From Liolophura sinensis (taxonomy: Eukaryota; Mollusca; Polyplacophora; Chitonida; Chitonidae), in NCBI RefSeq assembly GCF_032854445.1, contig NC_088299.1:10161608-10225607 (forward strand): 64,000 bases of DNA, given 5' to 3'. Shown here one piece after another: positions 1-64,000 of this stretch. The position numbers were made by a program, and so were the translations under genes. The notes beneath the pieces were generated by a model that was not told the DNA's origin, did no database searches, and saw nothing but the letters and a program-made list of their open reading frames with translations. How positions within the stretch are numbered: the stretch's first letter is position 1; each line of letters begins with the position of its first letter.

Positions 1-585
1 AAGACTTCAGGCCTTTAAATTGCTATTTTGATATCACTACCGTTGCACCCATGATTCTGAAATTTTCAGGGTCATCGTTTTTTCGGGCCTACACATCTTT
101 CTTTAATCAAGCGGTGTCCACATTACAGAGCCTATACTAGCGCAGTATGAACTTTGCTGACAGGAAGATAGACTCCCCCGACTTAGGCGTGTAACCGTCT
201 GAGCAAAAAAGTGCATATAGGTCTAAACGTTGTTTCGTTTTTGAATCCGAGCATGGGAGATAACACATGGGAGATAACTCTATCGGCAAGAGACGGTCAG
301 CCAATGACCAAGGAAACTCCTTGGCAAAGCTGTGCGAAGTGTTTGTCACTCAAGCGGTTGACTGTTGGAAATGATTTGTTGTACTGTTCAGTTTTGTCTT
401 GAATAAAGACATGGTGCTGATGCTGTAAGTCAATGACTTACAAAGTATCACTTCAATCGACAAACAAGAAACTGTACAAGAGAATCTGTTGCAACTACAA
501 CAACATACGTTACGTACCTTAGTCCACTCTTTTCCCCAGTTTGTTTGAGTTTGGATTGGTGTCATAGGCCAAGTGGGAGATAAAG
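1..585. other. Upstream region / 5' UTR of TRMT10B
   Basis: No conserved coding sequence was recognised here. The stretch just before the start codon at 586 must include the 5' UTR and promoter of the TRMT10B gene. No TATA box, CpG-rich block or initiator stands out enough to call. Confidence 0.4.
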
Positions 586-3500
586 ATGGAAGACACAAGG
601 TGAGTTTACAACCATGAGCAGATAAATAAATAAGGACACTTAGTAATCACTCTATTTAGAATTATATTTAGGCATGTTGGTACCGGTAAGTAATTCCCGA
701 AAATCAGAAGCAAGAAATATTGGTACGGTACGGTACCGGTAAGTTTAAAAAAAAAAAAAAAAAAAAAAAAATGTATTTATAGGATACGTATACATGGAAA
801 GTAAACTTGATAAAGGGTACTCACAGTGATGAGCATGAAAGGGATAGTGCAACGACTGGTTGACCCGTATCAGTATAATGGCTCGGGCGCTTGGCTTGGC
901 TTGCCTTCAGTAAAACGTCTCAGTAAAGCAACACTAGATAAAAGAGCGGTGGAAATCCGTCCTGCAACAAGGAGGCACATTACATACACCCTAAGGATTC
1001 CTTCATCGTCATATGACTGAAAAATTGTTAAGTGCGACGTTAAACCCCAAGCACTCACTCACTCACACTAACGTAGTTACTGCACTTTCATGTTCAGTTA
1101 CGTAAAATTACATCTGAACTCACAGACACGAGGTTCAAACCCGGCCCTGGACAGAGAATTTATAGAGTCCCTCACTGTTCTTGATGCCTTTGGTTTTAGC
1201 AAGCAGTCAACAACGCTAGAGGTGAAAAACTCTTGATTATGGAGTCAAACAAAAATTAATCAATTACGGTAAATGAATTAAATTAATCAATTCCTAGAAA
1301 TTCCTGTCAGTACAGTAGTGACTGTCTCCAAAAACTTATTTGCAACAACACAGGAATAAAAACAGCACGGATCATCAGGGGTCTGTTCCATTCGCTCCCG
1401 GTGGCCACTGGAGGAGGTAGTGGCCACTGACGTACCATTCCATTGGCCACTGGAGGAGACCACAGGCGCCATTCACGTGTATTGTAGCATCTTAACTCAC
1501 GCAACTAGACGCGACTTCCAGAACATTGAGACGTCACTGTGTCCTGTGGTGACCAATGAATCTGCCATCAGTTGAATGGAACACACCCCTGGGGATAGCT
1601 CTATGGGGCTATGTTTATGTAGAAACGTAAACATAGCTCCATAGAGCTACCCTGGGGATATCATGCATACCTTTAGGAGAGGCACGTTACCATTTCTAAT
1701 CAATAACTTGCATATTATTATTGAAGTAACTGTTATCTGTATTTGTGGGAGCCTCAAGTGGCCGAGGAACGTGGTTAGCACGCTAGGGCAGGGCAATGAA
1801 CCAGGAGCCTCTCACCAATGCGGTGGCCATAATTTCAAGTCCAGCTCATGCTGGCTTCCATGTTGAGAAGATCCCCCAGCAAGCTGCAGATGGCTGTGAG
1901 TTTCCCCCTGGCCTGTGCTCGGTTTCCCCCACCATATTGCCGGTGGGTGTGGCATAAGTGAAATATTCTTGAGTACGATGATAATTTTGATAAATAAAAA
2001 AAAATTTATCTTTTTATTTGCAGGAATGCTTCACTTGACATTCTTGAAAAGTCAAATTCTGAATCTGGAAAAGAAAGACTGTGTGTAAGTTTCCTTCAGC
2101 CTGAACACAGGGTGTCATAACATTGGGCTATATGTATGTTTGGTATGCGTCAATAATGACCATTGCTATATATCATCTCTAATAAGTAACACTCATGGAG
2201 CCAAATGTAATTTGAAACTCGCTCAGTAACGACCTACAAGGTAATCTCTAGTGATTGAGGTGAGGTTTGATTTTGGTTGAGCATTGCTTTTCTCAAACTG
2301 CCTTGTGTACCAGCAGTTGGGAGTTGGACACCTTTATCTTATGCATGTAAGTGGTTTCTTCGCACATGAATAAAGTGTACTTAATAATTTTGATCACTAT
2401 TGCAATGAGTCATCACAAAAGTAAGTTAAGATTTTCATTTTTGTGAACAGAGGTCTGAGAAGAAAAGACGACTGAGAGAGGAGAACAACAAGTGGAAGAA
2501 AGCTGTGAGGAGGGAGAAGAAACAAGAGAGGAAGAAGAGACTGAGGAAGGCTGAAGAAAATCAGGAGCAGGCAGATGAAGGTAAGGTTTATAACAAAGTT
2601 GTAAACTCATTCGACACGCAACAAGTGTAAGAGAATGGTTACCACAGAACATGAACAATTTGGTGTGAAGTATTAGAGTACCTTGTACCGGTATCCAAGT
2701 TTGGTATAAAGTGACTTCGCTTCAGTATAAACCAGTTGAGTAGAACTTTGATTGAAAGTATTTTTAAGTATGCACTAGAAATTATTTAATTCAGAAATTA
2801 TGTAAACTATATGATCAGAGTGAAAAGTAATGATTTTGTAAGGATTCATTAGAAATTATATCTCACGGTTTCTGTTAAAAACTGATTTGAAGTTTTGCAT
2901 TCTAGGGGAAGTAACTGTAAGTAAACAGAACTTTTACTGAATTCTGGACAGTTATCTCCCCTGACAGATATACTGTAGATGTATTGGACATTGTGAATTG
3001 AAACATTAAACATACCATGTGAAAAAAGCGAAGCCAAACTGTCCAGGCAAGTGAAATGAAGTTACAGAAAAAAAGACTTATTAACAGGATTTTTTCCAAG
3101 CATCAGTGGACGTTATTGCAATATTTATAATATAATATCTGATTATTGTTCAACGCCCCTGACACTGAACTAAATAAATTGTTTATTTATTTGACTGATT
3201 GATGTTTTATTGCGTACTCCAGACTATTTTACTTACACACCAACGACCAGCATTACGATGGTAGGAAACCGGGCAACGTCTGTGGGAAACCCAGGACCAA
3301 GTTCTTCCTCTAAACTTAGGATCTGGAGTATATTCTGTTGTCTGGCCTTGTTCTGTTGATAGGCAGACATAGTAAGTTATGTTGGCCTTGCTCTGTTGTC
3401 AGGTAGACTTTGTAAGTTACTAGTATGTTGGTCTTGTTCTGTTGTCAGACGGACTTTGTACTAGTTAAGTTACTAGTACTTACTACTTACTAGTTAAGTT

Positions 3501-6500
3501 ACTAGTATGTTGGTCTTGTTCTGTTGTCAGACGGACTTTGTACTAGTTAAGTTACTAGTACTTACTACTTACTAGTTAAGTTACTAGTATGTTGGTCCTG
3601 TTCTGTTGTCAGGCAGACTTTGTAAGTTGCTAGTATGTTGGTCTTGTTCTCTTGTCAGGCAGACTTTGTAAGTTACTGTTATGTTGGTCTTGTTCTCTTG
3701 TCAGGCAGACTTTGTAAGTTACTAGTATGTTGTTCTTGTTTTGTTGTGAGACAACTAGTATGTTGGTCTTGTTCTGTTGTCAGGCAGACTTTGTAGGTTG
3801 CTAGTATGTTGGTCTTGTTCTGTTGTCAGGCAGACTTTGTAAGTTGCTAGTATGTTGGTCTTGTTCTCTTGTCAGGCAGACTTTGTAAGTTACTAGTATG
3901 TTGTTCTTGTTCTGTTGTTAGGCAACTAGTATGTTGGTCTTTTTCTGTTGTCAGGCAGACTTTGTAAATTACTAGTATGTTGGTCTTGTTCTGTTGTTAG
4001 GCAGACTTTATAAATTACTAGTATGTTGGTCTTGTTCTGTTGTCAGGCAGAATTCGTAAGTTACTGTTATGTTGGTCTTGTTCTGTTGTTAGGCAGACTT
4101 AGTAAGAAGCAGCTGAAGCTGGAGAGGGAGGCTCGCTGTCGGTCAGCCATGATAGACGGTCAGAGGATTGGAGTGGATCTTAGCGTGGAGAATCACATGA
4201 CTGATAAGGTCAGCTCACTCTTACAAAATCATTGTGTTTGAGTTAAGTGCATTGCCATAAATCTGACAGTAATGATCGGGAACAGATACTGTATAGTACG
4301 TGTTATTCGATGGAATTTATTTTGGCCAATTTTCTCCAAAAATATGTTTGGGGGAATTAATTTTCGCATATTTAAGAGAATACTGAAAAACAAATCTTCA
4401 AATCTTAAAATTTTCACAAATATAATATGGCCGAAATTATTCAAGCACGTCAAACAGGTATCATCAAGGGTGGCTTTAATCCTCCTTTGTTTCCTGCGGT
4501 GTCGCTAATCCTCGTGATCTGGATCTGAGATTAAAACAATGGAGGATGGATTATCACTATGTAAGAAGATTACTTTCACACCTATTATGGGCAGTAGTGA
4601 AACAGGTGTCTCTTATCGAATCATTGATGAGTACTTTTAAACACCTGGCAAAGTGACATGTCACCTTTTGAGCAGTTTAATGCAAAACATATGAATTCAC
4701 CGTTATCGGCGCCAGTCACTCATTCTTTATCAAGCAACAAGGTAAGTTTTGCATTTTTTCAGTTTTTATAATCCTTTGTAGCAGGTAAGAAACCACAAAC
4801 ATTGCCGTAGCAGTCAAACTGCCATTGTGTTGTTGTACACACTTCAGAGTTTGTTAGAAGCTCACTCATTGGACCACAGGAAAAACACAGCCAATGGGAT
4901 AACATGTATTAGAGCGACAATCATTAGAAGCCTGCCAACAGTTGCTGGTATCTACTTTTATTTCACTTTACGAGCATAGCGAAGATTGATCAAACTAAGG
5001 ACGAATAAACTCTCGCTTTATTTTATACCCACCAAGCCTTAGCACCATAACTTCCCTTCTCTGCTGTTAAAAATTTAGCTGGCCCATCAGGTTTTCTTAG
5101 CGTAACTCCCGTCACCCTGACAAAGATTTCATTTCATTATTACTACTACCTGTAGTATATGGTTAAAAATTGAAGGCTTTTTTTGCTGGAATTATTTTTA
5201 CAGTAAATTATTGACCATGAAATCCGCGAAAATTAGTTCCATGCGAGAATTAAGCACTTCACAGAAATGTATGTTTCAAACGGCAGTTAAATAGGGAAAG
5301 CATGTTGTATTGTTGTATGTTTTACCTTGGACTGACAGGAGCCTCTCACCAATGTGGTTGCTGTGAGTTCAAGTCCAGCTAATGTTGGCTTCCTCTCCGT
5401 CCATGCATGGCAAGGTCTGTCAGCATCCTGCGCATGGTCGTGGGTTTTCCCCGGGCTCTGCTAGGTTTCCTCCCACCATAAAGCTGGCCACGGTCGCATG
5501 AGTGAAATTTTCTTGAGTATGGTGTAAAACACCAATTAAATGAATAACTAAATAAACCTTGGACTGATTGTTCGAAATTCATTTAAGTTAAGTCCGACTC
5601 AAATCTCAATACCATTTCCAGTCTTGTCCTAATGCAATAAAGCCAATGCTGGGTTTTAACTTCTAATACACATTTGAACAACTGACCCTTGGTTCTCAAG
5701 AATAGTTCACTTATACCATAATGATTTCCCTTATATCATACTGATGAGGTATGTTGAGAAATCAGCTAGAATACCTCCAAACCTGACCTGGACCCGCGGT
5801 TATCAAGCAACTTACGACATAAGTCGTAGATTGCAAATGTCTGAAAAGCCAAACTCAGAACAGGAAAGAACTCAAATTGTGGTTGCTACATTATTCTTCA
5901 GAAAAAAACCAGTGTACAAATTTTAAATCTGCTAGAGAAAGACATTTAAATTGTAGCTGTCTTTGAATTTTTGACTTTTGATAAACAGTGCCTTGTACAG
6001 CTGTTTACCTGTATGCTGTTTACCTGTGTACCTGTGAGGTATACACATGCTTACCTGTGTACTGTACACTTACTTACGTGTAGTTGTGTGTTCTAAACCT
6101 GCTTACCTGTGTTCTATATACCTGTTAACCTGTGTCCTATACACTTGCTTACCTGTGTGCTGTACACCTGTTTACCTGTGTGCTGTACATCTGTTTACCT
6201 GTGTGCTGTACACCTGTTTACCTGTGTGCTGTACACCTCTTTACCTGTGTGGTATATACCTGCTTACCTGTGTGCTCTACCAGGAAGCCGGTATTCGTTT
6301 AGTCAGTTGAATAAAAAAACTCAATAACTTGTATGTTTATTCAATTTGATGTTTTTTTGAAAGAAATATACAGAATTTTACATAAACTCAATTTGAACGT
6401 ATCCAAAGTTCTGCGAAGCAGCCTGTTTGTATTTCTAGTTATCTCCCTTATATGGAAGTCCTCATGACCCTCTGCGTTGATTAGATATAAGACAGCAATT

Positions 6501-9500
6501 TTTGGAAGCGGAGGGTATGAAATCAAACATGACCCATAGTAAACTTCTTTGGTCTGTGCCAGATCGGTTCTCATGAATAATTTGACCTACTTCGGCTTCC
6601 GATCATTCTGTTTAGCATAGCACAAGTGACTGCATGTGAGCACATGCGGTGTGACTGGTTTCGTCTCCTAGGGGTCGATTCCACAAAGCTCTTTCTGACT
6701 TAAGTCAAAATTTTCTTAAGATGCTTAACTTTTGGTATTGGAAATTAAATGTGGACACTTTTATCATAATATAACGTTGATGATGGGTACAAAATTTTAA
6801 TTTCTAAAACCCCAAAATAAGCTTTGAGATCGTATTTCAAATATTTACTTAAGTCACAAATGGCTTTGTGGAATCTGTCCCTGGTGTCAGGTGGCGCTAA
6901 TATCTTCAGCTCCTTTTATGGAAACCACACAGGTTTCGTTTTTGGGAGTCTGAAATTTAATAAAGGGCATGTAGCAGCAAAATTAAAACCTTCTTTGCAT
7001 TAACTAGCGTCACTGATTCGCTGTGAAAGCGTGTTCTTTGTTCAAAGTCTGAACATGGAGATGTGTGCCAGCAGGGCTTCAGGCTGTTGAGATCCAGCCC
7101 TTTCCGTCCTTGAAAAATGTCACAGTTTGTTGATACATAAAGTAGCAGTGTATTTTATCTTTCTAAATATGTAGCTTCTCTATTTAACGATCATTTAAGT
7201 TAATACCCCATGGGGTAAATCACTATTTGTGGGTCACTTTATGTTCTCATCACGAGTGGCTGATTTTCACTGTAAATTTTCATGTCACTAGTACCCTGTC
7301 AAATCAGACTTTGTTTTGAAATGCTTTTTTTTGATTGAAATCTTCGTTTATTTTGACGAGTAAGGATAATATTTCAAGAGAGTTTAGATAATGCACAGAA
7401 CATTCATCTGGATGCACCATTCATCTGGATGCACAGAACATTCATCTGGATGCACCATTCATCTGGATGCACAGAACATTCATCTGGATGCACCATTCAT
7501 CTGGATGCACAGAACATTCATCTGGATGCACTTTTCAAATTAGTTTCTAGTTTACCTAAAGGGGGTTGCATGATTTTTTATTTTCTCAGATGTTTTTCTG
7601 TATTTTTTAAATGTCCTTTTACAGACTGAGAGTGACAACCACATATTATAATGCATGACCATTCTATCTTGATTCATGACTATTGAATATTTTTTAAAAG
7701 TGATGTCAAGGCCAATAGCTCATGTTGTGAGTTTCAGTCTGTCTAGACTGTTGCTCAATGTTGTAGGCTAAACTGTGGGCAGGTCTTCAAACATCTGTAG
7801 GCTGGTACCCAGAAATACACAGTAACTGCAATGTGTGCTAATTATCAGTTTGCATTGTTAACCAGGGGGCCAGCTTGAGTTCATATATACATGTAGGCAG
7901 TGAAATCAATGAAGGATTGTAAAGTGCAAAAATGCTCAATTTTAGTATCTCATACTGTCGATTAAAATAAAAATCAAACAATTTAAGCTGCAAGAAAGAC
8001 TCAATTTTGCTCAGAAAGTGGTAGTCAGTACATGGATGACTTTCATGAACCCCTGTGTACACCTGCTTACCTGTGTGCTATACACCTGATCGTCTGTGTG
8101 CCGTACAACTGTTTGTCTGTGTGCCATACACCTTTTTGTCTGTGTGCTATACACTTGTTTGTCTGTGTGCCGTACACCTGTTTGTCTGTTCACTGTACAC
8201 CTGTTTGTCAGTGTGTGCTATACTCCTCCTTATCTATGTTCTATACACCTGTCTATTCCACCAGGAGAAGAGTAAAGTGATAGTCAGTACATGGATGACT
8301 TTCATGAACCCCTGTGTACACCTGCTTACCTGTGTGCTATACACCTGATCGTCTGTGTGCCATACCACTGTTTGTCTGTGTGCTATGCACCTGTTTGTCT
8401 GTATGCTGTACACCTGTTTGTCTGTGTGCTATACACCTGTTTGTCTGTGTGCTGTACACCTGTTTGTCTGTGTGCTGTACACCTGTTTGTCTGTGTGCCA
8501 TACACCTGTTTGTCTGTGTGCCATACACCTGTTTGTCTGTGTGCTATACTCCTCCTTATCTACGTTCTATACACCTGTCTATTCCACCAGGAGAAGAGTA
8601 AGGTGGCTCAGCAGTTATGCAGACTGTATGGTGCTAACAGACAATCCCATTGCCCATTTCACATCTTCTTCCTGGGAATCAACAAACAAGGCCTTTTGTA
8701 CCAGGAATGTGTGAGGAAGAACCAGGGGTTTGAAAACTACCAGGTAGGCTAGCCATGTTGATGAAAACTACCAGGTAGGCTTGCTATGTTGATGAAAACT
8801 ACCAGTTAGGCTTTGCCATGTTGGTGAAAACTACCAGGTAGGCTTGCCATGTTGATGAAAACTACCAGGTAGGCTTTGCCATGTTGATGAAAACTACAAG
8901 GTAGGCTTGCCATGTTGATGAAAACTACCAGGTAGGCTTTGCCATGTTGATGAAAACTACCAGGTAGGCTTGCCATGTTGATGAAAACTACCAGGTAGGC
9001 TTGCCATGTTGATGAAAACCACCAGGTAGGCTGGCCATGTTGATGAAAACCACCAGGTAGGCTTGCCATATTGATGAAAACTACCAGGTAAGCTTGACAT
9101 GTTGACAATAACTACTAGGCAGACTTGCCATATTGCCATACCAGGTAGGCTGGTCATGTTGACATCAACAAGTAAAGCCTGTTGTACCAGGAGCGTCTGA
9201 GGAAGAACCAAGGGCTCAAAAACTACCAGGTAGGATTCCATGTTGATGAAAACTACCAGTGGGCTTGCCATATTGCCATAAACTATCAGGTAGGCTTGCA
9301 ACATTGCCATAATCTACCAGGAGGCTTGTCATGACCTCAACAAGCAGGGCCTTTGATGCCAGGAGTGTGGGAGGAAAAAACAGGCTTTTGAAATCTATCA
9401 GGTAGGCTTGCCATATTGCCATAAAATGCCAGGTAGGATTGTCAAGTTGACCTCAACAAGGTGGGCCTTCCGTATCAGGAATGCGTTAGGAAAAAACAGG

Positions 9501-12408
9501 AGTTGGAAAATTACCAGGTAGGCTTGCCGTATTGAAGAAAGCTATCAGGTAGGCTTGTCATCTTGACAATAAAAAACTACAAGATAGGCCAGTCATGTTG
9601 ACAAAGCCTCATTTTCATGCAGAATGTGTCATATACTTTGCATACATTAACCCATTCTCACAGAAGTTACTCGCATGAAAATTTGTACCTGTAAACGAAA
9701 TTTGCTGAAGTTCAGAGGCCAGAAAATGATTCTCCCCCCCATAGATACATGTAGTTTGTGACTGTCTAGTGTTGACTGTGCTCTCTGAGTCAGTGTTCCA
9801 CATTACAGGTAGACATGATGGAAAGTCCCGTGACAGAGGTGTTTAAAGCTGAGGAGGTTGTGTATTTATCTCCTGATGCCTCAGATCCCGTGACAAGTCT
9901 GGACAAGTCCAAGGTGTATATCATTGGAGGCTTTGTGGACGAGAGCATTAAAAAGGTATCTTTGTTTCTTACTCTGATCTGTGATACTTAAAATCTCTGT
10001 GACAGTATAGGTGAGAGACTCCTGAGTCAGTGTGCTGCACCACCACACTAACCACGTGGCCATGCATTTTTTTTTGTGCTTTTTTGTATTCCATTGGTTT
10101 TTTTAATATTTATTTATTCGACTGGTGTTTTATGCCGTACTCAAGGATATTTCACTTATACGACAGCAGCCAGCATTATGGTGTGAGGAAAACGAGCAGA
10201 GCCTGGGGAAAACCCACGACCATCCGCAGGTTGCTGACAGACCTTCCCACATATGGCTGGAGTGGAAGCCAGCATGGGCTGTCCTTGAACTCACTGCGAC
10301 CACATTGGTGAAAGGCTCCTGGGTCATTACTCTGCGCTAGCATGCTAACCAACTGAGCCACGGAGGACCCTCCATTGAATTATCTTCCATTGTCCATCCA
10401 TGTTGTCTCTTTTGGTAACTGCATCAAATTTAAAAGAAAGACAAAAAAAAATGATTTTCTGAGGTATTAGGAACCGAGGTCAAAGCAGACCTAAACATCC
10501 ACAGATATTCTTTTCTGACATGCTTGATAACTCGATAAATCAGTCTGTAAGGAATTTTCAGAAGGTCATGGGATGCGCCATGTCGGAGCAGCTGGAAATA
10601 TGATGTCATGTCACTCATACACCAAGCAGATGTGGTTAGAAAGCAAAACGGTTAAGGTGACATAAACAGAAAAACTCATGTCTTCAGATTATGGAAATAA
10701 CTCGCGTCTGATTGATCACAATTGATAACATGGCTGTGCTTTTGATTTCCGTAATATGTGCGATTTTGCCTACTTTGAACTGCGACATTTGTGCCATCCA
10801 ACCTTTACAAAGACAAAACATTGTGCTTTTTAAACATCATTTGGGATGCTTTATGGGCGCATATATACATTTGGCGAAGTGTTGGCCCTCTCTTTTGAAG
10901 GATTTAAGATATAATTACTATGTATTTACTTATTTATTTGATTGGTGTTTTATGCCGTACTCAAGGATATTTCACTTATACCACGGCGGTCACCATTATT
11001 GTGAGAGGAAACCAGGCAGAGCCCAGAGAAAACCCACAACCCTCCGCAGGTTGCTGCAGACCTCCCACGTACGGCCAGAGAGGAAGGCAGCATGAGCTGG
11101 ACTTGAACTCAGAGCAACCACATTGGTGGGAGGCTCCTGGGTATTGCACTGCGTTGGTGAGCTAAACTCCTCGGCCACGAAGGCCCCCGCTATTTATATA
11201 TACAGGTGCGGCATAACGTTATAAAATTTGGGGGTGGGGATGGGGTGCTGATACAGTGTAAGTAGTATAAATATGCCTTAGCTTTCTCACATTAATTTCA
11301 ACAGGGGAAGGGGGTCAGCAATCTCCACAACACCCCCCCCCCCCCCTCCCAGGTTTGCCACCTATGTTGTAAATGTATATTCATGTATGTTCTTTGTGTT
11401 TCATCGCAGAATGTGACCTTGTCAAAGTGTGACAGCTCTGGCCTCTGTTGTAAGAGATTACCCATTGTGGAGTACATGGAGAGACAGCCAGGGCTGGTGC
11501 ACTACAGCACAGTGCTCACCCTCAACCAAGGTAATTAAGACTGTAAACAACCATAGTAAGACTGTCAACCCCACCCATCCTGACAAATTGCCAGCCTCCT
11601 ACAGAATCCTCAATCCATCACCCTGTCTACTTACAGCCATGCATTAAATATCCAAATTCAGTTCAGTTTACAAGTTATACCTAACTTGTAAACATTTACA
11701 TTGATGATTCTGCTTGACTAACCAGCCCTGTGTAGCCTGAAATGTGTTGCCAATTGTTTAATTTTTGTTCAGTGTTTGGGACAACGGAATAGAACCGGCA
11801 TGAGGTTGATTAAGAGTGCATGCCCACAGTGTTAATTGTTACATATACATGTTGTCGTTGTTATGTACAATCATTTCTGTGAAGTGATCAGTATTAAGGT
11901 AAATTTGATGTTGTATTTTGATGTTACAGTGTTTGAGATCCTGCTAAGATTCTCAGAGAATGGGGACTGGAGAGCAGCGTTATCAGAGGGAGTTCCCAAG
12001 AGGAGTGGGTACCGTCTGAAATCTCAGGAGCCTAGCGTGGAGGCACGGAGCTCTGATGACAGACAATCACAGTCAGATGATAGGAGCTCAGATGATGCAC
12101 AATCAGAGCCAGGTGGGAGGAGCTCTGATGATGGACAGTTAGCACCAGGAGGGAGCTTTACTGATGGACAGTCTGCACCAGGTGGGAGGAGCTTTGAGGA
12201 TGAACAGTCTGTGCCAGGTGGTAGGAGCTCTGATGATGGACAGGTAGTTCCAAGAGGGAGCTCTGATGATGGACAGTCTACACCAGGTGTGACGATCTTT
12301 GATGATGGACAGTCTGTGCCAGGTGGGAAGAGCTCTGATGATCCTCAATCCATAGCGGGTGGGAGGAGCCCTGATGATTCACAGTCAGTAGAAGGAGAGA
12401 GGACCTGA
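586..12408 (+). CDS. TRMT10B: tRNA (guanine-9-N1)-methyltransferase, TRMT10B type (eight coding exons)
   Basis: SPOUT-class enzyme expected to use S-adenosylmethionine to methylate N1 of the purine at tRNA position 9. Coding exons: 586-599, 2024-2084, 2451-2580, 4093-4208, 8591-8743, 9809-9955, 11410-11530 and 11930-12408. All have GT/AG borders and compatible phases, and the sum is 1221 nt, or 406 residues plus stop. Residues 26-85 are a highly charged basic helix (KKAVRREKKQERKKRLRKAE), as in the family. The SPOUT domain covers about 90-275. Landmarks are GVDLSVENHM (94-103), LYGAN, LYQECVRKNQGF, VVYLSPD (175-181), KVYIIGGFVDESI with the conserved Asp202, RLPIVEYM (223-230) and LNQVFEIL (245-252). 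VDLSxExHM, LYGxN and the ECVR block fit human TRMT10B better than TRMT10A. Human TRMT10B is about 316 residues; the excess is an acidic repeat tail from about residue 288. The very short first exon is inferred from an ATG, a gtgagt donor and exact phase fit. Introns carry SINEs and splice-site-linked minisatellites. Confidence 0.92.
826..1075 (+). repeat. SINE family 2 (partial, tRNA head missing)
   Basis: The body starts near GGTTGACCCGTATCAGTATAA and ends with CATATGACTGAAAAATTGTT then ACGTTAAACCCCAAGCACTC. The same body occurs at 15.65, 21.7 and 58.9 kb. It lies in TRMT10B intron 1. The tRNA-like 5' part seen in the other copies is absent. Confidence 0.7.
1587..1660. repeat. Near-perfect hairpin palindrome
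   Basis: Two arms of about 33 bp, both containing TAGCTCTATGG(G/A)GCTATGTTTA read from opposite strands, are separated by about 4 bases (AGAA). It lies in TRMT10B intron 1 just upstream of a SINE. It could be a tiny foldback element or a recently formed palindrome. Confidence 0.75.
1747..2000 (+). repeat. SINE family 1 (tRNA-headed, mollusc type), full length
   Basis: The head GTGGCCGAGGAACGTGGTTA resembles an RNA polymerase III A box and TTCAAGTCCAGCTCATGC a B box. The 3' domain ends in AAATATTCTTGAGTACG and an A-rich tail. It stops only about 24 bp before TRMT10B exon 2, so its A/T-rich tail abuts the polypyrimidine tract of that acceptor. Confidence 0.85.
3175..3305 (-). repeat. SINE family 1, 3' half
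   Basis: Reverse copy of the 3' domain only, diverged (TTGCGTACTCCAGACTATTT, ACGATGGTAGGAAACCGGGC). It lies in TRMT10B intron 3 immediately before the 47-bp array. Confidence 0.7.
3340..4092 (+). repeat. About 47-bp minisatellite copying the TRMT10B exon 4 splice acceptor
   Basis: About 15 imperfect units read TGTTGGTCTTGTTCTGTTGT followed by CAGGCAGACTTTGTAAGTTACTAGTA in two parts. The last unit runs into the true acceptor (TTCTGTTGTTAG, exon from 4093: GCAGACTTAGTAAGAAG). Each unit therefore holds the pyrimidine tract, the AG and about 14 nt of exon-like sequence. Two units near 3460-3590 carry an extra ACTAGTACTTACTACTTACT insert. The array occupies the 3' half of intron 3. Confidence 0.93.
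5330..5563 (+). repeat. SINE family 1, 5' end missing
   Basis: Starts at the GAGCCTCTCACCAATGTGG position of the consensus, keeps the B-box-like GAGTTCAAGTCCAGC and ends in AATGAATAACTAAATAAA. It lies in TRMT10B intron 4. Confidence 0.83.
6000..6285 (+). repeat. 22-23-bp minisatellite (TRMT10B intron 4, distal)
   Basis: About a dozen units of the form GTGTGCTGTACACCTGTTTACCT. The unit is clearly related to the one at 8.05-8.59 kb in the same intron (there TTTGTCT replaces TTTACCT), although about 1.75 kb of unrelated sequence separates them. Confidence 0.92.
7390..7525 (+). repeat. Short minisatellite, alternating TTCATCTGGATGCA units
   Basis: Seven copies of TTCATCTGGATGCAC joined alternately by CA and by AGAACA. 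The higher-order unit is 36 bp. It lies in TRMT10B intron 4. Confidence 0.9.
8022..8590 (+). repeat. 23-bp minisatellite plus about 260-bp duplication that copied the TRMT10B exon 5 acceptor
   Basis: Two long units (8022-8280 and 8281-8599) each start with TAGTCAGTACATGGATGACT, contain many CTGTGTGCCATACACCTGTTTGT repeats and end in CTATTCCACCAG followed by GAGAAGAGTAA. In the second, this is the true acceptor and start of the exon at 8591. In the first, an acceptor and 15 nt of exon end abruptly at 8279. A decoy acceptor therefore lies about 326 bp upstream of the real one. Confidence 0.93.
8732..9540 (+). repeat. 31-32-bp minisatellite copying the TRMT10B exon 5 splice donor
   Basis: From the real exon end GAAAACTACCAG|GTAGGC (exon ends 8743) the array continues with about 11 further units of TGATGAAAACTACCAGGTAG and GCTTGCCATGT to about 9108. 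Each unit keeps the exon end and a GTAGG donor. From 9110 to 9540 the units are looser and mixed with longer partial exon copies. Confidence 0.93.
9166..9517 (+). repeat. Three decayed 64-bp copies of the 3' half of TRMT10B exon 5
   Basis: The copies at 9166-9229, 9338-9401 and 9454-9517 all align to exon positions 8680-8743 (CAACAA...CCAGGAATGTGTGAGG... ending TACCAG or TATCAG) and all keep the GTAGG donor. In the parental frame the first two contain a stop and the third stays open (reads QECVRKKQELENYQ). They show that the donor array also duplicated longer exon pieces, some time ago. Confidence 0.85.
10102..10374 (-). repeat. SINE family 1, full length, minus
   Basis: Runs from a T-rich end (TTTATTTATTCGACTGGTGT) through the 3' domain to a tRNA-like head reading CTAACCAACTGAGCCACGGA on the plus strand. 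It lies in TRMT10B intron 6. Confidence 0.87.
10918..11192 (-). repeat. SINE family 1, full length, minus
   Basis: Second reverse copy in TRMT10B intron 6, about 0.55 kb from the first. The head reads GGTGAGCTAAACTCCTCGGC on the plus strand. A C-run follows at 11331-11347. Confidence 0.86.
12040..12400 (+). repeat. Coding repeat: acidic GGRSSDDGQSxP tail of TRMT10B
   Basis: About ten imperfect 33-36-nt units in exon 8 encode GGRSSDDGQSVP-like blocks (residues about 288-402). It is low-complexity, acidic and Ser/Gly-rich, probably disordered. The same SDD/SQ theme occurs in the array just downstream, which suggests common descent. Confidence 0.85.
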
Positions 12409-12453
12409 TGGACAGTTCGTAGCAAAGGTAATGCCAAAGATAACTGATTTCAG

Positions 12454-14525
12454 AATGCAGAAGGGATGGTCTACAACAGGCAGTTGTTCCGCACAGTGAT
12501 GACTCACATCAGTCTGGTGATGCACCCAGTGACGACTCACAACAATCTGGTGATCTGTCCAGTGATGAATCACAACTATCAGCTTATCTGTCCGGTGATG
12601 AATCACAACTATCAGCTTATCTGTCCGGTGATGAATCACAACTGTCAGCTTATCTGTCCGGTGATGAATCACAACTGTCAGCTTATCTGTCCGGTGATGA
12701 ATCACAACTATCAGCTTATCTGTCCGGTGATGAATCACAACTATCAGCTGATCTGTCCGGTGATGAATCACAACTATCAGCTGATCTGTCCGGTGATGAA
12801 TCACAACTATCAGCTTATCTGTCCGGTGATGAATCACAACTATCAGCTTATCTGTCCGGTGATGAATCACAACTATCAGCTGATCTGTCCGGTGATGAAT
12901 CACAACTGTCAGCTTATCTGTCCGGTGATGAATCACAACTGTCAGCTTATCTGTCCGGTGATGAATCACAACTGTCAGCTTATCTGTCCGGTGATGAATC
13001 ACAACTATCAGCTTATCTGTCCGGTGATGAATCACAACTATCAGCTTATCTGTCCGGTGATGAATCACAACTATCAGCTGATCTGTCCGGTGATGAATCA
13101 CAACTGTCAGCTTATCTGTCCGGTGATGAATCACAACTATCAGCTTATCTGTCCGGTGATGAATCACAACTGTCAGCTTATCTGTCCGGTGATGAATCAC
13201 AACTGTCAGCTTATCTGTCCGGTGATGAATCACAACTATCAGCTTATCTGTCCGGTGATGAATCACAGCTATCAGCTGATCTGTCCGGTGATGAATCACA
13301 ACTATCAGCTGATCTGTCCGGTGATGAATCACAACTATCAGCTTATCTGTCCGGTGATGAATCACAACTATCAGCTGATCTGTCCGGTGATGAATCACAA
13401 CTATCAGCTGATCTGTCCCCGGTGATGAATCACAACTATCAGCTGATCTGTCCGGTGATGAATCACAACTATCAGCTTATCTGTCCGGTGATGAATCACA
13501 ACTATCAGCTTATCTGTCCGGTGATGAATCACAACTATCAGCTTATCTGTCCGGTGATGAATCACAACTATCAGCTGATCTGTCCGGTGATGAATCACAA
13601 CTATCAGCTTATCTGTCCGGTGATGAATCACAACTATCAGCTTATCTGTCCGGTGATGAATCACAACTATCAGCTTATCTGTCCGGTGATGAATCACAAC
13701 TATCAGCTTATCTGTCCGGTGATGAATCACAACTATCAGCTTATCTGTCCGGTGATGAATCACAACTATCAGCTTATCTGTCCGGTGATGAATCACAACT
13801 ATCAGCTTATCTGTCCGGTGATGAATCACAACTATCAGCTGATCTGTCCGGTGATGAATCACAACTATCAGCTGATCTGTCCGGTGATGAATCACAACTA
13901 TCAGCTGATCTGTCCGGTGATGAATCACAACTATCAGCTGATCTGTCCGGTGATGAATCACAACTATCAGCTTATCTGTCCGGTGATGAATCACAACTAT
14001 CAGCTGATCTGTCCATTGATGACTCACATCAAATTGCTGATCTGCCCAGTGATGACTCACAACAGACAGCTGATCTGTCCATTGATGATTCACAACAGAC
14101 AGCTGATCTGTCAAGTGATGACTCACAACAGTCAAGTGATCTGCCCAGTAATGGCTCACAACAGTCTGGTGATCTTTCCAGTGATGACTCATAACGGTCT
14201 TGTGATCTGTCCAGTGATGACTCACAAGACAGCTTATCTGTCCAGTGATGAATCACAGCTATCGGCTGATCTGTCCATTGATGACTCACATCAAATTGCT
14301 GATCTGCCCAGTGATGACTCACAACAGACAGCTGATCTGTCCAGTGATGATTCACAACAGACAGCTGATCTGTACAGTGATGACTCACAACAGACAGCTG
14401 ATTTGTCAAGTGATGACTCACAACAGACAGGTGATCTGTCCATTGACGACTCACAGCTGACAGCTGATCTGTACAGTGATGACTCACAGCAGACAGCTGA
14501 TCTGTCCAGTGATGACTCACAATAG
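12454..14525 (+). CDS. Candidate alternative last exon of TRMT10B within the 33-bp array
   Basis: A candidate acceptor CTGATTTCAG ends at 12453. From 12454 one frame is open for 690 codons to a stop at 14523-14525. The donor after exon 7 (11530) leaves one base of a codon, and joining it to 12454 gives exactly this frame (Glu, then CRRDGLQQAVVPHSDDSHQS). The product would be an acidic SGDESQLSA(Y/D)L repeat to about 13417, then NHNYQLICPVM repeats after the 2-bp shift, then SDDSQQTADL repeats. It would replace VFEIL and the end of the SPOUT domain, so the hybrid would probably lack activity. It may simply be open because the unit length is a multiple of three. Confidence 0.25.
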
Positions 14526-14545
14526 TCAAGTGATCTGTCCAATGA
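12480..14545 (+). repeat. 33-bp minisatellite downstream of the TRMT10B stop
   Basis: About 62 units. A homogeneous core (about 12570-14010, unit TCCGGTGATGAATCACAACT then ATCAGCT(T/G)ATCTG) is flanked on both sides by diverged units with GATGACTCACAACAGACAGC. The 11-codon period means the acidic frame (SGDESQLSAYL) and a second plus frame (MNHNYQLICPV) are both open, as is one minus frame (VVIHHRTDKLI). A 2-bp insertion near 13419 switches frames in the core. Diverged edges and a uniform centre are typical of expansion from the middle. Confidence 0.96.
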
Positions 14546-14584
14546 TGATCATAATATGAGAAAAGACAATCATGCACCAAGCTT

Positions 14585-15116
14585 TAGCTGCAGGTGTGGG
14601 GTGAAGGCCAGGGCTCTTCCTGACCTGTCTGACTTGTCAAGTGTCAACATATTTAGTTGTGCTTCACTCATTCAAGTCAGAATACATGACAGACCTGTAA
14701 ACATATTTATGTTAGAAAGTTCTCTGTTTGGCGTACATGTGTGTGCGCTACATGTGGGAAAGTGTCATAGAGATTTGCCCAAGATTGGTGGTTTAAGTTG
14801 GGCACTTGCGTGAAACTGAAGGCCATCACATAAGTTAAATAGACTTCAATATGGCGTAAACAAGATTCAAATAAATACATGGAAACGAATACTCAGTGTT
14901 CTTGCTGGATTATTGTATAGGGTGGCATGCATATACAAATTGGAGACACTGCAGCAGCTCGTTTGCATCCGATTTCAATACCAGGAAACACATGTTCGAA
15001 TGTTATCAGTCAAAAGTTAGTACCCTATCAGTAAGAAAACTTTTAAAGATTACAGATAGATTGTTAACTCCACTGGTCGTTGTAGCAGTAAGAATCAATG
15101 GCAATAAAATCGTTCG
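14585..15116. other. Unassigned sequence after the array
   Basis: No gene or known repeat recognised. Probably 3' UTR or intergenic. Confidence 0.3.
14870..14875 (+). terminator. Candidate polyadenylation signal for TRMT10B
   Basis: AATAAA about 330 bp past the end of the 33-bp array and 2.46 kb past the stop. If it is used, the entire minisatellite is transcribed into the 3' UTR. There is no downstream evidence to confirm it. Confidence 0.22.
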
Positions 15117-15232
15117 TTGGTTTTATTTCTTTGATTGTTATTTTACGCATACTCAAGAATATTCCAGTGGGTCATTGCGCTGTGTTGGCACACTAGCTAC
15201 CTCAGTCACGGAGGCCCTCCTTGGCTTACTGC
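15117..15232 (-). repeat. SINE family 1 with internal deletion
   Basis: Reverse copy in which the 3' end (TTACGCATACTCAAGAATAT) joins directly to the tRNA-like head (GTCATTGCGCTGTGTTGGCA, TCAGTCACGGAGGCCCTCC). The whole central domain is missing. Confidence 0.78.
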
Positions 15233-15643
15233 AATAACGGTAGATACATATACATGTACAGCTGATCTGTCCAGTGATAACATAACCTAAACAATGTGAC
15301 AATATACTGTGCGTGACTAAAAGGACATAAAACCTTCAAATCGGTAAACAGCAAACCTTTCTCGGCATGGAGCAGAGAGCTCCCCGCACAGTACATCACA
15401 TTGTATTGAAATTTGTGGTACTTCCGCCAGTCGCGTGGTACTGTGTGTCTTTATGGATTGAGCAACTGCCAAATTGTACTGCCACAAAGTAAAGGGCCCA
15501 CAGTCCACTACCCTGCAAAATGCGGTTTGCCCTCTCAAAGAAATAATCTGTTAAATTTAACAAAAAGTCTGTTGTCTGAGTGATGTTAGATGTTTCTTTG
15601 CAGCAGATTATTAAGTTAGCACACCTTTTCTGTTGATTCAACA

Positions 15644-15998
15644 CAAAGAATATTAGACTACTGGATGACCAAACAGTTAGAACATCCGCTTCGAAGTCGG
15701 GAGACTTTGGATTAAAACGGGGTCGGGTGATACATAACAAAGACTTCTAAAATGGTACTTGTTGCTGCCTGGCTTGGTGCTCAGCATTGAGAGATTTAGG
15801 GCAAGAAACAGGACTGGTGTTATGCCTGGTGTTTTCGGCATGACACAGAAGACACCGACAGAAGTGGCAGCAGCACTTTGGTGACATATGGTGTCGCCCT
15901 GCCACAAAAAGTCACAGTAAATACATACATACCCAATCACTCCTCGTCATCATATGGCTGAAAAATTACGACGTAAAGCACCAAGCATATGTATATAT
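15644..15998 (+). repeat. SINE family 2, near full length
   Basis: tRNA-like head (AACATCCGCTTCGAAGTCGG) followed by GGGTCGGGTGATACATAACA, a CTTGTTGCTGCCTGGCTTGG segment and the tail CATATGGCTGAAAAATTACG. Shares this order with 58.9 kb and, reversed, 39.4 kb. Confidence 0.75.
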
Positions 15999-16204
15999 AT
16001 ACATGCATACATTCTAACATCACTCAGACAGCAGGCCTGCTGTTAAAATTAACAGAATATATTTTAATTTGTTTGTGGCTGTACCGGCTTGAATATCGGC
16101 ACACAATACTGTCCAGTTTTTACGCCCACTGCGCGTCACAAGTATGGCGTTCGGTTTGTTAATTACTATAGCTTTCTCATGTGGTGTTTCAGTTTAGATG
16201 TTAA

Positions 16205-16293
16205 ATATGCCCCGGTTTCCTCCCATTATAACTCTAGCCTCCGTTCTATAAGTGAAATATTCTTCAGTAAAAACACCAATCAAATAAATATAT
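16205..16293 (+). repeat. SINE family 1, 3' fragment
   Basis: Only the last 85 bp or so of the element (GCCCCGGTTTCCTCCCATTA ... ACACCAATCAAATAAATA). Confidence 0.7.
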
Positions 16294-17460
16294 TCGATAT
16301 CCTCCGTCGATTTTTTTCTGCGGCCAGCTGAAAATTATATCCCTGTTTAACCTTAGATGTGTCCTTGGCTGTGAGAACTGGTCCACATAACAAATATTGT
16401 CAGATTTCTCGTTCTTCTCGTGCGGTGTAGTGTTGTTCAGGGCTGCGTGCTTACGGCTCTGCTGTGAAACCGCACCAGAAAAATACTCTAGTCTCTGTAT
16501 AGTTCATTGGTCATGCCACAGCCGCAAATCGGTCGCTCACAGATGAGATGGCTAGTTCGAACCCAGCTCTTGCTTCATGCGTTGCGACTTTAGGTCAGGT
16601 TTGTCAGGTACACTTGGAGCTGTTTTATTCCGAGTACTCCGTTTTTCTAAGCCCGTAATTCTGGTTTTTACAAGAAGTGAAACAAGCCAGTGATGTACCT
16701 TTTGGGATGCTTGACAGATTTGCCATATGGATATAAGCGTCAAGTCCGACATTCCTATACGATTCGTAGTCCGTAAAGGGCGTTCCAAGTCGATAATCGC
16801 AAGATCCATTTCCACAACAACGTTTAACACTAGCTCGCGAAGACAAAGGTATGTAAGAAATTCTACAAATAAGAAATAAAGCCGGTAACACACAAGAGAG
16901 AAGCGGTCATCAGTTTTCAATGATGCCGGGCACACAATGAATATTCCAGGCATGAATTCCACATCAAATTCATAGTCCGTGAATGAGTTCCATGGCAAAT
17001 AACAGCTAAACAAGTATCTCAGTCGCGCTTTCATTGCAACTGTTCATAAAGGCATCATGCTGATGTAATTAGCATGGCTACCTTTACGGCCCCTAGCCCC
17101 AGGTTAAGCGGTATTAGATACAGTTTGAAAATGACGAGCGTTACACACCCTAACCGATCAGATTATGATTCAAACGTAGCGGACGATTACGTCTTTCCTG
17201 TTAATATGTAAAGATCTCATGCTACAAGAGGCGCCGTCTATGATGTTACACATGACATACAAGATAGACGGTTACACTGGGCAACTCATCTGCTGGTCAA
17301 TATTGTTGAGTACATTTAGTTTTCACAAAATCACCGTGCTTTTTTCATATACGAAAAAACGCTTAACACTTACCTTATACGCTACCTACTCATTACCTTG
17401 GTATCTCCCGTCCCAAGGGTCTGTGATTCGGGATAGAATTTGTGAATTAACTTGTAACGT
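16294..17460. other. Intergenic, no recognised gene
   Basis: The minus strand at 16552-17034 is open for 160 codons and a second minus frame overlaps it. Neither product resembles a family I know, and splice sites are not convincing. Nothing else was recognised. Confidence 0.3.
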
Positions 17461-17467
17461 TTTAAGC

Positions 17468-17635
17468 AATATTGCTGGTCTGCTACATCTGATGACGTCA
17501 CCTATGTATACCGATCGCCACATGGCTACACTGCTACATCTGATGACGTCACCTATGTATACCGATCGCCACATGGCAGCACTGCTACATCTGATGACGT
17601 CACCTATGTATACCGATCGCCACATGGCAGCACAG
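17468..17635 (+). repeat. Three tandem copies of a 48-bp unit with a CRE core
   Basis: Each unit reads CTGCTACATCTGATGACGTC then ACCTATGTATACCGATCGCC then ACATGGC. Each contains the 8-bp palindrome TGACGTCA, the CREB/ATF consensus. The copies are almost identical, so the array is young. Confidence 0.93.
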
Positions 17636-17861
17636 ACACACAACTTATGTGGTTTATAAGACTGTGTGAAAAAAACTATACAGCTGATGACCGTAACTAG
17701 TCCTTTCATTGAAGCAGGTCAATGTACGAGTCAGTCATTTCAAGGAACTGTCTATGTATTTGGCCATCACTCCATGAGTCTATATCGCAGATTTTGTAAA
17801 AAAAAATCAGTAATTGCATCATGCAAAGGCGGTTTTACATTTAAAATGGTCTTTATGAAAT

Positions 17862-17863
<2 letters not shown>

Positions 17864-17902
<39 letters not shown>

Positions 17903-17904
17903 TA

Positions 17905-17961
<57 letters not shown>
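17864..17961. repeat. (CA)n-(TA)n compound microsatellite
   Basis: About 17 CA repeats, a short bridge, then about 30 TA repeats. Confidence 0.98.
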
Positions 17962-17963
<2 letters not shown>

Positions 17964-18004
17964 CGGTATATAAGTATAGGCCTACGCAACCTCAGTTTAT
18001 AAGT

Positions 18005-18152
18005 AAATAATTTATTAATGTATTTATTTGATTGGTGTTTTAGGCTGTACTCACGGATATTTCACTTTTAGGACGGCGACCAGCATTCTGGTGGGAGGAA
18101 ACCGGACAGAGCCAGAACCGGACAGGGGAAACTCTCGACCGTCCGTAATGTA
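18005..18152 (-). repeat. SINE family 1, 3' part, minus
   Basis: Starts with TTTATTTGATTGGTGTTTTA and ends within the central domain, where a short duplicated piece (ACCGGACAG) occurs. Confidence 0.78.
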
Positions 18153-19440
18153 TGATGACTGAACAGACACTGTGAAGTAAAAAGGAAAGGTCTTGTTAAG
18201 CTATTGTTGCTAAATTAACCCATATATACCGACTCTGTGTAGTCATTATTTTATTAAACAAGTTTCGATTTTATCATATACCGATATATCTCTAAAAGCT
18301 CTGTCTCTAAATGGTTTATTGGGGTTTAGCCGTTTTTTAGTGTAAGGGGTGGCCTAGGGTTATTATGACGGTGGGCTTTTTTCCGGTGAGCGTTTTGTCC
18401 TACACTCATGCACACAGGTGTCCGAAAGTGTCAAAATGTCTGACTTGTTTGTGGACGGAAAATATGTGGGGTTTTTTGCTTGAATATGGGCATTGTATAA
18501 CTGCAGTGTGTTCTTCCATATGCTAAGGCGGTGTTTATAATGGCAGAGTTTTGTGAACTAAAGAATTGATTGTCTAACGTTGTTCAATGGGGCAGTAAGA
18601 ATATAACTGGGTGGGTGGTACATGTATGTGACGAGCTGGGATTTCTTCTCAAGTTAAGTGCTAAAACACCATGCATGCAGCATATGCACTCTGTGTATAG
18701 AACATATAAACAAAGAAGAAATTTACGAAATACACATCACCGAATGAAAGTGTGACTTGGCCGTGCTAATCTCCTCTGACATTTTGTGTGAACACACAAC
18801 GGGTAAATAAGCTAGTGTCCTGTGTATGAAAATAGTGCGAAGGGCGGGGGATAGGGGAGGGGGCATAATACGTTAGGTTTGCTGTCTGCGTAACCTTACA
18901 GAGCGGACAGGCTCTAGTGAGGGAACCAGCAGTCGACTGACATTTCCAAAACCACAAGTGATGGTAAAACAATTACCTCAGCTCTGTCACAACTGTGTAA
19001 AAGGTGAAAACATTGTAAATAATGACGATACTCCTATATCTCATTAAGCTGGGAATTGTCTACAAATAACCGAAAAGGTGTAGGGATGCGCCTGTCCTGG
19101 TTGGCTCATCCGACTTAAACGCCCATAGATCACCGTACCACCGCCGACATACCCTTGAATGAATTATTATTTCTTATCACCACACGGGCAATATTTCAAC
19201 CATATCGTGGCGAGGTTGAAAGGAGTATTTTAGCGTGAGCACAATATGTCCAAACACAGTACAGTTAATAAATAAAAAGATTCTACAGCTTGAGCCCGAA
19301 TATGAGAGTTGTAGAAGTTATTAAACAAAGGATATTCCCGAAGTGTTGCACTTCTTTATGGGATATAGGAGGTTGAAGATAACACCGGTTCCTTTTATCT
19401 CTATTCCTCTGCATGGTGCCTACAACGTGAGGTCTTTCTT
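18153..19440. other. Intergenic, no recognised gene
   Basis: No supported exon. A 65-bp fragment at about 19150-19215 (CGGGCAATATTTCAACCATA, TCGTGGCGAG) matches one at 45015-45075 and looks like a remnant of a further SINE family. Confidence 0.35.
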
Positions 19441-19441
19441 T

Positions 19442-19692
19442 CGGGGCCTCCGAGACTGTGGATAGCGTGCTAGCGCAGTACAATGACGCAAGCTCAAAGT
19501 GCGATCGCTGTGAGTTCAAATCCAACTCATGCTACCTTCCTCTCCGATCGTGCCTGGAGAGATTTGGAAGCAACCTTCGGATTGTCTTGAATTTCTCTCG
19601 GTCTCTGCCCGGTTTCCTTTCACCATAATTCTGGCCACCGTCGTATAAGTGGAATATCCTTTAGTATGGCGTAAAACACCAATCAAATCAAG
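19442..19692 (+). repeat. SINE family 1, full length
   Basis: Head GGGGCCTCCGAGACTGTGGA, B-box-like GAGTTCAAATCCAACTC, tail GGCGTAAAACACCAATCAAA. Confidence 0.85.
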
Positions 19693-19999
19693 GCAAATCC
19701 TTTTATTTGCCCTGCAAGATGTCTCCACATAAAACATTCAACGGGAAACTCAGAAGGGGTACACAAATAGGTTCAAATCTCAGTTACCGTTGTAACGATA
19801 TAGTGCTTCTGTACTCACGTTTGCGCCACTTACGACGTTGGTTAATTTATCTTCCACTGATACGTTGGCTTTTGATAAATAACTGGCCAACTTTCATACA
19901 TGTGACATGTCATCTATTATTTGAAAATCGGAATGCTCGGCGTAAGCCACCGAAGATAGTGACGAACTTTCCAACGTGTTTAGACCTATAATGTCGTAA

Positions 20000-20190
20000 G
20001 TAAGAATTTTCACTTATGCGACGGCGATCAGGTTTATGTGTGGAGGAGACAGCAGCACACCGAGGAAAACACCGCCCTATGAAAGGTACCTAAACACAAT
20101 CTGGCTTAGAGCTACACCCCTGACAGCAAGGGCTGGAATCGAACCCTCGATCTCACTGGTAAAGGTCCCGTCAGGATGTGGTGAGAACAT
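20000..20190 (+). repeat. SINE family 3, diverged copy
   Basis: Contains TTCACTTATGCGACGGCGAT, GGAGGAGACAGCAGCACACC and GAATCGAACCCTCGATCTCA, an arrangement shared with 24.7, 25.2, 34.65, 36.3, 38.85 and 61.04 kb. Confidence 0.5.
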
Positions 20191-20717
20191 CGCTTTTCTA
20201 GCATAAGCCGGACAGGTCTTTAGTGCGTCAATCTTATCCCTCATTGTGCGAGACAAAGTGAATATTTGACATCATTACTGCGTGCAAACTCTTAGAAAGC
20301 GCAACCGGCTGTGCTTGCGTGGTTTACTTCCAACTGTGACTTCCTGCCTTGATGCAGTATACGCACACTTTACTTATGTAAGACTTTTGTGACTTATAGG
20401 CCTGTTTCGTGACGTCTTAAAGTATACTTTACAACCAAACAGAGTGTGAAAACTGCATGTATTATGTGTATACATGCCCACACCGTTCAACAAGTTGTGC
20501 ATGGTATGTGTAGGCCGACCGTAACTGTACTGAAAAAAGTCTCAAGATTTCCCTGTTAAAGTCAAACGGGTTCCCTGAACCGTAGAAGGCACCTGCAGCC
20601 CATTAAATTTTTGCGCTGATCTGGATCTTAGCTGATGTAGGAATTTTTTAAAGCGTATTTTCACCATTGCGAGATATGTCCCTTTGTCTATAATGGGAAA
20701 GTGTATATATTTAGTAA

Positions 20718-20975
20718 GGGCCTCCGTGGCTAGCGCAGCGTAATGACCCAGGAGTCTCTCACCAATGCGGTCGTTGTGAGTTTATGTCCAGCACATGCTG
20801 GCTTCCTTTCCGGCCGTACGTGGGAAGGTCTGCCAGAAACCTGCGGATGGTCGTTGGTTTCCCCCGGGCTCTGCCCGGTTTCCACCCACCATAATACTGG
20901 CCGCCGTCGTATAAGTGAAATATTCTTGAGTACGGCGTAAAACACCAATCAAATAAATAAATAAATATATATTTA
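20718..20975 (+). repeat. SINE family 1, full length
   Basis: Well-preserved copy: GGGCCTCCGTGGCTAGCGCA head, TTCCACCCACCATAATACTG core and AATCAAATAAATAAATAAAT tail. Confidence 0.88.
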
Positions 20976-20989
20976 GCTACGGCGAAGAT

Positions 20990-21720
20990 TTGAGCAGTCT
21001 TGTTATGACGCTCCCGAGGAGACGGACTGTTTATAACTGTTGGTTGGATCTGAGATAAGGAAACGTCTATCTTAATGCCAGGTATAGTTTTTATCCGCCG
21101 CCGTCTCCCTCCCGTTTTGTATTGGGAATTAGTCCTCTACCTCAAGAATTATAATATTTCATACATTTGACATATAGACCTGGGCCCGCGGTTCTTCACA
21201 ACTGGTTTCAGACTTAATGCCAGATTTAACTTCAAGCCAAGTCTTCGGTTTTATTCTTCCCCTGAAAAAAAATGTGTACCGGTATGTTAAAAATCATAGA
21301 ATTAAAACTTCTGCTGTTATACTTTGACACTGGAGAACTGTATTGATTGCTGAGTTTGGCTGAAATTTTAAATATAAAGTAGGACTTAATAACAGTATCA
21401 GTTAATGCACTTTCGAACAACTGGGCCCTGAATTTCTTTCATGCAGGCGATACTGGGTTCAAATTAAGGTTAATGCCACTGAAAGGTCAAGCATGTGTTA
21501 AAACCGTGTAACCAAATTTCTCAGCCAAACTTTGAATCAAATTTCATGAAACTTGGTATATATCATTTCTGCAGTGATGGTTGCAAACTAAATTACTCAA
21601 GGTCAAGGTCATGCAAAAGCTGAAACATGTAGAGGAAATTGCTTTGTTTTAAGTTTTTCACTTCACTATCTTTTCACTTACAATGTGTGTATGCATTTCT
21701 ACATGTAGTATGTGTCTTCA
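20990..21720. other. Intergenic, no recognised gene
   Basis: AT-rich sequence without a supported exon or known repeat. Confidence 0.3.
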
Positions 21721-21721
21721 T

Positions 21722-21998
21722 TTTGGTAGAGCGTCCGCTTCGGAAAGCGGTAGATCCAGGGTCAATCCTTTGTCGAGTCACACCTGAGACCTTAAAAGAG
21801 GAAGTTGTAACTTCCTCGTTTGGGGTTCAGCATGAAGGTGATATCAGTATAATGGCTCGGGCAGGGCGACTTACTTGCATTCAGTAAGTCGTCTCAGTGA
21901 AGCAACACATTACATGCACTCCAAGGATTCCTTCGTCGTCATATGACTGAAAAATTGTTAAGTACAACGTTAAACCCCAAGCACACACTCTTCATGTA
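21722..21998 (+). repeat. SINE family 2, full length
   Basis: The tRNA-like head has an A-box region TTGGTAGAGCGTCCGCTTCG and a B-box-like GGGTCAATCC, followed by the family 2 body (ATCAGTATAATGGCTCGGGC) and tail (ACGTTAAACCCCAAGCACAC). The best copy in the window of this head and body arrangement. Confidence 0.78.
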
Positions 21999-22585
21999 TT
22001 GTTAAATGCCGCAGATTGTGATAGTCGGATGAAGGTAAGAGATTTAATTTTCAATCATTTTGTGTATGAGATTAATAATTAAACAGCATGATTATTTATT
22101 GAATTATGGAGAACAGGGTCATTCATGCAGAAGCCGTCGTGCAATATGTAACCTTTAATGATTTTTGATTGGTCAAAATCACGATCTGACATCCTCTATG
22201 TGGAGAGAGTGATGCGTTATGACGTCACATAATGAGTAATAACGTGAGTGTTCAACCGACCACAAGGTTAGTCTAGACCTATAGTATGCCTAACACCGTC
22301 AAAACAAATGGATTAAAGTCGCTAAGATATGTGGTTAGCTGCGTAACCCCTCCTTTGATTCAAGATTCAAGAAGACCGATGAAGTGAGATTTGAACAGAT
22401 GTCTTATAAATTTTTCGTTGTATTAAATATGATGCATACACCGAGATCCCTTCTTTCCCCATTTCGGTAAATGTACCAAAACTTATATCACCTATCAAGA
22501 CAAAAGTTTATTTTTGCTTACTGTGGTGTATTAGATTTTAATAAGGACCTGAGATATGCTTGCTTACCAACAGCGACAGGAAAAT
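21999..22585. other. Intergenic, no recognised gene
   Basis: No exon or known repeat recognised. Confidence 0.3.
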
Positions 22586-22587
22586 AC

Positions 22588-23360
22588 AGTTTAGCGTGGT
22601 GTTTTCTCCGGTGGAGATATACTTTAGCGTGGTATTTTTTCCCCTGGAGATATACTTTAGCGTCATGTTTTCTCCGTTGCAGATACACTTTAGCATGGTG
22701 TTTTCTCCGGTGGAGACACTTCAGCATGGTGTTTTCTCCGGTGGAGACACCTTTTGGTCTGGTGTTTTCCCCGGTGGACACACTTTAGCCTGGTGTTTTC
22801 TCCGTTGGAGACACACTTTAGCGTGGTGTTTCCTCCGGTGGAGACACACTTTAGTCAGGGGTTTCCTACGGTGGAGACACTTTAGCATGGTGTTTTCTCC
22901 GGTGGAGACGCTTTAGCGTGGTGTTTTATTCATTTTAGGCACTTTAGCGTGGTGTTTTATTCATTTTAGACACTTTAGCGTGGTGTTTCCTCCGGTCGAG
23001 ACACACTTTAGCGTGGTTTCTTCTCCGTTGGAGACACCTTTTGGTCTGGTGTTTTCCCCGGTGGACACACTTTAGCCTGGTGTTTTCTCCGTTGGAGACA
23101 CACTTTAGCGTGGTGTTTCCTCCGGTGGAGACACACTTTAGTCAGGGGTTTCCTACGGTGGAGACACACTTTAGCGTGGTGTTTTCTCCGGTGGAGACAC
23201 TCTTTACTATGGTGTTTTCTCCGTTGGAGACACACGTTTACGAGGTGTTTTCTCTGGTGGATACACACTTTTTGCGTTGTGTTTTTGTCCGGTGGAGACA
23301 CACTTTAACGTGATGTGTTCTCCGGTAGAGACACCACTTTAGCGTGGTGTTTTCTAGGGG
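22588..23360 (+). repeat. About 35-bp minisatellite
   Basis: About 21 units built on TTTAGCGTGGTGTTTTCTCC then GGTGGAGACACAC. A block of about five units (22750-22890) recurs at 23038-23170 with the same internal variants, so part of the array was duplicated as a higher-order block. Confidence 0.95.
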
Positions 23361-23855
23361 AACGGACACTTGGAATGCTGTATGAAGGAACATTTTGGTG
23401 TGGTTTCCCTAGGAAGATAGAAAGACAACATGACAGAACTTCATCCATGCAAATGCATTAATTGTGAAAGGATAAGATTTGTAAAATAAAAGGAGAAATT
23501 TTGACAAATATGATCAAATATTTTGACATTATGTGAAAGGGGGCCGATTCTCTGCTTTTATTTCCTTTTTGAAATGAAACTTGTGGTGAATACTTCAAAA
23601 ATAAAAAATCTGAACTAATATTCATCTGTTTTCTTATTACCTCATAATTAGTCATACATCTTTTGATTTAACACTAATTCCCAGCAATGGCTTTATAATG
23701 CCTTCTCCAATATATAATCAAAATGTAGGCCAAAGTTCTAAGACTTCAGCTCTTGCCCAATGTTACAGCTCCAAAGGTTCAAACTGTGACTGGTTTTGTC
23801 GTAACTTAAAATTTATAAGGTGTTCAAAACTTGATACACGGTTCAAACGTAAGAA

Positions 23856-24118
23856 TTTATTTATTTGATTGTTGTTTTACGCCGTACTCAAGAATATTTC
23901 ACTAATACGACGACGGTCAGTATTATAGTGGGAGGAAACCGGGCACCGCCCGGGGGAAACCCACGACCATCCGCAGGTTGCTGAAAGACCTTCTCACATA
24001 CTGCCGGAGAGAAAGCCAGCATGAGCTGGACTAGAACTCACAGCGACCGCATTGGTGAGAGGCTTCTGGGTCACTACGCTGCGCCAGCTCGCTAACCCAC
24101 AGAGCCACGGAGTACCCC
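23856..24118 (-). repeat. SINE family 1, full length, minus
   Basis: Plus-strand reading runs from TTTATTTGATTGTTGTTTTA to GCTAACCCACAGAGCCACGG. All consensus domains present. Confidence 0.88.
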
Positions 24119-24711
24119 AAACGTAAGATTTTAAATCTCTTATGTCATGATTAGGACTTTGTCAGACCAATTCCTGTTTCTCTTCTGCACAATACTTTTG
24201 CTTGACCTGTGTTTGGTCATTTTGATTGTGATCCCACTACTACTTGCATGTGCTTATAAACCAAAACGTATCCAGTACCGGTACATCCGAACTCCGTATT
24301 ACATGGGTTCGTTATATCACGTGGTTTGTTCAGTTGATATGTAACAATGATAAGAGTAAACAGGTATACATGATTCCAACTTGCCGCGATATCCCCCGTC
24401 TAATTCACAGTGAGTTTAACCAAACTATCCTTGTTTCCAAATTCATTTGTCTGCTATGTAGATGTAGACGTCTGCACAAAAAGATACGAGCAACTTAACG
24501 CACAGAATGTGATATGGTGCCATTCGATACACCTGTGTCAATATTAATTTTGCTGAAACTGAGAAATGAATATTCATATGTAAGCCATTTTTTGTAGGTC
24601 AGAATGCTTTGTGTGGAATGGTTTGTTATACATGTAGGTGGATCACTTTTTTTTCACGTGCTAACACACTTAATCCCACATCCATCGTATACAGGTATTC
24701 TATTAAATATT

Positions 24712-24835
24712 TTGATTGATTGATTTATTTGTTCGATAAGAGTTACTCAAGTATATTTCTCTTATACGATGGCGGAAAGCATTTTGGTGGCCAGAGCCCT
24801 GGGAGAAATCCATGACGCATGTTGCTGGATGAAAT
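24712..24835. repeat. SINE family 3 fragment
   Basis: GATTGATTGATTTATTTGTT followed by TACTCAAGTATATTTCTCTT and ACGATGGCGGAAAGCATTTT; truncated. Confidence 0.5.
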
Positions 24836-25184
24836 ATTTTCAGCAAACTTGCTTCCAAAGCAAAATCTGTGGTAAATACATGTATACAGGCTTAGTGAGT
24901 CGTCTTGCATATTCGGTTGTTTATTTTTTATTTATTTACTTAACCTTGTGCGTATCAATGCAGAAATTATGTAAACACTAAATCACACTAAACGGAGGTG
25001 GTATAATGAAATCACACTATAAAGGTGGTATAATGATTTTTCACCGGCGATTGACACATCTTCCAGGATGTAATTATCTAAAAAAGACGAGCAAAGAGAA
25101 ACAAAGACTATATTATGTAGTATTTGCAGAAGGCATTGTCACACATGCATAGTACTGATGTTTTACTCTTGGCTCTTTGAATGT

Positions 25185-25412
25185 GGATTAACGCCACACT
25201 TAAGGACTTTTTAACTTATACCATGGCGGTCAGTTTTTTGGGAGGAGGCAACCTAAGTGCCGTGGTTAATCAGCGACCTTTGGCAAGTTACTAACTGGCT
25301 TTCACACATGTGACGTACAAATATGTAGACCTACACGCCACACAACCATAATTCTGGCCCCTGTGATGTACGGGTAATGTTCTTCAGTACGGCGTAAAAT
25401 ATAAATAAATAA
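25185..25412. repeat. SINE family 3, near full length
   Basis: ACTTATACCATGGCGGTCAG, a GGCAAGTTACTAACTGGCTT segment and TTCTTCAGTACGGCGTAAAA with an A-rich tail. Confidence 0.55.
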
Positions 25413-25534
25413 AAAAATAAATATAACTTTTTCACGATACATAGGTAAGTCAAAGGCAACCCATCAACCTCACCAGGTGTATGTGGAACACCTCAAGTGT
25501 TGCTGTTGAAAATTACGTTTGGCAATAACCAGGC

Positions 25535-25895
25535 AGAGCTGGAGAAGTACGTGGCTCAGTGGTATAAGGTGTGCCGGGACACGAGGTCCAGGTTCAATCC
25601 CCACCCTAGACAAGGAATCTTTAGATTCCACGGGGGCGTTTATGAACAGTAAGCCGTCGACGGTTCTCCTATATATGCCGGTGCGCGTAATTATGTATTT
25701 ATTTGTATCTGTGATTGGTGTTTTACGCTGTATTCAAGAATATTATACGACGGCGGCCAGGATTTTGGTGGGAGGAAACCGGGCCGAGTCCGGGGAAAGC
25801 CCACGACTATCAGCAGGTTGTTGACAGACCTTCCACCGTACGGCCAAAGAGGAAGCCAGCATGAGCTGGACTTGAACTAACAACGGGTCCGCATA
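25535..25895. repeat. tRNA-like SINE head next to a family 1 SINE (minus)
   Basis: 25535-25650 reads GTGGCTCAGTGGTATAAGGT and CCAGGTTCAATCCCCACCCT, a tRNA-like 5' end also glimpsed at 1130, 35190 and 62670. 25690-25895 is a reverse family 1 SINE lacking its tRNA head. Confidence 0.65.
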
Positions 25896-25899
25896 GTTA

Positions 25900-27042
25900 A
25901 ACACAACTCAAAATTCTTACACCAATATGGAGTGCAGGTATTTAAGTTGGTCGGTAACATGCTAAATGTCACTGTTTTCAACATTCAGGCGTCAAACAAC
26001 AACCTGATAAGAAAATATATCGGACATGATTATAATGACAACGCTCAGTCGCAATACGATTTTAACTGTGTTAAAGAAGAAAACGATCAGAGTGTGTTTA
26101 ACGCATTTTGACGTTTAGTGTGTTTTGCAGGAGATTTTGGAGATAGATTTCTGTATCGAGTAAGTGCATGGCATATTTATCAAGCCTTTTTGCTTTAGAT
26201 TTATGGAAGAGTTTTATGTTTTGCACAAGTGAATGTCTTGAGTTTCAAGCTTTCTTTTTTAGATTTACGGGAGGGATTTGTGTTTTGCGCAAGTGCAAAA
26301 AGGCTAAAGCCTATTTCCTGTCTGTAGTTGATTGATGATGTGGACCTCTGTAACCTTAGTGTGTACGTGAGAGTTTGGTCTTAGCAATTATGACATCATT
26401 ACCAGCATGCTTTCTTTCTTAGTTAAGCAAATCGGCACGCTATGTGCGGTATCGCTTAAAGATTGCACAGTGTTCTACTTGTGCATTCGCCTAGTGTTTA
26501 TACAGGCGTGTTTGTGTGAAGGCGTTCTGTTCCACAGTGACCTGTTTACAGATGTCATTATCGTCAACTTAAACATACGTGTGTGTCACCTTTTATGACA
26601 TTAATACGCTCAGATGGATCTATACATGACCACTCACTCAACTCCTGGTTGTTCTTTGTTTATTATAAGAAGTGAACTAAAACTGCCAAGTCACTGGTTT
26701 GTTTGTTTACGGGACGAGAGGAGCAATGCTGGTCATGTGGTATGTACCCGCCCTCTCCCCTTTACGGTGTCACGTACTGGAATTAAGCTCAAGGGGCGTA
26801 TGTTTTCACCGTACTAAATACTGGTATTTGTTTTTGAAATACTGAATTTTTGCCATTTGCACCAGCTGAAGATGTCGTCAGACACAAATCAAATGAATAC
26901 ATGTAAAGCTGCAAGCTATTTTCCCAGGCGTATTTATGGACATCCGGATAACCATCAAATGTCTCTTCACACTTATTTAAGAGATTGTAATATGTACCAG
27001 ATATTATACACTGATGTTTGAATAATTTGAAATGATCCTTAC
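25900..27042. other. Intergenic, no recognised gene
   Basis: Short open frames only. No family recognised and no supported splice structure. Confidence 0.3.
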
Positions 27043-27332
27043 TTATGTGGTTTCTTTGCTCTTTTTTGGCGATAAGTATGGTTGATAGCATGCATAGAGT
27101 GGGAATATGCGAGTTGGTTAATGTGCGACGGCTTGGACTGGAAGTTGGTTGCTGTCACGCTCTTTGGTTCCATCACCACTATGTTTGAGCCTGCAGACAT
27201 CCCCTCAATGTTCAGACACGCGTAGATCATGTTCCTCAATGTCCATGCGGTGTCCTGAATGTTCGCTTTAGTACAAATACTTTGCAATCCCAAATGCCTA
27301 TAAAATTCGACACGCACGTTTGTGAAGCCAGT
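27043..27332 (-). CDS. Possible internal exon of an unrecognised gene
   Basis: The minus strand has a candidate acceptor (TTTCTATTAAG) before 27332 and a donor (ACATAA|GTAAGG) after 27043 around an open 290-nt stretch. The product reads TGFTNVRVEFYRHLGLQSIC and continues through ACLNIEGMSAGSNIVVMEPK. Composition looks more protein-like than neighbouring frames, but I recognise no family, and no partner exon was found on either side. Confidence 0.18.
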
Positions 27333-27844
27333 CTTAATAGAAAAAAAACGGTGCTGAAATTCTAACAGACATTTGAATGTCTGTGTAATCTTAAAATGAC
27401 ATTGATATTTGTACAATAAATGTAATATTGCAGTCCATTTGATAACAATAAAATAACTGTTGAAAATGAGCAATCGGGAGAGTTAACCACATAGCTAAGC
27501 TCAGACTAAGGGTAAGCCTAGACATTGTCTTCTTTACCGTATGTACATCCTGATTTTTTTTATCTTTGTTTGTGACATACAATGTATTATATTTTCAGTT
27601 TCTTGCCACATGGAATCAAAACATTTATCCTAAATGAAGATTGCTCAGAAGTGTACGGCAATTCGATATGACTCGATAACTATGTCGATTACCCCGCCAA
27701 GCTTGCACGCGACCAATTCACAAGCCACAGCCAAGACGAGGGTCCAACACTGTACATTGCCTTATTATTGGTGGATTCATTTGAACAAAGCTATAAAGAC
27801 AACCCAAATCACCTTGGCCACATTAACATAAGATCACTTTAATT

Positions 27845-28345
27845 GCTATATCGCATTGCACAAATGCTTCAGCTATCATGACAGGAACGATTGCCGTTAT
27901 CTAAGGCCTCTGTCCTTGCTTTGCTTCTCTATAACACATGCCTCAGCGATCATGACATGACCGATTGCCGTTATCTTAGGCCTCTGTACTTGCTTTGCTT
28001 CTCTATAACACATGCCTCAGCGATCATGACATGACCGATTGCCGTTATCTTAGGCCTCTGTCCTTGCTTTGCTTCTCTATAACACATGTCTCAGCGATCA
28101 TGACATGAACGATTGCCGTTATCTTAGGCCTCTGTCCTTGCTTTGCTTCTCTATAACACATGCCTCAGCGATCATGACATGACCGATTGCCGTTATCTTA
28201 GGCCTCTGTCCTTGCTTTGCTTCTCTATAACACATGCCTCAGCGATCATGACATGACCGATTGCCGTTATCTTAGGCCTCTGTCCTTACTATGCTTCTCT
28301 AAAACACATGCTGCCGCGATCATGATAGGAACGATTGCCTTTACC
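27845..28345 (+). repeat. 74-bp tandem repeat, about 6.5 copies
   Basis: Units start at 27873, 27947, 28021, 28095, 28169, 28243 and 28317 (CGATCATGACATGACCGATT, GCCGTTATCTTAGGCCTCTG). The central copies are nearly identical and the two outer ones diverged. Confidence 0.96.
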
Positions 28346-29043
28346 TAATGTCTGAGAACTATCACACAACTGTAGCTGCTCTGATTTCACTCGCTGTACT
28401 CCATGTGGTTTTTTATGTTATAAAAACACTGCCATTTGCTATATCGCATCTCTAACACATATGTTGGCATATCACATATATCACATATATAATGTGCGCA
28501 AGAACCATATGGAAATGTACAAGACCTAGGGGCTAAATATGTGGAGAGTTAGAATTAGATTTGCTGTATCCGTTGCTTCTTCAGACCCACAACTTAATGT
28601 TTGTTTAAATCAATTATTCTTCTCAGTTAGGTCTAAACTCTTTCAAATTAGCAGTGTCATTCATGCAAATTTGTTTAAATCTAACTTTGAAACCTACACT
28701 AATCTTTACATTCTAATTAGGCCAGTTGTTTGTTGTTGGTATTTTATTTCAGAATTTATTCAACATACACGATACAAATGTCACCAAGCGCGACTGACCT
28801 TGGCTTCGTCTGGTTCCAGCAGATAGAAACGCCAGCCAGTTTGCCATGAACACAAACAAAACATTTAAGAAAATAATAAGCTTAAATGAGTAGTTTTTGT
28901 GATGTTTCACGGTTACTATAGCAACTGTGGACCATATTCACAACTCCGGACGCCATGATGTATCTTGGTACTTTCAAAGTTAAATGAACATACAAATTTT
29001 AAAAACTTAAAAAATAAGAATAAAAAAATGAAAACAAAATCCA
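28346..29043. other. Region downstream of the cyclase gene
   Basis: No gene recognised. It must contain the 3' UTR of the minus-strand gene ending at 29044. A reverse AATAAA (TTTATT on plus) lies near 28745. Confidence 0.3.
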
Positions 29044-31359
29044 CTAACGTAGAAATAGGTAAGCTAGATAAAGAGAGACGACAAACATTAGATTAAGTCT
29101 GAAGGCCGCTGCACAGGAACTTCCGTCCCCGACCACCGCAAACAATCTCATTGGACCGCCAGTTCCGTCTTTCAGTTTGAGCGGGATAGCGTAGATCATG
29201 GCGCCAGCCGGCGGAAGTTGGTCAAGATTTGCGACATTCTCGAGTCCAATACGCCTGTTTGGAAGAAGAGCGCGATGGGCCGGATACTCCCGTGACGGTC
29301 CGGAATCTATCGAAGCCGTGTCTAGCCCAACCCCTGTGATGTACGGTCGGTTTTCCCACAACCACCTAGCGGCATCGCCGCTGATCGACGGAAAATGGAA
29401 AGTTGAGGAATCTTCGGTGTTGTCAGATCCGAAGAATGCCGCCCTGTCTTTCCATTTCTTGGTCCAGCCTGAATTCAATAACACCCACGCGTTGCTTGGA
29501 ATTTTGCCATACATCTCTTCCCATTTCTGCAAGTCCTCGACGGTCAGCTGGGCGTCTGGGTTGTTCTTGGCTCTCTCGGATATGTCCACGACCACCCCCG
29601 GGCCCATCAGACGGTGTAAAGGGATGTCTGACGTGTGCCAGCCGTTCTCTGAGAAGTGAGCTGGAGCATCCATATGTGTGCCACCATGTTCCCCGACGCT
29701 AAACACATTATACTCCAGCCTGAAAAACGGACAGAAAGAGAGACTGACTTGGTGATCGGTTATATGACTGATACACTAAAAAATTCAATCTGTTATTAAA
29801 ATTTAACAGAAAGTCTGTTTGAGTGATGCTAGAATGTACATGTATTCTGTTATTATAACATAATATTCTGTCATATTCAACTTAATATTGAGTCAGTCTA
29901 AAGAATCGTTATGTTGAATTAAAAGAATATGTGTGTTATAATTAACAGAATAATCTGCTGTAATAACAGAATATATTCTATTATCAGTTAAATAACAGAC
30001 TTTCGGTTAAATTTAACGGATTTTTTTTTGAGAGTTGGTTGATGGATTCAATGACTTAGGTGGTTCAACATATTATAGCAGCGTGAGGTATGCCGGAAGA
30101 CGCCAATCCCAACACCATCGTAGACGCGGGTTCGAACCCGGCTTTCTACGTGGGGATTTGGCTTTACCGCAGGAAGCTTGTAAAGTTCCTATGGTGCAGG
30201 TATGATAGTTAGTTCTAAGATATGTCCTCTTCTCTGCATCTAACCAACATGACCGCCGTAAGTTTGAATCTTGAGGATATGGCATAAAACATCAATAAAA
30301 TCAATGAATAATATAGGGGACTAATCGATACATTCATCAAAGATATCTGCATCGATCTGTATGCCTGCCTGATCAGCACAGGTATCAAATACGACTTACC
30401 AGATTTGTTTTGTTTTTAGCATATGACTCCTTTCATTACCCATTTGCATTTTTATCTCTAGATTTCTTGTCCTTAGATGTGCCTGATCAGTTCCTAAATT
30501 TAACCCAATTACTTATTCTGCCTGAAGTATTTGGGGGCCTACCTCGGTTAATTATTAACGGTAACCACAATCCACGCTGACTGGCAACTCGGCGAGTGTT
30601 GCCGAGTTGCCGTAGAACGTTAAGTAAGGTTCGACAGCCTGGTGTGACCAGTATCCAGTTCGTCCATGACTAATTAACGCTTATCCTAATCGTGTTTGAC
30701 GCCAAAGATGGTCACGAAGTAAAGATACAATTTCTCGAGCCGCCCAGATGTGCGTTAGTGTTCGATTTGTAAAAATTCGGACAAACATCACCGATGAACG
30801 AGAGGCGTGAATGCCGCTTTCGTCACATTCAAGATGGCGAGGCTCGACTGAATGTTTGTCGCCATACATCTGAATGTTTGTCGCCATACATCTGAATGTT
30901 TGTCGCCATACATCTGAATGTTTGTCGCCATACATCTGAATGTTTGTCGCCATACATCTGAATGTTTGTCGCCATACATCTGAATGTTTGTCGCCATACA
31001 TCAATGGGCAGAATATAATTAGTGTACATCCAAGAGGGGTTTTTTTTTTCGGATTCCCTTTTTGCTTTGTGACTCTGTATACTGTATACTCGGTAAGACA
31101 GAATTCTGTTAACAAACTTTTCAGTTTCTGACACTTCACGTATAAACCCGGTGAAGAATCTTGAGGAGAAGATATCTTACCAGAACCCTCCAGGCATCCT
31201 GCCCTTCTGGAGGTTGGTTAGATTCAGTGAGGGAACACCAGGCCAGAAGACAGCATCCTTGTCCAGATCGTGGGTCAAATCTATGTATCTACGTGACTCA
31301 GAAGTCGCATGCCCGACACCAGCAAGCACCAGCACGACAACGCAAGGTAACGACATCAT
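29044..31359 (-). CDS. Secreted cyclase-family hydrolase (kynurenine formamidase / isatin hydrolase-like), two exons
   Basis: Putative metal-dependent amide or lactam hydrolase of the Cyclase superfamily (KynB-like). Exon 1 is 31359-31181 and exon 2 is 29719-29044. The borders (TTCTG|GTAAGA and TTTTTCAG|GCTGG) join in phase to give 284 residues. Residues 1-22 are a signal peptide (MMSLPCVVVLVLAGVGHA). YIDLTHDLDKDAVFWPG (about 25-41) is the N-terminal family signature. HGGTHMDAPAHF (71-82) carries the metal-binding and catalytic His71, His75, Asp77 and His81. YITGVGLDTASID is the later conserved block. The last about 20 residues (LNLMFVVSLYLAYLFLR after SSCAAA) are hydrophobic, suggesting a GPI-attachment signal or a C-terminal membrane anchor. 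The start at 31359 directly follows an acceptor-like CTTAATTTCCAG, so a 5' UTR intron is likely. The substrate cannot be told from sequence; animal homologues are often annotated kynurenine formamidase-like without proof. Confidence 0.88.
29720..30847. other. Intron of the cyclase gene (distal part)
   Basis: No exon seen. AT-rich stretches at 29780-30020 are built of CTGTTA/TAACAG-like words and form weak inverted repeats. A 3' SINE remnant (ATCTTGAGGATATGGCATAA) is at about 30240-30310. Confidence 0.4.
30848..31003 (+). repeat. 22-bp minisatellite in the cyclase intron
   Basis: Seven almost perfect copies of TGAATGTTTGTCGCCATACA followed by TC. Confidence 0.97.
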
Positions 31360-31392
31360 CTGGAAATTAAGGAAAATTGACAGATTCAGAGA

Positions 31393-31530
31393 CTTGTCTT
31401 ACCGGCTAACGTGGTCGTGGGTTTGCTCCGGGCTCTGCCCGGTTTCCTCCCACCATAACGAAGTCCGCCACTGTATAAATGAAATGTTCTTGAGTACAGC
31501 GTAAAACACCAATCGAATAAATAAACCAAA
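31393..31530 (+). repeat. SINE family 1, 3' part
   Basis: From ACGTGGTCGTGGGTTTGCTC to CACCAATCGAATAAATAAAC; lies just upstream of the cyclase coding start. Confidence 0.8.
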
Positions 31531-31599
31531 TACTGGTTAAAAGACTCACTGTCTAACGAACCAGACTCATTAGCTAGCAGACCAGACTCACTGTCTGTG

Positions 31600-32275
31600 C
31601 TAACTCATCTTATAGCCTAACAGATATTCGTGTAGACCTACCTCGTCGTAACAGATAATTATACAGATCTACTTTCATTGTAACAGTTATTCTTGTAGAC
31701 CAATGGTCCCGTGTATGCCAGCTTATCGGAACAGATATTCGTATAGCCCTAGTGTTCCGTGCATGTGAAAGCTCGTCGTAATAGATGTATTCGTAGAGAC
31801 TTACCATTCCGTGCATGTGAAAGCTCGTCGTAATAGATGTATTCGTAGAGACTTACCATTCCGTGTGTGTGCGAGCTCATCGTAACAGATATTCGTGGAG
31901 ATCTACCATTCCGTGTTTGTGCGAGCTCAGTGTAACAGATATTCGTGGAGATCTACCATTCCGTGTATGTGCGAGCTCAATGTAACAGATATTCATGGAG
32001 ATCTACCATTCCGTGTATGTGCGAGCTCAGCGTAACAGATATTCTTGGAGATCTACCATCCCGTGTGTGTGCGAGCTCATCATAACAGATACTCGTGGAG
32101 ATCTAGCATTTCGTGTATACTAGCTCATCGTAATAGATACTCGTGGAGATCTACCATTCCGCGTATACGCTAACTTATTGCTACAGATTTTCTGTAGACC
32201 AACCGTTCCATATATACCAGCTCATAGTAATAGACTTACCTACCATTCCGAGTATGTGTTAACTCATCGGATAAC
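31600..32275 (+). repeat. About 50-bp minisatellite, arm A of an inverted pair
   Basis: About 13 units of the form ATCTACCATTCCGTGTATGT, GCGAGCTCATCGTAACAGAT, ATTCGTGGAG. The reverse complement of this unit makes up the array at 32.70-33.09 kb. Confidence 0.92.
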
Positions 32276-32334
32276 GACCATTTGTGTGGCAACAAATGGA
32301 AAGAAGCTGTTAAACATTAAGGCAAGTTACACGT

Positions 32335-32690
32335 AGGTCAGCTTGCTAGTCTGTTAGGTAAAGAGTCCAGTTATCACGAGACCAGTCAGAGACTGTTACC
32401 CAGCGAATTTGTTAGCCCGTGAGTCTGTATGACACTGAGTTTGGTCTGTTAGCCGGTGAGCCCGTTAGTCAGTGATTCTGTTAGCCAGTGATTCTGTTAG
32501 CCACTGAGTCTGGTCTGTTAGCCTGTGAGCCCGTTAGCCAGTGAGCCTATTGGTCGGTGAGTCTGTTAGCCAGTGAGTATGTTAGCCAGTGCGTCTGTTA
32601 GTCAGTGAGTCTGGTCTGTTAGCCAGTGTTAGTCCGTGAGTATGTTCGTCAGTCGGTCCGTTAGCCAGTAAATCTGTTATAGGCAGTGAT
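32335..32690 (+). repeat. 17-18-bp minisatellite between the inverted arms
   Basis: Units of TCTGTTAGCCAGTGAG with frequent changes (CCCGTTAG, CTGGTCTGTTAG). Confidence 0.9.
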
Positions 32691-32699
32691 ACACGGAGT

Positions 32700-33088
32700 T
32701 GTGCATGTATGTGTATACAGGAATGTCTGTGACGATGAGCTGGCATACACGGAAAGGTAGGTCTACATGAATATCTGCTACGATGAGCTGGCATACACGG
32801 AAAGGTAGGTCTACATGAATATCTGCTACGATGAGGTAGCATATGCACGGATCGGTAGGTGTACATGAATATATGTTACCATGAGCTCACATACACGAAA
32901 CGATAGATCTACAAGAACACCTGTTTCGATGAGATGGCGTATACATGGAATGTCGGTCAATACGAATATCTGCTACGACGAGGTAGGTCTACACGAAGAT
33001 CTGTTAGGCTATATGGCGAGCTAGCATATACACCAAATGGTAGGTATACACACGAATACCTGTTATGTTAAGCTAGCATATATGAAAT
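32700..33088 (-). repeat. About 50-bp minisatellite, arm B of an inverted pair
   Basis: About seven units reading GATGAGCTGGCATACACGGA, AAGGTAGGTCTACATGAATA, TCTGCTAC, the reverse complement of arm A units. Confidence 0.92.
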
Positions 33089-34130
33089 GTGAAAACTTTA
33101 TCTGAATTTATGAATAAAAGATTGCTTAATTATATTTGACAGTTTTGAGTAGGTCGTCAATCACTAATACAATGCAATACCACAAATTAATTTAAGTCGG
33201 ATAACATATAGACACACTGAGGAGAAAATTCAGTCATTTTAGTATAACTTTAGTTAATTTCAGCAAATAAAAAATATATGTACAGAGGTACGAACATGCA
33301 CAATAATACTGCTGTGCAGTTCAAAGTTATAGATATATAGTTAATGACGCTTACCTGTTTTCGGGATAGCAATTCACTGATTACGTCTTTTCACAGCGAC
33401 ACAACTGTTACTGTATAGCCTCCGAGTTACCCACTGCTGAAGTTTTGAGATGTGTGTGATATTCTTTCCTGTTTTTATTATAATCCAACTCAACCAAAGA
33501 CAGTTGACCCTGTAGAGTTCAGAGTTCACAGCTCATCATTTGCAACAAGAGGTTACGATGAGTGCCGCGTGCAAAAACACTTCCACTCCACGTTCTCTTG
33601 CGCGGCTTGGAAAGAACTCGTCCGGTTTACGTCACAAACTACTGGTAAAATCCGAGGTGCACATGGAGGTCAGCCACAATCTTACCGCACAGCTATGTAA
33701 CAGCAAATCAACTCCAGGTCCATGAACTGTGAACACATTCTTCCTCTCTCTGGGTGATGAGGTGACTGTGTAATTCTCTCTCGATCTCTCCATGACGATT
33801 CTGATCCCACATGAAGCCGCTGTTGTTGTAGCGCATGATATTGCAATACGCAATACAAGTGTATGCTACTTGTCTCGACCACCATAAAAAAAGCTTTTTT
33901 CAGTTTTATACGCATATTATGCACAGACGGCACAGTAAAGCAGGGACGCGTGTACACACTAGCACGGAGGCATTTGTGAGTTACAACAGAGTGGCTATTT
34001 TCTGCTATAGGCCTATTAGTTCAAACACCCCACGCTCTGGTTTCCTTTCACATCGCACATGGATTTAACTGTTGCGATGCGTTACATGATGTGGTTGAAA
34101 TATTGCCGATGTAGCGTTAAGCTATAAACA
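33089..34130. other. Intergenic, no recognised gene
   Basis: Region upstream of the cyclase gene. Short open frames only, without a recognisable family. Confidence 0.3.
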
Positions 34131-34134
34131 TTCA

Positions 34135-34832
34135 AATTCATTCATTCGCGTATATTAGTGAAAAATTCTTGAGTAAGGTGTTAAACAAAAATGAACAAAA
34201 TAAATAAATACAGTCGTTCGCCATTCTCACGGTGGAGATATTATGCGACCTTTACCATGCAACTTACCACGTCGTGGCTGAGGCTCCAGTATACGCATTT
34301 TTTAGAGTACATGACTATATCGGACAATTTTGGATCGCCATATTTTCTGGCCATATGCCATTTTCTACACGTTTTAAGTCGTTCTGGCAAGTCAATCAAA
34401 AATCCCTGAATGGATGTGTATGTGCACCTACTGGATACAGGATAGAACATTTTTTTATATTTATTTACATTCTCGAGTATGTAGTAAAACAACAATCAAA
34501 ACATTATTTTTGTATTCATTTATGTATTTATTTATTTGATGGGTTTATGCCCGGTATCCTCCCACCATAATGCTGGCCGCCGTCGTATAAGTGAAATATT
34601 CTTGAGTACGGCGTAAAACACCAATCAAATAAATAAATAAATAAATTTGATGGGTTTATTGTCGTGGGCAAGCTACCACTATAAGCTATGACGGCTTATA
34701 TTCAGGTTTATGTGTGACTGGAGATAACCCGCTAGAACGCCCGGAGCGAAACATCGATTTTAAAGCCAACTTGTTACCTGAATCCAGAGAGCTGAATTCG
34801 TACGCGCGACCTCATTGGTTAACATGCTAAAA
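34135..34832 (+). repeat. SINE fragments: family 1 tails and one family 3 copy
   Basis: 34135-34212 and 34545-34645 are family 1 3' ends (AAGTGAAATATTCTTGAGTA, AATAAATAAATAAATAAATT). 34650-34832 is family 3-like (GACGGCTTATATTCAGGTTT ... GCGCGACCTCATTGGTTAAC). Confidence 0.65.
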
Positions 34833-35222
34833 TATGCATAGACAGTGTACTGCTATACGTCGGTTCTTTAGAATATCTTTTTCTAAAGTATAATCCCGCT
34901 TTTTATTATGTTGCAAAAATGAAACAGCTCTCAATAGATAAACCAGCTATGAATGAAACAACTTATGTTAATCGCAAGCCAAAAAAGTTTGTCCAAGGTT
35001 AATTCGCTTTTCGTAGATCAAAAATCTATTAAAGTTCTTCATACGGCTGCTTTTAATCGACAAATTCATCATTCTTCACTCCATTATGGATGGTAAATTT
35101 ATGTTAGCAACTGTTTAAATACAATTATGTACTATGTGAAGATGAATAACATCATTTCATCCAGAGTAAATCTATATGAGCTGATTTCCGAACCTTGGAC
35201 AGGGCATTTATAGACTATTCGT

Positions 35223-35478
35223 GGGGGCCTTCCTGGCCGAGTGGTTAGCGTGCCAGAGCGGAGCAATAACTCAGGAGGCTCTCACCAATGTGGTCGCTGT
35301 GAGTTCAAGTCTAGGCCATGCTCTCTTCATCTCCGGTCGTACGTGGAAAGGCCTGTCAAAACCTGTGGATGGTCGTGAGTTTCCCTTGGCCTCTGCCCGC
35401 TTTCCTTCCACCATAATTTTTCATAATAATGAAATATTCTTAATTTTGTACGCTGTAAACACCAATGAAATAATAAAT
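35223..35478 (+). repeat. SINE family 1, full length
   Basis: Head GGGGCCTTCCTGGCCGAGTG, B-box-like GAGTTCAAGTCTAGG, diverged tail GTACGCTGTAAACACCAATG. Confidence 0.83.
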
Positions 35479-35814
35479 AACTCGTGCACTATACTTCAGG
35501 TCTTGGTGGCAATATAGCAGTCGACAACAATCGTTCATGGTCTTTGCACAGTCTAGCGTTTGTTGAAGACCACTTACCTTCCAGCCATATGTGCATATCT
35601 GTACGTCACATGTGCGAAAGTTTGTTGGAATGTTGTCCAAAGTCGGTTGTATATATACCCCGGACAATCCGGTTTCCCCTATTCAAGAAAATCACCACCA
35701 TCGTATCGGTAAAACATTCTTGAGCAGATATAAAACTTAACAGCAATTAAGTAAATAAATACTAGTAAATCAATTTTCATAGCTAAAAATACATCTGCAT
35801 GTGCCATATGATAA

Positions 35815-36047
35815 CATATACATCTTAGTAAGTCTTGGTGTGTTTCGATGGTACCTTCAATCAATTTGGCTAACGATCGCTTTTTTATACTGGATCAAAC
35901 TGTCACTCTGATCTCATGACCAATGACGTCAATTTAAATCAGTACATTTTTACCACTTGGCTTGTTCCAGTTTTAAAAAGCTTTCGTTAGCCAAATTGAT
36001 TGCAAATAGCATGGAAACACACCCAGACTTACTAAGCTATGTATGTG
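35815..36047. repeat. Foldback / MITE-like palindrome with about 75-90-bp arms
   Basis: The left arm (CTTAGTAAGTCTTGGTGTGT ... CAATCAATTTGGCTAACGAT) and the right arm read in reverse (CTTAGTAAGTCTGGGTGTGT ... CAATCAATTTGGCTAACGAA) match over most of their length around a spacer of about 60 bp. It immediately precedes a SINE lacking its 5' end (from 36050). Confidence 0.8.
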
Positions 36048-36049
36048 AC

Positions 36050-36258
36050 TAGAATGAAGTCGCTTTGAGTTCAAGTCCTCATCATGCTGGCTTCCTTTCC
36101 GACCGTACGCGGAAAGGTCTGCAACAACCTGCGGATGGTCGTGGGTTTCCCCTGGGCTCTGTCTGGTTTCCTCCCACCATAATGCTGGCCGCCGTCGTAT
36201 AAGTGAAACATTCTTGAGTACGGCGTAAAACACCAATCAAATAAATAAATAAATAGAT
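36050..36258 (+). repeat. SINE family 1, 5'-truncated at the foldback element
   Basis: Starts at the B-box region (TTTGAGTTCAAGTCCTCATC) right at the palindrome edge and ends CAATCAAATAAATAAATAAA. Confidence 0.85.
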
Positions 36259-36279
36259 ATATATCATCTCTGCTATTCT

Positions 36280-36535
36280 AACGCCGCGCTCAAGACGTTA
36301 CACTTATATGAAAGTATGCGGTCAGTTTTATTGTCGTTGGAAAGCTGAGTGTCTGGTGTAAATCACCGACCTTCACCAGGTGTCCAGTCAACTTTTTGAC
36401 TAAAAGCCACAGCCGAAAGAGCCATAGCCTGATTCGAACACGCGACCTCGTTTGTCAAAGTCCCTGATAGCGATTTAAACACGCGACCTCGTTTGTCAAA
36501 GTCCCTGATAGCGATTTAATCACCTGATCTAGAAC
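36280..36535. repeat. SINE family 3 with a 41-bp tandem duplication
   Basis: Carries ACACTTATATGAAAGTATGC and GGTGTCCAGTCAACTTTTTG. The 3' part CGCGACCTCGTTTGTCAAAG is repeated once in tandem (36441 and 36482). Confidence 0.6.
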
Positions 36536-37265
36536 AAGGCAGTTGTAGGTAAATAATTCGTACACTGTAGTTGATTGTAATATTTCTCTTTAACATTTGT
36601 TGCTATGATAACTACAACCAACTTAGGGCCAGGTCGCTGCGTGGAACCAAATCTGTATGGGAATCGGATCTATTTTGTGTCACAGACAGGGCTTTTTTAT
36701 GAAGAGGTGGCACGAAGCGTGATATAAACTGACATACATGCTCCTCCGGGAGACATAGATGACCTGGATATAAATATATACAACCTGTATGTCACCTGCA
36801 TACAATTGGTCAGGTATACTTATTAGGTAGGCATGACAGCACAATGTGGGTATAAAAAGAAGTGGCCTGCGACAAACAACACCATCCTATAGACAATATG
36901 GTAATCAGGTGTTGACTCGATGAAACTGATACAGCCAAAAAAAAAAAAAAACCTATATAGTCAAGGTGACCATATGTAATATGCAGATCAATCTAACGAT
37001 CTAGATAAAAGAACTGGTGGGAGAATCTGGGTTAGGATGTTCGCCGGTATACTTCAGTGGCATTGTCCTTCAGGACTGGCGGACGAAGGTGATGTCACAT
37101 GGCATGTCCGACTTCTAGTTTTATAGCCGCATTCTATAAAATTTTCACCCAAACGGTCACACGGACATTGTTGTCCGCCTTTTGTCACCCAGACCACCCA
37201 TACAGTGAAGGCCGCGGGATAAACTACAAATTCGCTGTCTAGGAGGGGGTTTGAAGCTGCACCTC
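36536..37265. other. Intergenic, no recognised gene
   Basis: No exon or known repeat recognised; a short A-run sits at 36939-36952. Confidence 0.3.
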
Positions 37266-37269
37266 GTGT

Positions 37270-37365
37270 GTCCGTTATTTATTTATTTATGTGATTGGTG
37301 TTTTACGCCAAACTCAAGAATATTTCACTGGAATACCTTCCCACCTACGACCGGAGAGGCCACAC
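37270..37365 (-). repeat. SINE family 1 fragment, minus
   Basis: TTATTTATTTATGTGATTGG through CAAACTCAAGAATATTTCAC, then a jump to CTTCCCACCTACGACCGGAG. Confidence 0.7.
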
Positions 37366-37384
37366 ATAGGTCCCTTGGTCACAG

Positions 37385-37705
37385 ACGAAATGGTCACGTA
37401 TATACTCCATGGTCGCCTATAGACCCCACGGCCACCAATAGACATCATGGTCACCATGGTCATGGCCATCTTGACCACCAATAAACCCCATAATGACCTA
37501 ATTAGGCCATGGTCATCTATATACTCCATGTTCACCTATACAGACCCCATGGCCACCAGTAAATTACATGGTCACCTATATACTCCATGGTCACCTATAG
37601 ACCCAATGGTCACTTATAGACCCCCTGGCCACCAATTGACTTCATGTTCACCTATATACTTTATGGTCAAACATATACCCCATGGTCACTTATAGACCCG
37701 ATAGA
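37385..37705 (+). repeat. 18-20-bp minisatellite (ATGGTCACCTATAGACCCC)
   Basis: Degenerate units alternating ATGGTCACCTATATACTCC and ATGGCCACCAATAGACC; looser units continue to about 37900. Confidence 0.85.
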
Positions 37706-37994
37706 CTCCATAGCCGCCAGCTGGTATATTAACACTCAATGGCCGCCTGTACAGGGCCTACTCACAGCAGCTAATCTCCATGACCGCCTTGTGACTCCCA
37801 AGAAAAGGCCCTTAATTGCCTCCTGATGACCCCATGACTGCTTACATTGAACCCAAGGCGGCCTATAGACTATAGCCCCATAAAAGTTTAAAATACTGCC
37901 GACAGGCCGTATGTAGGCCCACTCCACGACTGCCTTTGAGACTTTCGTAATTTTTATATCTCTCTTCCAGAAGAACGTCCAAAAAACCGATTTG

Positions 37995-38268
37995 CAACAC
38001 AGGATAAAATTTATTTATTATATGATTGGAGTTTTACGCCATACTCAAGGATATTTTATTTAATAGGCATGTATGACAGCGACCGGCTTTATGGTGGGAG
38101 GAAACCGGGTAGAGCCCTGAGGAAACCCACGACCATCCGCGGGTTGCTGGAGGACCTTCCCACGTACGTGAAGCAAGGATGAGCTGGACTTGAATTCACA
38201 GCGACCGCACTGGTGAGTGGCTCCTGGGGAAATGTACTATACTAACACATTAACCACGCTAACAACAG
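37995..38268 (-). repeat. SINE family 1, full length, minus
   Basis: TTTACGCCATACTCAAGGAT to TACTAACACATTAACCACGC on the plus strand. Confidence 0.85.
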
Positions 38269-38369
38269 TATTAATAAATAATAATAAAATATTATTTGAC
38301 TGGGATTTAACAATGTATTCGAGAATATTTATCTTATTTATTTATTTATTTGATTTTGGTTTAATACTA

Positions 38370-38697
38370 TAGGCCTCCGTGGTGCTATGGGGTGCGTGCA
38401 ATTTGCTACCATTCCTACATTTACAAGGTGGCTTCTATGGCCGAGGGTGTTAGCACACCAGCACCGCGCACCCAGCAGCTTCCCACCAATACGGTCGCTG
38501 TGTGTTCAAGTCCAACTCATGCTAGCTTCCTCTCCGACCATAGGTGGCAAGGTCTGCTAGCAGCCTGCGGATGGTCGTGGGTTTCTCCCGGGCTCTGCTC
38601 GGTTTCCTCACACCATAATGATGGTTGCCGTGAAAAAGTAAACTATTCTTAAGTACGGCGTAAAACACTAATCAAATAAATAAATAAATAAATATAT
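38370..38697 (+). repeat. SINE family 1 with interrupted head
   Basis: GGCCTCCGTGGTGCTATGGG begins a head that restarts at 38430 (GGCTTCTATGGCCGAGGGTG), so two elements or a duplicated head are fused. The tail has four AAAT units. Confidence 0.78.
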
Positions 38698-38839
38698 TTA
38701 CATGAACCGTTAGAATAAAACAATGACTGAGGTAAATTTACAAGAGGTTATATTTCACCGGTTACGAACCGGAACATGTAACATTTGCCAGCTATCAGAC
38801 TGTCGTCGCTACTCTGGATTTTCTCCATATTCTGTAACC

Positions 38840-39075
38840 TACCTCTCTATTCATACTCACAGTTTTTCACATAGGACTATGTATATGTACAATGGCGGTA
38901 CGTTTTTGGGGTGGAGGAAATCGAAGTTCCTGGGGAAAACCACCGATCTTTGGCAAGTTATATACTGACGAACTTCCCCACACCTGATGTTCAGATACAT
39001 GTATGGACACCGTATTGGTTGAAAACAAGTGATCTTCAACGAAGACGTGAAATCCACAGCGGTACAGGCATTACT
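38840..39075. repeat. SINE family 3, near full length
   Basis: TACAATGGCGGTACGTTTTT, GGAAAACCACCGATCTTTGG, CAAGTTATATACTGACGAAC. Confidence 0.55.
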
Positions 39076-39419
39076 GCCTGCAGTAAGAACAAGTACACTC
39101 CTGTCAAATGGGCCAGGGCAGTTGGCACGGCATTTTTTTCCTCCAGATGTTTTAAAACAGTTCTGTGCCTATTGACATTTACTACATCTATTATTTATGG
39201 GCCTATACGAACACACATGGTGCCACTGATTCATTTTTTTCATTAACGTTTAACTTATTGTTGGTACCAGTCCCTTCGTGTGGGCCCCACGGTAAGGCTA
39301 ATTCCCATATCCCTAATATACCGGTAAGAATGTATGCATGTAAGCTTAGGGTTTTACGTCGTACCGGTACTTGACAATTTTTTCAGTCATATTTCGACCA
39401 AAAGGTCAATAGGTGTCTG

Positions 39420-39720
39420 TACATATACTGCTTGTATCAGATCGAGTCCATGCCGCCAAAGTGCTGCCGCCACAGAACTATCATGCCGAAGACACCAGAC
39501 ATGACACTCTACACAGTCACATTATAGGCCTACTGACACAGGGCCAATAAGTCCTGTTTCCAGACTAACCTCTCAGTGCTGATCGCCCGGCAGCAGAGGC
39601 AGTACAAGTACCATTTTCAAAGTCTTCGGTATGACCCGACCTGTGTCTGATCCCGGGTCTCCCGAGTTCGAGGCTGGCGCTCTATCCATTGGAGACCGAA
39701 TCTGTTCATACCCCGGTATT
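39420..39720 (-). repeat. SINE family 2, full length, minus
   Basis: Reverse order of the family 2 landmarks: CATGCCGAAGACACCAGACA, AAGTACCATTTTCAAAGTCT, and a tRNA-like head ending GGCGCTCTATCCATTGGAGA. Confidence 0.75.
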
Positions 39721-40828
39721 CCTAAAGAAAACGTTTGCCATATTATTCATGAAGATATATAAGGAAAAATGTACTACTGTACAGGAGGTCTAACCACATC
39801 GACGTTAGTCCAAGATTGCTCTGACGTTAGGATTGGCAAAATTTTGTTCGGCCAACGCCAGAGCACGCTCCGTTTAAAAGCTTGATGCTGTTGCCGTCGC
39901 AATTTGACATGTGATCTCGAATGTATCATGTCCAAGTCCGCAGACTAGGGGGGATAACTTTGCTGTGTTTTACTTTGGCATTATCCCCCTTTGCACACAA
40001 TGCGTAGAATCAGTATTTTTGCTGAATTAATGTGACATTTACCATAGATTCTTGGCTGTTACATATACACATTTGCGTGTGCCGAACCAATAGTCACTCA
40101 TTAAACATCAGCCCAAAGTCAGAAGAAAAAACTGGTATATTTGAAGCTACTATAGGATTCGCCAACAGATGGCGTCGTACACCACATCCGGTTAATGGTG
40201 AGGCCACGTCAAATTGGTTGATGTGATCCATGTGTATGATTCTACGCAGTATTTTGCTACAAGAACTCTTTAATTACACATTTCCCTTTGACTGACCAAA
40301 CTTTTAGTCATCTTTAATGTGGTGACAGTAAGAGGTGAGTGATTGGCCTGCGGCGCAGGACGTAAAATGTGTACCGGCGTGTTATGCTTACAGATCCGCT
40401 TGCCGTCAGTGTGCTTGTGTCGGCTTAGACTCTCACAGAAAGTGATATGCTGTTTTCAAAGTGATTCTATTGCCTGCCAAAGGGTCTTTTAATCGCTTCT
40501 CAAACGTAAGCTCATAGCTTTACATTTACACGGCATAATCGATAGGACTTAGCCGTGACTATTTTAGTTAACTGATAAAATTATCTCGACACGTCGTGAC
40601 AGTGCATGGGGTACACCTGTGACATAAGTATAAATTATTCGTGCATCATTGCAAGTCTAACAGCAAATGTAGACGTTCGAGAGACTCAGAGAGATTATTA
40701 AATTGTATCAAAACAGGTGATCAAATTTCCGTCTGTCATCATCATCTACAGTTGTTTCTGCACACTGCAGGGCTACAGTGTACTAGCATCACGTTCGACG
40801 CCCCAACTTCGGATAAAGATTCATGATT
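39721..40828. other. Intergenic, no recognised gene
   Basis: No supported exon. Confidence 0.3.
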
Positions 40829-41296
40829 TTAAAGGAGACGAAAATTTAAACTACAAAAAAATACCATTGAAAAGAGTATGACTAGTTCTGAAGTCTTCTG
40901 TGTTGGGAGGAGAATTTCCGGCGGAAACCTCCGAAGTGCAGTTCGTACATTTCCAGTAGAACTCCTCTTCTTAGAAGGTAGCGAACAGTACAGTTCGTTT
41001 CCTGCTTAATGATCAGGAAACCGGAATGTTAGACATTGGTTCCGAGTTTATATGAACAAGCTGGCAGTTTTAACGACTCTCATGGGTGAGAGGCAACACA
41101 CGCCCAGCATAGATTACAGGGTGTTCAAGATGGAGGACGAGATGGACTCGGCGATTTATGCCAGCTTTGCCGTTTTCAGACTTGACATGTATGGAGAGGA
41201 AAAATCGCAAAATTATCTAGCAGACAGCACCAGATAGAATAAAATGTGCTCTTTTCGGCCTATAGTGTCATGTTTTTATGTTTCCTTCTCCTTTAA
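40829..41296. mobile_element. TTAA-ended MITE, copy A
   Basis: 468 bp from TTAAAGGAGACGAAA to CCTTCTCCTTTAA. The interior aligns in reverse to 45407-45987 (for example GAAGTCTTCTGTGTT here, AACACAGAAGACTTC there). Short inverted ends and a TTAA at each border suggest a non-autonomous DNA transposon inserting at TTAA. It has no transposase frame. Confidence 0.75.
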
Positions 41297-42147
41297 ATGA
41301 CTGACTTCTGATCTCGCTATACCTTTGGCCCTAGAGAGAAGTTAATATAATGTATATGTTACATATCTATATTGTGGGTTGTTGTGCCAGCTCGTAGAAT
41401 TTAACAAAATCATCTAGCCTTGTTCACATATAATTGCAAATATATATCTTTGACTTCAGTGTAGTCCATTTAGATAGACACATTGCGCTATTTTTTAAAT
41501 TCTAACATTCAGCATAATAATTCAGCGAGCTAAATGACCTCCCTCATTATTCAACATTTTGACATTTGCCGTGTTGGTCCACTGTTTTCAGTTAATTTCT
41601 CCCACTAAAAGCAATGACTTCATCCACAAACATTTTTGGTAGTTGTACGTACATTGCATTCTAGTACTCAGTGTTCAAAAAAGTCCATGGAAATGCTTGC
41701 AGTTTTGCATGGTGTATAGTAAAATGAAAATAGAACTCTGTTCCATTTGATTTGTAGATAGGTAGAAAGGCACAGAGTTATTGTTTCGTATTGAGAAAAT
41801 TCAGCGATAACTTCCAATTAGTGGCTTAGCACAGTGTAACAAAGTGCAAAACTGTAGAAATTCTGGTAGCAGTTTTCTTAAATTGGTAAACTGCCAGAGT
41901 GTAGATTATGTAAATGTAAGTAGGCTGATTGTGATATAAAGCCGTGACATCACAGATCAGGTAGATGCCACTGAGGTGTCATAACTTCCTATTTTAAACC
42001 TGAAAAGGGGCATTTTATCTTCCGTTAGCTGTATGTCTGAGTCTTAGGGCATGATCTCCAGATGACTACCAGTAGACTTTCCTCAGTATATTTACAGGCA
42101 CAATCTTAATGTTGTAGTGTTGAAGCTTGCCGTACAAACCAGAGGCC
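41297..42147. other. RER1 upstream region and 5' UTR
   Basis: No repeat or other gene recognised. Must contain the RER1 promoter and leader; no clear core-promoter motif called. Confidence 0.4.
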
Positions 42148-45100
42148 ATGTCTGACACAGAGCCAATCGCCTCTCAGCCCAGCGTGCTCTACAAAGCCTA
42201 CAGGAGGATCAGTGAGGTAAAAAAAGCATATTTAGCGTTTGATGGGTTTTTGCAGATTTGATGGCAGTGCAAAACATTGTTTATCTTGGGTGTGGGCAAT
42301 AATACATTTGTAAATATGTACTCTATTATTCCTGCAAATTTGATGGTACATGTATTTAAGTTGTATTTTTAGTTTTATACCCTCCAACTACATTGGAAAA
42401 AGATTTGTTCTGCCCATGCAAATTTGTATTGGTGTGACCTACGTTGTTCTTTATTTTGCATTAGTGGTCATTAATTGGCTGCCATAAAAAGCGACCCATG
42501 CATAGCCAATAATATTGAACAGTGTCAGAGAAATCACAAATCATGCCCATGAGTCGGGTACATGTGCACTGAGGTTGTATTTTTGTTGCAGCTCCATCAG
42601 AATGCCCTGGACAAGGCCACTCCCCACTCGGGGCCCCGCTGGGTCACCTGCTGTATTCTCCTTGTCTTGTATTTTGTCAGAGTCTACTGGGCACAGGTAA
42701 CCACTTGACTGCCAGTGCCAATTTTGAATTATTAAAAAGTTTGATATTGGGATAGGCCATGGACCAATGATCTTGCAGGGTCCAATCCAGCTGATGACGT
42801 GGTTTGTCTGCCTGTTTGAAAGGACGCAGAATCAATGCTGATTGGCTGAACGATTAGATCCTTTAATATACATGTAGTGTCATAATAATGAAATGGTTAC
42901 AGGTAGTTAAAGTAGACTTTCAATGCACATGAATGTACACTGTTTCATTGTGGAATTTATGTGTTCTGATTAAACTCTGCTCCACATAAAGCAGAAGCTG
43001 TAATCATAAAATTAAGAGGGACATAATGTTGTTGTATTCCCTTATGCCAAGATAAGTCTCAGGTAATCTGGTTTGCTCCAGTCGTGTACCTGACATCTGA
43101 TTGTTGAACACCAACTAAATAAGTACCGTAGTCAAAGCTGTTGGCTGATTAGCATTTTCACATAAAAAAACTGTTGTCATTTGATGTTGTACATGTTGTG
43201 AGCGATGTTAAACATAAATTTGAAATGTGAAAATCCTGTGAAAATTGATCAGTTTCTCTTGTGTTAACATTGTATCATTGTAGGGCTAAGAAAAAGTGTT
43301 ATTATTTTTTTTTTTTGTTTCAGGGCTGGTATATAGTGACATATGCTTTGGGAATCTATCTGTTAAATTTGTTTATAGCATTTTTAACACCCCAGATAGA
43401 TCCAGCTCTATTGGAGGATCCAGGTACATCATTTTATCTTTTTAACCTTTCTTTTACCCTAATTCCTCAACTTTTTCTCATGTGAAAGAGCAACTTTCGG
43501 TGCCATTTACGTACATTTTTAGTTAGATTTTGGAGACAAAACTAAATTTTTTGGATTTGCCAATTTCAATGCTTCACAAAAATGTAATTGTATCAGTCAA
43601 AACAGAATAATGCCTTCAGAACATGCTTGAATAAACACCTTACAAACATGCGAAAAGGTTGAAGAATTACAGTAGATATAATTTAGCCAACAAATGACAT
43701 CTGTTTTAATTTTCTGTACAGAATGTTATCTTGTGGAGTCAATTCATTTAATCATTGCAGAAGTTGGGACTGGAGCATCTAAATTGTTTGGGAATGGTTC
43801 TCTCCTAGCAAAGTTTACGTCAGCAGACTGTAGCTGGCGAAGTGTACATAATGGTACACTCAAGTCACTAGCTCCGAATGAAGAATGTCTCGTATTTGGG
43901 AAGGTCTGGCAGCAACATGCAGATGGTCGTGGGTTTCCCCCAGGCTCTGTCCAGTTTCCTCCCATCATAATGCTGGCCGCAGTCATAGAAGTGTAATATT
44001 CTTGAGTATGGAGTAAATCACCAAATCAAATATATCAATAAATCAAACGAGGAACGTCACTGGTTTGTTACAAGCAGATTTATGGTCTTAGGGTTATTGT
44101 AAAGGTGTATTTTGCTAGTTTTGCCTGTTTTCCCACACCCATATTATTTGTATATCATGGAGTATACACACATATCATTAACTTCAGCTTGTTTGATGTA
44201 ATCTTAAATGTGTCATATAACACCAAACAAGCCCGAAGTAAACAAATAACTGGTTGAATAAATAAATAAATAAATAAAACCTAATTTAATGCCGAATAAT
44301 CTCCCTTTGCATGGTGTTGAGCATTGTCTCCCTTTAATATCTGCAATACTGGTGCACAGAGGCTCTCCAAAACGTGAATCACTTAATAGCTCAGATGATC
44401 TGAGGGGAAGGTTGTTAAGCAGTGTGTTGATGTGCTGAAGTAGTATCCTGTAAGCGTAGTATTGTCATAGAAATATCGTCCTCAGATAGTATCAATCCTT
44501 CTGCCATTAAAGACAAAGAAAACACCAAGAAAAAAATTCACCTAAAGTTTAGTATTTTTCAGATGACACATTTTGTTTGAATGATTCATTCCCCTTATAG
44601 TGCTACTTATGAGTTTTTTTTTATAAAGTTTTACTAATTTCCTATAAGGAAAACTGAATTAATTGGCAACAAAAATGTTATTTGAAGTCCTTTTGTCTTC
44701 TGAAAATTCTTTTTATTATACGCAGCTTCTGGTGAAATACAGTATGTCATATGAAAGACCATCAAACACTGTCCACAAAAATAGTTAGATTTACGTTTTT
44801 TAGAATTTTTTTAATCTTGTTAAGTGCCTTTGAAACTTTCATGGTGGTCTTTTTTGACCATATTGGGACCAGTTTTTCAGGTCACATCAGGTTTTTGCCA
44901 CAACACAGACAAACTGCTGGATTTCACCATTCAAAATGCATTTACACTTAGACCTATGAAAGCATTCACCAAACTGGATTTGAGTTGGACTGTTTTAAGC
45001 CAAAAGTTCGGAATGAATGAATGATTATGGCTTAACGCCACATCGGCAATATTTCGGCCATATCGTGGCGACAAAAGTTTGGAGGTGACATTACTGATAC

Positions 45101-48100
45101 CATCAAGGCCATAACAGACTACTGAGGGTCTGATATTAAAACCACTTTACTTGGTTGAAAAAAATGCTAAAAAAGTATATATTAGGCTATTTTCCTAAGG
45201 AGACATTAATGTGAATAGTTTATGTGACCATCTTCTTTCCCCACTTCTACAGTATCTCCAAATATTTTGTGTTTACTTTGTTTCCAGATGATGGTCCTTC
45301 ATTACCAACAAAAGCTAATGAGGAATTTAAACCATTTATGCGGCGTCTACCTGAATTTAAATTCTGGTAAGTACTTGATGTTAATCTCTAAAAGTTCTGT
45401 GGTATATTAAAGGAGAAGAAAACTTAAAAACATGACACTTTAGGGTGAAATGAGCGCATTTTTTTCTATCTGGTAGTGCCTGCTGCATAATTTTGTGGTT
45501 TTTGATTGCCATACACGTAAAGCCTGAAAATGGCAAAGCTGGCATAAATCACTGAATCCATCACATCCTCCATCTTTAACACTCTGTAATTTATGCTGGG
45601 GGTGAGTTTCTTGTCAGCCAATGAGAGTGGTTAAAACTGCCGGCTTGTTCATGTAAACTCTGAACCTACATCCAATGTTCCGGTTTCCTGATCGTCAAGC
45701 CGAAAACGAACTGTACTGTTCGCTACCTTCTAGGAAAAAGAGTTCTACCGGAAATGTACTAACTGCACTTCGGAGGTTTCCGACGGCAATTCTTCTTCTA
45801 ACACAGAAGACTTCAGGACTAGTTGTTGGGCAAAATGGAGTTGCCAACTGCAGCTGTTTTCGCTGACTTTATTTATAATTTATCAACTTGAGGTACATAT
45901 TAGAATTTTTTATGGCATGCACCTGCGAGGAAACACATACTCTTTTCAGTGGTATTTGATTGATATTTAAATATTCTTCTCCTTTAAACATAGTGAGATT
46001 CTTGTTCAGAAAGGGGAACAACTCTTTGGGGAATACATAACTCGTGGAACTTGTACATCTCTATTAAGTGGCTGACCTGTGACTAAGGAGGTGATTTGGT
46101 GCTCTCTTCACCACTCCCCCTCCTTTTAAGCTGACATCACATGGCATGGACATGTTGGACAAAAAAAATAAGTATTAGTCCGAATATCGCATGATGTCTT
46201 CTGGTTTTGACTTCAAGACTTGTACTGCTGATATAGTTCCAACAAAATTTCAATTTATCTTTATTGTCTTTGTGTTTCAGGTACTCTGCATCAAAAGCCA
46301 TTGTCATAGCGACTATATGCACATTCTTTGAAGTATTCAATGTTCCTGTGTTCTGGCCCATCCTGGTCATGTACTTCATCATATTATTCACCATCACAAT
46401 GAAGAGGCAGATTAGGGTGAGTCTTCCTTTAGAACTGCTGTATTTAGAATGATGAAATATTCAATGTTCCTGTGTTCTGGCCCATCCTGGTCATGTACTT
46501 CATCGTATTATTCACCATCACAATGAAGAGGCAGATTAGGGTGAGTCTTCCTGTAGAACTGCTGTATTTAGAATGATGAAGTATTCAATGTTCCTGTGTT
46601 CTGGCCCATCCTGGTCATGTACTTCATCATATTATTCACCATCACAATGAAGAGGCAGATTAGGGTAAGTCTTCTTTTAGAACTGCTGTATTTAGAATGA
46701 TGAAGTATTCAATGTTCCTGTGTTCTGGCCCATCCTGGTCATGTACTTCATCATATTATTCACCATCACAATGAAGAGGCAGATTAGGGTGAGTCTTCTT
46801 TTAGAACTGCTGTATTTAGAATGATGAAGTATTCAATGTTCCTGTGTTCTGGCCCATTCTCGTCATGTACTTCATCATATTATTCACCATCAAAATGAAG
46901 AGGCAGATTAGGGTGAGTCTTCTTTTAGAACTGCTGTATTTAGAATGATGAAGTATTCAATGTTCCTGTGTTCTGGCCCATCCTGGTCATGTACTTCATC
47001 ATATTATTCACCATCACAATGAAGAGGCAGATTAGGGTGAGTCTTCTTTTAGTACTGCTGTATTTAGAATGATGAAGTATTCAATGTTCCTGTGTTCTGG
47101 CCCATCCTGGTCATGTACTTCATCATATTATTCACCATCACAATGAAGAGGCAGATTAGGGTGAGTCTTCCTTTAGAACTGCTGTATTTAGAATGATGAA
47201 GTATTCAGTGTTCCTGTGTTCTGGCCCATCCTGGTCATGTACTTCATCATATTATTCACCATCACAATGAAGAGGCAGATTAGGGTGAGTCATCCTTTAG
47301 AACTGCTGTATTTAGAATGATGAAGTATTCAATGTTCCTGTGTTCTGGCCCATTCTGGTCATGTACTTCATCATATTGTTCACCATCACAATGAAGAGGC
47401 AGATTAGGGTAAGTCTTCTTTTAGAACTGCTGTATTTAGAATGATGAAGTATTCAGTGTTCCTGTGTTCTGGCCCATTTTGGTCATGTACTTCATCATAT
47501 TATTCACCATCACAATGAAGAGGCAGATTAGGGTAAGTCTTCTTTTAGTACTGCTGTATTTAGAATGATGAAGTATTCAATGTTCCTGTGTTCTGGCCCA
47601 TCCTGGTCATGTACTTCATCATATTATTCACCATCACAATGAAGAGGCAGATTAGGGTGAGTCTTCTTTTAGAACTGCTGTATTTAGAATGATGAAGTAT
47701 TCAATGTTCCTGTGTTCTGGCCCATCCTGGTCATGTACTTCATCATATTATTCACCATCACAGTGAAGAGGCAGATTAGGGTGAGTCTTCTTTTAGAACT
47801 GCTGTATTTAGAATGATGAAGTATTCAGTGTTCCTGTGTTCTGGCCCATTTTGGTCATGTACTTCATCATATTATTCACCATCAAAATGAAGAGGCAGAT
47901 TAGGGTGAGTCTTCTTTTAGAACTGCTGTATTTAGAATGATGAAGTATTCAATGTTCCTGTGTTCTGGCCCATCCTGGTCATGTACTTCATCATATTATT
48001 CACCATCACAATGAAGAGGCAGATTAGGGTGAGTCTTTTTTTAGAACTGCTGTATTTAGAATGATGAAGTATTCAATGTTCCTGTGTTCTGGCCCATTCT

Positions 48101-50742
48101 GGTCATGTACTTCATCATATTGTTCACCATCACAGTGAAGAGGCAGATTAGGGTAAGTCTTCTTTTAGAACTGCTGTATTTAGAATGATGAAGTATTCAG
48201 TGTTCCTGTGTTCTGGCCCATTTTGGTCATGTACTTCATCATATTATTCACCATCACAATGAAGAGGCAGATTAGGGTGAGTCTTCTTTTAGAACTGCTG
48301 TATTTAGAATGATGAAGTATTCAGTGTTCCTGTGTTCTGGCCCATCCTGGTCATGTACTTCATCATATTATTCACCATCACAATGAAGAGGCAGATTAGG
48401 GTGAGTCTTCTTTTAGAACTGCTGTATTTAGAATGATGAAGTATTCAATGTTCCTGTGTTCTGGCCCATTCTCGTCATGTACTTCATCATATTATTCACC
48501 ATCAAAATGAAGAGGCAGATTAGGGTGAGTCTTCTTTTAGAACTGCTGTATTTAGAATGATGAAGTATTCAATGTTCCTGTGTTCTGGCCCATCCTGGTC
48601 ATGTACTTCATCATATTATTCACCATCACAATGAAGAGGCAGATTAGGGTGAGTCTTTTTTTAGAACTGCTGTATTTAGAATGATGAAGTATTCAATTTT
48701 CCTGTGTTCTGGCCCATCCTGGTCATGTACTTCATCATATTATTCACCATCACAATGAAGAGGCAGATTAGGGTAAGTCTTCTTTTAGAACTGCTGTATT
48801 TAGAATGATGAAGTATTCAATGTTCCTGTGTTCTGGCCCATTCTCGTCATGTACTTCATCATATTATTCACCATCAAAATGAAGAGGCAGATTAGGGTGA
48901 GTCTTCTTTTAGAACTGCTGTATTTAGAATGATGAAGTATTCAATGTTCCTGTGTTCTGGCCCATCCTGGTCATGTACTTCATCATATTATTCACCATCA
49001 CAATGAAGAGGCAGATTAGGGTGAGTCTTCTTTTAGAACTGCTGTATTTAGAATGATGAAGTATTCAGTGTTCCTGTGTTCTGGCCCATCCTGGTCATGT
49101 ACTTCATCATATTATTCACCATCACAATGAAGAGGCAGATTAGGGTGAGTCTTCTTTTAGAACTGCTGTATTTAGAATGATGAAGTATTCAGTGTTCCTG
49201 TGTTCTGGCCCATTCTGGTCATGTACTTCATCATATTATTCACCATCACAGTGAAGAGGCAGATTAGGGTGAGTCTTCTTTTAGAACTGCTGTATTTAGA
49301 ATGATGAAGTATTCAGTGTTCCTGTGTTCTGGCCCATTTTGGTCATGTACTTCATCATATTATTCACCATCACAATGAAGAGGCAGATTAGGGTGAGTCT
49401 TTTTTTAGAACTGCTGTATTTAGAATGATGAAGTATTCAATGTTCCTGTGTTCTGGCCCATCCTGGTCATGTACTTCATCATATTATTCACCATCACAAT
49501 GAAGAGGCAGATTAGGGTGAGTCTTCTTTTAGAACTGCTGTATTTAGAATGATGAAGTATTCAATGTTCCTGTGTTCTGGCCCATCCTGGTCATGTACTT
49601 CATCATATTATTCACCATCACAGTGAAGAGGCAGATTAGGGTGAGTCTTCTTTTAGAACTGCTGTATTTAGAATGATGAAGTATTCAATGTTCCTGTGTT
49701 CTGGCCCATCCTGGTCGTGTACTTCATCATATTATTCACCATCACAATGAAGAGGCAGATTAGGGTAAGTCTTCTTTTAGAACTGCTGTATTTAGAATGA
49801 TGAAGTATTCAGTGTTCCTGTGTTCTGGCCCATTCTGGTCATGTACTTCATCATATTATTCACCATCAAAATGAAGAAGCAGATTAGGGTGAGTCTTCTT
49901 TTAGTACTGCTGTATTTAGAATGATGAAGTATTCAATGTTCCTGTGTTCTGGCCCATCCTGGTCATGTACTTCATCATATTATTCACCATCACAATGAAG
50001 AGGCAGATTAGGGTGAGTCTTCTTTTAGAACTGCTGTATTTAGAATGATGAAGTATTCAGTGTTCTGGCTTGTCTGGTCATATAGGGAGTCTACTGTTGC
50101 TTTCTTATGTCTGTTGGCAAAGCATGCAAACCATGTGATGTTGGACTTAAGATTGGAATTAATGGATGAGTGTGCTAACATATTGCTTAATTCTGCCTTA
50201 CAATAGTAAAAGGATGTGTATTTTATGATATGGGGTCGTTGTGGCCTAGGTGATCAGCACACCAGGGCGGCGCAATAACCCATGAACCTCTCACCGGTGC
50301 GGTAGCTGTGAGTTCAAGTCCAGCTCATGCTGGGTTTCCCTCCGGCTGTATGTGGGAAGGTCTGTTAGAAACCTGCAGAGGACCATGGGTTTCCCATGGG
50401 CTCAGTGAAATATTCTTCAGCATGGTGTAAAGCACCAATGAAATAAATAAATTTATTTGTAACAATGTTATGAATGAGTTTTCTGGCTCAGAGCTACTTC
50501 AGACTTTTGAAAAAGGTTTTATAAGTTCATTTGAGAGGACCTCACACCTGTCTTTTATGATCTCTAATCATGATTATTCATTTATTAACCTCACCATTTA
50601 TATTGATAGTTTGCTTGGAAATTTAATTTTGCTACATTTTTTCTACTTGCAGCACATGATAAAATACAGATATTTGCCCTTTTCGTATGGGAAGGCCAAG
50701 TACAAGGGGAAGGAAGACACAGGGAAAGTAGTATCGTCATAA
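42148..50742 (+). CDS. RER1: RER1, Golgi-to-ER retrieval receptor (six coding exons)
   Basis: Four-pass membrane protein that returns ER-resident membrane proteins and unassembled subunits from the cis-Golgi to the ER by COPI. Exons: 42148-42216, 42592-42696, 43324-43423, 45288-45366, 46281-46416 and 50653-50742. All have GT/AG borders in phase and total 579 nt, or 192 residues (human RER1 has 196). Near-identity to known RER1 is obvious: [20 protein letters not shown] (58-77), [26 protein letters not shown] (to 118), [33 protein letters not shown] and the end [17 protein letters not shown]. Hydrophobic segments fall near 40-56, 60-78, 122-138 and 141-157. Intron 5 (4.2 kb) is mostly a 124-bp array copied from the end of exon 5. 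Intron 4 carries MITE copy B and intron 3 a SINE. Confidence 0.97.
43890..44048 (+). repeat. SINE family 1, 3' part (RER1 intron 3)
   Basis: GGGAAGGTCTGGCAGCAACA through TATTCTTGAGTATGGAGTAA; tRNA head absent. Confidence 0.8.
45407..45987. mobile_element. TTAA-ended MITE, copy B (RER1 intron 4)
   Basis: 581 bp from TTAAAGGAGAAGAAAAC to TTCTTCTCCTTTAA, opposite in orientation to copy A and about 110 bp longer. No coding capacity. It begins 41 bp after the exon 4 donor. Confidence 0.78.
46447..50066 (+). repeat. 124-bp tandem array of the 3' part of RER1 exon 5 plus its donor
   Basis: 29 complete units spaced exactly 124 bp (starts 46447, 46571, 46695 ... 49919) and a truncated one from 50043. 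Each unit is TTTAG, then 93 open nt ([31 protein letters not shown]), then GTGAGT or GTAAGT, then a 25-nt remainder. The homologous coding part corresponds to residues 135-163 of RER1. Variants between units are few: CAATGT/CAGTGT, CATCCTG/CATTTTG/CATTCTC, ATCACA/ATCAAA, ATGAAG/GTGAAG. None creates a stop and none removes the AG or GT in the units I read. Confidence 0.97.
50230..50458 (+). repeat. SINE family 1 (RER1 intron 5)
   Basis: GGGGTCGTTGTGGCCTAGGT head, GAGTTCAAGTCCAGCTCATG, shortened 3' domain and AATGAAATAAATAAATTTAT tail. It sits just after the exon 5 array and about 195 bp before the last exon. Confidence 0.83.
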
Positions 50743-51169
50743 CATTTTTTCCAACATTCAGGTGAAACAAAAAAAAAAAGTTGATAAACAATCATCACAA
50801 TGACAGCTGTGTAAATATCTCTATACTCTTTCCTTAAGTGGATATGCATGTAAATGAGTGTTATTAGTACTTGCTCTGTTCTTCTCACAGCGAGTAGAAC
50901 TATCTTTGTTCTCCATTCCTGTGTCAGCATCAGTGTTTACGGAGGAAGGTTTACAGTGATGGATTACCTCCCCTGTGTGTAGGTACAAATTTAGGACTAC
51001 AAACACAGTATACTGGTGGCCAAGGATAGTGTGCTGCTTAGGAAACATGGAAATCTTATTTCCAGCGTAATGCAAATTTTTAGTTGTGAATGAAATAACT
51101 TCAATATGCAGAGTGTTTAATAGCTTTTTTTTCATCTGTGTATAAAGACAACACCAATCATCATTTATC

Positions 51170-51480
51170 TGCCTGAGATACTGCTAAGAGTTGTTCACCT
51201 TTGTAAGAGAGAACCAGTGAGTGTTCGTCTCTCTGCTAGAGCCAATAGTTGTTCAACTGTGTGAGATAAAGCTCAAATTTATTCTGTGGAATACAAAGCC
51301 AACATTTGTTCATGTGCATAAGATAAAGCTAACAGCTCATTTGTGTAATAAAGCTGACAGGTTATTTATTGAAGATAATGCCAACAGTTGTTCATTTTTG
51401 TTAGATAAAGCCAACTGTTGCTCATCTGTGTAAGATTAATGTAAAAATTCATCCAAGAAAAGATTACGCTGACAGTTTTG
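51170..51480 (+). repeat. Degenerate about 30-bp repeat downstream of RER1
   Basis: Loose units containing AACAGTTGTTCATCTGTGTA and GATAAAGCCAACA; lies in the probable RER1 3' UTR. A possible AATAAA is at 51347. Confidence 0.7.
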
Positions 51481-54400
51481 TTCCGTTTTAAAAAAAAAAA
51501 AAAAAAGAGCCCATTGTTGTGTACATTTTCTGAGTTCAATGAAAGAATGTCCAGTGATTAATTGTGTGCGGCCTAGGATGAAGACAGACATCTATCATAA
51601 TCCCAGGTGAAGGTAACTGATGCAGATACGTGCAAATTGGTGCACATCGTAGAATCCATGTGAGTGGGATTACTGTGTACATGTCGGTTTACAACAATGT
51701 TAACTGTAGGATGAACAGAATTTCTCAGACTTTAGCTTAGTTATTGTATAATGGAGTTCTTTGATGAATTTAGACAAAGTTTCCTAGCCCAAATAATGCT
51801 ATTTGAAGCCCAAGATGTAAAAACTATTCATTCATTTAGTGGACTTGGTTTGATTATGCATAATCGGCTGTAAAAAAATCGAATCACATACCCACCAGTT
51901 GCATTGCATTGAAGGAAGTTTGCAAGAAATGGCTGGATATTCAAGTTCAGTCACATATATAATTTACACTTTAAATAGTTTGTTTGTTTTTTACGCTTTA
52001 AATAGTTTGTTTTTTTTTCTCTTTTTTTTTTGTTTTTTTTTTTTTTTAATGTACATGGGGGTTCAACTAACCAATCAGTGGAGAGGTAGGCTGGATTCTG
52101 AACAAAACATTTTTTATTCATTTTGCATGTGTCCTGTATAATGGTTTAGGGAATGTGTACTATATAGCATGAATCAATGAGATATCTAAATTATGTATTC
52201 GGAAAAGAACTGAAAGAAAGACTTTTTACGGTTAACATTTGGCCTAGAAGTCCATCTATTCCCAGCTCCTTTTGGACTGATATTGTGAGACATTGGGTAA
52301 ATCTTCTTATAGATCTATCTAATAATAAATCAGAATTACCTGCCTATTTTGATAAGATCACGCTTCGTTTTGTTGTGAAATGTCTTCCATCACATCAGCA
52401 ACATGTGGGCATTTTTGTTCTCATTGATCTGAATTGAAAGACGTCAACATTTGTCTTCTGGGAAAGTGCTATAGTATGCTGTTTTGGGACACGCGAAGTT
52501 GAGATACGTAGGTTTGTGGCATCTCTCCAACAGTTGTCCAGGGGTTATCAGCATTGTCGTGGGTCTTGTATAGCTTTCGAAGATTATCTCCCCTTTGCTT
52601 GGCTTAGCATATGCATTATAATTACCTACATGTATGTAATTCCAGATATAAGATATTATAATGTGTAAATCTAAGAAGTACACACCCGGAAGATGTGCAT
52701 TTTGGCAAGTACACTACGTGACCTAACATTTCACCCGTGACGAATTTACTCATGTTTTCATCAGACTCTCTTTGTTCTGTTTATATTGCAAATAGAGTTT
52801 TAAAGATTTGTTTGTACTGGAGGATAGAATAATAAAAAATTCTAGCGCCAAAAGATACATTTTATGACATGTACGAATACACTTTGGGCGAATTTTTAGG
52901 GCAGTAAATTCCAGAGGCAGGAAAATAAGGATTGATCATCTACGGTATCTTAACAACTGGTTGTCATGTCTATTTAACATTAACACACTTATGTTAATAT
53001 TTATTTCCTGTGGAGTTTTTTTTTTTTTGTTGTTTTTTTTTTTGCATTATCTGCATACCAATAAGTTTGTTTAATATTCACTGGTGAAAACTATAGTTAT
53101 ACCGCCCTGAAGTTGCCTGTACTATTGCCATGGAAAAACTGAGAGGCAACGCTATTGTAGTCGTGGTTATGGGCGATCTGTCCAATTTGAATTGCTATCG
53201 CTCTTTTTAGAACCAGCCTCTTACTTTGGTGTCTCTTATATTGTTTGCCCAATAAGTTGTTCTTTTACACCTGCCACCAGTATGCGTACATTAGCTCTGT
53301 TATGTGGATTTCCTATAAATCTTAAACAAGAACATATTTGTATATGCACTTCATCGATGATAAATGTATTATAGCATTGCCTTATTGTGTAAATTAAAAT
53401 CGTTTGTCAGACTTTGTTGGGTTTTGAGTTGCGTTGGGTAGTCTGCGATCTACCTATAAGATGTGTTAGCAATCTGACATGCTTTACTTTTCTCCCTCAT
53501 CTTCGCGGTGCCAGGCCTCATTGTCTCTTGGCGTGGTACTCACATCAGCTGGTGGGCCCCAAGCAATAAAGCGTGGTAAAATTTGAGCTTAAGATGTGAA
53601 TTTATCCGAGTCGTTGAGACACTAGACAAATAGACAAATCTCCACAATGTAAAGGCCTCTTTAGGCTGCGATATGTTGGATTTCTCAGTTGTGGGCGTTT
53701 TCGCGATGCAGTAGAAGTCAGCTGACCATCCATCCGGAAAGCACAAGACCCGGGTTCAGGCACTCTTCAGGCTCTCATAAAACATTCGAATCCTGATACT
53801 TCACACTTAGGCCTCCGAGACGGCATTTGGTTCAGACGGTGTTACAAATCTTATATGGTGTCGGTATACAGTGATACAGTGACCACCTGGGAAGTCCAGT
53901 CTGGTACCAAAGATGTACTTTAACTGTGGGGCGAGTCATATCTGATGTCATTATACTGTGACTGGTTTGGTTTTCCAGTGAAACAGCACTGTGATCACGT
54001 TTGGAAGTTTTGTCGGGTGCAGGTATGCTAGCTCCATGTCGTGGCTTCGGGCGTTTTGTTTGGTTTTTCATTGAAACATCCCTGTGACTGGTTGGGCCAT
54101 TATGCTTGGGTTTTCAGGTAACAGGATAATAAATGTGGCGATATCTGGACCACTCTGTAATAAGGAGACACAGTGGTGGCTTGACCGAAGTATTATTGAA
54201 ACCTACGACATTCCCATGCATACGAAGAAACCGATGCATATCTGGATAGATATTTATTGTATAGCATGGAGAAGGGATATAACGACTGTTCCGAGTTATT
54301 TACACCCAAACCATAAGGTTACAAAACACTACATGAATGAGGTCGTTCGATGTGAAGGAATTTTGGTATACACGGGTATTTAACAACTATGGACAACCTG
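51481..54400. other. Intergenic, no recognised gene
   Basis: AT-rich with T-runs at 52013-52047 and 53018-53043. No supported exon. A tRNA-like fragment (AAGACCCGGGTTCAGGCACT) near 53745 is probably a SINE remnant. Confidence 0.3.
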
Positions 54401-54414
54401 TTAAGAACCCTTTT

Positions 54415-54592
54415 ATGCCCATTCTCTCTGGCCGTACACGGGAAGGTCTGTTAGCAACCTGCAGATGGTCGTGGGTTTCCCCGTGGCTCTGTCAGGTTTC
54501 CTCCCACCATAATGCTGACCGCCGTCGTATAAGATATATATGTATACTGAGTACGGTGTAAAACACCAATCAAATCAAATAAATAAATTATG
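54415..54592 (+). repeat. SINE family 1, 3' part
   Basis: TCTGGCCGTACACGGGAAGG to ACCAATCAAATCAAATAAAT, with a short AT insertion near the end. Confidence 0.8.
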
Positions 54593-56395
54593 TATTGAAA
54601 CAAATTGCAGGATGTTTGCTGTACAACATACTAAACTATTGGTAAAATTCTTTTCACCAACGACATCATCGTATAGGTCGAAAGTCAGGTTTGAGATAAA
54701 ATCTTTTGCGAAAACTTATGACATGACAAAGAAGAAAAGTTTCGTGAAGACAGCTTATAAATCTGCACGTAATTTCTGGTGACCCACAATGTTAACCCAT
54801 GTGCCTCTCCACATATCGGGCGGGCTCATTTGTTAGGCCGATTTACGTCATATCCTCATTAAAATCGAACGTGAATTTGACATCTTTGTGGTCACTAATT
54901 AAGACTGTGAAATCACCCGAGAACACTAAAAAATGTCGCAAGGCTGCCCGGGGGAGGGGGAAGGGGGTGGGGGCATGTGTTTGGGTTGGGCTCCATTTAA
55001 TCCGCGCTGGGCCAGGCGCGTGGGGTGTGCAGTCTTAAGGATCAGCGGTCTGCCCGTCAGAGCTAGGCCTCCTCATAACTCCCCTAAAATAAATGATTCT
55101 GCGCTGATTGGGTCGAAACACTTAATAGAGAAATGCTGATAACTGTTTTCGCCAACAATCCGTCCGGCAGTGAGTGCCAGACACGGCGGCACCAGCTCCA
55201 CTCTCTGGAGAGTCGAAGACGGAGTAACAAAGCCAGTTTAGGGCAGCCTATCCACGAAATCAGCTCATAAAACGGTGACCAAGAATCTGTCGATGACAAT
55301 ACTGATCGAATTGTCTTCTAGTCCATCTCCCCGGCTTAATCAAGTAGAGAATAAGAGCAATCGGAACTCGCTTAACCGACAAATTGCGTCCAATATTCGC
55401 CTAGAGGCCAGCGATACACTGCAATGGAAACGGATTGCCACAGATTCGTGTTGAACAACTTGAGGCTGCATTCATCCGCAGATACGCTAAATAGAAAATG
55501 TACTCAGCCACCGAAACTTTAACAAAAAAAAAGTCAAGTTCTTGTTATTGCCAATAAATTGAATTATAGTCAGCACAACATTTAATTATACCAAATTAGA
55601 CGCTGGGTTTCTCACTATGCTTAATATTAACTGCATTGCCCAGAATTGGTAAAACCTTCTCCAGCTTGCCCATTGGGTTTGTTTGTTGCAAACAAGTCAA
55701 CAGTTCATACTAGCTGACGTAAGCTTCCATTCGTTCAAACTCTATTACTGTTAATTTGTAACAGGACAGAAATTCAATTCGCAACTGCAAAGACTGTACT
55801 TTTAATAATCTAAGCTATCGTGCCTATACACGTATAACGTATATGCCTTTATTAAATAAGGTTTTACAAGAGAACCATTGAATCTGGTTGGAAAGAAACA
55901 AATTATTATTTTAACGCATTATCTAGCAAACAAGCAAATCGTGACATTTAAGAAGACGTTAAACAAAAGTAAACAAAAAATCAACAAATCAACTTGTGAC
56001 AGTGTTGAAAACGACCTTAAGCAAAATAAAAAAAAATAGCGACAGTGATGAAAGCAACATTAAACAACAAGCAACAAGGAAAGAAACAACTCGTGGCCCT
56101 GTGTTGAAAGTGGCGTAAAGCTGCAAGCAAACAAACAAATCGTGAATTTGATGAAACCCTGTTTATACTCCAAAAGCAAAAAAAAAAATGAACCACAATG
56201 TGACTGTGTTGCAAGCGAACTCAAACTTCAAGCAAAGGAACAAATCATGACATTATAGAAAGAGACGTGAGGCTGTGTTGAAAGGGACTTTCACTCTCAA
56301 TGAAACAACACAAATCAAGGCAAAGGTGAAACCTTAGTAAACAAAACAAAACATGGCAACAGTGTCGGACATAACGTTAAACTCAGAGAAAATGA
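54593..56395. other. Intergenic, no recognised gene
   Basis: No supported exon. Contains the G-rich block at 54950-54973. From about 55880 loose AAGCAAACAAATCGTGAC-like words foreshadow the array that starts at 56400. Confidence 0.35.
54950..54973 (+). other. Putative G-quadruplex
   Basis: Four runs of five G separated by A, AA and T, with another GGG nearby. It meets the usual four-run, short-loop rule. Confidence 0.7.
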
Positions 56396-56399
56396 AAGT

Positions 56400-57395
56400 A
56401 CATAGGCAAATCGTGACAGTGTTTAAAGTAAACAAATTAATCATGGCAGTGTTAAAGGTAAGTAAATAAACCATGGCAGTGTTGAAAGTAAGTAAATAAA
56501 TCAAGACAGTGCAGAAAGCAAGCAAACAAATCATGGCAGTGTTGAAAGTAAACAGATATACCATGGCAGTGTTGAAAATAAGCAAATATACCATGGCAGT
56601 GTTGAAAGTAAGCAAATAAATCAAGGCAGTGCAGAAAGCAAGCAAACAAATTATGGCAGCATTGAAACTAAACAAATATACCGTGGCAGTGTTGAAAGTA
56701 AGCAAATAAATCATGGCAGCATTGAAAGTAAACAAATATACCATAGCAGTGTTGAAAATAAGCAAATAAATCAAGGCAGTGCAGAAAGCAAGCAAACAAG
56801 CCATGGCAGTGTTGAAAGTAAACAAATTTACCATGGTAGTGTTGAAAGAAAGCAAACAAATCATCACTGTGTTGAAAGTAATCAAGCAAGCCATGACAGT
56901 GTTGAAAGTAAACAAATAAATCATGGCAGTGTTGAAAGTAAGCAAACAAATCATGACAGTGTTGAAAGTAAACAGATAAATCATGGCCGTGTTGAAAGTA
57001 GTGTTGAAAGCAAACAAATAAATCCTGGCAGCGTTGAAAGTAAACAAATATACCGTGGCAGTGTTGAAAGTAAACAAATAAATCATGGCAGTGTTGAAAG
57101 TAAACAGATAAATCATGGCAGTGTTGAAAGTAAATAAATAAATCATGGCAGTGTTGAAAGTAAGCAAACAAATTATGGCAGCATTGAAAGTAAACAAATA
57201 TATCGTGGCAGTGTTGAAAGTAAGCAAATAAATCATGGCAGCATTGAAAGTAAACAAATAAACCATGGCAGTGTTGAAAGTAAGCAAATAAATCAAGGCA
57301 GTGCAGAAAGCAAGCAAACAAATTATGGCAGCATTGAAAGTAAACAAATATACCATGGCAGTGTTAAAAGTAAGCAAATAAATCACGGCAGTGGA
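56400..57395 (+). repeat. 30-bp minisatellite, about 33 units
   Basis: Unit AATCATGGCAGTGTTGAAAG, TAAGCAAATA, with many point variants. As the unit is a multiple of three it leaves long minus-strand frames (YLFTFNTAMI repeats, about 340 codons), which I read as a by-product. Confidence 0.96.
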
Positions 57396-58385
57396 AATCT
57401 CCAAATGTAAAACCAAAAATTTTTCTGCATTGATATAGCCCTTCTTTATGAGAAAAATTCTTGGTTGGAGTGTTGAAATTTAATCAAATAAATATAAGTA
57501 AACAAAATAATTTTTTACCGGTAATCCAAATTTCCAGGTGAAGATTGTGCCTGTTTTCATCTTACTTTCACGCAAAACGATTATAATTTGCCATTAGTAG
57601 ACGCTGTGGAGCGTGGGCCATGGCTTAGTTGTATAGTGCGTATCTAGGATATAAAAATATTCTTGGGTACGACGTAAAACTACGATCAAATAAATAAATA
57701 AATAGATCCTGGATGTACGGAATCTTTAGATTTCTGCAGCTCTTAGTGTTTGTTGAGCCTTTGATTGGTAAACGTTTACACATAGGACCTATAACCCGCT
57801 GAAATCCGGCCTCCTTTCAATTTAAGTAAGTTAAGGTATTAAAAAGCAGCAACTCACACAGACTCCTGCACCCTATGTGACGTTGGATTAGGTAATAAAA
57901 AAATTGAAGTGATTTTAAATTCTGACTTTTTGGTTTATTTCCCAATACAACTGGGGCTACCGTACAAGGCAAATTTCCTCCACTATACGTTGCGTAATAG
58001 TATCTTCAGGAAGGTTCAAAGTTGGGAAATTGTCTTCTAGCTAAAATACATGACGTGTTACGTCGCTTATCTAAAGGGAAGAAGGTGTGTGTGGGGGGTG
58101 TATGTGTGTGTTTGTGGGGGGGGGGGGGTCTTAGACTTGGGAAACCATATAATAACAACATAATTATAGAAGTATAATGCCAAATTTCCTTAAACCACCG
58201 CGTACCTAAAGGAAAGCTCAAAGTTAAGAAACCGCCTTCTAGAGCTAAAATACATAACGAGTTCCCTCGGGTATCTAACCAGGTGCAGTGGGATTGGGGA
58301 AACGGCTAATTAAAGGAAGGCTCAAAATTAAGAAACCATATTAAAGCTGCATGTACAATACACTGGAGATATTCTTAATCAACCG
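57396..58385. other. Intergenic, no recognised gene
   Basis: A SINE family 1 tail at 57640-57705 and a G-run (13 G) at 58117-58129; otherwise nothing recognised. Confidence 0.35.
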
Positions 58386-58387
58386 CA

Positions 58388-58675
58388 AAGGCCTCTGTGG
58401 CGTTGTAGTTAGCGTGCGAAACAATGATTTAGTAGCCTCTTTTGAACAGTTTTGGATTGAGCAATGCGGGCTGTGAGTTCAAGTCCAGCTCATGCTGTCC
58501 TCCTCTCTGGCCGTTCGTGAATAGATCTGCCAGCATAACCTGAGGATGGTCGTGGTTTTCTGCCTGCCTCTGCCCTGTTTTTTTTTCTTTTCTCACCCTA
58601 ATGGAGACCGTATATAAGTCAAACATTCTTGAGTTCGACGTAAACTACCAATCAAATAAATAAATAAACAAATTT
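58388..58675 (+). repeat. SINE family 1, diverged full length
   Basis: GGCCTCTGTGGCGTTGTAGT head, with an insertion around 58440, and CCAATCAAATAAATAAATAA tail. Confidence 0.82.
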
Positions 58676-58677
58676 TA

Positions 58678-58805
58678 TCCGCATGACCTGCGGATGGTCG
58701 TGGGTTTCCCCCGGGCTGTGCCCTGTTTCCACCCACCATAATGCTGGCCGCCGTCGTATAAGTGAAATATTCTTGAGTACGGCGTAAAACACCAATCCAA
58801 AAAAA
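58678..58805 (+). repeat. SINE family 1, 3' part, directly behind another copy
   Basis: CGCATGACCTGCGGATGGTC to GTAAAACACCAATCC plus an A-run. Much closer to consensus than its neighbour, so it is probably a younger insertion into the older tail. Confidence 0.83.
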
Positions 58806-58904
58806 AAATCATTTCTAACCATATAACTATTTGTTTGATATGTGGATCGAACTGAACGGTAGTAAACGATCGTTTTTCGGCTTGGCAACTCGTTTCTTCA
58901 GACC

Positions 58905-59155
58905 GCTTAGGTGGCCTAATGGTTAGGGCGTCCGGCTCAGAGTCCGGAGATTCGGGATCAAGTATGGATCGGGTCATATAAAAGGGTACTTGTTGTTACC
59001 TCGCTTGGCGCTCAGCACTAAGAGGTTAGAGCAAGTAAACACAACTGGTTGACCCGGTGTCAGTATAATGTGGCAGGGTGGGGTGTCATGTCTGGTGTCT
59101 TCGGCATGATATTAATGATATTAATTACGACGTTAAACCCCAATCATGCATACAT
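58905..59155 (+). repeat. SINE family 2, near full length
   Basis: tRNA-like head GTGGCCTAATGGTTAGGGCG and TCCGGCTCAGAGTCCGGAGA, then the GGTTGACCCGGTGTCAGTAT body and GACGTTAAACCCCAATCATG tail. Confidence 0.78.
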
Positions 59156-60781
59156 ACTTGATTCTTTTCGATAGACATAAAACAGTACAATCCTAGACTG
59201 AACAATGCTTAAACATACTTTATTTTATTCAGAAAAAATGCTGCTGATTTAACGGTTGTGATGTTGGCCTTATTATATTACAGGCTGGTTCACAGTTGGG
59301 TAATCGGCTTTAAAAGCTGAAATATGTTGAAATTGCACAGGGCTATGTTCACATGCCATACAGCGATGGGGGATGGGGGGCTGGCATATGTGTTGTTGAT
59401 TGACTTCATGTTTAAACCCTGTTCAAAATCACAAAAAATAATGGTTTTTCTTCTTTAATCCTTTAAATGTCAACTGAATTGTACTGAACCTCAAGGGATA
59501 TTCGTAAAGCAAGCGATGATGATACCCAGCCTATCAGAAGCTACGAGAGCCTCGGAGCAAGCTGAGCCCAATAAAACTGCGAAGATCCACGTGCGAGGAA
59601 TACTCCGTGTGGGACCCCAGAGAAAACCCCGGTATGCTGGCCGTGAGTGTTTCGGGCGACCTGTGCTAACTTCTCGTCGCTTCCCCCCACGCTCCGCCCC
59701 TCACTGGTACAGTCCGATCTCAGCGGGAGAAGACGACCCGTGGCACCTCTCAGTGCAATCAGACGAAACCCTTGTACAAACCCGCGGGAACCCACCATCT
59801 CAGGTATACAAAGTGTTATGGTGGGATTTTGAATTCCACACGTTTTTTTGTCTGCTGTCTCCCAGGTAGACGGGCAAAAAAGGCAACTTACTGACACCAT
59901 TTTTCAGATCTGCTTCGATATACAGCGTTTAAATTTCAATGGAATTTTTGTAACATAATGTCACGTATATGAAGAAACTATAGCGGGTAATACCTTTCAG
60001 TTCTTCCAATCTCTTCTTCAACGGCATCTGGGACAAAGCCTGTTCAGCGAACTGGAGAAATAATTTTTAATCGTTTGTGATTTGATACGACGGAGCTGAG
60101 AGCCACAACGCTATACCAGTATAAATTCGTGGGTCGGGACTTTTCTATAAAGGCTGGAGAGATTTGTCAATGATACTTTGAATGAGACCGTTGTGCGTGG
60201 ATCGTTTGCTGTTTCTTGTCGACCATTGATTGGCCAATACATCAGAACCCAATACCCTGTATTAATTTAATTTGACGAAATTGGAGCTCAATGGAACGCC
60301 ACATCAGATAAAGGTGATCACCCCTGGATCAGCGCGTTTCTGCCGGCACTGCTTTGCCGATCACAAACATGTGCGATCGCGCGAAAGATCGGAAAAGTAA
60401 TCAACACCCAATCGTTACTTTTGATCAAAAACTTGGATACAAAAGTTTGAGACACTTGGTGGCTTGAAGTTTAAACTAACGAGTCAACAGTCAAGCAACG
60501 CAGGATTTCAACAAATGTCAGAACAACGGCGACGAAATTTTCAAGTTTGGCAATGCGAAATCAGCAGGACAGAACTTTGGGCTTTGTTCCCTTAAGATAA
60601 ACCAGTTGTTTGTTACGATACCAAGTGGTTTTGATTTGTTAACTGTTTTCGTGCCCGATTTCTGGGGAAACAGAGAGCTTCGCTAGCGATTTATAGCAGA
60701 GTCTAGTTTGAGAACACGAGGATGTTGTTATAGCTTGCCTATACTTCTATCACGGATTGTACTTTACTTTTGATCGTCAAG
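59156..60781. other. Upstream region of the 60782 gene
   Basis: A GC-richer block at 59510-59880 is open in several frames on both strands without resembling a known protein. The rest has no recognised feature and should contain the promoter and 5' UTR of the gene starting at 60782. Confidence 0.3.
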
Positions 60782-60949
60782 ATGATACTGCCACCAAGAC
60801 TTGGCGGATACGTACTGTTACTTGCTGTTGTCGTTTTCACCAGTCTTAGGCCATCTTCCGCCAAAGGACGGCGAAAACTGGACGCTGGGGTGAAAATTCA
60901 GCGGGAAGATGAGCCGGAAGAAGTCACCAATATCAGCAGTAAAGACGAG
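60782..60949 (+). CDS. First coding exon of a secreted or ER protein, function unknown
   Basis: 56 codons from ATG 60782 (good context, TCAAGATGA) to a donor GACGAG|GTAAGG at 60949, phase 0. Residues about 1-31 are a signal peptide (GGYVLLLAVVVFTSL) with likely cleavage after SSA. The mature start is charged (KGRRKLDAGVKIQREDEPEE). The RKLxxGVKI motif faintly recalls the mature N-terminus of FKBP2-type ER prolyl isomerases, but the FKBP domain is not seen here, so no name is given. Further exons were not found before the window end. Confidence 0.55.
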
Positions 60950-61039
60950 GTAAGGATTGACAATTCATGTCGACCGTACATGTAAACTCTCCTGTATCCA
61001 TGGAGTAAGGGCAGATTATATTTGTTGTTTATTTAGATT

Positions 61040-61190
61040 GATTGATTGATCGATTGATTGATTGGTTGGTTAACTGGTGTCTAACGCCGTTCTCAGGAAT
61101 GTTTCTCTTACACAATGACGGTCAGGTGCATGGAGGAAACCGGAGGAAACCACGGACCTCTGGCAGGGGCTGGCAAATTCCATCTAAGTT
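61040..61190 (+). repeat. SINE family 3, 5' part
   Basis: GATTGATTGATTGGTTGGTT, ACGCCGTTCTCAGGAATGTT, GGAAACCACGGACCTCTGGC; in the first intron of the 60782 gene. Confidence 0.55.
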
Positions 61191-63675
<2,485 letters not shown>

Positions 63676-64000
63676 TCTCGTGTCACTATATCCACATCTC
63701 GTGTCACCATATCCAAATCTCATGTCACCATATCCAAATCGCGTGTCACCATATCCAAATCTCATGTCACCATATCCGAATCGCCTGTCACCATATCCAA
63801 ATCACGTGTCACCATATCCAAATCGCGTGTCACCATATCCAAACTCATGTCACCATATCCAAATCCCATGTCACCATATCCAAATCTCATGTCACCATAT
63901 CCAAATCGCGTGTCACCATATCCACATCTCATGTCACCATATCCAAATCTCATGTCACCATATCCAAATCTCCTGTCACCATATCCACACCTCGTGTCAC
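63676..64000 (+). repeat. 21-bp minisatellite running off the window
   Basis: About 15 units of TCACCATATCCAAATCTCAT plus G, with alternation of CTCATG, CGCGTG and CTCGTG. The true end lies beyond the window. Confidence 0.95.

Follow-up and report, generated by a model that had tools for sequence, protein, structure and literature searches.

A minisatellite-type tandem array carrying 29 copies of an exon end and its splice donor in the last intron of the chiton RER1 gene

We analyzed a 64,000-nt stretch of genomic DNA (the window) from the chiton Liolophura sinensis, which lies on a contig of 19,479,325 bases; this length and the genome totals match scaffold_13 and the totals of a published PacBio HiFi assembly from the chiton Liolophura japonica (PMC11068029). 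The forward strand of the window contains a complete coding sequence for RER1 (42148-50742), whose exons were located by tblastn using human RER1 as the query and joined at GT-AG introns. There are six exons: exon 1 (coding part, 42148..42216, with the start codon at 42148), exon 2 (42592..42696), exon 3 (43324..43423), exon 4 (45288..45366), exon 5 (46281..46416; 136 nt, ending at its authentic donor, AGG/GTGAGT), and exon 6 (50653..50742; 29 codons plus the stop), whose acceptor pairs with exon 5. The five introns measure 375, 627, 1864, 914, and 4236 nt, all of them longer than 250 nt, and the spliced coding sequence of 579 nt encodes 192 amino acids followed by the terminal stop. The product matches the Pfam family Rer1 (PF03248, E 1.2e-76), with its residues 18-181 aligned to positions 3-167 of the 167-position profile, that is, over the length of the family, and it is 100% identical to a database entry, 'protein RER1-like [Liolophura sinensis]', which has one member sequence. 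When we searched the genome (609,464,459 bases, 632 contigs) with the RER1 protein and scored the best candidates, 35 of 35 matches fell inside the RER1 gene and no second copy was seen. Because all of these matches fall in one gene, RER1 looks single-copy in the chiton genome, as far as the search scores.

According to published descriptions, RER1 crosses the membrane with four putative segments, and its two ends face the cytosol (PMC5587320). No solved structure of RER1 was matched, and an AlphaFold model of the 192-residue protein, whose input alignment comprised 49 of the 120 listed homologs (P0001 included), reached a mean pLDDT of 58.3 and a pTM of 0.30, which was too poor to address topology. 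The last helix of this low-confidence model (142-167) overlaps residues 135-163, the part of RER1 that is copied in the array described below. An interspersed repeat is also present around the gene in two copies of opposite orientation, 83-87% alike over ~415 nt, with one copy upstream of RER1 (40881-41296) and the other in RER1 intron 4 (45407-45823).

The window contains several other features. About 61 copies of a 33-bp unit occupy 12529-14548; because 33 is a multiple of 3, this array holds long open frames (up to 693 aa), and a Pfam match of these frames to Autoind_bind, which no single stretch passes, looks spurious. On the minus strand, an open frame at 29044-29775 encodes a Cyclase domain (PF04199, E 8.6e-39) and is probably an exon of a neighboring gene. 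By eye, the segments at ~50230-50450 and near 38440-38690 have the look of a mollusc SINE with a tRNA-like head; scans of the window for tRNAs (ARAGORN) and for Rfam families found nothing.

The last RER1 intron (intron 5) is the site of the feature studied here. TRF reports a single array on the forward strand that includes the end of exon 5 (46329..50065), with a period of 124, 30.1 copies, 97% matches, and 0% indels. Within it are 29 complete intronic units (46448..50043), each made of a 93-nt open segment and a 31-nt spacer, followed by a partial thirtieth unit without a donor (50044..50065); past ~50065, the likeness score of this partial unit is 17 against a shuffled mean of 16.9, which is no better than shuffled sequence. 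Every unit consists of 6 nt (AATGAT), then the last 87 nt of exon 5, and then the 31-nt spacer, which opens with the donor and closes with TATTTAG. In all 29 units, an AG precedes and a GT follows a 93-nt phase-0 frame without a stop, and the donor reads GTGAGT in 23 units and GTAAGT in the remaining 6. The last 87 nt of RER1 exon 5 either founded the array or belong to it, and over the 118 positions compared, the exon 5 copy departs from the unit consensus once, in the spacer. The preliminary description of this DNA had named the gene RER1, placed its final junction at 46416-50653, counted 29 tandem units of this form in one intron, and argued that the 31-nt spacer is too short to serve as an intron, so that neighboring units could not be joined directly; our analysis agrees with it on each of these points.

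The units are closely alike. They fall into 20 distinct types with a mean pairwise difference of 2.8%, five of them are identical to the consensus, and no clear higher-order period was seen, mean differences at lags 1-14 being 3.05-3.80. A query taken from the start of the array region (301 nt) gave 13 genome matches, all inside the RER1 gene, and within the reach of this search, which scores its best candidates, the array was seen nowhere else in the assembly of 609 Mb. With copies arranged head to tail and a unit longer than about 10 nt, the RER1 array has the form of a minisatellite. Because the mean unit difference is 2.8% and the published heterozygosity of the Liolophura japonica genome is 1.22-1.26% (PMC11068029), we infer that the array is young or was recently homogenized.

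The copied donors are strong. We computed U1 pairing values of -9.6 (24 donors) or -9.5 (6 donors) for the 30 donors of exon 5 and the units, and of -6.9, -8.0, -7.1, and -8.6 for the other four RER1 donors; of the 331 GTs elsewhere in 42000-50800, one is as strong as the array donors. Eight of the nine donor positions are invariant, for which the chance probability is 0.27, so that selection on the donors is indistinguishable from chance, and the sole varying position, +3, is G or A, both of which are consensus. Because the five consensus-identical units share both the upstream 87 nt and the donor with exon 5, local sequence cannot settle which donor is chosen; with the extra donors equal to the authentic one, position must decide instead. 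Use of the first donor gives an exon of 136 nt, and use of successive later donors gives 260 nt, 384 nt, and so on, while the intron left behind shrinks from 4236 nt with the first donor to 640 nt with the last.

Transcripts spliced from any donor other than the first would encode 11 foreign residues and then reach a TGA stop (46450..46452, forward strand), which lies 88 nt before the second donor and hence 88 nt or more upstream of whichever later donor is used. With a nonsense-mediated decay rule of ~50 nt, this stop is predicted to lie far enough upstream to trigger decay. A truncated RER1 made from such a message would be without its last 29 residues; human RER1 minus its 25 C-terminal residues is reported to have no retention/retrieval function and to co-localize partially with a cis-Golgi marker (PMC5587320).

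Published work on competing donors offers some guidance as to which of the 30 is used. In human genes with long introns and near-equal donors, the donor nearest across the exon is described as favored (PMC9225289), and when minigenes with introns >250 nt carried two identical strong donors, 5 of 5 used the upstream one exclusively (PMC9225289). The same source reports that, without strength matching, most events in all four intron classes favored the downstream donor, whereas among events matched for strength the upstream donor won in 60% overall (PMC9225289); these data are human and concern pairs of sites, compared with 30 donors here. On these published results, the first donor is the best guess for RER1, and some leakage to later donors would be quite possible.

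The headline of the preliminary description was that the units are 29 potential exons, each adding a membrane segment. Under this reading, the units would be alternative cassette exons, with one or more non-adjacent 93-nt segments included and each inclusion adding 31 residues and a membrane segment, and the AG, the open phase-0 frame, and the strong donor found in 29/29 units speak for it. The donor and the frame came with the copied exon end, however, and therefore count as one inherited feature, not 29; the only new element in a unit is the upstream in-phase AG, and a shuffled spacer gives an open phase-0 AG in 30% of 20,000 trials. We also considered whether selection had kept the frames open. 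Stops would be created by 9 of the 279 possible changes, 12 sites vary, and the probability that none of these changes creates a stop is 0.67, so finding the frame open in all 29 units gives no evidence that they code. The AG itself is unremarkable. When AGs were ranked over the whole window with a simple matrix (n = 3628, one unit ranked), the unit AG was outscored by 26.5% of the AGs and the five real RER1 acceptors by 0.06-6%; with the same matrix, the scores across the 29 units were -3.6 to -0.6, compared with 1.5 to 8.6 for the real acceptors, and the unit acceptor is without a long pyrimidine tract. An AG 15 nt upstream has a slightly better score, but it reads AAC TGC TGT ATT TAG and so runs into a stop, and the other six AGs in the unit score lower as acceptors. 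Nor does the variation among units suggest translation: the exon-like part varies at 12 of 93 sites and the spacer at 6 of 31 (Fisher p 0.39, with low power at 18 variable sites in all), transitions comprise 3 synonymous and 6 other changes where 29 and 61 are possible (again few sites and low power), and, among all changes, 4 of 12 are synonymous versus 55 of 270 possible (p 0.28, in a small test that could miss weak selection). In nine of the 29 units, T157K, M158V, or R160K alters a residue that does not vary across the 49 RER1 proteins that were aligned out of the 120 listed. Because of these nine units, 20 of the 29 inserts end in TMKRQIR, and not all of them as had been claimed. The variation among units looks neutral, as if they were untranslated. 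At the protein level, the hydrophobic peak gained with one insert (2.22) equals the last peak of RER1, which favors the cassette reading, as does a RER1 prediction from the bat Myotis brandtii (P0043) in which 40 residues of the same region, from GILV to KRQIK, occur twice and an earlier segment is missing; this repeat reflects either faulty annotation or a partial-exon duplication that arose independently. On the other side, the 120 proteins listed from a total of 4515 matches include no lengthened Liolophura RER1, in a search that allowed lengths up to 1.75x the query (~four inserts), and the helix runs straight into H-M in 119 of these 120 proteins, the exception being P0043. The catalogued Liolophura protein is the plain 192-residue form, which as a RefSeq-type annotation counts as indirect evidence. 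In addition, in a protein with four putative segments and both ends cytosolic, the fifth membrane segment brought by a cassette insert should misplace the C-terminal tail. We consider it very unlikely that the units serve as cassette exons. Of what the preliminary description proposed, its alternative, that the donors are decoys and the splicing machinery must take the first, fits best, given that the extra donors equal the authentic one.

Whether these decoys do any work is a separate matter. Downstream donors could be used often enough, or could hold the spliceosome in non-productive complexes, to lower RER1 output through intron retention or transcripts destined for decay, with an effect that scales with the number of units. 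The array donors do equal the authentic donor and exceed the other donors of the gene, each later donor would end translation at one shared early stop at least 88 nt before the donor used, and there are other genes in which decoy splice sites can favor intron retention (PMC8706089). However, the minigenes with identical donor pairs and long introns used the upstream donor only (PMC9225289), cryptic donors at other positions caused no retention (PMC8706089), and the donors of the array show no sign of selection. A regulatory role of this kind seems improbable to us, and we judge in the same way the proposal that the array is a copy-number rheostat, in which 29 decoy donors divert a fraction of the pre-mRNA to decay-bound or tail-less forms; if that were true, the unit number, which should vary between individuals, would set the amount of full-length RER1. 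We also asked how far the assembly can be trusted at this locus. Tandem arrays are easily mis-assembled, and the published coverage is 14x (PMC11068029), but the mean HiFi read of 8,347 bp is longer than the 3.7-kb array (PMC11068029), and the presence of 20 distinct unit types among 29 with no clear higher-order period argues against an artifact. It is very unlikely that the array or its copy number is an artifact of assembly.

Tandem exon duplication is a source of alternative and mutually exclusive exons. The RER1 array resembles it in that exon sequence was copied into the adjoining intron and in that neighbors cannot be joined across a spacer shorter than a functional intron; it differs in that tandem exon duplication copies whole exons with their acceptors, whereas the array copied the 3' part of an exon with its donor only, and no real acceptor came along. 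The nearest precedent is the minisatellite of human IFI6, which has a repeat unit of 12 nt. In both genes, a minisatellite sits at an exon-intron junction with a donor in each unit and thus many possible exon ends, and in IFI6 two downstream repeats are reported to serve as donors, giving three mRNAs (PMC4526556, citing Turri et al. 1995). In RER1, a consensus donor (AGG/GTGAGT or AGG/GTAAGT) is likewise found in 29/29 units beside the authentic exon end. Unlike that of IFI6, the RER1 unit is 124 nt long and includes 87 nt from a coding exon, and in RER1 any donor after the first leads to an early stop. An earthworm metallothionein clone is another invertebrate gene with duplicated exon sequence, its duplicated fourth exons being reported as absent from the final transcript (PMC12783039); in that report the duplicated exons are a feature distinct from the minisatellite, whereas in RER1 it is the exon end that forms the repeat unit. 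The array also resembles the decoy splice sites and decoy exons described in PMC8706089, in that it supplies extra sites possibly competing with the authentic one, but there function was shown by reporters, whereas the RER1 decoys are 29 copies of a real site for which a decoy role is a possibility. Searches of titles and abstracts on minisatellite donors, competing sites, decoy exons, and Liolophura genomes returned no match for a RER1 tandem array.

We conclude that the RER1 array is very probably a young, non-coding minisatellite that took in an exon end and can be tolerated since the first donor wins by exon definition. On this account, 124 nt bridging the junction of exon 5 and intron 5 would have been duplicated, then multiplied and homogenized, probably by unequal exchange, and its units would go unused as exons. 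In the RER1 mRNA, the first donor at 46416 would be joined to exon 6 at 50653, being picked by its position: the exon 5 acceptor and the nearest donor would together define the 136-nt exon, and the 29 equally good downstream donors would be ignored or would leak slightly. Where a later donor was used, read-through into the spacer would end at the stop after 11 residues and leave a decay-bound message or a tail-less protein. The array may be tolerated because exon 5 and the units share the exon end and the donor, so that exchange among them would keep acceptor, exon, and donor in order, and copy number is predicted to vary without loss of RER1.

The surroundings of the gene are rich in such repeats. 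Counting arrays with a period of at least 10 and at least 3 copies, we found that tandem arrays cover 12,343 of the 64,000 bases of the window (19 arrays, the RER1 array included) and 17,821 of 190,000 readable bases on the same scaffold (36 arrays, in 20 sampled stretches of 10 kb totaling 200,000 bases, 10,000 of them N); the minisatellite density of the window is ~2x that of the sampled scaffold bases. Among the 11 sampled TRF rows with a period of at least 80, GGT[AG]AG was present in the forward direction in 0 and its reverse-strand counterpart in 1. It is plausible that an array catching an exon end was an accident of array-rich DNA.

In this chiton, 30 donors with matching local sequence stand before one acceptor in a conserved and apparently single-copy gene. 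Because the 30 donors match in local sequence, donor strength cannot explain the choice among them, and the RER1 array provides a natural experiment on exon-centered versus intron-centered donor choice that existing RNA-seq could read. The array also suggests how a tandem repeat can span a splice junction without breaking the gene, as exchange between units should restore the junction.
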